A stretch of DNA of 64,000 nt from Polytrichum commune. Lineage: Eukaryota > Streptophyta > Polytrichopsida > Polytrichales > Polytrichaceae. The notes under the pieces were generated by a model, which saw only the letters and a list, made by a program, of their open reading frames with translations, ran no database searches and was not told where the DNA came from. The DNA lies in assembly GCA_950295325.1 (NCBI GenBank), contig OX485808.1:13270501-13334500 (forward strand), given 5' to 3'. A program made the translations under genes and the position numbers. Positions 1-64,000 of the stretch are shown piece after piece (the first letter of the stretch is position 1; every line of letters begins with the position of its first letter).

Positions 1-228
1 TCGTGGGCATCCAAAACGTGAGAAGATGTTCGTTTTAAGGAACTTAGCCACTGTCTCTTTATCATCACGTTTAGTGGCTTCAGCCTCAGCCCATTTAGTG
101 GCATAGTCTGTAGCAACTAAGATGTAACGATGACGTCCACTCTTACTAGGGGGGTTAATCGGACCAACGAAATCTATCCCCCATTTCTCAAAGGGTGCTA
201 ATGCTAGGATAGGATGCAATGGCATTGC
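1..228 (-). pseudogene. Ty3/gypsy integrase catalytic core, N-terminal part
   Basis: The minus strand encodes the start of a retroviral-type integrase core: the 'PFEKWGIDFVGP' motif, then 'YILVATDYATKWAEA' with the second catalytic-region aspartate, then a helix ending near FGCP at the window edge. The enzyme would insert the cDNA copy into chromosomal DNA in the nucleus. The segment is cut from its own zinc-finger half (about 1232-1400) by the insertion at 229-1231. The rest of the core, including the catalytic glutamate, lies outside the window. Confidence 0.9.
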
Positions 229-1231
229 TGATGTGTCCGTAGGTGTCGCGCACCTCTCCATGAGGAGTGCCCGAAACACCATGGGCACAAGGGGGACCCC
301 GGAGTGACACCCGGGACTTGTGGCGCCGTTGGTGAGAGGGCCCAAGTGATCCTAGTGTGGGTGAGGGCCCCGGGCGTTGGGAACGCCTCCCACCCACGAA
401 GACTAGGAGGCACAAGGGTAAGGCCATGAGCTATGCGTAGCTCATGGCGTGGTGATTCTAGAATGCTCAAGAACACCTCAATCGGAGGTGTGAGCTAGGA
501 GTTATGGCCATTTGAGTGGGGCGCTGTCCCGGGACAGCGCCCTGGTACAGCAGTGCCTGGGAGGGATTCCCGGGACTGCCAAGGTTCAAACAGGCATAAC
601 TTCCTCAAGACTTGCTCGAATGGAGCAAGTGAGGAGTCCATCGGCATCTACGTGAAGCGTAGATGAGGATGGAGCGGTTGGTTGTTATGATCAGACATCA
701 TACAAGGAAGTTATGATGGTCTGAAGCTGCTGGGGGGTTCTAGGCCCAGCAGCTAAAGGAAAATGTCCACTTGGCCCCAACTCTTGGTAGGGAGACAAGA
801 GGTTGGTTGACGGTGGGGTAGGGGCCCCGCGTGAAGTCCTAGAGGCTTATATGGGTGAGGTGGTGTGGCCTCACCCACCCGAGGCCGAACGGCACGGCCT
901 CCATTGGCATTGGCCTAATGTGAGGCCATAGTTGCCTAGTATGGTTCGGGTTGTTGTAGTGTTGCTCCGGCAACGCGATGATCAACATAAGATTGGACTT
1001 CCATGGATGGAAGTCCACATCTAAGGATTGGTTACCGATTAAAGGGGTTGGTTAGCAATTGAAGGGGTGAGTCCCGAAAGCAAAGTAGGAGGGTTGGTTC
1101 CCCTCCTATGAACTATAAGGTCCGGGGTGAGAGGAGCTAACCATTAGCATGGCGGTATGCGAATGGTTAGCGCTCGTAACCTTTGCTAGGAAATGAAAAT
1201 TGGCAAGATGGTCAAGGAGGGCTAGCAAGGG
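229..1231. mobile_element. Hairpin-array insertion of unknown class inside the gypsy integrase
   Basis: A 1003-bp block interrupts the integrase frame and is flanked by TTGC at 225-228 and 1232-1235. Removing it with one TTGC copy leaves the integrase frame open and colinear, so the boundaries are well supported. It begins TGATGTG and ends CAAGGG, has no terminal inverted or long terminal repeats, and no convincing ORF. It contains about twenty consecutive stem-loops, for example 423-433/438-448 (11-bp perfect stem, 4-nt loop), a 24-bp perfect palindrome at 519-542, 725-734/745-754, 994-1004/1007-1017 and 1136-1145/1162-1171. It is richer in G+C than the host element. The last stem pairs 1180-1189 with 1222-1231, ending exactly at the insertion boundary. 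I recognise no known family. A retrozyme-like or other structured-RNA retroelement is one idea, because plant retrozymes also make 4-bp target duplications. Confidence 0.85.
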
Positions 1232-2660
1232 TTGCGACAGTAGGTTTACCAACTCGTTGACATGCGTCACACTGTCTTGCATAGGTGACACAGTCATTGA
1301 ACAAGGTGGGCCACCAATACCCTGTCTATAAGACTTTCCTAGCGGTGACATTACCCGCAAAATGGCCTCCTGCGGGGTCACTATGACATCCTTGTAAAAT
1401 TAAGGGTATTTCTGAACTCATAATGCACCGTCTCAATATACCATCCTTGCTTTTCTTATATAAGGTGTCGGTAATGATAGAATATGGAGTTGCTTTGAAT
1501 AACAAACGTTGTTGTTGTTTCTTAGAAAAGTCCAAGGGGAATGTGTTGGTTTGGAGATAATTAATTATCTCAGCATACTCGGGTGACACTTTCTCTATGA
1601 AAAACAAATTAGCATCCGGAAAAGAATCATCAATGGGTTCTGTTCCTAACGTATCACTCAACCTTGATAAGTGGTCTGCATTAGCATGACTCTTACCTGG
1701 TCGCACTTGAACAGTAAAATTAAACTCTTGCAACAATAAGACCCATCTAGCTATTCTTCCACTCAGCTGGGGTTTGTTTATCATATACTTTAGGGCGTCG
1801 TGGTCCACATGGAATACGAACTTATACCCTAGTAGGTAATGTCTAAATTTTTGTACTGAGAAAATCATCCCTAAGGCTTCCCTTTCCGTAACTGTGTAAT
1901 TATGTTCCGCTTGAACTAGTTGACGACTAGCAAAGTAGATAGGATGGTCATGACCTTTCTCATCTTTTTGACTTAACACTGCACCAATGTCGACATTTGA
2001 CGCATCTACATACACCTCAAAATCCTTTTCCCAATTAGGGGCAACTAGAATGGGTGCAGATATTAACTTCTTTTTAAGCGTATTAAATGCTTGGGTGCAG
2101 GCCTCAGTCCAAATTGGTGGAGTGTCGGTTTTCTTTAGCAATTCGGTCAAGGGCATTGCAATGATGGAATAGCGAAAGATAAAACGATGATAATATCCGG
2201 CATGTCCCAAAAATCCCTTAACTTCAGTAACAGTAGTTGGTATGGGTAACGAAGTAATAATAGCAATTTTCTCAGGATCAGTGGCCACTCCTTGCTTAGA
2301 TATTATATGGCCAACTAATTTACCAAAGGGTACCAGAAACACAGACTTGGCAGTATTAATAGAAATTCCAACTGCCATACATTCATCAAAACATTCTTGT
2401 AGATGTTTGGCATGTCTCTCCAGAGTACTATATACTGCAAAATCATCTAGAAACACCTCCATCGTGCGATGAAGATATTTCCGAAAGGTGTTAATTCCTA
2501 ACCTGGAAAAAGTTCCAGGGGAATTACACATTCCAAACGGCATGCGAGCATATGCAAAAATGCCCCATGGTGTGGTAAAAGCAGTCAAAATCCGATGTGG
2601 TGGATATATGGAAATTTGATTATAGCCTGAAAACCCATCCATGAATGAATAGCAATCATA
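1232..2660 (-). pseudogene. Gypsy pol: RT C-terminal half, RNase H and integrase zinc finger
   Basis: The open frame 2642-1326 (438 residues) starts at the 'MDGFSGYNQI' motif of RT. It continues through 'MPFGMCNSP' and the active-site 'VFLDDF' near residues 64-69, which has F in place of the usual Y of YxDD. The RNase H domain starts around residue 210 (VYVDAS) and keeps its later acidic positions (TEREA, HVDHDAL). The histidine pair of the integrase HHCC finger is at the end of this frame. After a TAG stop at 1326-1328 the frame continues to about 1240 with the cysteine pair (CDAC). The TAG stands where a glutamine codon is usual, and the TGA at 2661-2663 separates this part from the RT N-terminus. 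Confidence 0.93.
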
Positions 2661-4901
2661 TCATGCCACTTCATCTAACATAGTGTTAGTGAATGGCAAG
2701 GGAAAATAGTCTTTCTTAATGACACTATTCAACTTCCGATAATCCACACATATACGGAGTTTGCCATTCTTTTTGGGTACTAAGACAATGGGTGATACCC
2801 ATTCACTATATGGGATAGGATAAATTATGCCCACTTCCAATAACTTGTCAACTTCCTCTTTAACCAATAGGGAATACTTTGGATTCATTCGATATTGCCT
2901 TTGACGGACAGGGGTAGTCCCTTCTTCCAATATGATTTTATGCTCACAAATCTCCGGGGGAACTCCTCTCAAATCCTTATACGTCCACGCAAAGACTTTA
3001 ATATTTCTCTTAAAAAACTCCTTCCAAAACTTCCACTCATCTTTGGTTATCTTCTCATATATCTTGATGATACGGGGTGTCTCATCATCACTCAAATCCA
3101 TATCTCTACATACATATTTGACCACATAATGCTTAGCAGGTTGATCAGACTCGAACATTGAGGATTCCCATTTTTCGGCCAAATCATCTTTAGTTGGTAC
3201 TTTAAGTGTGGTTTCCTCTCGTACATTATACACTGATTGTAACTTCCGTGCTTCATTGGGTCGTGAGGCATGGGTGGAGACCATATTAACTGGCACGGTA
3301 TTTTGCCATGCTAAGATGGCATCATCCGAATCTCCATCCCCAAGCGCACAAAAATACTCTCCCATTCCCACAGGAGTGTATTTAAATGGCTTATCATTCA
3401 CACGGTATATGGATTCACTCGTAGTAGTTTCTTTCTCAGTTTCATCACTCACATCCGTCGTGAATTCAGTCTCGTCATCTTGAGTCTCACCATGGTATTG
3501 GGTAGGAAACAAAGGTAGAATTATCTTCTTTGGACCCTTTCCTATTGTAAGTGTACCCTTCCCCCAATCTTCTTTGGCATGGGCATCTAGCAACCATGTT
3601 CGTCCAAGAAGGCCTGGATAGGATGGTACACCATCCATAGTCTTAAAAACAACATAATCCACCTTATACTCAATGTTAGCAATGAGGGTTGGAATTTGTT
3701 CCAAGACTCCCAATGGCTTAACTCGACTGCTATCTGCCATTTTTAAAATGATGGTAGTAGATACTACATTGGATATTCCCAATTCATTCATGGTATCAAC
3801 ATTCATCAAATTGACACTTGATCCAGTGTCAATTTGGAATCCCGGTATAAGAGCACCTCCTATAATGACATCAACTGTAGGAGCTCCAGGATCTCGACTC
3901 AAAGTAATATCATGTACGGCGGCGGGTCTCGACCTTCTACGTATCATGGATGAACTCAAGGAACTACGACATTGTGGTGCTATTGCCAACAATTGTTTCA
4001 TTGTGATTGTGGGTTGTATTGTATCCAGATCTTCTATGATATCATAAGATTTAAGATCCTTAGACAACATCATCGTCCGTGATGATCGGGCAGATGATGG
4101 CTTAATCTTAGGTCTTTGGTTTTTTATGGGTATCTTTGGGTAAGGATAAAAGTTATCTGTCGGTGACATAGGTAAACGGATTGAACTTGGGGGGTTAACC
4201 ACAACAGTAGGTAATGGAACTCTTGCATTGTCAGGAGTTACGACAGGTGGTAAATTTGTCGATGGTAAATTAGGTTCCACTGTGGGTTTATCCTTTGGGT
4301 CTCTCATCAAAGGAGCTTGTGAATATTCCGAAAAACTAGTTCCATCATCACTATGTTGTTTATTAAACCTCTTAGTACTAGATCCTTCTCGTTGTATGGC
4401 GGGTTTCTTGTGGGATCTAGTAGTGACAGCGTTGACGTGTTCTTCCATTCGCTCAATTTTTGACAACTGTACCCTATGCACATTACGATCTTGTCCCTCA
4501 TCTTCTTGTATAGTCACATGCTTACTCTTTTTCCAATCTCTCTCAGAAGGTGGACCTTCCTTCTTCTGTTGGGTACACTCAACTGTAGGATGTCCTGCTT
4601 CTTTACAGTTCCCACATAATGGGATATATTGTTGAAATTTTCTAGGGTTGGGGCAATCTCCTGCATAATGACCTATCTCTCCCCATCGGAAACATACTAC
4701 AAACTGGTTGGGCATTGGTGTCTTATAATTTTGGGTTCGGGGGTTATATGGAGGACCCCTCCAATTGGGTGGTTGGTTAACTTCACCCCAACTTGGTCGA
4801 TTCCCAAAATTTAGAGGCACCGGCCTACGGTTGAAATTCTTTTTGGGATTGTAACTTGCATTAGGCCCACTATCCATGTGCTCTTGTTGCCAAGGTCGTG
4901 A
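2661..4901 (-). pseudogene. Gypsy gag C-terminus, protease and RT N-terminal half
   Basis: The open frame 4877-2661 is 738 residues. Two CCHC-type knuckles lie near residues 62-102. The first has tryptophan where the second cysteine belongs (CFRW...H...C), so it is damaged; the second (CGNC...GH...C) is intact. The aspartic protease follows with the motif IDTGSS near residue 350 and a later LLGRTWL block. RT begins about residue 640, with the conserved 'SPIVLVPKKNGKLRICVDYRKLN' region at its end. The frame stops at TGA 2661-2663 just before the next RT motif, and the same frame stays open beyond it. A TAG at 4902-4904 interrupts the same frame upstream. Confidence 0.93.
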
Positions 4902-6385
4902 CTAGTTAGTTTCTACCTGGTGAACAACTCGACTCTTAGACAAATTCCAACACTCATTTACCGAATGGTTCCCTCCACAAAAGGTGCATTTAACTCTCAG
5001 CCCTTTTGGTGAGGGGCACTCATTGGATAAATGACCATGTCCCTTACAATTATTACACCAAATATTAGTTCTTTCCTCAGTCGGTTGTGGTCGTTTATTA
5101 GCTCCTCTGGTTATTTTGACTTCCAAGTTTGCTAATTTCTTAGTAATGTCCATAAGGGCTAATTCTTGTGGAGTGGATTGAACAATTGGTGGAGGCTTTT
5201 GTATGACCTTAGGTGGTGCAAACAAATCTGCACTCGGGTGTTTGAATTGTGTGGCGTCAACCATGGGTTTAGCGCCCGGATATGTCAGTGATTGTCCTGG
5301 TAAAACTGGATGATAGGCTTGGTCCTTCCTAGGTTGCTCATAAAGGTCATAATTGTAGGTATCGAAAGTATATCGATCCTCAACACGAGACTCCTCCCAA
5401 GCCTTTGCCAATGCAAACGCATCCTCTCTGGTGGCTGGGGTGCGTTCTCTCACATAGAGTTTCAACTCAAAGGGGTATAGTCCTCCTATGAAGATATTCC
5501 TCAAGAAATTATTTGGGATCTGATGAGCTCCCATTCTCAGTAGGATGTCACTCATTCTCCCCCAATAATTATCAACAGTTTCATTTGTACCCATACGAAT
5601 GGTTCTCAATCTTTCCATTAGACTGTTCTCAAACCCTAAAGGTCTAAAGTATACAAGAAATGCATCTTTAAGGGCATCCCAGTCAGCAAATGGTGTTTGA
5701 TGGGAAAATCACAAGAACGCATTTTCTTGCAGGGTGGCGGCAAATGCTTCCATCATCTTATCATGTGGAACACTGTTTGCGGCACACACAATTTCAAATT
5801 TTCTGACATGGACATCAGGGTCTATTCCTAGTCTACCCTGAAAATAGGGTAAATTCACTACACTATTGATTCTAGGGGGATTGGCTGCCATATTGAGCAG
5901 TGGTACTACAGGTTGTAGTTGTACTACGGGTTGTAAGGAAGGAGGTATTAATTGTGCTACGGGTACTGATGGTGTGTAAGGTGTAAACAATGGGTTGCCT
6001 TGCACATTGGTGTAAACCGTTGTGTCAAGCACAAGAGATGGTGTACGTTCATAGGCAGTAGCCCACAACGGTGGAGTAGGTGAACTGGTGCGAGGTGAAT
6101 TATCAGTAAATAAAACTTTCGGTGATAAGAAATCCCTCTCAGCACTTGTTGTAGGTTTATTTACTGGTGTCTTAAAAATATCTCCTGGGATACTACCAGA
6201 ACCCTCTCTTACTTCCTCTAAGAATGGCTTAACCCAACTTTGTCTTCTATCATGTGTTTGTTTTCTATACTCTCTGGCTGCCGCTCTATCTTCTCTAGCT
6301 TTATCACTGGCCGCCTTCCTTACGGATGCAGATTGAGAATGAGATTTTTCATGTGTGGATTCCAGTTTGACTGCCTCTCCCTAAC
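4902..6385 (-). pseudogene. Gypsy gag (capsid region and zinc knuckles)
   Basis: One minus-strand frame runs from about 6385 to 4902 with one internal TGA at 5709-5711. The upstream half holds a basic/acidic stretch and then the retrotransposon-gag start ('NLPYFQGRLGIDPDVHVRKFE'). The downstream half, 5618-4902, has the rest of the capsid-like helices and ends with a CCHC knuckle (CNNCKGHGHLSNEC) and a second variant finger (CTFCGGNHSVNEC). The stop at 5709 sits where gag proteins usually have a tryptophan before phenylalanine, so it looks like a TGG-to-TGA change. Gag would form the cytoplasmic particle that packages element RNA. Confidence 0.88.
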
Positions 6386-6396
6386 TATTCAACTTT

Positions 6397-7394
6397 CTAC
6401 TTACATAGGGTTCTAAAATCGATTGGGTTAAGGTAAAGGTATAAAGGGTCCCGATGCATGAAGTCAGGTATAAAGGGTGTAGCTCGGTAATTCGGTCTTC
6501 CGAACACAAACTTATACTTTGTCCTAGACACTTTGGTTCCTTGCCACGTACCGTCAACTGGTGGTACTATTTTCGACGTCACACTCTTCAATCTTCCGTA
6601 AACACAAAATAAGAACCAAAGGGACAAGGGCAAGACGGGAATATTATTGTCCACAATCACTCTTCTATATCCTTCTCCTTGGTTCCAAATTCGGTTGGTA
6701 ATATTACGTTGTAAATCTAAAGGTAAAGCTACAAATCGCTCTATAAATTCCTTGGGTAAGGTCACTCTCTCAGGAGTAATATAGAATCCATCCCCGTAAT
6801 GAGTGAGGCGGAAGAATCTATACAAAGCTGAGAATAAATACCCTCCCGAATATATTTTTAGTTTAGCATATTCCGGGACCTACCAACACCACTCCATTAG
6901 TCAGTCAAGACCTAACTAGAACAATAACGACATTGGGTGATGTCGATGGTTCTAGGCTTTCCTGATGACTCTATCGGATCATCTCTATTATACCCTCTAC
7001 GGTTCTTAAACATGATTCTGGTTGGGGCCCTAGACACACTCTCCCTTTCTCTAAACTCTCTCGCTTTCCCTTGTTGGATTTGGTTCCACAGGGTTTCCGC
7101 ACCTGGAAGATTCTTCTCCCGGTATTGATCTCTCTCTAATCTCTCTAATGTGTTACACATGTAATATTCTAACCTAGCGAGTCTATTAGCGACAACACTC
7201 AGAAGTTCATAAATTTGGTTGTCAATTCTCACAATGGGTTCTGACACTCGACAAATATTGTAAGGTAAAGGGGGTAAAGTAGAATTGGAGATAGGTGGGC
7301 AATGTCGGTTTTGGTCTACACTGACCCACACCTTATCTCTAGTTCTCCGACCTCTCAACCTCCATTTGTTTTGCATATTCATTGTGGTTGACAC
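6397..7394 (-). pseudogene. Gypsy 5' open frames between primer site and gag
   Basis: Two minus-strand frames, 7394-6912 (160 residues) and 6825-6397 (142 residues), lie between the primer site and recognisable gag. The first starts 57 bp from the primer site; it is basic at the N-terminus and arginine-rich at the end. The second (RFFRLTHYGDGFYITPE...) extends upstream to about 6895 through a stop. I recognise no domain in either. They may be the N-terminal part of an unusually long gag, or an extra ORF like that of some plant Tat/Ogre elements. Both are short and probably broken. Confidence 0.55.
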
Positions 7395-7450
7395 TGACCA
7401 TTTGTTATTTTGTTCCTTTCCAACTTAACCTTAAAAGACGACCACAACCT

Positions 7451-7468
7451 TCCCCGGCAGCGGCGCCA
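7451..7468 (-). other. Primer binding site, tRNA-Asp type
   Basis: On the minus strand the 18 bases read TGGCGCCGCTGCCGGGGA. Except for one position (C for T) this is the complement of the 3' end of plant tRNA-Asp including CCA, the usual primer site of several plant gypsy lineages. It lies 4 bp inside the LTR end. Confidence 0.88.
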
Positions 7469-7472
7469 AAAA

Positions 7473-9113
7473 TGTAGTAGGTTTTTGCTATGATTTTAAA
7501 ACAACAAAACCCAGGGAACAAAGTCTCCAAGAAGACTGAGATAGTGTCTATAAGAGTTAATGTCACATTGGATTAAGGATTTTAATAACATATTAGGGTC
7601 TTTCTTCCTTCATTCCTTCATTATTCCACTTATTCTCCCCCCTTATGGTTCCTTTGTGCTTCTTCAGTCGTGAGTGATTCCGTCCTATCTTCAGGGAAAG
7701 TTTCTATCACTCTATGTTTTTTTGACCTATTTCAGTCGTGAAGCTCAAAAGCTTGGCAAGTTGGCACTAACTCTTAGGCAGGACTGCGCGTCCAAAGCAC
7801 GTCTTTTGAGTAGCCTTCTTTGTCTTTATGTGTTATGAATTATGCTTGCGATCAATTCAAATTAATTCCAGTTAGTTTTACTTACAGTTCTCAGCGTTCC
7901 CTCAGAGACTGTAACCGTCTCCATCACTCTCCGATCCACATGGTCGTCCATCTCATAGAGTATCTATTCCGTCAATATATAAGATATATATATTTTTTAA
8001 ACAGGCTATATCCTTTAGTTAACAAGTTGTTATTACTTAGAAGGATTTTATCTACAACAAGTTCATCTCACCGGGTAAAGTCTTGCTTCTACCATGCGGG
8101 TGTTGTTTTCAGTCTTTTCTCTATTTCAGTCTATAAATTCTCTCAGACCTAACTGGCGATATTCTATCAGGCTTACCCATGCAATATCCTATTGTGGGGT
8201 AATTACCCTAAGGTGAGGTCAGTCCTCATCCTCGTACTAGGCTGTAACTCCTCACATTCTCTCAGGTAGGGTCTTGCCTCCCTCAGGCTTCTACGTCTGT
8301 GATTCCTCTACTGGCTATTGCCCTTTCGTCTCTCTGTAGACTGGTGGCCTTGCCATGACCACTCTCTGGTCTTGCCTTTACCCTTCTAGCCTCAGACTAT
8401 GGCTTTACTCACTCATCAGTCTCTATTCTCCATCCCAGGGTAAGTGGCTATGCTCTCAAGATTATTGCCTCTTAATCTTTCTTTCACTCACATCTTGACT
8501 CCCTCATGCCCTCAAACCTGACTCCATAGCCAACTGCTTGGGATTTCGCACTCTTCCTCGTACATCAAACTCTTCTTGCTTATGTGTCCTCTTTCGGCGC
8601 TCACAGCCTATTGCCTTTCCAGCGCATCTTGGTGTCTCTACCTCGGAAAGGCTATTGCCTGAGTATGCTTGCCTTTTCTAAGTATCTCATTCAATCACAC
8701 GCTTCTCTCCTGTTCTTACAACTTAAGAGCACTCTTGACTATGCTTCCAGACTACTTTGCGCTCTTAACAGCTTATATGTCTATTTCAATGCTCACGATT
8801 ATCGCCATTGCACTTCATCACTCCACATACTTTCTTGACATTATCTTCACACAAAATACTAACTCTCATCATTCTTACGACCATTGCTCACAACACCTCT
8901 TGACTCCAGCCAATTTGCATTGACTCACACGACCACAAGTATCAGTAAAACTTCATTGCACATACAACCAGATTACTGCTCATCACGATGACACTTCACT
9001 TATATTCAAATGTAATGTTGCCCAAAGACTGTATCACACAATTATTCTTTGCCTATTGCTAATACTCCTTCTCGGAGGAAACCAAGTAACACTCAGACTC
9101 AATCACTGAGCTC
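7473..9113 (-). repeat. 5' LTR of the gypsy element (outer end approximate)
   Basis: The LTR ends with CTACA on the minus strand, 4 bp before the primer site; on the plus strand this reads TGTAG at 7473. The block is non-coding, pyrimidine-rich on the plus strand, with many short CTCAGG-like words at 8200-8550. The outer end must lie before copia coding sequence resumes at about 9122. I place it near 9105-9118, but cannot fix it because the partner LTR is outside the window. Confidence 0.7.
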
Positions 9114-9121
9114 TGATGTCG

Positions 9122-10854
9122 CTAAAGCCTATTGCCAAACACTAGGAGACTATGCCTGATTTCTAACTCTGAAAATAGCCTGCCTACCTTCTGCTTCGCC
9201 TCCTCCTTGAGCTGACGAAGGAGGAGAAGTCGGTTAGGGATTGTAACCGATTCTTGACGGCGATAGCCCTTCGATGACGCTGCGGATGGCATTCCAAGAT
9301 CATTAGCCAGATGAATGTCATCACTTTTCAAAAAGTGGCCCACTTCCGGCAAGCGATAGCCAAAAATTGGTCTCACACCGCCATACAAACCTCTTCCTCA
9401 TCCCCTAGGGAGATGGGGTTGCTCATTATCGGTTCGATAATGAGCCTATACAGGCCTTCGTCTCCCGCATACGCGGTGGCAAGGAGGCTCTGCCCTTGCC
9501 TGAGCTCCAGGACCTCCTCATCGATACCCACCGCGGTGGATACGTGGATTTGGTTGGCTCGTAGGTCTTGATAACTGATCAGGTTTCGAGGAGCCTCCGG
9601 GGCATACATAGCCCTTTCACAAACGAGGGGGAATCCCCCGGGCAGACCAAGAACTGCCCGGCCCTCCCGGAATTTAAACTTCCGGCTTCCGGCCATTATA
9701 ACAATGTTACAATGCTGCCAGGATGACTTGTTATTTGAGAAATTAAAGAATTTAGGATTCATGAGAATTGTGTGTATGGAAGCACTATCTAATAGTGCTT
9801 CGTTAGACTCAGATTCTGATTTCCCTCTCATGGCCATAAAATTCTCAACATCCAGGGTATTATCTTGTTGTATATCAATGTTATAATTCTCCCTGGATTG
9901 GTTTTTGAGCCTCTGAACCTCCAAGTTGTATAACTCAATTACATATGCAGATGCTCTACATTTCTTAGCATAATGCCCTTTGCGGCCATACTTGTGGCAA
10001 GTGCCCTTAGAAGGTTTAGAGGGTGGGTGCTTAGGTTGCTGGGGTGTCCCCCGTGAGACATACCTCTTAGGCTTGGATGTAAACCGCTTCGTGAACCCCT
10101 TAGGCGGTCTCCTCGGGGCTTCGGTCGCATGTGCCTCCGGTGGGGTGGCTGGAAGCTCCCTCGCCACTGGAATCGCCACGTGCACCTCCCGAGCAGGTCT
10201 TGATTCAGCATTCTTCAATAAGAGTTGCTGATGCTTCTCTGCAAGCAGCAGATGGGCCATGAGCTGTGAGTGTTGTGTGAACCTCATATTTCTATATTGT
10301 TGGGACAATATAGAGGTAGCAGGAGGAAATGTGGACAAAGTTTTCTCGATGAGCTCATTTTCGGTGATGGTTTCACCGCACAATCGCAATGTAGCAACGA
10401 TCCGATGCAACTCGGAGTTAAATGTAACGAAATCGGGAAAGTCTAAGACCCTTAGGTTAATCCAATCACTTCTGGCTTGAGGCAGAAATAAGGTCTGTTG
10501 GTGGTCAAATCTTTCCTTGAGTTGTGTCCATAACCTAGCTGGATCGGTAACCTGTATGTATTGTAATCGTAAGGAATGATCCAGATGTCGCCTAAGTATG
10601 ACTAAGGCTTGTGATTTGTATACATCAGATACCTCTTCTGCTGGGTTAGTTTCTAGGCAGATACCTAGTTCCTCTGCCGCTAGGTATTGTTTAGCGTCGT
10701 TAACCCATTCAAGAAAATTTGAACCATTAGAACTTAATGGTTCGAAGCAAAGCAACCTGGACCCTGTAGATGTAAATGATGATGATGATGATGGTCCTGG
10801 TTGAGTAGCCATAACTACTGGTTCAGTTTTCTTAAGTCTGGACTTTGACGCCAT
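9122..10854 (-). pseudogene. Copia gag-protease, truncated
   Basis: The frame 10854-9373 encodes 493 residues. Residues about 35-190 match the copia gag (UBN2) pattern, with 'FLEWVNDAKQYLAAEE' and 'LWTQLKERFDHQ'. A CCHC knuckle at about 285-300 reads CHKYGRKGHYAKKC, with tyrosine in place of the second cysteine. The aspartic protease region has 'EALLDSASIHTI', where serine follows the aspartate instead of the common DSGAS/T. The frame stops at 9373; a further frame 9388-9122 on the same strand continues but matches nothing clear. A substrate-binding gag and a maturation protease are the expected roles. The altered knuckle and the loss of integrase and RT make it inactive. Confidence 0.88.
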
Positions 10855-11531
10855 AGTGTCCTCATATGCTTTTGGAGGTTACAGTGCTCCAGAAGTATAT
10901 TTTGGACAGTATGAAGGTTCTAAACTACTATAATCTACTTTCAGAACTTAGAAATAACTTCTGCCTTATTGTATCTTTCGATATTCCAACATCAGAAGTT
11001 GCTAGCTATCTTTCTGATCTATATCTAAGTCTAATCTATTATGCATTTTCAGATGTGTAAGCTACTAACTCCAGAATGAGAGTTCAGTTTCAGATTTGTA
11101 AGACGGATTTTGTGAACAGACCTCTGGATCATGTAAGAATCTGCCTGCTAACAGGATAGATATATATATGAACTAGAAAAAACAAGTAAAAATGAAGAAA
11201 TGAGAGTAAGATCAGACTAAAAAACAAGAGATATATAGCAAATACAGAAGTGACAGTATGTATGTGCTCCCTGAAGTCAGATTTGAATGTGATCTAGCTT
11301 TCTGATGTAGAGTTTGATCATCTCCATCAGCTCCAAGATTGCCGAATATGATCAGATAGAAATGATGGCACATCAGGAGTAGTTTATGTACTCTAAAAAA
11401 AAATTGCAGCCTTTCGGCGTATATACTGAAGCATAAAATGATAGATAGAAGACAACTAAGAGTCTTAATACTTCAAGAGATCATAAGCATTCGGATGTAA
11501 GAAGCGCCTAAAAAGAATCCTGCTGATAACG
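10855..11531 (-). other. Copia untranslated leader and primer binding site
   Basis: This 660-bp stretch between gag and LTR has no ORF worth reporting. At 11519-11531 the minus strand reads CGTTATCAGCAGG directly after the LTR end. It resembles the copia primer sites that pair with initiator tRNA-Met (TGGTATCAGAGC or TTATCAGCACG types), but is not a perfect match to either. Confidence 0.7.
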
Positions 11532-11820
11532 TGTTAGAGAACTAACTAAGTAGACAAACCAGCAGCATAACAATATGAGAGAAAGAAGTGTGTTCTTTGA
11601 AATCCAGGGGGGTATATATACCTAGATACACTGCTGGTGTAATAACTGCACTAGTAGGTGCTGACAGCCTACTCCACTAACTCGGCGGCTTCCCTCCACT
11701 ACCTCGGTAAGCGAGCTTAGTTAATCAGCCCTTATCGTCTAGTCAGATCCTGGACCCCGGTATTAATACCGGCGGCTCCTAATTAAGGCCTGATCTATCT
11801 TGGGTTGTCTAGACTATACA
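11532..11820 (-). repeat. Copia 5' LTR, 289 bp
   Basis: On the plus strand the block starts TGTTAGAGAACTAAC and ends CTATACA, so it has TG...CA ends on either strand. TGTTAGAGA is the common end of plant copia LTRs beside the primer site. A TATA-like GGTATATATACC lies at 11611-11622. The five bases outside (GTCTA, 11821-11825) may be the target duplication. Its last two bases also serve as the TA of the neighbouring pogo element. Confidence 0.8.
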
Positions 11821-11825
11821 GTCTA

Positions 11826-12919
11826 ACCTTGATAATGTCACCCTTTTTAATAGAACACCTTGATATTGTCACCTAAAAGTTTGAAACCAATTTTCATAGT
11901 GTAAAACTCCCTCGTTATTATCCCTATTACTCTTGATAATGTCACTATTTTTTTTCAAAATCTGTAGTGTAAATGTGATAATATCAAGTATGGATGGATT
12001 GTATGGGTGGGCATGGGTTCGATATTATTGTTCATGGGTGAGCATGGGCTAAAGCAAAGCATATTGGGGGTCATTGAATGAACTCTCATTCAATGCTTTC
12101 GGCATAGTGGGATGCCTTGTGTAATTTCAAATATGTAATGTCCGCCATATTGCCTTGTGTAATGTCCGCCATAATGCCTGCAGAGTGGAATGCAGATATA
12201 AACAATCTTGATGAACGTATGAAGTCCAAAATGAAGGAAGCAACTCTGGAATTGGGTAGACTCATAGCCGCATTAAATTTGGGTTTGGATGTTGAAGGCA
12301 AGTGTGTAGAAAAGCTTTGTCCTTTAGAGTACATAAACATGGAAGGTGAAGATGATTTTGAGGTGGAATTTTCTACTGAGGAGCTTGTGCAATTAGTGCA
12401 AGATGGCGAACAAGTTCTCGATTCCATGGAAGTGGACCCATTGATTGTTGATAGCAGTGATGATGAGTCTAAAGTAGTGAAGCTAAGCAATGCACAAAAA
12501 TATGCTAAAGATGTTTTGAATTTTATGGCTAGCCAAGGTTCTCAGATTTTCAGCACTCATGAGTTGTTAGAAATGGAAAAAATCCATGACAAACTCATTA
12601 GAATTGGTGTTGCACATTTAACATCAACAAAACAATGTGACATTAGAAGCTTCTTTGTCTCTAGTGAGAGGTCTTTACCTGATCTCAATGACACATTATG
12701 ATGTGCTCTTGCTGTTATTCACAATTTTGAATTAGATTTTACATTCAAAAACATTGAAGTCTCGTATTTGTTATTTAAAAAAAATTGTAATTATATTTTG
12801 ATTTTCTACATATTTTTTGATAATATCACATTATGCACAAAATGTGACATTATCAAGTATGTCACACCTTGTTTATATCACACTTTTTAGTGAAACGGAG
12901 GGTGTGACATTATCAAGGT
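11826..12919 (+). mobile_element. Non-autonomous pogo/Tigger DNA transposon, 1094 bp
   Basis: Inverted ends ACCTTGATAATGTCAC (11826) and its complement (ending 12919) are flanked by TA at 11824-11825 and 12920-12921, as expected for Tc1/mariner-type elements. The word CTTGATAATGTCAC recurs near both ends (about 11861, 11932, 12820, 12843), the usual pattern of transposase-binding subterminal repeats. The single ORF inside covers only the transposase C-terminus; the helix-turn-helix and DDE domain are absent. It is therefore an internally deleted derivative. Confidence 0.83.
12117..12701 (+). pseudogene. Pogo/Tigger transposase C-terminal fragment with PIP-box
   Basis: The 194-codon frame sits in the 1094-bp pogo element. 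After an arbitrary N-terminus, residues about 30-60 form a helical stretch, 70-125 are strongly acidic, and the end carries QCDIRSFF (12633-12656). That is a perfect QxxIxxFF PCNA-interacting peptide, known from the C-terminus of Drosophila pogo transposase. The catalytic DDE domain is missing, so it cannot transpose DNA alone. The frame has stayed open for 585 bp, unlike the other pogo copies here. A retained role, such as interference with or recruitment to the replication fork, is possible but unproven. Confidence 0.6.
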
Positions 12920-12940
12920 TAGGGTGTATCCTAGTCTACA

Positions 12941-13046
12941 ACAATTTTATTGACTATTTTCAACCCGTTTCTTTGGACTCTCAACAAAATTTGGCCATTC
13001 AATCCCACGGCCTCTCGACTTGGACAACCATAGTGTGAAGCGACCC
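12941..13046. repeat. Right end of a Harbinger-type MITE (same family as 63001-63581)
   Basis: The sequence from the 'CTATTTTCAACCC' word to CCATAGTGTGAAGCGACCC matches 63485-63581 closely and ends in the same terminal repeat, followed by TTA (13047-13049). The left part of this copy is absent; the pogo and copia elements now stand there. Confidence 0.75.
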
Positions 13047-13049
13047 TTA

Positions 13050-13435
13050 CTAATCATGTATTTTGTATACTAGAGAAGTGGAGTAGTTTGAAAATTTAAC
13101 CATCTACTTTTATACATAAGAAAACACATGATGGGGCCCCGGACTACTACACAATTTACAAACCCTTGCCAATGGCCCGCCAATTATATGGTAATAATGT
13201 AGGCTTATTCAAAGGAGGGTGGTATAGAAGGTGTGTTGACTTCCTATCCAACAATTAATGTCAAGGTTTAGAAACTAATAAGTCTCCCACATGTCCCCCT
13301 AGGTTTTCATGAAGCCATAAAAGAATTCAGATTCTCCCCCTAGCCTCCAGGCTTTGAACTTTAAAGTTGCCCCCCTTTATTTCCAGTGTGACTGGTTGTG
13401 CCGGTTTCTCTTTTAGGGGAAAAGAATCAGCAGTA
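13050..13435. other. Intergenic, nothing recognised
   Basis: A/T-rich sequence without a credible ORF or repeat end; it separates two MITEs. Confidence 0.5.
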
Positions 13436-13438
13436 TTA

Positions 13439-13937
13439 GGGCCACTTCACACATGAGACAGAGAGCCCGTGACCATTACACTTCAAGCATTCTCATTGGT
13501 GGAAAAGGCGGGGCCGGTCCAAGTTCACTTCACACTACGCTTGAGGGACCAACGGAGTATGTAAATGCAAGATGGATGTAAAGTCTACATGGATTCCTAC
13601 ATGGCATCGAATGGATCATGTTTCATGGTCACTTGGACTATTTTCAAAAACCACCTCTTGGAGGTAGGCCTACCACAAAACCAGGAGACCATGGCACTTC
13701 GAATGCTCACAACCGTTGATTTATTCTATCTTATCATGTGTGAGGATCCGCATGAATAGAAATTCATTGAAATAGCATTTGGTCGAGAGTCCGGTCACAT
13801 AGGACTTCACACTGCACGTGAGGGCCCGTGACCACACTACATGTCTTTGGAGGTGTGTTGGGACGGCCTTTGGACACTTTCTTTTGGGCTCTCACAATTT
13901 CATGGTCACGGCTCTTGGCTCATGTGTGAAGTGGCCC
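13439..13937. mobile_element. Harbinger-type MITE, copy 1 (499 bp)
   Basis: The ends GGGCCACTTCACACATGAG and its complement are perfect inverted repeats of about 19 bp. They are flanked by TTA at 13436-13438 and 13938-13940, the target duplication typical of PIF/Harbinger. Related copies lie at 50965-51880 and 52493-55318. A 64-codon frame inside (13565-13759) recurs in copy 3 but is probably not a gene. Confidence 0.85.
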
Positions 13938-13940
13938 TTA

Positions 13941-14599
13941 GGTTCGCTTTTTAGGGAAACGTCATAGACACAGGGAGGTCACTCCGTTGTCAAGTTGAAC
14001 ACCACATGCAAACAAAAAAAAAATCTACTTTTTACATAAAGCATCACCAAAATGGGTTAAAATTTTATCAATTTTTTTTCATGAGTCTCCTTTGTATGTT
14101 CTTTTGAAATTTTTAGTCATTTTCATTTTTTTAGTATTTTTTAAAATTCAGTTATGCGTCATTCTAGTTAGAAACGGTATGTTTTATATACACATTTTTA
14201 AAAAATCATCAAATTTGGTTATCATTTTTAAATTTTTAGTAGACATTGTCCACGCAACCTGATGGGACAAGTTAGAGAGTTGGTTTTTGACAGCTCAACG
14301 CCATTTTTTGTGTGTGGTCATTTTGGGCAACTTTGTGTTAATTCTCATGGTTGTCAACTACGTCATGCATCGAAAGGTTTAAAATTTCTTGACATGTTAA
14401 TTTACTCTCGATGAGGCCCTTGGAGTTGCAACCTTCCACAAATACAAGACTTCTAGCATTGTCTAACAATCAAAACCACATTTGTAAGCTGACAATTTCT
14501 CTAGATAAACCTCGGATGGATCCTTATTCATAGAATGCCATATCCCCAAGGCCTTTATCCGAGGTAGATGTGCTTGATTCGGTTACTAACCTTGATCAA
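13941..14599. other. Intergenic with a fragment of repeat family B
   Basis: A/T-rich DNA. The stretch about 14262-14370 (GGGACAAGTTAGAGAGTTG ... TTTGTGTTAATTCTCATGG) resembles parts of 61960-62090 and 43980-44160. The rest is unrecognised. Confidence 0.45.
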
Positions 14600-14725
14600 A
14601 CACTTACACTAGAGATATATGTGGTTTGGTATGGCTTCAAGAAAGAAATACCAAAAAGACATGTGTTTAAAGAGATTGGATTGTATACTCAAAATATGAT
14701 AACATTATAGACTCAATAGTCGACA
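14600..14725 (-). repeat. Dispersed repeat family A, fragment
   Basis: Read on the minus strand, this contains AATTATGTCGACTATTGAG..., then CAATCCAATCTCTTTAAACACATGTC, matching 23150-23240, 40890-40970 and 55680-55760 in the same order. It is a short old copy in reverse orientation. Confidence 0.6.
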
Positions 14726-15598
14726 TAATTTGGGTGGTGGTGGTGGGGGGGGGGGGGAACCTATTCGACCATTTAATGAGCATGAGAATCTTAACCCCCT
14801 AAATGCCTAAGAAGCCAATATGCCAAAATGTATGTGCTTTTTGTGGATTTTGTTGATTGAATTTGACCTACGTATTTTTTGATATTTGAGTAGGTTAGGT
14901 GCTATGAGATTCTCAATTGATAGGTGAGTTTTTTTTTTAAAAAAATTCAATAAAAAAATAAACAATTTTAATTTTAATTTAATAAAGAATTGGACTAGAG
15001 TTTGGAGATACTTGGACAGTTGAAATTTTCAGAATTCTCTTCGGTTTAATTTGGCAATGAAGTTTTGGATGTGGAGAGAAAAATGGTAGAAATTTAGCTA
15101 TCAATAGAGGGGTGTTCAAGCCCAATATTTCATGATGGCGAATGGGTAGGCATTTAGGAATTAATATTTTAAAGGAATAAGATATTAATGTGAGCTTTGG
15201 AATCTACGAGGAAAGTGCCTATAACCTCAAATTGGATTTGTTGACCATGTCATACTAATCGCATGTTTCATAGCCTATGAGGAGTGGGCTAATCGGAATA
15301 AATGACCCATTAAGATCTAGACCCATCTACCTTACCTTACCTTACTAGGCTTACGTTATTGCTAACAAACCAAGGCTTTGGTAGGCAACCAACAAGCAAA
15401 CAAACAACCATGTGTCACTCATGCCCTTAACTTCTTCTTCGTTTGTCTTGGCTTTTGATATTCATACATGTAGAGTTCCACCAACTTGAAGGTGAAGCAA
15501 AACCAAAACTCACGTTGGTGACAACATCAAAGTCATGTTTCTTTCTTTTCGCACTCACGAAACCACAACTGGGCTCTACCATTGACATTATATATTGA
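14726..15598. other. Intergenic, nothing recognised
   Basis: Contains a run of G at 14745-14757 and A/T-rich sequence. No coding signal or repeat boundary seen. Confidence 0.45.
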
Positions 15599-15850
15599 GT
15601 TTTTTTTTTTTTTTTTTGGCATAAATTGAAAATTCAATTGCAAGAGAAAACCCAAAATACAACCAACCCGTGCAAACCAGTGCAACCCAAGTGGAAATCA
15701 AGACTTATAAACTAAGCTTTAAGAACAAACCAACATGATTTGTCCCACCCAAAGCCCCTACATTATCAAAAAATGTCATTCTCCACCCATTCTACCATAG
15801 AGACCCTCTCACAATTCACCAAGTATGGCCCATCGAAGGGATCTTGAGAG
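15599..15850 (-). mobile_element. LINE 3' end with A-tail, decayed
   Basis: On the minus strand the sequence ends ...TCTTGCAATTGAATTTTC...TTTATGCC followed by an A-tail (the T run at 15600-15617). The LINE at 60.1-61.2 kb ends in a closely related word, TTCTTGCAATAGATTC...TTTTATGCC plus A-tail. Upstream on the minus strand, decayed frames keep a few residues of the same C-terminus. The 5' limit is uncertain. Confidence 0.6.
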
Positions 15851-16188
15851 AGGGGCCTCTATGACACAATCGGCCCAACAATTTCTTATTTATTTTTGGA
15901 TATACGGATGGACTATGGAGATGGGATGCAACATGCGATTTTGCTATAAAAGAGAAAAAAGCCAATGGGAGTTTTTTTGGGCGGTAAGGATCACTCTAAA
16001 CACTATACAAACTGTTGGAGGGAGAATCTTCCCAATTTTGAGAAAGCATCGTTATTTTTGGATGAAAGTTATTTCGCACAAGTATCGTTGGTTTTTGGAC
16101 GAAAAAACACTTGTTAATCATCTTCCGTTCATCCTTCGGCCAATAAGATGGGATGTAAAAAGCTTTCTCCTGTCTTAAAACAATTCAC
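15851..16188. other. Unassigned stretch with a 117-codon frame
   Basis: A plus-strand frame spans 15825-16178 (117 codons, aromatic and basic residues). I do not recognise the product, it has no upstream gene context, and it overlaps the LINE relic. It may be chance. Confidence 0.3.
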
Positions 16189-16776
16189 TTGAGAGTGGTC
16201 CGTTTGTGGCTTCGCGAGTGGACGTGGTCTAACTTCCCGTCGCGGAAAGAGATTCTTAGACGGGAGCGGCGTTTCTTTCCGTTTCTACCGGAACGCCGGG
16301 TCTTCCGGTCCTTGTTTGAAGCCGATGACCCCCGTGACAACCGGCCGAGATGGCATTTGACCGGTTACATCCGGTCACGTGATCTTCCCCCGTGTGTTGA
16401 GAGTTGTGCCTTGCCAGCCGCGCCCGCCCTCCCACCCTCCCTCCGATCCGGGCGAGCGGCTTCCGCGCGCTTCCCTTCCCCATCGCCCACCCACGTCTCA
16501 CCGCCGACGAAACACGCATCCATCATCAACTACCGCAAGCTTCGCAATGTCGCCAAGCTCCTTGCGCTCGCCGACTCCTCCTCCTCGCCCTCCCCCGTCG
16601 CTTTCTGAACGGGCCCGATCGGTGCAGATTTGCCAAACTCGTCTTCATGCGACTCGGGGGTTTTGTCCCACTTGAAGCCCTCGTGCCTCCTCAATTCTCA
16701 GACTCCTCCAACTTTAAACCAAAAAATAGAACAAAGAAATGCGCACAGTCTAAGTTAGTGCACAGAACTCCTGCCT

Positions 16777-16777
<1 letters not shown>

Positions 16778-16828
<51 letters not shown>
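16778..16828 (+). repeat. (CT)18 then (CG)7 microsatellite
   Basis: Alternating CT to 16814, then alternating CG to 16828, in the probable syntaxin leader. Pyrimidine tracts near transcription starts are common in plant promoters; the abrupt switch to alternating CG (Z-DNA-forming type) is less usual. Confidence 0.9.
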
Positions 16829-17857
16829 TGTGAATGTGCATGTCCATGAGAGCCTGCGGATCGCAGGTCGATTCCGCCTGAGCCTACCTCGGAGAAATGT
16901 TATTGGGCTGCTTGGCTGTAGCGGATACGAGATCTTACTCTGCTTTGGGCGTCGGAATGCTTGGTGATCCGGGGCTTGCTTGGTAGATTTTTTTGTTTGG
17001 GTTGGAGAAGATTTGTGTATTGGGTTTTACCGGAGACCGGCTGCAGGTAGGAGCAGTATTTGGGCGACATTGATGTATTGGGCGGACGGACGCAGGTTGT
17101 TGAAAGAGTGAGAAGGGTGGATTTGTTCTGGATGGTTTGTTACCAGGAGAGGAATTAAGTTGCGGGCATCGTCGTCGCCGGTGGGTTGCGGATTGTTCGG
17201 GAGGAGTGTCGGGGGATCGCCGTGTCACAGGTGCGTTTGGTGTTCGGTTATTCCTGCACTGGGTTTCTGCGGCGCAGTGTTAGGTCATTGCCTTCGTGGA
17301 CGCTATGGATGTGTTTTCTAAAGCTCTTTATCGGGTGATGGTTTTGTCTATGTGGTGGTCGCCTTCGGGTCGCATAAATGTTATCATCCTGGATTATCTT
17401 GGAGATGACCCATCCCTTAGTATACCAGCCATTTATTCAAGACACAACAGTGTGGGGGTTTTCTGAACTCATAGTACGCTACCATCTCCATCATGCTGGC
17501 GAGGCTGGGCGGCTCTAGAATATTTAGCGCCCCTAGTATACTGGCCGTCTTCTTGAGATTCTCACGATTTTGTAGTTACATCCACATGATGCACTGTCAG
17601 GAAGTTGAGAGTGTCTGTGGATCTGATCAGTGAGTTTGAACTTTGCCAAGCTCGAGGTCTAGAATCAAGAGTTCTGGGTGATTAGCATTTTGCAAAGGCA
17701 GCTCGCCGAGTTTTCTAGTTCGCTATAGTAGTTGCTCTGGTATTTGTGAAGTCATCTTACTCAATGTTTGTGTACATCCTCTCATCCTGCACAACTCGAG
17801 CTCCTGAACGCATCTTCAAAGCTTATCACTAATTCCCATACCAAACTCTGGACGAAA

Positions 17858-18090
17858 TCCTCATCCCTTTTGGGCATTGTGATTTTGTGCAAAGTGATTT
17901 CTGATTGCGATGAATTTGATTGAATCCACCTAAACTGCGTGAGCCCCAAGTAGTTACAGGTGCATCTTTCAAAACTGGGCACTATCTCTAACACCAGTTC
18001 TAGACCAATATCCTCACCCCTTTTGTGCATTATGGTTCCTGCAGAGTGAGTGCTGCTTTCGACGAATTTGATAAAATCTACCTAAACAAC
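17858..18090 (+). repeat. Imperfect tandem duplication before the syntaxin start codon
   Basis: TCCTCATCCCTTTTGGGCATTGTG ... GATGAATTTGATTGAATCCACCTAAAC (17858-17937) recurs 153 bp later as TCCTCACCCCTTTTGTGCATTATGG ... GACGAATTTGATAAAATCTACCTAAAC (18011-18087). The second copy ends 13 bp before the ATG and carries the candidate leader acceptor. Confidence 0.75.
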
Positions 18091-18100
18091 ATCATTCACG

Positions 18101-21100
18101 ATGAACGATCTTCTGTCAAGATCGTTTGGGCGGAATCGAAACTATGTGGATCTCAAGAAGGACACCAACAGGGGGGACATTGAGCTGGGGGACACAACCG
18201 CGGGGGGCAGTGCGGAAGGCGAAGTTGACATGACCCGATTCTTCGATGAAGTGGGAGTGATCAAGAACGAGATGGAGCAAATCAAGCAATTCCTCGCAAA
18301 AGTGCAAGAAGCTCACGAGGAGACCAAGACGGTGCACAGGGCACAGGCCATGAAATCATTGCGGTCTCGTATGGATGCCGACATCTCCCAGGTCACCAAA
18401 CTTGCAAAGTCCATTAAGCTGAAGCTGGAGGAGCTGGACAAAGCCAACAGTGCAAATAGGAGGGTACGAGGATGTGAGGAGGGAACGCCCACTGACCGAA
18501 CTCGGACATCCATCACCAGCACTTTGAGGAAGAAGCTCAAAGACCTCATGGGGGAGTTTCAGATCCTCAGACAGAAAATCATGGGCGAGTACAAGGAAAC
18601 GGTGGAACGCAGGTATGTGCCACCTTAACAAAAATTGTGGGAAATGGAACTTTGTAGCACTGAGTGCATTTTTGTGATTGTTATGATCCGTAGGAAATCT
18701 CAAAATGCAGGTGAGCAGCGGTAAATGTCTTGTCAGTGTTGATACATATCCTTTTTCAGGGCTTAAGGTCTTGTCTGTGCTAATTCAACATTCAGATATT
18801 CAACTGTAATTTTCTCTTCTCAATCCTCCCGGCTCATTGCCACCATAACCTAATGTTTGGAGGATGCAACTTTGTAGCATTGAGTTTATTGTTATGATTG
18901 TTATGATTCATGGGCGATGACAGAATGCAAGTGAGCGGGGTTGACTGTTGAGTAAAGTGTTGATGGTGGCCTTTCTTGTCAGTGCTAACTCGAACGTTTA
19001 TCTATTCATCTGTAATTTCTCTTCCCAATCCTCCTTCCGGTTCATCGCCATCAAAACCTAAAAATTCTGGAGAATGCAATTTTGTAGCACTTTGTTCATT
19101 GTTATGATTGCTCTGATTCATAGGGCATCTCAGAATGCCAGTGAGCGGCCTTTACTGGCGAGTCGAGTGTTGATGCATGTCACTCAACTTTTAGGTATTC
19201 GTCTGTAATTTCTCTCCCCAATCCTGCTCCTGGGACATTGCCACCATAGCCTAAATATTTTGGAGAATGCAACTCTGTAGCACTGAGTTCATCGGTACGA
19301 TTCTTGTGATTTATGTGCCATCTTAGAATGCAAGTGAGCGGGGCTTACTGTCAAGTCAATTGTTGATACATATTCTTCTTCAGGGTTTGATGTCTTGTTA
19401 GTGCTAACTTAACATTTAGCTATTCATCTGTAATTTCTCTCCTCAATCCTCCCGGATCATTGCCACCATAACCTAACAGTTCTGAAGAATGCAACTTTGT
19501 AGTGAGTGCATTGATGTGATTGTTATGAGTTTTAGGGCATCTCAGAATGCAAGTGAGAGGCGTTTACTGTCGAGTCAGTGTCGATAAGTATCCTTTAGGT
19601 TTAATGTCTTGTCAGTGCTAAGTCAACATGTAGCTATTCATCTGTGACTTCTCTTCCCAATCCTCCCTCATTGCCACAGCCTAAAAATTCTATAGAATAC
19701 AACTTTGTGGTGAGTGCATTATGAATCATCGGCCATCTCAGTGACATGTGAGCAGCGTTGAATGTCGAGTCAGTGTTGATGCATACCCTTGAGGATTTAA
19801 TGGTTTTTCAGTACTGATCCACACCTAGCGACTTATTCATTCAACGTTTGATTCGACACATATTTCCACCTTGTAGGCTTGCAGCTATAAAATGTAAAAA
19901 GAAAAGATTAGAACTGCAACCCTCTGTCTTGGTAGGCATCAATCCAGTGATCTAGTTTGATGTGATTGAATGAATGTGAAATCGGTGTTAATATATGAAT
20001 CTAGAGGTTTGTGATGGCGCTATCAGTTAGACTATCTAGGATGGGAGTCATCAGTAGTAGCAAATAAACCTTGTGTCCAACATAAAAGAGCAGTGTTAAA
20101 TCTTCCCAGCCACATTTGTCGAATAACGCTCAATTCTTTACGCTGTGTGTTATACCTCTTGCAATGATCTACACAGCTTATTTTGAAGATGTTAAGAAGC
20201 TTCGACTTTGTATCTAGTGTTTGCATCATTCACGACTTTGCGAATCTGATATAAGTACCTGTGAAACGATCGTGTGTGTAATATGTAGTTTCTACTTGAT
20301 GCTAAGGCATTATAGTGAAAACTTAACCTACTCGACCGTGTCAGAGCCATGTTCATAACTGCTAGGGGTAATGGTTGCCGAGGTTTTTAAATTCATTCGT
20401 TTTAGAGCATCCCTTATGGTCACTGGAAATAAATCCTCTCAATAATCGGCCGCTTCCTGGGTTTTTGGTGGGACAAGGCCGGGTGCTCATCCCACCCACA
20501 CAGCCCAAACTTTTTTCATATCCTTACTGCCCACTTTAGCCTCCTCCGCCCTCAAGAATTGATGGTTGGAGTTCAGAGGGTTATGTCATTATGAAGACTT
20601 ATGAAGACATTGTATGTGACATGAGCATATGTGGCAACGCCCTGAAATAATTTGAAAACGGATTATTGAGAGAATCATTTTTTAGTGACCAGTAGGAGTT
20701 ACTTATAATTCTGTGATGGCATTCTCTGATGGCTATTTTCTTATCACTAAGGTAGACATACCCCCATCCAACAACGCTGTCAATTGTATGGCAATGGTAC
20801 ATAGTGTGGTTTTAGGTTCAGAGTTTGTTTGGGCTATGTTTCTTTACGCATGTGTGGTTGTACTGAGAATTTCCTTTATTTTTTCGGCTCTGTGACATCG
20901 CCAATCTATAACCTGGTCCAGCTTTACATTGTCAGAGGTTTTGATTCAGTGCATTGTTGTCTTGCAGGTACTACACAGTGACTGGACAACATGCAGATGA
21001 AGAAACAATTGAATCTATTATCGAGACAGGAAATAGTGAAACATTTCTACAAAAAGCCATCCAGGAGCAAGGGCGGGGCCAAGTCCTGGAGACGATCCGA

Positions 21101-21412
21101 GAAATTCAGGAACGGCATGATGCTGTCAAAGACATCGAGAAGAACCTCCTTGAGTTGCACCAAATTTTCATGGACATGGCCACATTGGTTGAGACACAAG
21201 GGGAGCAACTAAATGACATCGAGTCGCAAGTGGGCAAGGCAACCTCCTTTGTACAAAGGGGCACACAGCAATTGCAAATTGCAAAAAACACGCAACGAAA
21301 CACCCGCAAGTGGTGTTGCATTGGTATTATCTTGCTCATAGTTCTCATTCTCATTATATTGCTCCCCATTTTAAATACCCTCGGTGTATTTAATCATCCA
21401 GGGTCTAGATAA
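18101..21412 (+). CDS. Plasma-membrane syntaxin (Qa-SNARE, SYP12-like), two exons
   Basis: Join 18101-18612 and 20968-21412: 957 bp, 318 residues. The splice sites are CGCAG|GTATGT and CTTGCAG|GTACT; the junction splits the arginine codon at residue 171 and keeps the frame. The protein starts [10 protein letters not shown], as plant SYP1 syntaxins do. A Habc three-helix domain covers about 45-165. The SNARE motif covers about 213-275, with the zero-layer glutamine at Q248 in [14 protein letters not shown] precedes a membrane anchor at about 288-309, and the tail is short. Wording such as KTVH, KLKDLM and ERRYYTVTG fits the SYP121-125 clade better than SYP13. The family drives fusion of secretory vesicles with the plasma membrane, with SNAP33-type and VAMP72 partners. 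Length matches the family (about 300-340). All key residues are present, so it looks functional. Confidence 0.95.
18640..19760 (+). repeat. Tandem repeat array inside the syntaxin intron
   Basis: About six imperfect units of 190-222 bp start near 18640, 18860, 19070, 19262, 19485 and 19692. Each has GAATGCAACTTTGTAGCAC..., a TTATGATT word, GAATGCAAGTGAGCGG, a TTGTCAGTGCTAA word, then TTCATCTGTAATTTCTCTTC and CAATCCTCC. The array begins right after the splice donor. Confidence 0.85.
19761..20967 (+). other. Remainder of the syntaxin intron
   Basis: Unique-looking, moderately A/T-rich. It ends with a pyrimidine-rich acceptor (GTTGTCTTGCAG). No nested gene seen. Confidence 0.6.
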
Positions 21413-23044
21413 AAGTGAGCTATTTAGAATGGGTCTACTTTTAAGGTAATTTCCTCCCTCCCTCCGTCCCTTCTCATCATCCACTCTCTTTTAGAACAAT
21501 TCAGGTATAGATTTCTGTGTAGATTTTTCTCTTTGCATAAGATGGCCCTTGGATTTAAGGATACACATCAATCAAATTTAGGTCAACTATGCACTCACTT
21601 TGAGGCAAATCTGTAGTAGCCTTTTCTCCTTGTCACTTGTTATCCCCTCAAGCTTTACTTGTAGGAAGTCCTGTATGAATTTCTGCACTTCCAATTCCTC
21701 TTCACAATATGCCCTGCTCTCTGCCTGGAACTTTTCTGTATTTGAGGTTCTAGGCTTAATTTTTAGTTTTCTTGATATTTTCCTGATGAAAATCATAGTC
21801 ATGTAACTTGCCAGGTGTTTCCAGGTAACTGGCTTAGTAGAGACTAGACAAGACTGTAGTTTTATGTAGTAACACTCACAGATGTGCAGGAAAAGAACCG
21901 GCCCCTGTGAGCTCATTTTTTGGCAAGCCGTGGAAGACTCAGCACTCTGTATTTTGTGCTTACATGTGTATAAAAGTTGGAACAAGTTTCTCTGGGGCTT
22001 TGAAATGTATATCATACATCATGCCTTGTGATCACACCCACTTTGCCTCCACTTGTCCCTTGTTTCATATCACCTTTATCTATGAGTTCATGGTGTCCAT
22101 TTTACGAGTCACAATTTGAACTTCACAATATTGTCCAAGGTATGTGGCTGTATATTGGGCACTTCCAAGTCTGCAATCAGATCTTCCATTGGATTAAACT
22201 GGGAATTGTCTCATTTAGATACCAATTACAAGTCATGCTTGAAATAGGAGTTCAAATGCAAACAGTTACAGCATGTCAAGTGAAGATTCTCTTTCTCTTT
22301 TAGATGGTCGTCATAATAGTAGGAGGCCCTCCCAGTTATAATAATGATTGAACCTAAATTGCGTCTTTATTGTGAGCACATTTTCCAATCGCATCGTAAC
22401 ACATAACATCTGTTTAATATCCATTCTTAAGTACAAAGCTTACCATATACCATTTGAATAGAGGTGTCTTATCAGATAGAGTGGCCATATAAGGCCCACA
22501 ACAGTAGGGCACAAACCACTAGTGCCAAGTTGGCAAAAACCATTACATGATAAAAATTTGAAAGTGTGCTAATTTTCCTTGGAGAAGAAAACTCAATTAC
22601 CAGAACGACAGAAGGGGATAGTTGAAGATTGAAGGGGACTTGACTTCATTGACCCGTCATTGACTTTCATTTGAGTGAATAAAACCTTGATTTTCATTAT
22701 TTTGAAGGTGTGGACATGAAATTGTTGTATTTTACATTGAATATTTTTATGGTGCCATATTCTTGTTATTCAAACATTGCCTGAAGGTTTCATAATTGAA
22801 GGATTCATATTCAATTTTGTAGCATCTCAAGATTTTAAAAAATCAATCAATCTAGTCATGCAACATTCAAAGTGGGTAAGGGCAAGGACGACCACATTCC
22901 AACTTGTATTGTGAACAGTGAGACAAACTACTATCTCACATTTGGGCACCCCTACTCCATACGCAAGTGCTTAGCTGAAAAGATGCTTGAAGATATTGGC
23001 AAAATCTCCGCTAATGTTGGTGAAGAGGAATAGAGTTCAAATCA
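21413..23044. other. 3' flank of the syntaxin gene and intergenic DNA
   Basis: The 3' untranslated region should start here. CCTCCCTCCCTCCGTCCC lies at about 21450. A 142-codon minus-strand frame (22015-21587) has no recognisable domain and is probably chance. I see no poly(A) signal I would defend. Confidence 0.4.
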
Positions 23045-23290
23045 AGGCAATAGCCACTTTCCTCGTAAGTTTTGGAGCTCGTACGATAATATGGCCTATC
23101 ATCACAGTGAAGATTCTCGTGCTCATTAAATGGTCATATAGGTCCCCTCAATTATGTTGATTTTAAGCCTACAATATTATCATATTTTGAGCATGTAATT
23201 CAATCTCTTTGGAACATGTGTCTTTATGGTATCTACTCTTGGAATCACACCTAACCACATACCACTCAAATACAAGTGTCCTAATAAAAA
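23045..23290 (+). repeat. Dispersed repeat family A
   Basis: CCACTTTCCTCGTAAGTTTTGGAGCTC ... GTGAAGATTCTCGTGCTCATTAA ... TATGTTGATTTT ... GAGCATGTAATTCAATCTCTTTGG ... CACCTAACCACATACCACTCAAATAC. The same blocks occur in the same order at 40783-41029 and 55575-55840, and reversed at 14600-14725 and 48090-48900. I see no coding content or clear ends. Confidence 0.75.
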
Positions 23291-23579
23291 AAGTAACCGA
23301 ATAAGGGTTGTCCACCACAGTGCATTGGAGAAGGGAGTGGATTATAGAACAAAACTGGAAACCAAACATAGTCTGAATAGATGTTTTAACATTCAACCCA
23401 GAGAATTAGTTAGTGGATGGACTCAAAATATGGATGATAATACGTGGATGAAAGCAGGTAACTAACCCACCACAGATGGATGGATGTGGAAAATATGTAG
23501 CCAACTTGTGGTACACATGGATGAAAAATGGGAATGGTTCTTTCGAGGGCTCCCTGATGGGCCACGGGGGATAATTAGT

Positions 23580-23815
23580 TGCATATGAGCCTATTTCTCA
23601 CCCATAATATTACACAACTCCTTGGATGCGTTATGTGGGGCAAGGTTTTGGATGAGCATAATTCTCCTTAAATTGTGGATTCCCCGTTTATGGGGGGCAT
23701 TGTAAACTGTTTGACAAACAATTGTAAGTTATTAGAGTTTTAAAATTTCAGCCTCTTTCTTTGAAAAGGGACCATCACCAACTACTTAGTATTGTTATGT
23801 CCATTGAGGAAAGAT
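23580..23815 (+). repeat. Dispersed repeat family C, copy 1
   Basis: ATTACACAACTCCTTGGATGC ... ATAATTCTCCTTAAATT ... TTTATGGGG ... GCAGCCTCTTTCTTTG-like blocks match 28517-28740 in order. Confidence 0.65.
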
Positions 23816-25207
23816 GGTATGAATTGTCTATAGTCTACAATCGCTTGTTTACGCAATTTAGTGTTGGAATTGCATTAAAGACCTCAAGGTTTGTTTTGTG
23901 AATTCCAACCCATTATATCTAATTGATGTTGCCTCCTTTAATGACATATGGAACGGGATGGTTTGCACCTATGATTTAAGCTATACTAGATAGACTAATT
24001 AGCATGGACATAATGAAATGTTAATATGTTAGGTTCAAGCTATTCATGCATGCATGATTGAAAGTATCTTTGTCCCATCAATATGTCATATCCAAAGCCT
24101 TCTTTCGGCTCATCAACATAGTGGACCGGGGCATTTGAGGGAGGGGCTTGGACTTTGTGAATTAATAGGTGGACAAAAAGAAATTGAAATAAATAAAAAA
24201 CATGAAATTCAATATGAAGGTGTTGGGATATAACATGTGGTCTTGCATTTAAAAATATATAGAGAGAGTTTGGTGGTAGAGGCTCATGTGTACCTCCATG
24301 ACTGGAATGCCCTATCATGGTTGCACATTGGCATGAGATGTTGACATTGCCTCCATTCTTAGGTTTTTGAGTGAGGCATATTGAGGTTTCACTATAAAAA
24401 ATATACTTTAAGAAACAATGATACACTCGGTAAAGCTAATAAATCAATAAAAAGTTGTCCATTTTCCTGAAATGGACTACCAAGTTGCTATACCTTGCAG
24501 TTTGAGTATTGTTTAGGTAGAAACACCTATGATGGACACTTTGAGCACTATGATCCCTTACCTAACCCATAAAAGTTATCCAATATATGTGTTTGAATTA
24601 GAAATGACGTTATGAGCATAAGACATTGAGATCACATGAATCATAGCATATATAATTTACATAGAAATGCTCAAAGTCATAAACCTCATTTGACCCTTGT
24701 TAGTCACTGCCGCACGCCCGCAGGGGGGAGGGTAAGGTAGAATGGCATCTTGTAGTTGTGGTAGGTGTGATGATGCAAATGTATGCCCCTTATAAAAATC
24801 AATGTGGACTTAAGTTGTGCACAAATTGATACCTCTCAACACACTTGTACCTAATGTCGCCACTATGCATCTTTCAAGCTTAAAGATGTGGTGGTGTTGA
24901 ATTCAAATATGCATGCAGTTGCTTGACATATATGAAAATGTATGGGATTTGATATCCATCTATCTATAATATTCATTGTGCAATTACATAAATGTAGTGG
25001 GCGAGTACCGTGATGGGTTGGGTGGTTGAGTAAAAATAAATTTAAAGTCAAAGCGATTAAGTCAATCATCCACTTTGCACTAGCCCATATGACATAAGTA
25101 ATTTTCAAGGCCACCGTAAACTATGTGACAACCATTAAGTCAAAAGTAAGGAGCTCCATTATGAGAGTACTTGAAGTTCATATCAACTTGCCTATAGAGT
25201 CTAACCT
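23816..25207. other. Intergenic, nothing recognised
   Basis: A/T-rich, with only short frames lacking similarity I can name. A small G/C patch occurs at about 24705-24735. Confidence 0.4.
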
Positions 25208-25940
25208 CATTAATATGACACCCTCGATATTACGACACATTTTTGTGAGACCAAACTTTTTAATTCAAAACTCCCTCTTTTATACGACTATGACACTTGA
25301 TAATGTGGCATTCAGAATCTCCGTTTTGTCATGTTAAAGAGGTAGTTAATGCTAAAATTCCTTTCATCCATGTTATGTACATCTAAAATACATCCATTTT
25401 CGCTTGGGAACTACTTGGGAACTTCACTTATCATTGGGAACTTAATGATAAATAGGGTTACTAATGTACAATGGACATGGTTAGGGTTAGAGTGGCCTCC
25501 TGCCTAGTATGTTGCCTTGTACACATGGTGATATAATATCACTAGTATCTTGATGCTAAACGTCATGCATCATTGTTGTCTAGTTTCCTATTAGAGAACT
25601 CTTTATACTTTGGTGCTAATGAGATTATTAATTTTCAAAAGTTAATAGGGAATTTAGATAAGATGACAGTTGCTGACTTGGGTAGGCAACACCAAAACTC
25701 TTTGGACTCCTATTTCAAGAGTTCTTAAGAATCCTTGTAATTGTTTAGAGTTATAAGTTTTTATTTCATACCATCTATATTGCTCAAACTTGTTGTATAT
25801 ATTTTTAAGCTCATATTGCTTATGTTTTTTTTTATTCCCTCAATAATACGACAACTTTACGATATTTGTCATATTAATGAGAAGACGGCACCTCGATAAT
25901 ACGACTTTTTTTGTGTTTCCCAAATGTGACATACTAAAGA
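25208..25940. repeat. Pogo-type terminal repeats, MITE fragments
   Basis: CACCCTCGATATTACGACAC (25213) with TGTCATGTTAAAGAGG (25328), and CCCTCAATAATACGACAA (25837) plus CACCTCGATAATACGAC (25888) with GACATACTAAAGAGCG (25928). These are variants of one inverted terminal word (CCTCnnTAATACGAC), as found in plant pogo-like MITEs. They appear to be at least two small decayed elements in the same orientation rather than one. No ORF lies between them. Confidence 0.5.
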
Positions 25941-26255
25941 GCGAGAAGAATATTCAGATTGTAGGCAACACGACGACTAGTAATAAGGTCTCTTCTCACA
26001 CATTATGAATTCTAACAAGAGTAACATAATTTCATGGATTTTCTAACTGATTAAGGAATGGAAGCTGCTTGTAAAGGGACCGTAAATAGGTGTCGGAAGT
26101 CACTTGTGGAGTTAGGCACTTGTCCCATATGTTAAAGAGATGATTAAGTGTCCTTTTAGATTGGCATTCGGTGCATAGGTGCCCCACCACCATGTGACAT
26201 TTTATGTAATTTAAGAGAATAACATTGACTGAAAAGATTATTATTTTCAATATGG

Positions 26256-26287
<32 letters not shown>

Positions 26288-27112
26288 AAAATAAATCTAA
26301 TTTTTTAATTTTAGTATTCAAATCATCTAGGTAAGAAGGATATGAATTGGATCTCAATTTGTTGGAAGTATGCCAAATGCACATTATTTTCCATCTAATT
26401 GAAACATTATGACATATAATGTAGGTCTCTGATGTTATATAATGTGGGTTGGAATACAATGTGCACCCACAATATTATCACCGATGTTTTAGTGTTGGGT
26501 TCCACGTGTATAGTGTGGATCACACTACTTCTCATAAACATCATTTATGTTATTTAGTGTTACGTACACTACTTGCGAAGGGCCTAAACTAGAGGCCTAG
26601 AGGTCAAGACATGTCACATCTGCTGATTGTCAACATGACACTATTTGTGAACATACGTAACTTTTTGGAGTGCAAAATTATTTACATTATAACATTTAGC
26701 GTAGCACATCAAGGTGCTTGAGGTGACAAATTTTCTGCGTTTTAATTTGCCAAAAGATAATGTAACCACATCAATATCACTTCCACAAAATGACAAGACA
26801 AAGAGGAGGCAAACAAGAAGATATTATTGAACATGTAAATGACAAGTGTCATGTGGTTACATTAATGGTCAACATTGTAAACTGGGATAGGCCCCATGAT
26901 AGGGAAAATGACCATTGTTGTCACGTGACACTAAATGCCTCAAATGGTGTAGTGATAGAGGCCCGTTTGTGGCTCCACAAGTGCGCTAACCCTTACATTA
27001 TTGCACCCAGACATGGGATTATGGTTCTAAGTTAGGCATATTGAAGTCTGGCAACTAAAAATACATGTGAAACTAAAAAGGAAAATATTTTATTTTCCAT
27101 TGTTCACTGTAG
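25941..27112. other. Intergenic with a (TA)n tract
   Basis: Alternating TA at 26255-26281. A CACGTGTATAGTGTGG region and a few short frames (for example 26790-27035 plus, 81 codons) have no recognised product. Confidence 0.4.
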
Positions 27113-27335
27113 TGCCCGGGAAGTTTTTGGGCATAGTCGGTCAAGATCCTTGTGATTCTAAATCCAACCAGTTACATGTTGATATCTTCCGATTTTGCTT
27201 TCATTCATTTGAGGTATATTCTTCTATAGATTCCTCTAAAATGATCAGTAATTCTCCTAAAGTCTTGAACTTCAACCGGTTATTTCTCAAACTCAACCGG
27301 TTCATCTGTAACTAACCGCCGGTTCTTCCCGGACA
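27113..27335 (+). repeat. Dispersed repeat family E, rich in AACCGGTT
   Basis: The block begins TGCCCGGGAAG and ends CTTCCCGGACA, inverted ends of about 11 bp with one mismatch, which suggests a MITE. A second copy lies at 51999-52225. AACCGGTT occurs at 27274-27281 and 27295-27302, with further CCGGTT-like words near the end. Confidence 0.7.
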
Positions 27336-28516
27336 GTGGTTCACTTAATTATTCAATGCCAATGTTAATTAAATATTCTGTATATGAGATATGCACATGA
27401 CCACCAAATTGTTGTACTTTGCAATTCCAGTACTATGGTACTGAAGACACGATTAAGCTTCCAATTTAGATTGCACTTCTGACAGTGTTATTTTCATTAT
27501 TTTTAATTTAGAATATTCCATGCTAGATTTACAGGGCCAACTTGCAAATTGGTACAATGAAATGAATTTGGTTTCAAAGTCCGGAAAGTCAAAAGGCTTA
27601 TGGGACTAAAAGTACATGAAGATGGCGACAAACTTAGAGGGTATGTGATGTGTGAGTGAAGATATACCTACCAATGTTAGTTGGCCCAAGATTGACGGCA
27701 TTTGAATAAACACATTCGGTAACAAAAACCAGATGAGTCCATCCAGGGGCTTGGATGGAGTTTACTTTAGGGAAGCACCTTTGAGTTGGTACATAAGCGT
27801 TGCTTATCCCCTCCTAACTATTTTCGATTGCTTACTATTATGTAATTAGAATCGAGGTGGCAAGGGACCATGATGTGCTAGTGGATGCCATAGGCATATT
27901 TCTAAATCTTAGATGAGTGGATAACCAAGGCCATGATGTGGCCTTGGATTCCACATACCCATTTTGTAAAATAAAGTGAGTTATCCACGTGTATAACACG
28001 TGTCAAGTAGATATGACGTGTCATTAAAAACATTTTATTTTGGATCATTCATTGACTTAATTTACACATGCGTGAAGTATACAATGTTCGTAATATGTTA
28101 AGGAAAAAATGCATTGGTGTATGGTAATATGCTTAACTTAGATTCTAAATCTATCATACTATTTTGTTGTAAATTATATTGTGTGATATACTTAGCACCA
28201 CATAAACAAACTCCGCCTCACAAAGATGAAAGTCCGTTGCCTTGGGCTTGAAGATGAGAATATGTAGACGTTGCGAAACGTAAGCCCAAAATACGGCCTG
28301 GAATTTTTAACACTTCATTTGTGAAAGCTCATCTATTTGGTTTCACCCCAAAACAAAGAGAAGACTAGATTAAAGTTTAAGCCAAACACAAAAGACAACC
28401 CCTTGTCTACTTAATGGACAAGATTAAATGTTCTAAAAACTCGGACTCATGGTTGTCATAAGTTGTCGACTTTCTAAACCATGATTAACAATAGGTCCTA
28501 CCTTTGCATTATGCCC
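27336..28516. other. Intergenic with a repeat fragment
   Basis: About 27540-27640 (AATGAAATGAATTTGGTTTCAAAGTCC ... AGGCTTATGGGACTAAAAGTA) resembles 29905-29985. A shorter match occurs at 56285-56315. Nothing else is recognised. Confidence 0.4.
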
Positions 28517-28740
28517 TTCGGAGCTAATTCATAACATTACACAACTCTATGGTTGCATCATGTGGGATCATGTATCGGGCGAGAATAATTCTCCTATAAT
28601 TTCAAGATTGCTTGTTTATGGGGAGCACTCAAGCTATGTACTCTGGAGTTTTCAACAAGAAACTATAAATTCAAAGCTTTTTTAATTGCAGCCTCTTTCT
28701 TTGGAAACACACCATCGTCTAGCTGTTTAGTAATGTTATG
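28517..28740 (+). repeat. Dispersed repeat family C, copy 2
   Basis: Same ordered blocks as 23580-23815, including ACATTACACAACTCTATGGTTGCATCATGTGGG and GCAGCCTCTTTCTTTGG. Confidence 0.65.
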
Positions 28741-31700
28741 TTGCCATGATCATCTCATTAACCCATCTGCTCCCAGCCTTCAAAGAAATGCAAGAGAGGC
28801 AAGAGGTGGACTTGAGTGACAGGAGATATTTGTGAACTTGAACATCTCAGTATGCAAAGAGGTCTTGATCTTCATCATTTACAAGCTTCCCTGCCATAGC
28901 CACCCGGTTCGCAATCAACCCACTCCCACAAATAATGTTGTTGGTGGTGATTCAAGGCGATGATGTTTCCCAATAATCGGTATTCCATTCTCCAGATTGA
29001 TGAATAAATGGTAGAGCATTTTGTCTTGCATTGAGAATTTTTTTGTGACATTTGTCATTTCGTAGAGATTTCCTCCAGGTTCTCTTGCAGCCCCTTCAGT
29101 GTGGTTTGATGTTCTCTTAGGAGGTTGAGGTTGAGGTAAGGGACCTAGGATTTGCTCGACCAACATGTTTGAGGGCTTTGAGAATCAATACAAAGGGTTG
29201 TGCAAAGAAATTTAAAATTCTTCGTTGGTTTTTATGTGGGAGCTCTGTTACTAGTCTATGTTGTTACAACAATAAAGGACAAATCCACCTTTAGATGGCT
29301 GTATACACTCATCTAAGTTGTCATGGGAGGCTTTGACAACTATATTGAGATTCATGAAGGAGAGCATCATAGTTGAAAAACCTACCAATTCTCCACATCT
29401 CTCATTTCACATAAGTCTACATACAAGGATCACAGGCAAACCATCACAACCAGATTAAACTTGTCACTAAAAAATGATCAACGATGTCATTTAACACTCA
29501 CAATTTGAAGATAATCTCATCTAGTAAGACTTGACCATGAAAACTTGTCACAGCCTAAAGTTCAGTCAGCAAGTTCATGATCACAATGATGAGCACAAGA
29601 AAATACGGATGAAGAATCATAACCCAACTATCATGCAATCACCAGTCAAGGAAATCATAATCCACCTGGATCACAAGAACTAGCTCAATGAGTGTATAAC
29701 TCGCCACACAGAGAAGGATGACCTTGATGTTGGCCACAAATTGCCAATTGTGTGAAAAAATAGATTTTCCAATGAGCTCTTAAGCTTTTGAAGGGAGGAG
29801 AAATCAAGTCACAGGTAAACAAGCTTTTAAGGATGGATTCATCTAAGAAAAAACTGGGCGCTTCTTTCCTTAAGGAAAAGGTGTCAGATTTTCCTCCTCA
29901 AAACAATACTTCAATGAAATGAAATTGATTGCAAAGTCCATAAACCCAAGAGGCTTAAGGGATTAGAAGTATCATCAAGATGGTATCAAATGTGCTAGTT
30001 CCCTAGAGTAGCAGAGTGAGGTGGCTTCCATGAGGTAGAGGCTAATATGAACTTGATGGTCCAATTAAAAAATATATATGAGACTCCCCAATACTACATT
30101 CTAAAATAGTGAAGGAAACTTATTTGTAATGAAGTTGTAGAGGGAACACTCCAACACAAAGTGTGTCTCATTTTCATAAAAGCGTGTCCCAGTTGGCACG
30201 TAGTAACCCAAGTCCAAAATGATCCTCAAATACCCATAACCTACTGGTATCGATAAATTTAAAACCCTCATTATAGATCCCCAAATGGTATTTTGAAAAC
30301 GAACAATACCAGTCCTGCACTGGTACTCATATCCAGATTTCACCAGAAATAATCTGAATTGCTTTGATATATCAGAACAAAGCTTTCCTAGGGGAAGTCA
30401 CCCTTCTTGCAAATCAGTCTGAAGAACTGTTTGTAACTATTTTGAAGGCAGGAGTTCCAATGCTTCGGAGGGAAGACTCTAGTTCTATTAATGAGGCAAT
30501 GTTTAATGAAGCCTTTGCTAATAACAGATCACTATTTGAGAGAGAGAATCGCCTCAGAAGAGATTGAGATCACAATAGTTACAAACAGTTGAGATCACAG
30601 AAAGCTCACCACTCAGAACGATTGGTCTAAGTTAAAGACTGGATTTGAATTCTGTCGGAACCCTTACTTTTGCATTGCAGAACTTAAGTGCTTCACAAAG
30701 CAAGAGGATTCCACAGCCCTGTAATCATAAGAACCCTCAACACCAAGCTACTTACACACAAAGCTCTCCAGAAAGACAGATTGCACACTAATTTATTTTT
30801 TTAAGTCATCAATACCAGGCTCAAATGAAAGTTCAAACATGTCTCCCTTTCGTCCATATCTTCAGGTTATGCTATAGTGTGTCAATGATTCCAAAGTTAC
30901 AAAACCTGTGACACCACTGTCAGTAAGCATTACTGCAAATATCAAAGAATGTATTACTAGGAATCTGAGGTGTCTGTAATTTAGGATATCTCAACAAGAT
31001 TGGTCATGGCCACAGTTGATTAAGGCAGAAGTAAGGCAAATATCACAATTGACACATGCAAATGTGCTAAAGAGTCGAAGGATTGCCTCATCATAGATCC
31101 AAGCAAGAAACAGAATCATGTCAATGACTTATTCAAGGAAAAAAATATTCTCTATCCACCCTTGATACCAAGTTCCTCTAGGTGGTACAGAGACGAACCT
31201 CTGCTATGGTCAGAAATTGGCACCTGACACTAAAGCCAAGCAACTAACTTCGAGTCACAGATTATCCCAGCAACAAGGCCATGAGAGTAACCTTTCTTTT
31301 TCATGAAAATCCTGATGCTGATTTTCAGCAACAATTATTTCCAACTCCCTTTAACTGCACCACCTCCCACCTGTAAGGCAAGCTCATGTGGCATTGGGTG
31401 GCAATCATACATCCCCAAATGCCTTGATATGCTGCATAGTGATCCCAAAACCTTCTCAAATACTACACGGTAACTTACATTCTGCATTGATTGACATGTT
31501 GTCATGCTCTGATTTCTAAGAAAACGTCTCCCGGTCTACCTAGAACTAGTACTACGCAAGAATATGAGGATCTTTGTGTGATCACCGCCAACTCCCCTGT
31601 AAGGATTGTCAGCTCCAGTTGCATCCTGTTACGTGATTAATGGTCAGGAGCAAAATACATTCAAGATGCACCCACTCTAAGATCTGGGCACAGGGTAGTC

Positions 31701-31946
31701 ATGAGATGCTGCGATTTGCAATCAGAATCACAAATGTATCGAGGATTGCAGCAGCTACAGAGGACTGGATTCGAGACCATCAGGTGGGAGGTAACTCTTG
31801 CCATTACAGAAGGCCTAAATGAAGGCCATGCAAAGTACAACCTAAGGTTTGAGAACTAATGTATATGAATGCTGCCCTCCTGCCACGAAGAACTGAAAAG
31901 TTCAGGATAGAAGAAGCAATCTACATGTTTGGGGCTAGAGAATAAC
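28741..31946. other. Intergenic DNA and 3' flank of the RLP44-like gene
   Basis: No gene recognised. A minus-strand frame at 29166-28915 (83 codons, proline-rich start) and its extension to about 28860 look unusually codon-like but match nothing I know. The last few hundred bases before 31946 should contain the 3' untranslated region of the RLP44-like gene. Confidence 0.4.
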
Positions 31947-32831
31947 CTAATCGTATTCAGGGACAAGCTGGGAGATTTTGCCCTCCTCGGCAGCAAGGCG
32001 CTGCTCCGTAACCCGTAACCATATGCACACAGCGCTGAAACTCAGTATCAAGCTGAGAAAACCACTACCAAGACCAATTCCTACGATGGCGAGGATGGAG
32101 AGGTTATGGGACTTGGGCTCAGGAATAGGGTAACCATACAGTCCTGAGTTCCCTTCGAACGACGAGATGTTGAACCTTGGTGCTCCAGTCGACGTGTTTG
32201 CAAGGCCTGTTGGAATAGGCCCGTCCAGATTGTTGTATGAAACATCAAAGATGCTGAGCTTTGACAGGGTGGTGAGCGCCACTGGAATAGTCCCTGTGAG
32301 CTGGTTGTATTGAAGGTCAAGCTCATGCAGGTAGGTGCAGTTTGCAAGCTGTGTTGGAATCTCACCTGTGAGATGGTTGTGGCTCAAATTGATGCTCATC
32401 AGGTAAGGAAGCATCCCAAGTCCCTGTGGGATTGAACCTGACAGCAAGTTTTGCGATAGGTCGAGGGTGAGCAGATTCGCACACAACGACAGGTTGGGTG
32501 AAATGGTTCCTGTGAGCCCATAGTTGCTTAAGTTCAGAGTCACCACACGACTACTGCTACAACTGATTCCAGCATACCTCTGTTCCTGGCCTGTCACATT
32601 GCAGGGAAACGCGGCATCCGTCCAGTTACTTAATAGCTGTGGATCTATGCTTGAGTTCACCTGCGCTTGAAATGCCTGTAAGCACGTAATATCATCCTTG
32701 CTCGGCTGTGCAAAAGTAGTTTTCCCCAAAATGAAGATGATTACCATCACCAGAGCAGATATGGAGACATGATGAAACACCAATCTGGTGCTAGCTAACA
32801 CTGGGCAACCAATACCACCATGCTGCTTCAT
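31947..32831 (-). CDS. RLP44: Receptor-like protein, RLP44-like (LRR, one TM, no kinase)
   Basis: Single exon, 294 residues. A hydrophobic signal segment lies at about 23-41; the start at 32831 gives a 22-residue lead, and M29 is an alternative. The LRR N-cap with paired cysteines is at about 50-91. Five plant-type LRRs cover about 95-212 (LDLSxNxLSGxIP pattern). A short linker contains [16 protein letters not shown] helix with GIGLGSG lies at about 245-270, then a 24-residue tail (EEGKISQ...PEY). The TM and tail wording closely follows Arabidopsis RLP44 (about 274 residues). That protein sits in the plasma membrane, senses pectin/wall state, and links to BRI1/BAK1 brassinosteroid and PSKR1 signalling. 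Six N-glycosylation sequons are visible. There is no kinase, as expected for the family. Orthology rests on my recall of the family; a close RLP paralogue is the alternative. Confidence 0.92.
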
Positions 32832-34059
32832 GACTCCTGGTCTCTAAATCTTGGGGCTGGCACAGCATCTGATCAAACCCTAAGCCGTAACAGCGTGTCT
32901 TCAAATATGGGTGCCAATAGCTGCTACCAAGAGATTCTTCCCCTTTTCACTGCACTCAGATGCTAAAGTCTCTAATATCTCTGTTTCTGGACATGCCACT
33001 CTCCAGACACCATGCCCCTGAAATCTTTGTGTCTCTACCCAGGAGTACTGTGTGGATTGCAAATCTTTGGAGGTTGGTGTGTAAACACCACTTATTACTC
33101 AAAGCGTTTGCACTGAATTGCAAGCAGCCCTAATCCAAGCAACAAAAGGTTTTGCACACACTATGGTTTTGGCGCTACGACAGGGAGCTGAAGAAACAAA
33201 CAAACAAAAACAAAAACGCAAGTGTCAGATGGCGGTTACAACAAGGGATACATTCATCTCAGATTTGTGGAGTGGAGGACAATCAAAAAATGATGAAGTC
33301 TACTAAGATGATAAGAAGGCAAGAACATTATCTACGGACACTCCACTAAAACGTTCAGAAACAACTTCAGGTTGATGAAACGCCCTTCTCACGTAAACAT
33401 TCATCACCTTCAACATACACAGAGGTATGAGAAACAGGACATCTCCAACTGATGAAATTCACCAAAGCTCTGAAATCGCTATTTAAGAGTTACATCACAA
33501 CTAAAATACTCCAGCAACAGTTGACTTAAAGGCTGAGGAGTAGATCCCACACTCCACCATAGCCATAGAATGAGGAAGACTGCCCAAGAAGACACAAGGA
33601 AGGTTAACGTTTCTCCAATGGATTCAGAAACACTCTGTGTCTTACTTAAACATTCAAGGGATGGTAAAGGTTGATAGCAACCCTCAGGCCACGCTCGTCG
33701 GCACTTGCAAGCAACCATTTCGCCACTCATTCAAATCGGTTGCTCTGCTTCCAGCATTAGTTTAGTTTGTCGATCACACAGATCCTTGGCTACTCCAGCC
33801 TCCACAAAATAAGATTGAAGATCTGTGACCAGGAGTCGTTCTTTAAGAGGAGCAAGAAATTTCCTGAAAGAGTGACCGGTTTGAAAATAGGCAGGAAAGA
33901 TCTCCAATGAAGAGAGAGATAGAGAAACACACACACACACCTGCATGAAGCAAGCTCCAGCTGCTCTGCCCCGCTGCTTCAATAAATCCAGGACTATTGA
34001 TAATCAGTCAGGGCTGCTCCCAAACTGAAGTCCTTCAAAAATTCGGATTCAATCCTGGG
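32832..34059 (-). promoter_or_regulatory. 5' flank/leader of the RLP44-like gene
   Basis: Immediately upstream the context reads CCAGGAGTC-ATG. The minus strand has a GTGTGTGTGT plus TCTCTCTCTC-like leader tract at about 33905-33945 and two back-to-back frames (33982-33731 and 33730-33479, 83 codons each). I read the frames as chance or upstream ORFs, not genes. No TATA box can be assigned with confidence. Confidence 0.4.
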
Positions 34060-34995
34060 CTCGCATCCAGTGTGAGAAATTCCACACTTCAACCTCTTCA
34101 CCACAAACTCAAGTCTGAGCAGAAAGTCTTGCATGAATTTAATTTGCCTGCTGAGGAACAAAACCTAATCTCTCTGCAGACGCCTCTAGTCGTCGAAGGC
34201 AGCCCCACGCTCATCACCTACCTTAACATTCATCAAAGAAACTCCACCTGAGAGAAAATCTAATGCTTCCTACCAACCTGTACTACTTCAAGACCATTTT
34301 TACACTCCGCCTTCTGCGATAACACAACCTGTTGCAATAGTATGAGCTTCTTCCACACTCCAATCTCTTCACCACAACTCAACAAGCAGAGGTAGATTTG
34401 CATACATTTGATTTTTCTTCGGAGCAATCAAAACCTAATCACGCTCATCACCTATCTTAACCTCATCAGACAATCTCCATCTAAGACCAATTCCAATGCT
34501 TCCTACCGCCCCTATACTACTTCAAAGCATTTCAACACTCCACCTTCACCTTGTGCAATAACATCATAACCTCTTGCAATGATATAAACTTCTTCATCAC
34601 TCCAATCTCTCCACCACAAACTCCACAAGCAGAGGTCTTGCATACATTTGATTCCATCTAAGAGCAAATCCAATGCTTGCTACCACTCTTGAATTACTTC
34701 GGGCCATTCCCCTTCAATACCATCATAACCACTTGCAATGACATAAGCTTCTTCCACACTCCAATCTCTTTACCACAAACTCAACAAGCAGAGGTAGACT
34801 CGCGTAGATTTGATTATCCTCCGGAGCCAACAAAACGTAATCACGCTCATCGCCTACCTTAACCTTCATCAGACAAACTCCATCTCACAGCAAATCCAGT
34901 GCTTCCCTACCACTCCTGTACTACTTCGGACCATTTCTCCTCAACAACACCACAACCTCTTGCAATGACGACATAAGCTTCTCCAACACACAGGA
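34060..34995 (-). repeat. Imperfect minisatellite upstream of the RLP44-like gene
   Basis: The word TTCCACACTCCAATCTCT, then ACCACAA and CTCAACAAGCAGAGGT, occurs near 34080, 34350, 34590 and 34750. It is followed by CATACATTTGATT, CACGCTCATCACCTACCTTAAC, CATCAGACAAACTCCATCT, AATGCTTCCTACC and TACTACTTC blocks. Partial units continue to about 34990. Units vary from about 160 to 270 bp by internal deletion. Confidence 0.75.
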
Positions 34996-35689
34996 TAAAC
35001 TCCAAATCTAGCAGCTTCCACCTCGCCCCATTGCGTAACTTACTTCCGTTCCATCAAGTACCTGAATCTCCTAGCAGTAACAAGTCACAGTCCGACATTG
35101 AGCGAATCCGCAAACCTCCAAGAAATGACTCTGCCGTCAACTAGGGAAGAATAGGATTAGACTAGAATCGTCAAGGTTGTTGTTGACGTCGATGTTGGGA
35201 GCATTCCACCAAATTATCGATGATGATGATGATGACCACCTCCTTCTGTTGGTGTTGCGATGATGATAAGCTATTGATGAGCATCGTTGGCCATTTGCAG
35301 AGTGGTCTACTAATAACTTTCAAGTGAGTTGGGTTGGTGGATCCCTACTACTCCGCAGTGCCATTGAAGGTTGAGATGGGATGAGATGAGGAGAGTCGAG
35401 CGTAGGAGAACAGTATCATAGTACTGCTTACATAGAGTAGTCTACTAAAGTTAGTCGTGATGGATGTTTTGTTCTTCGATTTCTTTATGGGTTGTGGGTT
35501 GTGATGCGAGAGAGAGTCTTGGAAGAAGGCTTGACCGGCTAGGCGATGGTGGGTGGGTCAAAGTGCCAGCGGCGAAGCTGCATGGACGCCCATCTAGCCA
35601 GGTTGTTCCTTGGGCCCCACTGGCACCTCCGACTCCGCCTCTTCCTCTTCTTCAATCACATAAGTTACTCATTCACAAGTAAGGTAACT
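34996..35689. other. Intergenic, nothing recognised
   Basis: A short GAT/TGA-rich run at about 35215-35275 and moderately GC-rich sequence at 35540-35650. No gene seen. Confidence 0.4.
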
Positions 35690-36655
35690 TATGTAGGTAA
35701 GGAAGGAAGGAAGGGTGAGTTTCCATGGAGGCCACTCGCCCACTAGATGCTACATAGTAGTGGGTTGGAGGTGTTCTCATGTACATAAAGCACACAGCCG
35801 CCAACCGACCACATTCTAGTGGCCTATTAGACTGTGGAGGGCCGTGGACACGCGCCGCCAAATTTTCATGCGCCCGCTAAAGCATTTTTTTCTTAACCTA
35901 CAGTTGTCGGTCACCGAAGGATTTGAAGATTGATGGTCTACAACTCCACCCTTGATACCCTAGTAGGTGGGTCTGGATGTGAGGAGATCTTAGTAGCTAG
36001 GTGGCATTATGGGTTTATGTGGGTAAGGAAGGGTGAGTTTCCATGAAGGTTGCTCGCCCACTAGATTCTAGATAGTAGTGGGTTGGGGTGTACTCATGTA
36101 CATAAAGCACACAACCGTCAACCGATCACATTTTGGTGGCCTATTAGAGTGTGGAGGGCCGTGGGCACGCGCCGCCAGACTTCAATGCACTCACTAAAGC
36201 CTTTTTTTTTTTTTTACCTACAGTTGTCGCTCATCGAAGGATTTGAAGATCGATGGTCTACAACTCCACCCTTGATACCCTAGTATGTGGGTCTGGATGT
36301 GAGGAGATCGTAGTAGCTAGGTGGCACTATGGGTTTATGTAGGTAAGGAAGGGTGAGTTTCCATGGAGGCCGCTTGCCCACTAGATTCTAGATAGTAGTG
36401 GGGTGGAGGTGTTCTCGTGTACATAAAGCACAAAGTTGCCAACTAACAACATTTTGGTGGCCTATTAGAATGTGGAAGGCCATGGACACGCATCACTAGA
36501 CTTCCATGCACCCACTAAAGCATTCTTTTTTAACCTACAACTGCCAATCACCAAATGATTTGAAGATCGATGGTCTACAACTCCATCCTTGATACGCTAG
36601 AGAAGCAAGCTAGTAGGTGGGCCCGGGGGTGAGGAGATCATAGTAGCTAGTTGGC
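35690..36655 (+). repeat. Tandem array, three units of about 319 bp
   Basis: GGGTGAGTTTCCATG begins at 35713, 36031 and 36351, periods of 318 and 320 bp. Each unit continues CTCGCCCACTAGAT..., GTACATAAAGCACA, GTGGCCTATTAGA, GGACACGCGCCGCC, then TTTGAAGATCGATGGTCTACAACTCCA and GGGTTTATGT. Units are about 85-90% alike by eye. A reversed fragment of the unit start follows at 36710-36760. Confidence 0.9.
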
Positions 36656-36709
36656 ACGTACGAACCCTACCCCATCATATTCCATCTACATTTGGGCAGT
36701 TTGTCCTCA

Positions 36710-36760
36710 TCCACACTAGAATCTAGTGGGCGAGTGGCCTATATGGAAACTCACCCTAAG
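36710..36760 (-). repeat. Inverted fragment of the 319-bp unit
   Basis: Read on the minus strand this gives GGGTGAGTTTCCAT..AGGCCACTCGCCCACTAGATTCTAG, the start of the array unit, in opposite orientation. Confidence 0.8.
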
Positions 36761-38755
36761 TGCCGCCTCTAACTTGCTTACCACAACGTTAACTAGGTAA
36801 GTTAGGGTCCACCCCACACCAACCTAGTTAAGAGAATTATACCATGCCCACATTAGGGCGAGTCGTTGATCTTGGGTAGAAAGAGAAGTCCCTCGTGATA
36901 AGGAAAGTAAATCTCCTTCCGAAATTAACTACTACTAGTAAGTATTTTTCATCCTACTCACAATAACCTCATTGGATGTAACATACTGTAGTTTTGCGAG
37001 TGCATACAAGACAATAACTCCTATCAAGATGGAAACTCTCCCACTAGTGTGACCCAATCTTTGATCTTAGTGTGGCATGATATTAGCTACTTACAAGTTG
37101 GTGAAGATCAGCTAACCAAAATGCTAGCTAGCTAAACCCCTGAGGTGTAGACTCTCACATGGATTATAAAATAATGTGAGTATAAGAAGGGGTACGATTT
37201 GAGGTACTATCGTACATAGTATACATAAGGGAGAGGTATTATTTTTCTCTTGTTTGTAGATTTGAAAAGGCTACTAAGAATATTGGAGTTAAGGTACATG
37301 TACAAAAGGGGGCCCTACTTGGTTTAAAGAGATAATTAACAATAGGTTTGTTGGTTTCATCCACCTCACATTATCATCCATCGTTATCATATGGTCATAG
37401 TCCTCAATGACTACCTTGTCCATTCTTCTTAGGCTTGCATTTGGGAATTAGGTTGTTATGAATTGAGGCTCTTCAAGCGCTCATAGGCTCCCTTAAGATT
37501 TGCTCTCCAAATTATGGCTAAGTTACTATGTTTTTTTGTCCTTGTTTGTTTAATGTTGTTGTTGAGTTATGGGCTATGGACGAAACAATGTTCAATGACT
37601 TTCTCGTTTGAAAGTGAAAGTGGATTCAATAAATAACAAAGGCCTATTTAATTCATGATTTTGAATTTCTACATGTAGTGGAGGCATTATCACATTAAAT
37701 TGAAAAGCTTAGTATAAATACATGAATCCATTCTCTAGCTTGCCATTAGTACGTATATATTTGTTTCTCTCTATAAACTTATTTATAAGGTAGGAGGACA
37801 TATTCCCGAGTAGGTACCTATTCCCAGGACCTATAAGAGTGTTGATTACCGTGATTGTCCTATCAAATTTTGTGTGTGTCAACAATGTGAATGGAATTGG
37901 AGATTATATGGCAATGTGCATGTATAGTATAGAGAATGCATTCACTTGTTTGAGATTAAGAGGCGTGGCTATTGGAATTAGGTGACAATGTCATTTTGAA
38001 AATGGATGAGATGTGCATATAGAGGTGGCTGAAAATTAGAGCCACAGCCACAATTATGGATTGTGGGTATCTCTTCATTCACCACTACATCCTCGGATTT
38101 AGAATGGTGGAGCCTATTATTGACTCTTATGATGTGCATTTTTACTGCAACAAGGTGCTAATGTATAAGTGAACCTTCATAAAGACACCACGACATTTTA
38201 TTTTATTTTAAGTCACAAAGAGTGTATGAGGATTTGCAACAATACGCGAGTCGGTGGAGTAATGAATGAAATTGAAGAATTTTAGTTTTGATTAGAGAAT
38301 AGTGAGGTAATTGTGAAGTAATCATGGAGCAAATAAGCCAATGATTATGGTGCGAAGGAGATTCCATTGCAAGACGCCATGTTGCATGCAACCGATTGTA
38401 TCAGCTTGGTGAAGGGAGAGGTTTTGATGGCAATCCACTAAGCTTCCCAATACCCACATCTACGTATCACCCACGTGCATTGAGCGCAATGTCATCAACA
38501 TTTTGAGTTGCAACTCCGTCAACAGGTTGAGTAATGGTGGAATATGATCCTTCATTCAACACTACAATCCAAACGGGAAGGGTGACGATGGCAGATCCGT
38601 CAACAACAACTCAATGCAAAGACCCATGCATGCGACATCTAAGAGATCTCACACTTTAAATGCAATACCTGCATTTGTGAGCAACAACATGGGCCACAAC
38701 TGTGTGCCAACATTGTTGTGGTTGTTCCACCTACACAACGCAGTGGGTTCACATA
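36761..38755. other. Intergenic, nothing recognised
   Basis: A/T-rich; short frames only. The last few hundred bases may include the 5' part of the jerky-like element that follows, but I see no terminal repeat. Confidence 0.4.
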
Positions 38756-38759
38756 GGAG

Positions 38760-38980
38760 CCATTTGCAAATTGGACGAATGAGGCCTTACCAGTGACCAT
38801 AAAGGCAATCAAAGCCGGCGGGATGATATGCTTCATTGTGCACCACTTCATAATCTCTCCAACCAACCTCACAAATCACGCCTACAGCTTAACACGGTCA
38901 TGGAAGAAAGGGCCGCCAAGAGTTCTCGCACATGTTGAGGAAAAATAATTAGTTGTGTATTTGATGAAGATGCAATTGAT

Positions 38981-39011
<31 letters not shown>

Positions 39012-39960
39012 CTTTGCATTAAGGTTGCTATGATTACACAAAAGAGAGCCGCACCCTTCATTGATGGAATTCTAAGGAATAGCTAAATTAGGCAGTTTAA
39101 AAGGAGACACCATGATTTGAAATTGAAAAATGCATAAGAATTAGACATTGCAAGAGTAAGGGGACTTTGTGCATAAATGTAGCAAATTTTTGCACAAACT
39201 TGCAAGAGATGTTTGAAGGGAACAACTATCCAACAAATCGTGTGTGGAATTGTGACGAATCCAATGCACAAAATGGTAGTAGTGGTGGAGTGTTTGCCTT
39301 GCCAAAGGAGTTTCTAAATATGTCCACACCCTAACACCAAATGAGAGAGAGCATGTCACTATTTTATCATGCATCAATGTTGTTGGTAAAAACATTCCGG
39401 GTTTACATCTTTAAAGGCAAGAAAATGAGAGAGAATTACATACTACATTGTGAGGGTAGAGCTAGCTAACATGGCTACGTAATCAAAAGCTTGGATGACA
39501 AGCATTTATTCTCATATTGGATCTCACATTTCATGAGGGCGTTAGAAAGAAGAAGAGGCCTCTCACCTACAAATCGTCATCTACTCATAGTAGATGGCCA
39601 CAACTTTCATATCACATTAGAGGTTGTGGAGAAGGCTATGAAGGTAGCCTAGATCTTCTCACATTGCCATCTCATACAAACCATCATCTACAACCTTTAG
39701 ATGCGAGTGTTTTTGGGCCTTTCATAAAAACATTCCATTGTTATAGGGATGCTTGGATATTGCATAATAAAGGAACACCAATGTCAAAACAAATAATAGC
39801 TCTGTAGGTATCACCTAGCTTGGCAAAAGCCCTCGTACTAAGAAACTTACAAATTGGTTTTAGAGCATGCGCCATTTTGGCCTTTAAGCTCACACATGGT
39901 ACACAAATACTTTGGTCTGACAATGTCATTTGTTCAAAGGCCAACAAATCCCAATGGATA
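38760..39960 (+). pseudogene. Jerky/pogo-type DDE transposase pseudogene
   Basis: Plus-strand frames show, in order: a pipsqueak-type helix-turn-helix and linker (WTNEAL...KAIKAGG..., KKGPPRVLAHVEE, about 38770-38965); a spacer with a (TC)n tract; NVANFCTNLQEMF; the first catalytic motif NCDES (about 39240); then TPNEREHVT and SKAWMTS (about 39335-39505). Next come LLIVDGHNFH with the second aspartate (about 39575-39610) and LPSHTNHHLQPLDASVFGP with the third (about 39665-39720). YRDAW and an IGFRACAI tail end near 39960. This is the DDE_1 layout of pogo/jerky transposases. Several frameshifts and stops break it. It belongs to a different branch from the pogo element at 41-43.8 kb, which has a Tigger-type finger and opposite orientation. 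Confidence 0.78.
38983..39011 (+). repeat. (TC)n microsatellite
   Basis: About 14 TC units, inside the decayed jerky-type transposase between the DNA-binding and catalytic parts. Confidence 0.95.
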
Positions 39961-40782
39961 TGAGTTGGAACCAAAATACGATAATGAGGAGTAGGGCTCC
40001 CAAAGGATGCAAGAGATACATGGATATATGATCCCCAAGACTTAGCCCGAGTGGCAACAATACTTCATACCTCCAACAACCACAATCGAGGGAGACGAAG
40101 ATCATGCATGTCTTTTGGCATAGGAATGCTAGCTTATCAACTTCACATCACCAACCACCCAATTTTCCTATCTTGATTTGAGAATGGTAGTTGTTTTTTT
40201 TAGTCGTTGTTTGCATGCTTGAGTAATTGCCAACGCACATGATAAGTTGTGTAGTTCCTTTTTTATACAAACTTGTTATCTTTATTCAACCTTAAGCATG
40301 CGATTGAAAGAGTAGGTTATGCTCATAATTAGATGTACAAGATTTGTGCCAATTTTTTTTAAAATAGATGTACAAGCTCATAACAACGACAAGCCAGTCT
40401 ATGTCAACCTACTAGCCCTTACATCATTTTTGCATCAACATTGGATTGTAAATATACGTTGTTTCAATAATATATATATATTTTTGTCTAAACTAAGGTA
40501 GCATTTTGCTGAGTTGCTCCCAATTTTTCAAGCTCTATGGGTACTTGGAAGTGCATGATTCTCTTAAACACTTGTGAATAGGCGTCTCTACCTTATAGGG
40601 GGTTTAATTTCATAGTGACCCACGAACATCATTTAGGTTTTTTTGAAGAGTCCACCCCCTGGGAACTAAACCCATGGTCAAATGCCCGCACATCTAGTTA
40701 GAAGAATTAACTATCAATATGGGTTAGTGAGAATCGCCTTATTAATATGCTAACTAACCAATCGCAAACCATGCCCACAACC
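39961..40782. other. Intergenic, nothing recognised
   Basis: A/T-rich. Probably holds the 3' end of the jerky-type element; no terminal repeat could be paired. Confidence 0.4.
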
Positions 40783-41029
40783 ACTTTCCTCATAATTTTG
40801 GGAGCTCTTATGAATGTCTTATTCATTGTCAAAGTGAGGATTCTCTAGATTAATAAATGATCATATATATAGGTCCCCACAACTATGTTGACTATTATGT
40901 CTAGAATGGTTAACAAGTCTTAGGCATGCAGTCCAATCTCTTTTCAACACATCTCATTATGGTGTCCATTCTTAGATTTGTAGCCAATTATACACCACTC
41001 CAACCAGATACATTCAAGACTCTAAATGT
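40783..41029 (+). repeat. Dispersed repeat family A
   Basis: Same ordered blocks as 23045-23290 (CCACTTTCCTCATAATTTTGGGAGCTC ... CATGCAGTCCAATCTC ... TACACCACTCCAA). It ends where the pogo element begins at 41032. Confidence 0.7.
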
Positions 41030-41031
41030 TA

Positions 41032-43791
41032 CAGGTCAGGAGTAGGAAAAAAATAACATATATAGAATTACAACAAGTAGCACTTATAGAATTCATACCG
41101 ATGATTAATAACATTTATAGAAATAACACTTAAAATTTTCCAAAAATGAAGAACATAATGTTTTATAAAAATAAGAAATAAAAGTACAAATGATAATACA
41201 TAATTCAATTAAACTAATTGAGAGAAATAATCTATATAGTAGTAACTTGACAAGATTCTTCCAACTAAACTAACCGAAAGAAAGAGTCTATAGAAGTTTG
41301 ACAAAAAGCTTCCAAATGATGAGATGAAACTTCGTTTTGGAGTCCTTGAATGCTCCTGATGTGTGATAGGGCATCATTTGGTCTTTGTTCAAAGTATTTC
41401 TTCAAAGGCTCTAGAGAACACTCATCAACACTCAATCCTACAACATATTCTACCACATCAACCATAACCTCATCAACATCAATTTCTTGATGTTCTGAGG
41501 AATACATATCCAAAAACTCCTCATCAATAGGTTCATAGGGGTTGTTTAAATCAAACTCCATCTCATAATTGAGGTATTCATGAGCATTCATCATGTCACC
41601 CACCTCACTATCAGATGACAACAACGTCAATTGATGAAGTAGATTAGCAACTTTGTCAACCTCTACCAAGCGCCTAACTTCCTTTATCTCCCTCTCAATA
41701 GAGATTAAAAGAACACCATGTGCCTCCAACAATTTTGAATTGTCAATGTGGTAACCCCTACACGCCATGCCCGCTCAACCATAACAACAACTTGCTATAT
41801 ATATATATATCAATTGCAAACACTTTGTTTACACTAAAAAAATCTATTTGATATTGAATCACCAACTTTTGGTGTTGTGCCTTGAAAGATGCAATAATGC
41901 ATGCATCCATGGGTTGAAAACGACTTGTAGTGTTCGGAGGTAGAAATTCTAATCATGTGACCCTCAAACGTGAACCTACATTTGGCACTTGATGACAAAA
42001 GAAATTATCTAGGAGAAAAAACACCTTTTCTTTCTATGCCAACACCATCCTCCTCTCAAAATCTAGTATAAACTGCTAAAAATTGACCATGGTCATCCAC
42101 GCCTTCTTGTTAGCGGCCCGCTTAATACCCAAATTCTCCGGATAGCGAATGCTCCTAGACGTAAAGGCCCGTGGCTTCAAATACTGATAAATAATCAGTG
42201 GAAGAAGGCAAATGGTACATGTAACATTCGCAGTGAGCGCCATGGTAATCCGCTCTTTTTGCTTCTTCTTCCCAAATAGTCTCTTTGTAGCCAATGTTCG
42301 ATTTGGCTACAACCTGTAAAAAAGACATGTTTCATCGATGTTAAAAACATCATCGCTATCGTATTCAGATACAATAGCTTTGATCTCTTCCATCCTCCTC
42401 AATACCTCTGCTGAAGTGTCAGCAAGGGCATCTTCACCATGACAAGTGTATGCCTTGATGTTGAACCTCTTCTTGAATTTGGTTACCCACCCATGTGAAA
42501 CTTGAGTTCCTTGTCACTAGGATCTGTAGGTTGCAAAGCATAGAATTGATGTGTTACAGCTACCAACAGATCATCAGATATGATTGCGCCCTTCTCTTGC
42601 ATTGTTGTAAACCAACTGAAAGTAGCTTGCTCCACTTCGGGACAATGCACCTTCCTAATGCGCTTTGAATCAACCAAATGACCCACATCAAAAGTGGTAA
42701 GTGAGTCTTTCTTCTTCAAGACTCTACTTATAGTCATTTGCAAAACTAAAGTATCAAATTTGACATTTGCCCACTCTGTCAATGCCTTCTCACTAATTTT
42801 CACCCCTGAAGCCACCAAACTCTCATAATGGGAAATGATCTCTAGCTTCTCCTTAAAGATGAACTCTCTATCCTTGCCCATTGCAAACCTCCACTAAAAA
42901 CGAAACGCTTAAAATATAAATGGATGGTATAAAATCAATTTTGAGGCCTCGTGAAGAATAAGTGTAGATGTGTGGTGCAAACTAAATGATGAACGCCTTG
43001 TTGTGGTTGTTGTTGCCCATTGCCACGTCCTCCAACTTTAAGATCTAAACCACTGCAGTTACAATCTTTAAAAATCTTGAAAATTTATGTTTACAACATT
43101 ATGGGAAAAATAATAATTAAAAAAAATCAAGCCCCATATCTTATCTTGGTTGTTGATGCGTGGTTGAACAAGAATTGAATTTGCTTACAATTACAAAATT
43201 TACAATTTCTAGGGGAAAAAGGAAAAATAAAGTAAAATTCAGGCTCCATACCCTTGATTGATCCGTAAACCTGTTGACTAACAATCTACTTGCAATTTTT
43301 TGAAAAGAAAAAGAAAAAAAGAAAAGAAAGACAAAAAAATAAGTTTCATACAGTCCATGCGCATGCTTGATTGTTGACCCTAATTGATGCACCTAAAAGA
43401 TGCTATATCAAGTATTGTAAGCCCCAAGTAGAAAAGTAGCACCCAACTCCCAAACCTTCTATGTCTGCCATCTCCTCTCCCAAATTGCTTGAAAGTGCAC
43501 AAGGAGGAAGGATCTCTCAATAAGAGAGAATATTCGACTTATTCGCAAAGAATATGGGATAAATATGATTACATGTTTAAAATGTATGCTCTCATGTATT
43601 ATTCCCTTGATTTTCTCAAAATTAACACTTGTAAAGGTGCAATTAACAAAGAAGGGAGTAGAGCATGTTATAACACTTAACACATAACACTCACTAGTCT
43701 TACCAATTGTGTTTTTCTAGGGGAGTAAAATTTTCTTAACATATATGAAATTATAACGCTTATAGAGGTAACACTTATAGAGTCATGACTG
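41032..43791 (-). mobile_element. Pogo/Tigger (Lemi-like) DNA transposon, about 2.76 kb, decayed
   Basis: The right end reads, on the minus strand, TA then CAGTCATGACTCTATAAGTG, with CTCTATAAG repeated 18 bp further in. CAGT and CTCTATAA are typical of plant pogo-like termini. The left end begins TA-CAGGTCAGGAGT and is more decayed, with ACTTATAGAATT/ATTTATAGAAATAAC subterminal words. TA flanks both ends (41030-41031, 43792-43793). The transposase inside runs on the minus strand from 42881 to 41265. Confidence 0.75.
41265..42881 (-). pseudogene. Pogo/Tigger transposase pseudogene with PIP-box
   Basis: 42881-42483 (132 residues) is the CENP-B/Tc5-type DNA-binding half (FKEKLEIISHYE..., SRVLKKKD). 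A one-base shift near 42490 moves the frame to GWVTKFKKRF. The first catalytic aspartate follows in VFNIDETCLFY (about 42330), then a TAG at 42307-42309. ERITMALTANVTC and ANKKAWMT (42294-42076) come next, then LLDNF with the second aspartate (about 42020) and FQPMDACI with the third (about 41915). The last 167-codon frame (41768-41265) is acidic and ends QTSIDSFF (41277-41300), a perfect PCNA-interacting motif. At least two frameshifts and four stops make it inactive. The product would cut and insert at TA in the nucleus. Confidence 0.87.
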
Positions 43792-43819
43792 TAAAGCACA
43801 TCTACCTTATGCATAAAGT

Positions 43820-44190
43820 ATTTCAAAGAGGGATGAAATCATGTGTTTGATTTTTTTTGAGAATTTTCTGTTAAGAGGTCATTAGTTCATCATGTGTCAG
43901 AGCTTATTTAGAAAGTTGGGTGAAACTTCTTGGATGTCTTCTTGCCATCTCAATAATTCTTTTAAAAACTAATAATAGGGTTTACCCCATGGAACATGTC
44001 ACCCTAAATTCCGGATCACCCTATGCGAGGCTACCCCCCAACTCCAGTATGACAAGCTAGGAAGTTGTTTTTTAATAGTCCGACACCACTATTTGAACAT
44101 GGTAATTTAAGCCTTCAGACTGAGTGGGTGACTTTATGCACATACTCACATTCTAGCCAACTCACCATGAGCTTGATGCCAAACCCTTAT
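43820..44190 (+). repeat. Dispersed repeat family B, copy 1
   Basis: GAGAATTTTCTGTTAAGAGGTC..TTAGTTCATC, GGAAAGTTGGGTG..., GTATGACAAGCTAGGAAGT, TTTAATAGTCC.ACACC and GGGTGACTTTATG match 61770-62110 in order. Decayed, with no ends defined. Confidence 0.65.
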
Positions 44191-45395
44191 GCATAAAATT
44201 ACAAAACATGTGATTAAAAACTGAGGTGTGTGTGCCTTTTGTGGTCACTTGGGTCTTGTTTTATGTGATTAGCTGCACTAGATAGTTATGTTAAAGCATG
44301 TTTACTTATGTCAGTTATTATTTGGAGTTACACGATGCTATTTTAAACTATCAATGTAACTTTCATTATGAAGTTATGTGAGTCCACGTATTGGATTCAA
44401 TTTGTTTTCCCTCCTCTTGTTGTCCATCCTAAGTTACCCTTTTGTGTGATTTGTTGTGGGCCCTCGTTTGGTGTGACTAAGGTACTAACGTGTCCCTACT
44501 AAAAGTGGTCGGTGGCAACTCTACACACCCCGTTCACTAACATTAAATTATTCAAATTGGAACGTGGCCTTTAGAGGTGGACATCATTCCCATTTATATT
44601 CAACGTTGAATTTGGGAAAGGATCCGATATGTATCCCCATTGGGTACAAGAATAATTCCGCACAAAAGAAAATGGGCCCACATAAGTCCCAACACAGACT
44701 GAGTGATACTTGCTATGTCTCACATTTTATGAGCTCTCATGCATGTCTTATACATCATCAAAATGATTATTCGCTTTCTTAAGAATGATCACACAACACT
44801 ACTAGGATTGTGGGTACTATCTCACACTCGCATTTGACACAATGGTCATTTTTACACCAAAGGAGCTTCGTTTCAATTGCAAGTGTGTGTTTTGAACCCA
44901 CCATCTTAGTTACAGAAATATTTGTTTGCTCATGTATGTATACAGTCACTTTGTAAGCTCCTTTTTGTTTGGCCCCGCAATCATGACAAATTCGCAGAGC
45001 CTAAGATAGTAATGAGAACTAAAATCCTAATCAAGACTTTCAAGCATATCAAATATCTTGGAAATTTTCCATTAATTGTATATAAAGCTAGTAAAGGCTA
45101 GAGAGTCTCCAAAGTTTTTTCCACAAAAATTCACATGTGACCTACAAAAATCTGCAAAGTATTTAAAGTAACGAGCCTTTCATAGAAGTTAAATACCTTT
45201 AAAATAGTTATTTTTGACAGGTATGTTTGACAGGTTAAATATCTTGACATAGTTCCAAAAAATTCCAAAGATATGAATACCTATGAAGAGTCTACATAAT
45301 TATTTTGAAAAAAAAAATTCATATGCAACCTACACAAATTTGCAAAGTATACAATAAATTTATGTAGTAACTATGTAGTGACTATGTACAATAAC
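44191..45395. other. Intergenic with a weak family A trace
   Basis: About 44710-44800 (ATTTTATGAGCTCTCATGCATGTC...) weakly resembles family A. The rest is A/T-rich, unrecognised. Confidence 0.4.
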
Positions 45396-47140
45396 TATAT
45401 AAGGTGTGAGCCAATTTTTTGGGCAATTAGTTTAACCATAGGCTTATAGTCGAGTCTCGGATGAAGTCCATCCGAGAGGATGAACATAGATGAACAATTA
45501 GCTAGGGTAGTTATAACTATAGGCACAACCTTAGGAGGCCCTAGACGGTTGATAACTATCGTCTCCCCCGCCGAGCTAAGAGGGCTGGCGAGGGGTGGAG
45601 AAGACAGACATTGCTTGATTATAGTTGAGCGCATTGTAAAACCATAGGCTTGTCTCCCTCAGCACCGCGAGCGGGCGAGGAAATAGTTTAACCATTTTCT
45701 ATTTTGAATTAAGTGAACACCGCAGTGATTGCGAATGAATTCATTATATGAAAGAATATTGTTATGTGAAGATGAGAGTTACCGAAGAACTAGAGTTTAG
45801 TGGAACCATTTTTTGTGTTGAATGAGCAATGTGAATTTTGGAATTGATGACCATTGTTGAAGCCGCAATTGAGTGAGAGTTGCGAGCGAGATTGTGTAAT
45901 GTGAGCGAGTAAGAGCATGAATCAAAAGTGTGATTGAGAAACATAATGTGAGGTAGAATTGCTAAGAAGAGTGTGTGAAACTATCGTCGATTGTTGAGAT
46001 TGCAATTGGCTAAATTCGATAGTGAGAATGAGATTGATTGAGTGTAAATTGCAGAAACCAATGAGAGGGTGAAAAGAGAATTGAATGAGTAAGAAATTGA
46101 GTTCGAGTAATTCGATGACGCCGAAATTAAGATAACTATTATCCGCAAGAGTGGAAATCAAGTGAAGAGTAAAACAAGGTTGTGAGAAATCCCTGATACT
46201 ATGAGCAAAATGTAGTAAGAGCGAGAGAAAACTATATTCGTTACAGAGGAAGAGATAGTAAGGAATTGAATTACATGAGGGCCAACAAAGTTAATATCAT
46301 TTGATGAGTGAGAAGAAGTGTAGAACTATGAGTGCGGAGGCTAGAAGATTATAGTTGAACTATTGTCAGCCTGTGTAATTAAGAAGAGAGGTTGAGAGAA
46401 TGTGGTCGAGGGTAAGAGATGTGAGCAATGTTGGTTGAGATTGGAAGTCGACCTGTGTGAAAGAAGTAGGGATGATCCAATAGAGAGTGAGAGAGAGTTG
46501 AACTTTTGTCTGAGGAAACAGAGAACATTGTTGAGTGACCTTTCGACTACCTGTGAGAGGGAGAAGTCGGATAAGCCGAGTGTTAACCTGAGTGAAGTGT
46601 AACTATGGGCTATAGTGTTACCTACAATAGGCTGAGAGGAAGCCGAGCGGCCAAATGCCAGCCGATGTATGAAATGATTGTTTATTGTTGAAACATGTGA
46701 GAGGTTATACCGAGAGAAAGTACATAGTTCAGTCAAATGAGATTATAGTGAAATCTAAAACTTTAGGCTGATAGGTTTATAATTGGGAAGAGTAAATTTA
46801 ATAAGAGAATCTCAATCAACTGAAGTGATGAGAAATCACTTCTGATCAGTTGATTAGAGGAGGAATTGAGGAATGTAAGAGGGATTAAATGAACTTAAGA
46901 TATAATGAACTTTGGATTATAAAGGAAATCTAGGCATAAGTTATCCTAGTCTTAAGTGGAGTTGTAAATTGATACTTAATCAAGAAATTTTATCTTTGAG
47001 TATGAAATGCGAATTAACACGATCAACTATTGTCTTGTGTCTTACCCTGGTTGTTGTTGTTGCAGGTTGTGCAAGGCGACCAAGATTATAGCTTGACCGT
47101 TAAGCTTTGTTAGTTGCATAAGTTGTGAGTAATGATTAAA
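45396..47140 (-). repeat. Possible solo LTR or leader-like block of an unidentified element
   Basis: This block differs from its surroundings. It is GA-rich with many GTGAGAG/GAGTGAG words, has a G/C patch at 45540-45690, a perfect 9-bp hairpin (TCTCGGATG / CATCCGAGA at 45454-45476), and ends near TTGTTGTTGTTGCAGGTTGTGCAAGGCGACC. The look is that of a plant LTR plus leader, but I could not find paired ends or a target duplication. The minus-strand frame 46736-46341 (131 codons, serine-rich) is probably only low complexity. Confidence 0.3.
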
Positions 47141-47456
47141 TCTGAAGTTAAGAAATAAATAATTTGTCTTGTATTGGAATTAACATTGACCAATTAATGA
47201 ATGTATTGTTGTGAACTGAAAATGCATTGGCCAATGGTTACCAACGACAATTGTGATACTCAAAGACTATTGTTCTCTTTTGACTATTGTTACACAAAAT
47301 CTCATGGGGAGATGAAAACTACAACAAACTGACACACATACCCTACTGAAGGAGAAATATTGAGAGGAAAACCAAGAGGGAAAATGAGAACAAAAGACAT
47401 ACCAGTCATGATTTAGAGTGTTGAATACTTCAACAACTACATAGAATGTGTCATGT

Positions 47457-48007
47457 TAGTGTGGATTACCATTTGGAATTACACATTGCTATAGCTTTTT
47501 ACCGAGAATATCATTTCTTCGTCAAGTAGGTTATTTTCTAGTCCTTGGTGTGCATGCTAAACCAAATAGTCACGTTAGTGTGAGTGGAAAATTAATATGA
47601 AAATAATGATTGTAGGGTTACTCTAATACTCTAGTCATAGTGAAAATTACGTGGGCCCATAATTCTCATATCTTCCCCTAAGTCTTCCTTGAGACTTCCA
47701 ACAAAAACTTACATTAAATGAAGGAGTCACCTTACATCAAAAGTAACATAAAAAATTAGTCAACAATGTCAATTTTTTAGAAAAATAATCAATGTGGCCC
47801 GCACTGATTAAAAAATAGAGATTTATCATCATGAAAAATGACGTGGCGCAAACTACTTCACACTATGAGCATTGATGTGGGTTCTAGAGAAGATTGTGGC
47901 TCACACTTATAGAAGTATTTACTGTTGTTATTCATGTTAATTGGGTACAATGATATTCTCGCCAAGAAGCTATAGCAATGCATAACTCCAAATGGCAACT
48001 GTCACTA
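47457..48007. mobile_element. Long terminal-inverted-repeat element, about 550 bp
   Basis: The left arm (47457-47515) contains ACCATTTGGAATTACACATTGCTATAGCTTTTT.CCGAGAATATCAT in part. The right arm (47950-48007) is its complement with about eight mismatches. Arms of nearly 60 bp around a non-coding 430-bp core suggest a MITE or foldback element. No clean target duplication seen. Confidence 0.7.
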
Positions 48008-48211
48008 ATAAAACAAATTAGTGGCGTTCCATAACTTCCTAGAATATCATCTTTTTGTCACTTTTCACATGTCTAGCCACAACTGCATAAGATAGACATG
48101 TCTAAATCAAACATATCAATAATTTAGACACCTATATTTGAGTGGTGTGTGGTTACTTGTGGATTTAAGAATTGGCACCAAAAATATATGTGTTTGAAGG
48201 AGATTGGATTA

Positions 48212-48834
48212 CAGTAATCTCCCGCTTAAGTATGCACTTTGAACATGAGTCGTTGGTGCGCACTTAGTTGGTAAGTGCGTACTTTACTTATATTGCTTTC
48301 TAGACCCTTTGATTCGATGAATCGCAACGGGAAACATATGAAACCTGAGGCAACCCGCTTGACCGAAGCCCGATGATGTGAAATCATTACAAAGTTGAGC
48401 AAACCGAACGTGCCAAGCAAGCAGGCACTGGGGCAGGAGTATGAAGTCACTAAAGGCACCACCTGGAAAGTCTAGGACAATCAGGAGAACATACTACAAC
48501 GAAATCCAACTTATCAAAACATTTGTTGAATATGAAAGTGCTACCGACTTCAAAGGTTTTGAAGTTCTACACAACAATGTCCTCGACATTGACAACCAAT
48601 TCCTTTGCTCTAATGTTCAAATGGAAATTGAACAAATGTATGATGAATTGGGACAATCAGTTGAGACATTTCAGTGAAACATTAACAAATTGGCATTGAA
48701 TTTCAACTGTAAAAAATTCATGCATTCGTGGCAAATGACTATGCATGACATGTTCAAACAATAAAGTATGAACCCTACTTTTTGTATAAAAAATTGCGCA
48801 CTTAACCAAGATGCGTACTTAAGCAGGAGAACAC
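48212..48834 (+). mobile_element. Short pogo derivative, about 623 bp
   Basis: The left end is CAGTAATCTCCCGCTTAAGTATGCAC. The right end, reversed, is GTGTTCTCCTGCTTAAGTACGCA. The two align without gaps except for the outermost CA, which the right end lacks. TA flanks both sides (48210-48211, 48835-48836). GTGCGCACTTA words recur inside each end. Confidence 0.8.
48441..48764 (+). pseudogene. Probable pogo transposase C-terminal remnant
   Basis: A 78-codon frame stops at TGA 48675-48677, and the same frame continues to 48764. It ends QMTMHDMFKQ, which resembles a worn QxxIxxFF box at the position expected for the end of a pogo transposase. The residues before it (EIEQMYDELGQSVE) are helical and acidic, as in the two other C-termini in this window. 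Assignment relies mostly on the flanking pogo ends. Confidence 0.4.
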
Positions 48835-48900
48835 TATGCATGCTCAAAAATTGTTAACCATTTTAAGTTCAATAGTCAACTTACTCCTTTGGTGAGATGA

Positions 48901-50961
48901 ATTTACAAAAGTGCAAACTCAATTTCATGATTTTACAAACCAACTTAGCAATAGGTTGTATCAATTTCATTGGAATCATGAACCAAGTTTATTGTATAGA
49001 CCACCAATTTAACTTGAACTTTCAACCAACTTCTCTACATGTTGTGAACAATTTCATGATTCGATACCCATATCCACAACTTCACAAAATCAATTTAAGG
49101 AATTGTATGACTTTATTTCACAAAGAACGGTACATCATGTACAAGATTCTCTTACTCACTCCCCACGACTAGCTCTACCAAAATTTTGATTGACCTCTCT
49201 TATCCAACTGCAAAACTAGAAACCACACTCCAAACACATTATGTGCTCTGCTCATGCGACCAACACTCTTCCCACAATCATATCCACAATCACACTACAC
49301 TCTCAAATACACGAAATTGCGCACTCCAACTACATTGGGTTTGTGTTGCTCGCTCCGATGCACCAAAGACCAAAGAAGAGTCAGCATTGCTTCTTTTTGG
49401 CTTTGTAATGAAGGACCAAAGGAAAATCAACATCAAGGCTATAGACTTCCATATAACCACAACACAAAGAGGAATCAATGAACAACAAGAAGGCAAAGAA
49501 CGCAAATCGAGGAGGCGAGAAGTTGAGAACCACATAGTGCAAAAAGATTCATGAAGTTGGTTTGGAAGTTTCATGAAGTTGCTATAAGTAAAAGTCCACT
49601 ATCATGAAATTGAGTTGTGCCACATGTCAAGTCAATTTAGGAGAATCATGAACCAATTTAGAAGGTTCCTAAAACTGGTAGAACACTATGATAACATTGG
49701 TTGGAAGGTTCATGAACTAGCTTGGAACCTTCATGAAATTGAATTTGGACTTATGTGAAGTCATCTTACCAAAAGAGTAATTTGAGGGACATGCATGACC
49801 ACTAAACAAACCTGGAAATCTTCACTTTAATAATGAACGAGATATTGAAACGAGCTTGAATAACGACGAGGCTAATGACTATGGGCATGATTTGGATTTG
49901 CTAATCATCTTGCAAAAATTGTGTGTTTCATATCCTACAAGGGGTGTCTGCAAAGAGGATACTGTCTATCTAAGACACGTCTACCATACAAACTAAATTC
50001 CTTTCAAAGAAAAAGTTAAAGTTCTATTTGGTCAAAGGTTATGGGATAATGGTAATTGAAACCCTTATAGAGGAGTTGAAGATGCCCCCTTTATATGTTG
50101 TGCATTTAAATGGGTGGAAGAGTTGTAAAGGAGAGACCATATGTTTTGAATGACTAGGAGAGCGTGTGAACAACTATTTTGTTAATTTTTACCTTTTAAT
50201 TAATGGCATGAGGTTAGATGTGGATGGTGTATGGCAATAATTAGAGTTGACAATGAACACCAAGAAGACATCTGTTATGATGAAATTGGACTATGAGTTC
50301 AGAATAAATACACTATTATGCGTTTATCACAAAGTTTTCATGCATCCAGATCCTTTTTGGACATCTCCGCTCATAGAGGTGCAAATGAGCCTCTACAACA
50401 TGCTTATTAGGCCTTTTAAGTCAAGGTCGCATGATACGTCTCACTCGTAGCCTCCTATATATATTGTTTGTATCGAAAATGTCACAATCCACAACTTATG
50501 TATTAAAATCCCTCTTTTAGTTCATCAAGTATGGTTAGTTGAAGGTTGGATATTTATGACATAGTTGGTGGGCAATACTTATTTTGGATATAAATGTATG
50601 GGCTTTGAAGATGGGAAAACAATGCAATATTGCCTTGAAATATCTAAACAATTGATGATATTGGTCCATTTGTAGCTCTATGCATGGAGGTGACATTGGT
50701 CAAAATTGTAAGAATAAGGGTCAAGGTGTTTACGTGTACTCATATTGAAGATAAGCATAAAAATTTCAAATCTCAATCTCCCAAAAACTTTGGTAGAGAA
50801 GAATTAGAAGATATAGAAAATGTTGAAAGAGTAACACACCTTAGATACAACCAAATCATGGGTACAAGTTCCATATTTACTCCAAACCATCCCCACATGT
50901 TGCAAATACATACAAATGTAGGTGTCCGATGGAGAAGAGTGACCACATAAGACCTGCATAC
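48901..50961. other. Intergenic, nothing recognised
   Basis: A/T-rich, with repeated 'TTCATGAAGTTG/GAAGGTTCATGAA' words at 49550-49770. The 122-codon frame 49186-49554 (plus) overlaps a 94-codon frame on the other strand; neither resembles a known protein. Confidence 0.4.
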
Positions 50962-50964
50962 TTA

Positions 50965-51880
50965 GGGCCACTTCACACACGAATGACCAGTCTAAAGGCC
51001 CGTGACCATTGCATTCTAAGATTTATCATTGGTCGAAAAGGCTGAGACCATCCAAGTTCACTTCACACTAGAAGGTGAACGCCTAAGGGCCCAAAGAAAT
51101 TGTCATGAATGAAAAGTCAACATGGATTCCAACATGGCACACTATCAATAAAGTTTCATAGTTTGTTGAAATTTGCGTCAAACCCACCCCCAAGAGGTAG
51201 GCTTGACGCAAATTCCAACATACCGCATCAATTTCTACACAAATCGGCTTTCCCAATTCTCATGGTACAACCTTTGGATGAGAGTCAAGGGCCCTCGTAA
51301 CTAGAGTAAATGCACTCGTAACCGATCGCTTAGAGATTTTGCGTCAAGTCTAGAGAAGTATAAGGCGGTGCAAAGTTTTCCCATGTAGGAAGATACAAAT
51401 GAGGAGGACTACAATTTATTTGTTGGTAATTTTATTCTTTAAATTGAAATTACTGTGGATTGTTGAAGCCAAAAGTTGGCCCAAACATATTACCAATGTT
51501 TAGAGTCTACCATAACTACTCACTCCTCCTCACTCTAGCACTCAAAACCATGACTCGTGTCATAACACTATTGATTCCAACATATTGAAATTAAATCCCA
51601 ACCTTATTAAAATTGTGTCCCACCATGATTGAAAATATGATATTATGTAGATTGATGATGGGGTCCTGATCGGGAATACATAACATTATTAAGCAGTGTA
51701 CTTTCGTTCATGTGGCCTTGAGAATATAATCATGGGATGCCACAACTACCTGCATTAACTACATTATTCCACGGTTATATTCTCAGGGCCCACATGAACA
51801 AACATACACTACTTAATAATGTTATGTAGGCACATCTAGTATACATAATCACGGACCTTGGCTCATGTGTGAAGTGGCCC
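50965..51880. mobile_element. Harbinger-type MITE, copy 2 (916 bp, with nested foldback)
   Basis: The ends GGGCCACTTCACACACGA... and ...ATGTGTGAAGTGGCCC are flanked by TTA at 50962-50964 and 51881-51883. The left 200 bp align with copy 1 (CCGTGACCATT, GGTCCAAGTTCACTTCACACTA-like blocks). The extra length includes a separate foldback at 51680-51828. Confidence 0.82.
51680..51828. mobile_element. Small foldback element nested in MITE copy 2
   Basis: Arms of about 50 bp face each other: CATAACATTATTAAG.AGTGTA ... GTTCATGTGG...GAGAATATAA at 51680-51729, and its complement at 51775-51828. A related right arm occurs at about 62365-62425 (TTATATTCTAAGGGCC ... AATAATGTTATGG). Confidence 0.75.
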
Positions 51881-51998
51881 TTACTTCATAATGGTGTTGA
51901 ACTACCACTATCTCTTGAAACCAATCAATGAGTGTAGCGGAAGGCTTGGAGTACCACATCCCTGTGTAAAATAAGAACTACTACATAGGTAAAGTCAG

Positions 51999-52225
51999 TG
52001 TCCGGGGTGTTTTTTGGGGCATAATCGGTCAAAATCTTAGTGTTTCAAAGTCCAACCGGTCACTTGGTTATGATCTTTCAGTTTTTGTTTATTGATCTGA
52101 GATATGTTCTTTAGAATCCCCTAAAATGATGGGTAATACCCCTAAGTCTTGAACTTTCAACTGCTTATTTCTCAAGCTCAACCGGTTCATCATCTATAAC
52201 TAGTGGTTGGTTCTCCCCGTTCATT
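51999..52225 (+). repeat. Dispersed repeat family E, copy 2
   Basis: TGTCCGGGGTGTTTTTTGGGGCATAATCGGTCAA... matches 27113-27335 throughout, with one intact AACCGGTT at 52180-52187. The right end (TTCTCCCCGTTCA) is worn. Confidence 0.7.
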
Positions 52226-52492
52226 GATTGGTTAACCTTGTCGGTGGTAGGAAGAAGACCACACAAAAATCCATGTCCATAAGTTACTCATGACTTACAC
52301 AAGGGTGAGGTTCGATTAAAACTTATCATCCCAACAAGGTCCTTGAAATCGGAGAGAGAGAGAGAGGGAATTATCATATATGAGTGTACCTCTCATTCAT
52401 CCAGCATAAAAGCCTTGAAACAATATGCAACCCGGAGCTTGTTTTCCTTAGTTGAGTTGACACCAGAATTAGCTTTCAAAGACCCTGGACTA

Positions 52493-55318
52493 GGGCCACT
52501 TCACACACGAGACTGAGAGCTTGTGACTATTACACTTCAAGCACTCTTGTTGGTGGAAAAAGCGGAGCCGGTCCAAGTTTGCTTCACACTACGCTTGAGG
52601 GACCGATGGAGTATGTGAATGCAAGATGGATGTAAAGTCTACATGGATTCCTATGTGGCATCAAATGGATCAGGTGTCATGGTCACTTGGATTATTTTCA
52701 AAAACCACCTCTTGGAGGTAGGCCTAACACAAAACCGGGAGACCATGGCACTCCGAACACTCACAATCATTGGTTTATTCTATTTTATTATGTGTGAGGA
52801 CCCGCATGAATAGAAACTCGTTGAAGTAGCATTTGGTTGAGGGCTTGGTCACATATGACTTCTGATGGACGCCGTGAGTCGTTCCTTTGCAAATTAGCTA
52901 AGAAGACTCATGATGCACATCATGTAAATTTATATTCGCTTGAGAACTACCATGCCTCATTAATATGTTCGGTCTCGAATTAATAATCCCTCTCTTCTCC
53001 TTATGATATGAATATAATTATTGGAGTGAACACAATCTCATTATCTTAGTTCTTACTCTCAATGCAAGGCATCATTGATAATAAAAACCATTAGATTTAA
53101 AGAGAGCTTCAAGAGGTGTAACAATATTCTCGATAATAATATAGTTTTCAATAAGTTATATGAATCCTTAAGGTTCGTAGTTCATAAACATCAATCACAC
53201 AAATGATAGTAATCTTATAATGATGAAGAAGATCTAATATTCTTGAGTCTTCCTTTTTAAGCTCAAGTGTTACTACTTATAATATTGTAACTTGACATGT
53301 ATGCATATAGTAGTTTATAATTTCATGAACACATCATTGATTGTTTTGCATGTCACGTTTAACTTCAAAGTGTTTTAATAACAAGAACAATTATAACTCT
53401 CTTGAGGTTTATTCAAGAGAAAGAACTCTTCGATTGTTAATGACATCCAACAACTCACAAAGTATCTTAAAAGAAGAAGCACTTTTACTACAAAGTGTTT
53501 CTTGATGATGAGAAGATTAGAACCTCATTCTTACATTACTCTCTTGAGTGTTTGTTTAAGAGAGACAACTCTTTCAACTTATAATGACATCCAACAACTC
53601 ACAAAGTAGAAAGAAGTTCCAATTGGATATCAATTGTTATAAGTAGTTTATCAATATTACTTCATTCATATCAAACCTTGATGTGAATTAATGTCTTCAT
53701 CATTCTTGTTAATCATAAAATAAGTTCGATACTCAAACATATGTTATATAATACAATATGCATAATACTTGTAAGTCAATTATGTAGTTTATAATAATAA
53801 GTTCCTCCTCTTTTGAAGAAGTTTGTAATCATTAAGAAGTTTCGCTTTAATCATCCATAACATGCATATAATTCTTCAAACATTCAATCACATGTATATT
53901 TATAATTTCTTTTTGAGGAGTTCAATGATAAGTTCCACTTTTGAGAGCTAATTATAATTCCGACGTTCAAGTTAAATTGACGTTACTACTCATAACAACT
54001 CCTCTCAAAGTTCCATTGATACTCCAACTATTCTTGAGCGCTTTGTTCTCAACCTCACACTAATACTTTGAGTTCTTTCTCAAAACACCTACTCTCCTCT
54101 CGTTTATCAATCACTTAAATCACAAGTTCCAATTGACAACTCGTAGTTCAATTTGAGAAAGAGAGAGAAATATCACTCATGTTTGTAGAAAAGATAATTC
54201 TATTGCAATAATGCTCCGAGAGGAGAAGTACAAAGGAAACTCAAGTGTTTTTGACACTCAAATTTAAGATAACTTCGTCGTAATGAAAATGAGGTATAGT
54301 CTCCTAAAAGTGCTTCCCTTATATAGTCTTCTCTTCCTAATCCAAAATCTATATTAAGAGTGGTTGTGATCTCCACTTTCCTAAATAACTATCTATCTTC
54401 AATATATGTAGATGATATCTATCCTAAACGGTTATAACCGTTTCACTACTCTAATGTTCTTAATACCAAGATTTCACTATATTTCTCCTTGAGAGTTAAT
54501 CAAATCTTTGTGCTTGATTGATTCTATTATGATAATTGGTATTTAGAACATACTCGTAGAATGTACTCTAGTCCTATATTCTCCTTAATGTCTCCATAAT
54601 GTCTTTGTAACTTAATAACCCAATAATTCTTATCATAATCATGCTTCCTCAAAATCCTACATTCTATCTATGTAATAACTTCATAATGCCTTCCACAATA
54701 GTCCTTAGACCAAATCTTATCATTCCTATTATCTCGTAGAACTTCTTAATGTCTTTCAAAATGGTCCTTAACCCAATCTTAACATTTCTAATTACCTCGT
54801 ATAACTCCCTAATACTAATCCTTCACCAAAATCCTAATGTCTCCTTCATTACCTACTGGTGGTCCTAAATCCGCGAGTAAAGGGGCCTAAGGCCGCGCGT
54901 AAGGTCTCGTGTTCCCGTGTCAGAGACCTAATCTCGTGGCCAGGGGGGTCCAGGTCTCGGTGTCGGGTTCTCCAGTGTTCCAGGTCTCGGTGCCGGGGTT
55001 CGGGGTCCTCGCCTTCCTCGGCAGGCTTCAGTTCTCTTGCAGCTGCCCTCCTTAGCTTACAGCTGAGATTGCTTCCTTCTTTGTATCAATTCATCAAAGC
55101 TTTTTCTGGAAATTGCTTCTCCCTTGTGCCAACTGATCTATGACTCTTTCTCGAATCAATTGTTTCCTTTAGTAATGTTGTCGTTCAACAACTTCACACT
55201 ACACTTGAGGATCCACACTACATGACTTTGGGGGTGTCTTGGGATGGCCTTTGGGCACTTTTTTTTAAGCTCTCAAAATTTCATGGTCACAGCTCTTGGC
55301 TCGTGTGTGAAGTGGTCC
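52493..55318. mobile_element. Harbinger-type MITE, copy 3, split by a 2.3-kb insertion
   Basis: Left part 52493-52862 and right part 55196-55318 are together about 493 bp and align with copy 1 end to end, including GGGCCACTTCACACACGAG and its complement. Flanks are CTA (52490-52492) and TTA (55319-55321). The break lies at ACTTC, which is present on both sides of the insertion. Confidence 0.85.
52863..55190 (+). repeat. TG...CA insertion, probable solo LTR (2328 bp)
   Basis: The block starts TGATGGACGCC, ends GTTCAACA, and is flanked by ACTTC at 52858-52862 and 55191-55195, the 5-bp duplication expected of LTR retrotransposons. It has no coding frame and no internal LTR pair, so a solo LTR left by recombination fits best. 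A TATA-like TTATATAG lies at 54319-54326. The final 330 bp (from about 54860) are GC-rich with repeated CCAGGTCTCGGTG words, as in a U5/leader. An internal duplication (53397-53465 and 53541-53610) shares TAATGACATCCAACAACTCACAAAGTA. Confidence 0.78.
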
Positions 55319-55574
55319 TTAGTGTACTCGATGTCATTTGAGATGAATGGACAACAAACCTATAAGAGGCCGAGTGTTTTTTTTGTTGGATGGATGAGAG
55401 GTATGGTCGTATGCAATAGTTCCCTCTCTCCATTGAAATCTGTCTAGATAGGTCAACTAGAAAATCAAGTCTCCCTTTGAGTCTATCTTAATGTAAGGTA
55501 GATGGGTCTTGAATGGTTTTTGTTTTTGCATCCATCCTAATTCTCCTAGGATATGAAACACGCAAATAGGTCGA

Positions 55575-55840
55575 GGCCGTAGCTACTTTCCTCATAACCT
55601 TTGGAGCTCATAGGAGTGAGTATCTTCTTCATTATCAAAGTGAAGATTCTCGTGCTCGTTAATGGCCATACAGGTTCCCCCAAATTATGTTGAGTATTGA
55701 GTTTAGAGTGATTATAATATATTGAGCATGTAGTCCAATTTCTTTGTAACACATGTCTCCTTGGCCCCTGTTCTCGGAGCCACACTTAGTCACATACCTC
55801 TCAAATATAGTGTCCGATTAAGATAAGTGACCGAGTTAGC
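55575..55840 (+). repeat. Dispersed repeat family A
   Basis: CTACTTTCCTCATAACCTTTGGAGCTCATAGG ... GAAGATTCTCGTGCTCGTTAA ... GAGCATGTAGTCCAATTTCTTTG ... CACATACCTCTCAAATATAGTGTCC; ordered match to the other copies. Confidence 0.75.
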
Positions 55841-58656
55841 CACATCTGCATAGATGTGTGTTATTTGAAACTTCTCTTTTTGCACCCACTTCTTGTATGG
55901 CCCTTCTTGTAGGATATGTACTAGATACCACTATATGCGAGAAGCCATGCTACAAGTTTTAGCAGGGTGGCACATTTAATATATCAAGCATAACACTCAC
56001 CATGTCATGAGGGTTGCTTGATATAGTCTATATACGTCATGTGCATGTCCAATGAAGATGCAACACATCAATGAGATTTAAGATGGTGAGCATTATGGAA
56101 TTCTTGGTAATATGACATTTTGGTTTCCATGTTGTAGTATTGAGGTTTTCCAAGAGAATGGCCTATTTCAATATAGAATGTCATTTTATATGCATAATGA
56201 ATATACATAAGTATGAAAGATGCATATGAACTGAAGGAATACGCTCACAAAGTTCCCCAATGCTCACAACATTTCCCCCAATGTTTTTCAATGAAACGAA
56301 ATTGATCTCAAAGTCAACGAGCCGATGCTTACAATGTTCCCCAAGGTTTCCATGGATGTTCCAAAGCACTAATCACATATGAACCTTGGAATACACATGG
56401 ATCCCACCACTCATGCACATTAGTTACCTCTATTATATGACAAATTAGGCCTAAAAATGTCATATTACAAGCATTGTAGTCACAATATCATGGAGGTAAA
56501 CTTACAATAAAAAGTTGATTGATAGAAAATGCATCACATAATTGAGGTGTTGTGTAACTGAGTGTCATATGGAAGGTAGGGGATAGTCAAACGAATTCAA
56601 GAGGACAAAATATAGTTTAATTGAGAATATGGTGAAACACCAACTTGAAGGCCTTACACCTAAGAAGTTATTAGGTGTGGGAAAAAACTTACATGACCTA
56701 AGAAAATGAAAATTTTCGAAGTTAGGAACCAACCTTGAGACCAAATTCCTTGGAGTTATGCACATGTCAAGGCCGTTATTCTTCTACCTTGGCTTATCAA
56801 AGTCCGTTTCAAAACTGGCGTTTTTGAACATGTGTGGCCTCCCCTTCAATCTAAGTGTAGAATTGGTAAAGATATCACTAAGGAACCTACACATATAATG
56901 GACATATTTGGTTAGTGTTACTTTCATAGGCTTTCCAAGCACAAATTAAGATCACATGTGACGATATGAACATTGTTTTGTTAGTGAGTTATTATTTAGT
57001 CAACCTAATAACTGTTTTGTTTGTAGATTTTAATAAATGGTGGACAAATTATCCATCGTAATGATAAGAGATACCAATTTTGAGACAATGAATCATATGC
57101 ACATTTTAAAATTTGATTGTTTGAATTCAATTTCGATATGTTCAAATTTGTTTTCTGTGTGCAGAAATAATATGTCCAACGACTCTTCATTGTTAAACAT
57201 CACCCTTTTTGGGGATGAACCAAAATCATCAATGTTGCTATGTTCACAACATTAGCAACTCTATTACAATTCAATTGTCACAAAAAAATTGGATTATTGA
57301 ACTTATCCCCCCCCCCCCTTTTAGGGTACACAAGCAAATAAAAATTACCACTACACAATGGTTGATTGGAGGAAAAAAATGACACAGTGTGCCCAAAGGT
57401 GTCAAAACCTCTTGAAATATATTCAAAATATAACTTCCAAAGTTCTCATGATGAGAACATGTATGTAAGGAATCAAATCTCGGCCCCTTGGGGATGGCTT
57501 TGAATTCATGACAACCATGTTAAGATGTATGGCTAAAACCACCCCCATATAGATTGATGGTTGATTCATCCAAACTTAATATCTCCGGAATAATTTGAGA
57601 ATCATGGTGTTGATTCCATAGTCGAAGTTTCTTTAAAATAGAGACATCCAATATATAAGAAATTCCCAACATTTTCACCTCCGATTTATGTGGTCGGTTT
57701 GTTAGTCCTTCAAGGTTTAAAGAGTTGTAAGTTCACCATATTGCTTGAGTAAATTGTTTCTTAAAATATGACTTGGCACTATAATCAACATCAAAGACTT
57801 GGTATTGATATGTGAGGATTTTTTTTTTTTTTTTTTTTTTTTTTTCAATTTTCCGCTTCTCAACCTTAGGTACAAGTGTAACGCTCAGTTTACGACTTTG
57901 GTAGGCAAGAAACACACGATGACCTACCGAGTCATCTTCTTCTATCAATGAAGACCGTGATGCAATGCCAAGGACATTGGGACCATCACCATGCTATGAG
58001 TGGATCAAACTTTGGACTTCTGTGTCTTTTGTTTCACCTAACTACACCACTTCAACATTATGAAGACCATAATGTTGACCATAATTATTGTGGTCCGCAA
58101 TAATTATGAAGTCAATACGAAAGTTTGGTCTCAAAAAGTTGGTGTGCAACACAAAGAAACACATTTGACATGATAAGTCTACAAATTTTGATTGAAATAA
58201 GATATATTATAATTATATAAGTATGAATATCATGTCCATATCTCATGTGACGTCATTGTTGTCATTGGAGATGTTCACATCATGCCACTTGGCATGTCCA
58301 CACGTTCATCGATATATGTATCATGCCAAGTCATGTGACACATCATCCCACATGCGATTTGTTGACATGACATTATTATAGACGCTCCATTCCATTTCTA
58401 AAGGCATGATTACCCGTCATGCACCAAAGAAAATGGTGTAAGGGCTCACCCGTTAGCCACAATGAAAGCGCTTGTCACTTACCTCTATGGAATTATTTCT
58501 AGTGCTAGGAGCAATACATATGAAAGGTAGGGACTTGAGCATGAAGAGAGGTAGCGGGAGGATTAGGAAGATTAATTGGAATGTCGGTTGCGAATGTGGT
58601 GGGGAACACCAAATCGGGTTCTTGCAATCTTAATTTTTTTTTAGTTTAGCAAGCTC
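55841..58656. other. Intergenic, nothing recognised
   Basis: A/T-rich. A C run at 57309-57318 and a T run at about 57818-57845 are the only notable tracts. A minus-strand frame at 57948-57733 is partly translated poly-T and is not a gene. Confidence 0.45.
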
Positions 58657-59420
58657 CTAATCACGTTGCAATATGTAGTGTTCCTTTGCCATGGGTTCCG
58701 TGAAATCAACAATGTTGATGCCAAAAAGTTGTTGTCTTGTGATATATTGTAAAATTTGAGCCTTCAATTGTGTTGCTTTCTCCATCTCAAAAGATGTTTG
58801 AACTTGAGGTTTCACCGTTTGCTTCTTAGATTTGCCATGCTCCAAATCCTCCTTTGTTTTCTTGAGACCCGGAGGTCTCCAATTTTATTGATTTGGTGAA
58901 GCACCATGTGACGTCGGAGTTTTGCGTGATGAATGCTCCACAACCTCACTCTCCATTGTGGAATCTTTGGAAGCATCCAAAGCATTGGCACACATCTTCC
59001 TCTTGAGGGATTTGGGAGTTTTCACGGAATTGTTATGAAGTTCCTCCCAAATTAGTACCTCTCTTAAGATATGCCAACAATGTTCAAACCCAAAATCCAA
59101 ACCCTTGGGATGCTTCAATTGATACAAATGAAATAATTACAAATGAGATCTACATCACTCTTCCCACACTCGTTGAGAGCCTTCACATTCAGGTAGATCC
59201 CATAAAACATGGACATGTTGTGCTTGATGCTCCCCCACTTCATCTCCAAAACTCTCGTTGTCCTTTTCACTATTGTTTGAGGCCACTGTCAATTCTACAA
59301 GTCATGGACCTTCACCCAAAAAATGCATCCATCTTTTGTTGGGTGTTGGTGATAGGGTGTTGTGAAATCGCAAGTTATGAACGACAAAGAAATGTCTTCT
59401 TTGCGCCTACGAAATATTGC
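58657..59420 (-). pseudogene. Myb/SANT-like DNA-binding protein, Harbinger-associated type, broken
   Basis: On the minus strand the frames give, in order: FWVKVHDL (about 59300); TIVKRTTRVLEMKWGSIKHNMSMFYGIYLNVKALNECGKSDVDL in successive short pieces (59275-59140); KHPKGLDFGFEHCWHILREV (about 59115-59055); then a lysine-rich linker and MEKATQLKAQ...EPMAKEHYILQ (58845-58657). This is the layout of plant Myb/SANT-like proteins with a NAM-associated C-terminal region. Many are the second ORF of PIF/Harbinger transposons, others are domesticated. Stops near 59250, 59135 and 58885 break the frame. No DDE nuclease is visible next to it. Confidence 0.65.
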
Positions 59421-59543
59421 CCTTTGGTCCGGCGAATTCGCGCTTGAGCTTATGATGTTGTTGATGGTCTTGTAGCTATGGTGGCTGATGTGACAAAATG
59501 GGGAGCCATTAGGGTCGAAGCGCCCATAGTCGACCATGTCCAT

Positions 59544-60114
59544 TTAACCACTTACTAGGGTCATGTAATGCTAATATGGACGAGATCTATATGTTTTATG
59601 CGAACAGAGTCAAGGTGTATGTGGTGGCGGCTTGTGATTGATTACCCTCATAATAATCTAGCCAAGCATTAGAATTTAAATGAGCGGTTATGGATTAGCA
59701 TGTAGATTGACTATGTATTACCCTAATTGTATCACTTCAAATTTTGTAGCAATACCCATATTCATGGATTTTTTTAAAAAATTATAATATTTTACTTAGA
59801 ATTTTTCTCACTTCGCAAGAAAATTAAATCCCGCTATTACTCCTCCTAAATAGACGCAAACTCTTATTGTATCTGCTATAAATTTCCTCAACCTTAGTTG
59901 TTCATGTGGCAAACATGGCCACCAGTATTAAGCAAGTTGGCTATTGATCAATGGGTCCCATGTCATGAATTGGGGGGTTGCCAAAGGTAAATTCTTCCTT
60001 GAATGCCCAACTCACTTCACAAGAATGGGTTGGCCTCTATAGAAGTGAGGAGGAAGCTTTACCGGGATGGGTGGTTTGCACAAGTTATCTCAAAGAATTG
60101 AGTATAGGACCAAT
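59544..60114. other. Intergenic, or decayed 5' part of the LINE
   Basis: 59900-60114 may carry worn RT C-terminal sequence of the LINE that follows; otherwise nothing recognised. Confidence 0.35.
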
Positions 60115-61228
60115 TTAGTTTAGCACAAAATTCATGAGCACGTTTCCGAAATCCACTGTCGGTCTACAATACTTTACTCTCACGGAAATTAAGCCTGACA
60201 CTAAGAATGCGACATCACCAATGGCCTTCTCATGATGGATGGCATGAGTCAGGGTGGATAGCCTTACAAGAGGAGTAGCCAAACTCAATTCAATCTGTTT
60301 TTTGGAAAGCTTGATCAACTGTTTTTTGACCATGCCCACTGGTGGTGGCCAAACGCTACGCCTTTCTTTGCCAATTTGGCCAAGGATGGAAGGAAATAGA
60401 TTACCAAGTAAATGGTCCTCAAGAAGATGATTCCTCATAAATGGAGGAATGAAATTCCCCCCCCCCTCCACTTCCCCTAAGTGGAATGTCATCTGGCACA
60501 AAGCTAAGGCACAAAAAGAAGTTGCCTTCCTCTCGTTGGTCATTCATAAAGTTGTGGCGGTAAATGATTGGTGTGGGAAAATCTTGACAAAGATTGACAA
60601 AAGTTGCCCCCATTGTGACGCAGTCAGTAGAATCGGTTGAACACATGTTCTTTAGTTGTTCACTCTCTCAACATGGGTGGCAGTATGCTGCTATTATCAT
60701 TTGGCAACTCTTTGCCAAATGAGGGAACCTTGGCCCAAGGAAATATTTTTCTATGATGCAATGCCTTTTTTTTATCAACCTCTTTACAAGACACTCAAAC
60801 AATTCAATCACATCTGGTTTTTCTTAAGAAGTGGTCTCCCGTGGATTATATGGCATCAAAGGAATGACTTGGGTTTTAATGCTTTACAATGGCCCATTGA
60901 GAAAACGCACCAAGTCATCTAGGACGTCTTGCAAGATTCCAGTAGGATCGAGTGGAAACATACTCTCTCGGACTTGGAAAAGGCCCCAGATGTCGCCTAC
61001 CAAGATTTTCTTAAAGAATATGACTTGATTTGGGGTGTCAAAGGTCTTATTGTGACCCGTAGCAATTTAGTGGTCACTTGAAAGGGTAGACCTCAGATTG
61101 GCATTCTTTCTTGATTTCCCCTAGGGTTGCGCTTGTTCTCCTCGGGTGGTTGAATTTTGATTCTTTTCTTGCAATAGATTCTTTATTTTATGCCAAAAAA
61201 AGAAAAAGAAAAGAAAAAGAAAAAGAAA
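60115..61228 (+). pseudogene. LINE retrotransposon 3' end (post-RT region, zinc-binding domain, A-tail)
   Basis: Frames on the plus strand give a worn segment at 60140-60440, then the RT zinc-binding domain (KWNVIWHKAKAQKEVAFLSLVIHK ... CPHCDA ... VEHMFFSCS) at about 60480-60670. IIWHQRNDLGFNALQWPIEK and DLEKAPDVAYQDFLKEYDLIWGVKGLIVTRSNLVVT follow at 60845-61080. This is the C-terminal pattern of plant non-LTR elements. Frameshifts occur near 60640 and 60720. Stops at about 60920 and 61078 sit where tryptophan is expected. The element ends TTTTATGCC plus an A-rich tail at 61195-61228. It is 5'-truncated, as usual for LINE copies. Confidence 0.82.
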
Positions 61229-61724
61229 TCAATGGGTCCCATGGAGAGCTACACAAAATATGATATTTAGTGTTATATAGTATGTTATGTCAATGTGGTA
61301 ACTTTTTGGATGATATTTCTAATGAATAAGTGAACAAATATTGTCATGGATGATGGATGAGTTCATCCATTGACCAAACCCCTACCTTCTCTTGTCAGCA
61401 ACTTGTGATGAAATATTGTCATGGATGAATGAAATTTGGATGACGATTCACTTGGTAAGTGACAGTAATTGCAACACTATAAATTTATAATCCCAAAAAA
61501 ACATTTGCAAGGAATGACAAATAATGTTGGGTTAAGATTTAGTGTTGGTGACACTAAACCGCGGTTCATAATTAATATTGAGCAAGACAATGAGAATTGG
61601 TGACACTAAATATCAAATTTAGTGTAGTAACGGGTGTGGGGATGTGGAGAAGAGAAAAGCATGTTGGTCCTTTGACTTCATGTTGGTAGAGTTGAATGAG
61701 TGGCCCACAATAGAGTTATCCGTA

Positions 61725-62110
61725 AAGTATCTCAAAGAGAGACAAAATTGTGGGTTTGATCCTTCCTTGAGAATTTTTTTCTGTTAAGAGCTCGTTAGTT
61801 CATCGTGTTTTGGATTTTATTTGGAAAGTTGGATGCAAATTTTGGAACTTTCTCTTCCCATCTATCAAACTTTGAGAGAATTTTAGGATCTTAAAAAGGG
61901 TATGCGCATAGCACCCATTGTCCTAAATCTTGGATCAAGGTATGCAAAACTAGCTTGGCCCACCCATCCTAGTAGGACAAGTTAGAAAGTCAAATTTTAA
62001 TAGCCCAACACTGCTCCTCGTGGATGATAAATCAAGCATCAAGAAAACTTGGGTGACTTTGTGTTAATTCTCATAAACTCATGGTTTTGGGACTAAACCC
62101 ATGGTTTCAT
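61725..62110 (+). repeat. Dispersed repeat family B, copy 2
   Basis: Matches 43820-44190 block by block, including GAGAATTTTTTTCTGTTAAGAGCTCGTTAGTTCATC and GTAGGACAAGTTAGAAAGTC. Confidence 0.65.
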
Positions 62111-62997
62111 CCACTTTACTTCACAAATAACTCTAATCGTATCTCGGGTTGCGGCCCATCCTTGGGTTGCAAGGCTCCTCAATTGGCTACTCATTAGTTG
62201 GGGTCAATGTGTGGAAGCATGATCAGGCCTAAACCTATAATATATCCGTTCAAGTCAGCTCTAAGGAGCCGTAATATTACTTAGCGATGTGGGCCCTCAT
62301 ATTACAACATCAAGATGTTGGGAGCTCAGTCCAAGTATGACTCTCCCTACATAATGTTTTTGAGCATCCCATTGTTATATTCTAAGGGCCTGTAAAACAA
62401 GAGTTGAACGACGAATAATGTTATGGCACCCCTAATTATGCTCTAAGACATTTAAAAGTTGAAGTGATCCTATCTATATATTATCCACTTTATTCCAAAA
62501 TCTACACAATCACAACAATCAATGTAACACGGAGGAATTCATAATACTTTTGAAAAAAGTCATGCCAGGGAGGCTGGATCTCGTAATGGAAATGGAAAGC
62601 TTCGAATTAGTGCCGGAAGAGGAAGTGGAATTATCTCAAAGTTTAAGGACATTGAAATCAAGCAACTTCTTTCTCATTTAAATTTTTTTTTTGGAAGTGG
62701 ATGTTTTTTTTAATTCCCTTGATATGCTTGGTTTGAAAGTGAGGAACCACACTAAACTGTTTTAAAATTGATTTGGGCCACATTAAGTAGAAACTTGATA
62801 TTGGTAAATATTTATTCTATGCTACTTTTGAAATAAAAGGATTATGATTATGGAAGGTGTTGGTCATAAATCTCAAAGAAGATTCATGGGAAAATTTGAG
62901 ATCTTACACTAACGTTATATACACCCCAACTAGACAATTAGAGTGGTTCACGTTAATCGTATCTGCATGAATTTTTCACCCAAGCTAATAGGACTAT
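62111..62997. other. Intergenic with a foldback-related arm
   Basis: About 62365-62425 is similar to the right arm of the foldback at 51680-51828. Nothing else is recognised. Confidence 0.4.
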
Positions 62998-63000
62998 TTA

Positions 63001-63581
63001 GGGTTGCTTCACACTATGGCCGAAGGTTGAGAGGCCGTTGATTTCCACCAATCATATTGCATGAAACCAAGAATTCGACCTCTTGACCCTTCACACTAGA
63101 GGCCAAAGTCCAAAGGCCGTCACAATTTAAAATGCCTGCATGACAATATTTTTTGACCAAGGCGACGGACTCTTGAAGGAAGTTTGGGTCGGACAGGAAG
63201 GGAAACCCTAACTATTGTTGAGAGGCCGTTGATTTTTATCATATAAAAATAAAAAAAACTAACAAGACCTTGGCCGTTAGGTTGGAGGAGTTATTTTGGG
63301 CATGGAATAAAGTGGGATGCTTCTTCTTCCTTTGGACGTTGGGCTTGGCCTTTGGAGGCTTCACACTATGACAGTCCAAGTCGAAAGGCCTGTGGGAGTT
63401 CATGGCCAAAGGTTTGGACTTTGGGCTTGGCCTTTGGAAGGTTCACACTATGCCCAACCGATGGCTCCAATTCCTATATTTTATTGGCTATTTTCAACCC
63501 ATTTCTTTGGACACTTCAATAAAGTTTGGCCATTCAATCCCACAGCCTTTCGACTTGGACAACCATAGTGTGAAGCAATCC
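63001..63581. mobile_element. Harbinger-type MITE, second family, complete (581 bp)
   Basis: Ends GGGTTGCTTCACACTATGG and CCATAGTGTGAAGCAATCC are near-perfect inverted repeats (one mismatch), flanked by TTA at 62998-63000 and 63582-63584. Inside, the words GAGAGGCCGTTGATTT, GGGCTTGGCCTTTGGA and TTCACACTA.G are repeated. The terminal CTTCACAC word is shared with the MITEs at 13.4, 50.9 and 52.5 kb. Confidence 0.85.
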
Positions 63582-63584
63582 TTA

Positions 63585-64000
63585 GTGTACTAAATGGTTG
63601 CCAAAGGCCAAATCCACCGAGATTGAGATGATGAGTCAAGAATTGAGCATCAAGACCTTTGATTTTTTAAGATAAACAAATTTTCTTGCTATGGAGCAAG
63701 TTGGGCTTTTGTGTGTGTATGTGTGTGTGGGGGGGGGGTAGTTTTGTTTTGTACCCTAGTAGACGATCTACTTGCATATGTAGACAAACAAACTATATTT
63801 GGATCATTCATCTAAAAGTTTGACCAATCTCCCAATAAATAAAACATGAATCCACTTGTGCCAATGAAAAAAATAAGAGGATTCTCACTTTTCCATGCAA
63901 GTGATACACGCGTGTTTGATGATATATATCGTACCTCATGATTTAAAATCACAGCTACACGCTTGTGATTTGCAATATTAAGAATAGAAAAATGTGACAG
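63585..64000. other. Intergenic, nothing recognised
   Basis: A GTGTGTGT plus G run at about 63710-63738, otherwise A/T-rich. Confidence 0.45.

What the first reader, a model, noticed from the sequence alone, without database searches (positions are those of the whole stretch)
229..1231. A 1-kb array of about twenty consecutive hairpins, possibly an undescribed structured mobile element
Seen directly: stems at 241-245/251-255, 256-259/264-267, 351-363/391-407 with inner 373-378/382-387, 423-433/438-448, 473-479/485-491, 519-542 (24-bp palindrome), 551-554/575-578, 610-617/623-630, 637-652/658-673, 691-702/712-724, 725-734/745-754, 777-786/796-806, 853-860/869-876, 881-887/895-901, 911-916/923-928, 961-965/970-974, 994-1004/1007-1017, 1086-1093/1101-1108, 1136-1150/1157-1171 and 1180-1189/1222-1231. 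Perfect stems follow each other with little unpaired sequence between them. Nothing else in 64 kb looks like this, and the host element is full of mutations while these stems are clean. I know of no plant nuclear family built this way. A structured RNA that moves by reverse transcription is one inference.
Basis: partly seen in the sequence, partly recalled or inferred. Interest (0 to 1): 0.88.

Follow-up and report, generated by a model that had tools for sequence, protein, structure and literature searches.

The report
Hairpin-packed solo LTR in a moss
The run of hairpins is real, but it is a lone long terminal repeat left behind by an abundant moss retrotransposon; the odd part is that this repeat is folded along almost its whole length and seems to keep its folds as copies diverge.

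Summary
In detail: window 229-1250 folds about 12 SD below dinucleotide shuffles on each strand and has 9 perfect stems of 8 bp or more where 0.34 are expected. The true element is 244-1239 (996 bp): TGTCGC...GCGACA ends and a GTAGG duplication, inserted in a gypsy integrase whose frame is continuous across the empty site. It is a solo LTR: the same unit flanks ten fetched 5-8-kb elements with primer site, polypurine tract and 0-3 LTR mismatches, and 2,769 exact LTR starts exist in this 408-Mb moss genome. The ten elements (family A) lack the RT core; a relative B (LTR about 80% identical) with a 1,546-aa chromovirus frame is the likely protein donor. So 'undescribed structured mobile element' is only partly right: a known kind of element with an unusually folded LTR. 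Folding is kept as copies diverge, more than in other repeats of the window, but the interior shows a weaker version of this, and 5 of the 7 pairs with double changes rest on two near-identical B rows. Selection on the RNA is my preferred reading; hairpin-guided mutation is not excluded.

The parts
239..243 (.). left copy of the 5-bp target-site duplication GTAGG
244..1239 (+). solo LTR, 996 bp, A family; hairpin array along its whole length
   Evidence: genome copies align to 1-996 of this span; fold and shuffles
244..249 (+). 5' short inverted repeat TGTCGC of the LTR
1234..1239 (+). 3' short inverted repeat GCGACA of the LTR
1240..1244 (.). right copy of the duplication GTAGG
847..854 (+). 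TTATATGG, TATA-box candidate identical in the 28 aligned A and B copies; implies U3 about 244-880, R-U5 about 880-1239 (inference)
423..448 (+). perfect 11-bp stem, with a G-C to A-U double change in the two B rows (and an unpaired A-C in two A copies)
519..542 (+). 24-base perfect palindrome
610..630 (+). 8-bp stem with a C-G to U-A double change in three A copies, the window's among them
994..1017 (+). 11-bp stem; nine of its pairs (helix 35) are invariant in 28 copies
1178..1233 (+). stem 1178-1189/1222-1233 at the U5 end, beside the primer site in full elements; in B one pair has an A-U to G-C double change and one pair is broken
1..238 (-). interrupted Ty3/gypsy integrase of the host element, downstream part
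1245..5618 (-). upstream part of the integrase, then RT/RNase H (ORF 1326-2642) and two further ORFs (2661-4877 with a sub-cutoff aspartyl protease match; 4902-5618, no Pfam match) of the host element

Best explanation
The array is a solo LTR. A non-autonomous, RT-deleted family (A) of chromovirus descent, moved by proteins of an autonomous relative such as B, inserted into a gypsy element; recombination between its two LTRs then removed the middle. Shown: LTR identity, target duplication, paired LTRs elsewhere, PBS, PPT, missing RT core in ten elements, an open-framed relative. Inferred: that B-like proteins move A, and that recombination made this particular solo copy. The hairpins are part of the element's genomic RNA (R-U5 at its 5' end, U3-R at its 3' end), and I think most likely that their folding is kept by selection on that RNA, for packaging and reverse transcription in trans and/or stability against host RNA silencing. 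That functional step is inferred. The confidence below is for identity and trans mobilisation; for the functional step it is about 0.5.
For: Identity: TG...CA ends, 5-bp duplication, in-frame empty site; copies align to 1-996; ten elements with LTRs of 992-996 bp, 0-3 mismatches, TGGTATCAGAGC two bases after the 5' LTR and GGTGGGGGTGAG before the 3' LTR; 9 of 54 full-length LTR rows are solo with exact 5-bp duplications; 864 exact PPT|LTR junctions, 2,769 exact LTR starts. RT residues about 125-314 have no match in 9 of 10 elements, and the tenth has no RT match at all; B carries gag, protease, RT, RNase H, integrase, chromodomain. Structure kept: re-dealing each copy's real substitutions gives a mean fold weaker than the real one for 36 of 36 A copies (mean difference 21.9 kcal/mol) and 2 of 2 B copies, also within 60- and 30-column blocks for the 8 copies tried, one of them B; other repeat pairs of the window (7 pairs, 28 measures) give -5.6 +- 16 kcal/kb against -70.6 +- 29 for LTR thirds (12 measures). 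Double changes in 7 of 306 pairs against 1.9 +- 1.2 in 500 shuffles, none reaching 7. Fewer variants at paired sites: 99 in 406 against 229 in 567. Within strand-symmetric pairs C>T (gives G-U on the + RNA) 29/123, G>A (breaks it) 12/123, p 0.006.
Against: For the functional step: A and B interior segments, used as a control, also keep more folding than substitution shuffles predict (8 measures, -6 to -73 kcal/kb, against -55 and -80 for the LTR), so the effect is not peculiar to the LTR. Of 343 A pairs, 206 are unchanged in B, 72 gapped (B was cut to 891 bases there), 17 changed but paired and 48 changed and broken; only 74 pairs are shared by the two MFE folds. RNAalifold's covariation term gives no support (+1.08). 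Of the 7 pairs with double changes, 5 rest on the two B rows, which differ from each other at 4 columns, and 2 lie within A (one in one copy, one in three copies). Further pair types are not in excess (77 against 78.3), and partners slid by +2 also give 6 pairs with double changes. With a strict unpaired background the strand asymmetry is not significant (p 0.17; only 6 unpaired C sites). Both strands keep folding about equally in the 7 copies tried. No transcript or small-RNA data.
Confidence: 0.85

Rival explanations
1. The hairpins are made and kept by mutation, not selection: template switching or hairpin-guided correction during reverse transcription or DNA replication turns imperfect inverted repeats into perfect ones.
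For: Fold maintenance is similar on both strands (7 copies); BLAST of the element against the window found no recurring motif, as random correction would give; the non-coding interior of one A element (L037) is more structured than the coding B interior (mean MFE ratio 1.168 against 1.101).
Against: C>T exceeds G>A in paired sites, which strand-blind correction does not predict; single changes that leave a pair broken are common in stems (83 one-sided unpaired variant events against 40 to G-U and 6 double); I saw no clear loop inversion between A and B by eye.
Confidence: 0.25
2. The palindromes act as DNA: arrays of binding sites in the LTR promoter region, as proposed for maize Sirevirus LTRs.
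For: Palindromic motif clusters lie in the cis-regulatory region of Sirevirus LTRs according to passages of PMC5311732 and PMC10760457; folding is kept on both strands.
Against: No motif recurs: BLAST of the element against the window finds only its own inverted arms and weak hits; stems also fill the part after the TATA candidate; G-U tolerance favours RNA.
Confidence: 0.15
3. A free-standing structured RNA element (retrozyme-like or viroid-like) that was reverse transcribed into the site.
For: About 1 kb, highly folded, flanked by a duplication.
Against: The same unit is the LTR of full-length elements with PBS and PPT; no hammerhead or other Rfam ribozyme found.
Confidence: 0.02
4. Chance or base composition.
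For: The region is GC-rich (0.55).
Against: About 12 SD from dinucleotide shuffles; stems of 8 bp or more 26-fold in excess.
Confidence: 0.01

Closest known systems
Ty3/gypsy chromoviruses of plants, e.g. RLG1 of the moss Physcomitrium patens
   Same: Chromodomain integrase and gag-protease-RT-RNase H-integrase order in B, high copy number, moss host. RLG1's chromodomain and abundance: passages of PMC7466625.
   Different: The A elements examined have lost the RT core and carry hairpins along the whole LTR; I did not compare RLG1 LTR sequences.
Maize Sirevirus LTRs with palindrome clusters (Bousios et al. 2016; seen only as cited in passages of PMC5311732 and PMC10760457)
   Same: Palindromes in an LTR with strong predicted secondary structure.
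   Different: Sireviruses are Copia; there a palindrome motif is abundant (CACCGGACNNNGTCCGGTG) and the clusters lie in the regulatory region; here no motif recurs and stems cover the LTR.
LARD and TRIM non-autonomous LTR elements
   Different: A still has recognisable decayed gag, RNase H and integrase.
Retrozymes
   Same: Structured non-autonomous plant LTR elements with a tRNA-Met primer site (passages of PMC11722881).
   Different: No hammerhead ribozyme found; the elements are 5-8 kb, not 1-1.5 kb.
Genome-scale ordered RNA structure of RNA viruses (recalled; one search was a search listing only)
   Same: Excess folding energy spread over the RNA: LTR, and more weakly the interior.
   Different: Here in a plant LTR retrotransposon; not tested on whole transcripts.

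Membership tests
solo LTR of an LTR retrotransposon | TG...CA ends with short inverted repeat | tested here: met
   TGTCGC...GCGACA
solo LTR of an LTR retrotransposon | 4-6-bp target-site duplication | tested here: met
   GTAGG on both sides; empty site in frame
solo LTR of an LTR retrotransposon | same unit present as paired direct repeats around a PBS and PPT | tested here: met
   10 of 10 elements fetched as pairs; exact 5-bp duplication in 8 of 10, 4 of 5 bases in L031 and 4 shared bases in L039
Ty3/gypsy chromovirus (B, and A by descent); defining features recalled | RT before integrase, chromodomain at the integrase end | tested here: met
   B: RVT_1, RNase H, integrase core and Chromo PF00385 in that order; A (L037): decayed collinear remains including the chromodomain end
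Ty3/gypsy chromovirus (A as an autonomous member) | own reverse transcriptase | tested here: not met
   RT core unmatched in all 10 elements examined; no interior ORF above 165 aa in L033 and L037
retrozyme | hammerhead ribozyme in the LTR | tested here: not met
   no Rfam hit at gathering level in the window nor up to E 0.5 in L037, L043, L045; the four weak hits (E 3.3-4.3) are unrelated families
Sirevirus | Copia order, integrase before RT (recalled) | tested here: not met
   B has RT before integrase
LARD | non-coding, conserved, structured interior with trans mobilisation | tested here: inconclusive
   A interior is non-coding in effect and folds above background in L037, but is still recognisably gag-pol derived; trans mobilisation not tested
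structured RNA under selection | covariation in excess of relatedness | tested here: inconclusive
   7 pairs against 1.9 shuffled, but slide +2 gives 6, covariation term +1.08, and 5 of the 7 rest on two near-identical B rows

The most novel reading that the evidence does not exclude
The genomic RNA of this moss chromovirus family is under selection to be folded from end to end, most strongly in the LTR, and the non-autonomous A lineage, freed from coding, has become more folded than its coding relative B: a plant retrotransposon counterpart of genome-scale ordered RNA structure that helps a trans-mobilised parasite to be packaged or to escape RNA silencing.
Probability: 0.3. Interest if true: 0.7.

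Novelty: new variant of a known kind. Interest (0 to 1): 0.45.

Why it matters
If the folding is selected, a family that cannot make its own reverse transcriptase is a clean natural test of what the RNA itself must provide: with no reading frames to protect, what remains constrained is what packaging, reverse transcription or host silencing see. More than two thousand copies in one 408-Mb moss genome make that testable. If it is mutational, the same copies show how hairpins are built. As identification, it is ordinary: a solo LTR.

Tried and rejected
Rejected: known ribozymes, introns or other Rfam RNA (only chance-level hits); a tRNA gene (none); a gene (longest stop-free stretch in the element 83 codons); spliceosomal intron in the host's sense direction (none of the possible insertion phases begins with GT on that strand; read by eye); plasmid relatives (no match); viral contigs carrying the PPT|LTR junction (0). 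Seventeen bacterial contigs with the 18-base junction were judged chance matches by their number and titles and not studied.

Tried and found weaker than hoped: the substitution-shuffle test is not specific to the LTR, since interior segments show it too. The strand-asymmetry interaction is not significant with strictly unpaired sites. A-to-B comparison of single MFE folds shows more broken than kept changed pairs. Self-insertion into own LTRs: 3 of 28 sites, all in reverse orientation, two further sites showing only 27 bases of LTR end; too few, and no proper expectation. The 40 loci L045-L084 were picked by hand from the first 100 listed of 864 junctions, all on contig C1 (44 were prepared, 40 fetched), so they are no random genome sample. 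Of the 40, 36 A copies and 1 B copy (L063) entered the fold tests; L079 (no LTR match), L082 (match to the first 513 bases only) and L061 (interrupted) were dropped. The A1 alignment used 25 of those 36 A copies plus the window and two B copies. The first tile run timed out and was redone with 498-base tiles.

Full report
What was claimed.

The observation. It is real. Of 21 stem pairs parsed from the list, 15 are perfect, 1 has one G-U, 2 have one or two mismatches and 3 have a bulge. Perfect stems of 8 bp or more with loops of 2-30 number 9 against a mean of 0.34 in 200 dinucleotide shuffles (max 2); of 10 bp or more, 5 against 0.03. RNA folding of 229-1250 gives -482.6 kcal/mol on + against -378.2 +- 8.7 for 100 shuffles (lowest -401.8), and -420.5 against -309.4 +- 9.2 on -. 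Both strands are thus about 12 SD low. The + fold has 37 G-U pairs, the - fold 13, but shuffles of the + strand fold better too. Of the 200-base windows of the 64 kb (step 100) the seven lowest by summed strand energies lie here; of 150 tiles of 498 bases (126 others in the window, two in the element, 22 from relatives) the element's two rank 1 and 4.

What it is. The left flank carries GTAGG at 239-243 and the right flank GTAGG at 1240-1244; between them 244-1239 begins TGTCGC and ends GCGACA. Joining the flanks at one copy of GTAGG gives a gypsy integrase that reads across the junction on the minus strand (...CDACQRVGKPTDTSAMPLHPILALAPFEKWGIDFVGP..., with a stop further upstream). So a 996-bp unit with LTR-type ends was inserted into a gypsy element on the opposite strand.

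Copies. The genome (unnamed, 407.8 Mb, 64 contigs) answered with 46 matches from 3,922 first-look candidates, of which only 40 were scored. Full-length hits run over bases 1-996. Among 54 full-length LTR rows in 42 fetched loci, some copies appearing in two loci, 24 are 5' LTRs followed by the primer site, 20 are 3' LTRs preceded by GGTGGGGGTGAG, 9 are solo with exact 5-bp duplications including the window's, and 1 is unclassified. That last one, L018, has the same 12 bases on each side as the full element L031 about 11 kb away, and is best read as a solo form of the same insertion in a duplicated stretch (inference). Ten pairs are full elements of 5.1-8.1 kb with 0-3 mismatches between LTRs; 8 have an exact 5-bp duplication, L031 matches at 4 of 5 bases and L039 shares 4. 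There are 864 exact PPT|LTR junctions and 2,769 exact 26-base LTR starts, the two patterns not being equally strict. The primer site matches plant initiator tRNA-Met (recalled).

The family. Of 40 junction loci picked by hand on contig C1 from the first 100 listed, 36 gave complete A-type LTRs (91.9-95.4% to the window copy) and 1 a B type; three were partial, interrupted or unmatched. B (L043/L044) has an LTR of 941 bp about 80% identical to A and one 1,546-aa frame with gag, protease, RT, RNase H, integrase and chromodomain. In the A element L037 the interior is collinear with B but decayed. In nine of ten A elements RT matches stop at residue 117-124 of the 500-aa B piece and resume at 315-321; the tenth (L036) has no RT match. 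Pfam's RVT_1 spans 178-337 of that piece, so most of the RT domain is missing. The RNase H part is repeated in L037. A is therefore non-autonomous, yet near-identical LTR pairs show recent movement; B-like proteins acting in trans are the natural explanation (inference).

Is the folding kept? Four tests. (1) Each copy's substitutions relative to the window copy were re-dealt to sites of the same base and CG/CHG context: the real copy folds lower than the mean of 16 simulations in 36 of 36 A copies (mean difference -21.9 kcal/mol; in 9 of them 1 to 3 of the 16 simulations were as low) and in 2 of 2 B copies (z -6.5, -7.3). Copies share ancestry, so these are not independent. Re-dealing within 60- or 30-column blocks gave the same for the 8 copies tried, seven A and one B. 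(2) The same test on 7 other repeat pairs of the window gave -5.6 +- 16 kcal/kb (28 measures) against -70.6 +- 29 for LTR thirds (12 measures). But A/B interior segments gave -6 to -73 kcal/kb (8 measures), against -55 and -80 for the LTR. Hence the maintenance extends to the interior, more weakly. (3) In a 28-row alignment, 306 consensus pairs show double changes in 7 pairs against 1.9 +- 1.2 in 500 shuffles, none reaching 7, and 13 cells against 2.0. Against this: further pair types are not in excess (77 against 78.3) and partners slid by +2 also give 6 pairs; the RNAalifold covariation term is +1.08, no support; and 5 of the 7 pairs rest on the two B rows, which differ at 4 columns, leaving 2 within A (L060; window, L050 and L062). 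(4) Variants per site are fewer in strand-symmetric pairs (99 in 406) than elsewhere (229 in 567; A copies only, p 2e-4); in those pairs C>T is 29/123 and G>A 12/123 (p 0.006). With sites unpaired on both strands as background the contrast is not significant (p 0.17, 6 C sites). Comparing single folds of A and B, 206 of 343 A pairs are unchanged in B, 17 changed but paired, 48 changed and broken, 72 gapped.

Reading. Excess structure falls in the order A LTR (tile ratios, mean of strands, 1.32 and 1.26), B LTR (1.22), A interior (1.17, one element), B interior (1.10, one element), window background (1.04). I take the hairpins to be a property of the element's RNA. A TATA candidate (847-854) identical in the 28 rows would put the start near 880, so stems before it lie in the 3' end of the RNA and stems after it in the 5' end, ending in a U5 stem (1178-1189/1222-1233) beside the primer site that resembles the U5-IR loop of retroviruses mentioned in a passage of PMC3601003. 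Selection for packaging, reverse transcription or resistance to silencing fits the G-U tolerance and the double changes; hairpin-guided mutation fits the two-strand symmetry. I put the first at about 0.5 (lowered from 0.55) and the second at 0.25.

Comparison. Passages of two papers report palindrome clusters in Sirevirus LTRs with strong predicted structure and an excess of small RNAs (PMC5311732; PMC10760457); the latter also says that cis-regulatory regions of elements are often arrays of sometimes palindromic repeats. So hairpins in LTRs are known. What differs here is the lineage (chromovirus), the coverage (whole LTR), the lack of a recurring motif, and the RT-less family. I do not claim that this is absent from print; my searches were on an open-licence library.

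Verdict. A solo LTR of a known kind of element, with an unusually folded LTR whose maintenance is suggestive but not proven to be selection.

Noticed in passing
window 51538-52035: Second most structured 498-base tile of the 150 compared; contains a self-complementary stretch (51677-51828), probably a small inverted-repeat element.
   Followed up: no
window 9300-10300: Strongly folding stretch over the ORF 9373-10854, which has a weak, sub-cutoff Copia gag match.
   Followed up: no
L043/L044 (G000:C4:54081950-54088464): Chromovirus B with a single 1,546-aa frame; the 40 scored LTR matches to a B copy are listed at 100% identity, so B moved recently.
   Followed up: partly
L037 interior, bases 1801-2618 of the interior: RNase H part matched in overlapping partial repeats in an A element that lacks the RT core; similar rows in other A elements.
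   Followed up: partly
L028, L034, L038: A elements inserted into LTRs of their own family, all three in reverse orientation (3 of 28 insertion sites).
   Followed up: partly
L018 and L031: Solo LTR and full element about 11 kb apart with the same 12 flanking bases on both sides: probably a solo form of one insertion in a duplicated stretch.
   Followed up: no
G000:C1 about 2.28-2.61 Mb and 20.76-21.31 Mb: Dense clusters of PPT|LTR junctions, mixed strands, among the first 100 places listed; possibly heterochromatic or centromeric islands.
   Followed up: no
window 35707-36600 and 18769-19720: Tandem arrays with periods of 320 bp (2.8 copies) and 193-214 bp.
   Followed up: no
window 31947-32831 (-): Open-framed LRR protein of 294 aa; best named relatives are moss LRR proteins, one called receptor-like protein 44.
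   Followed up: partly
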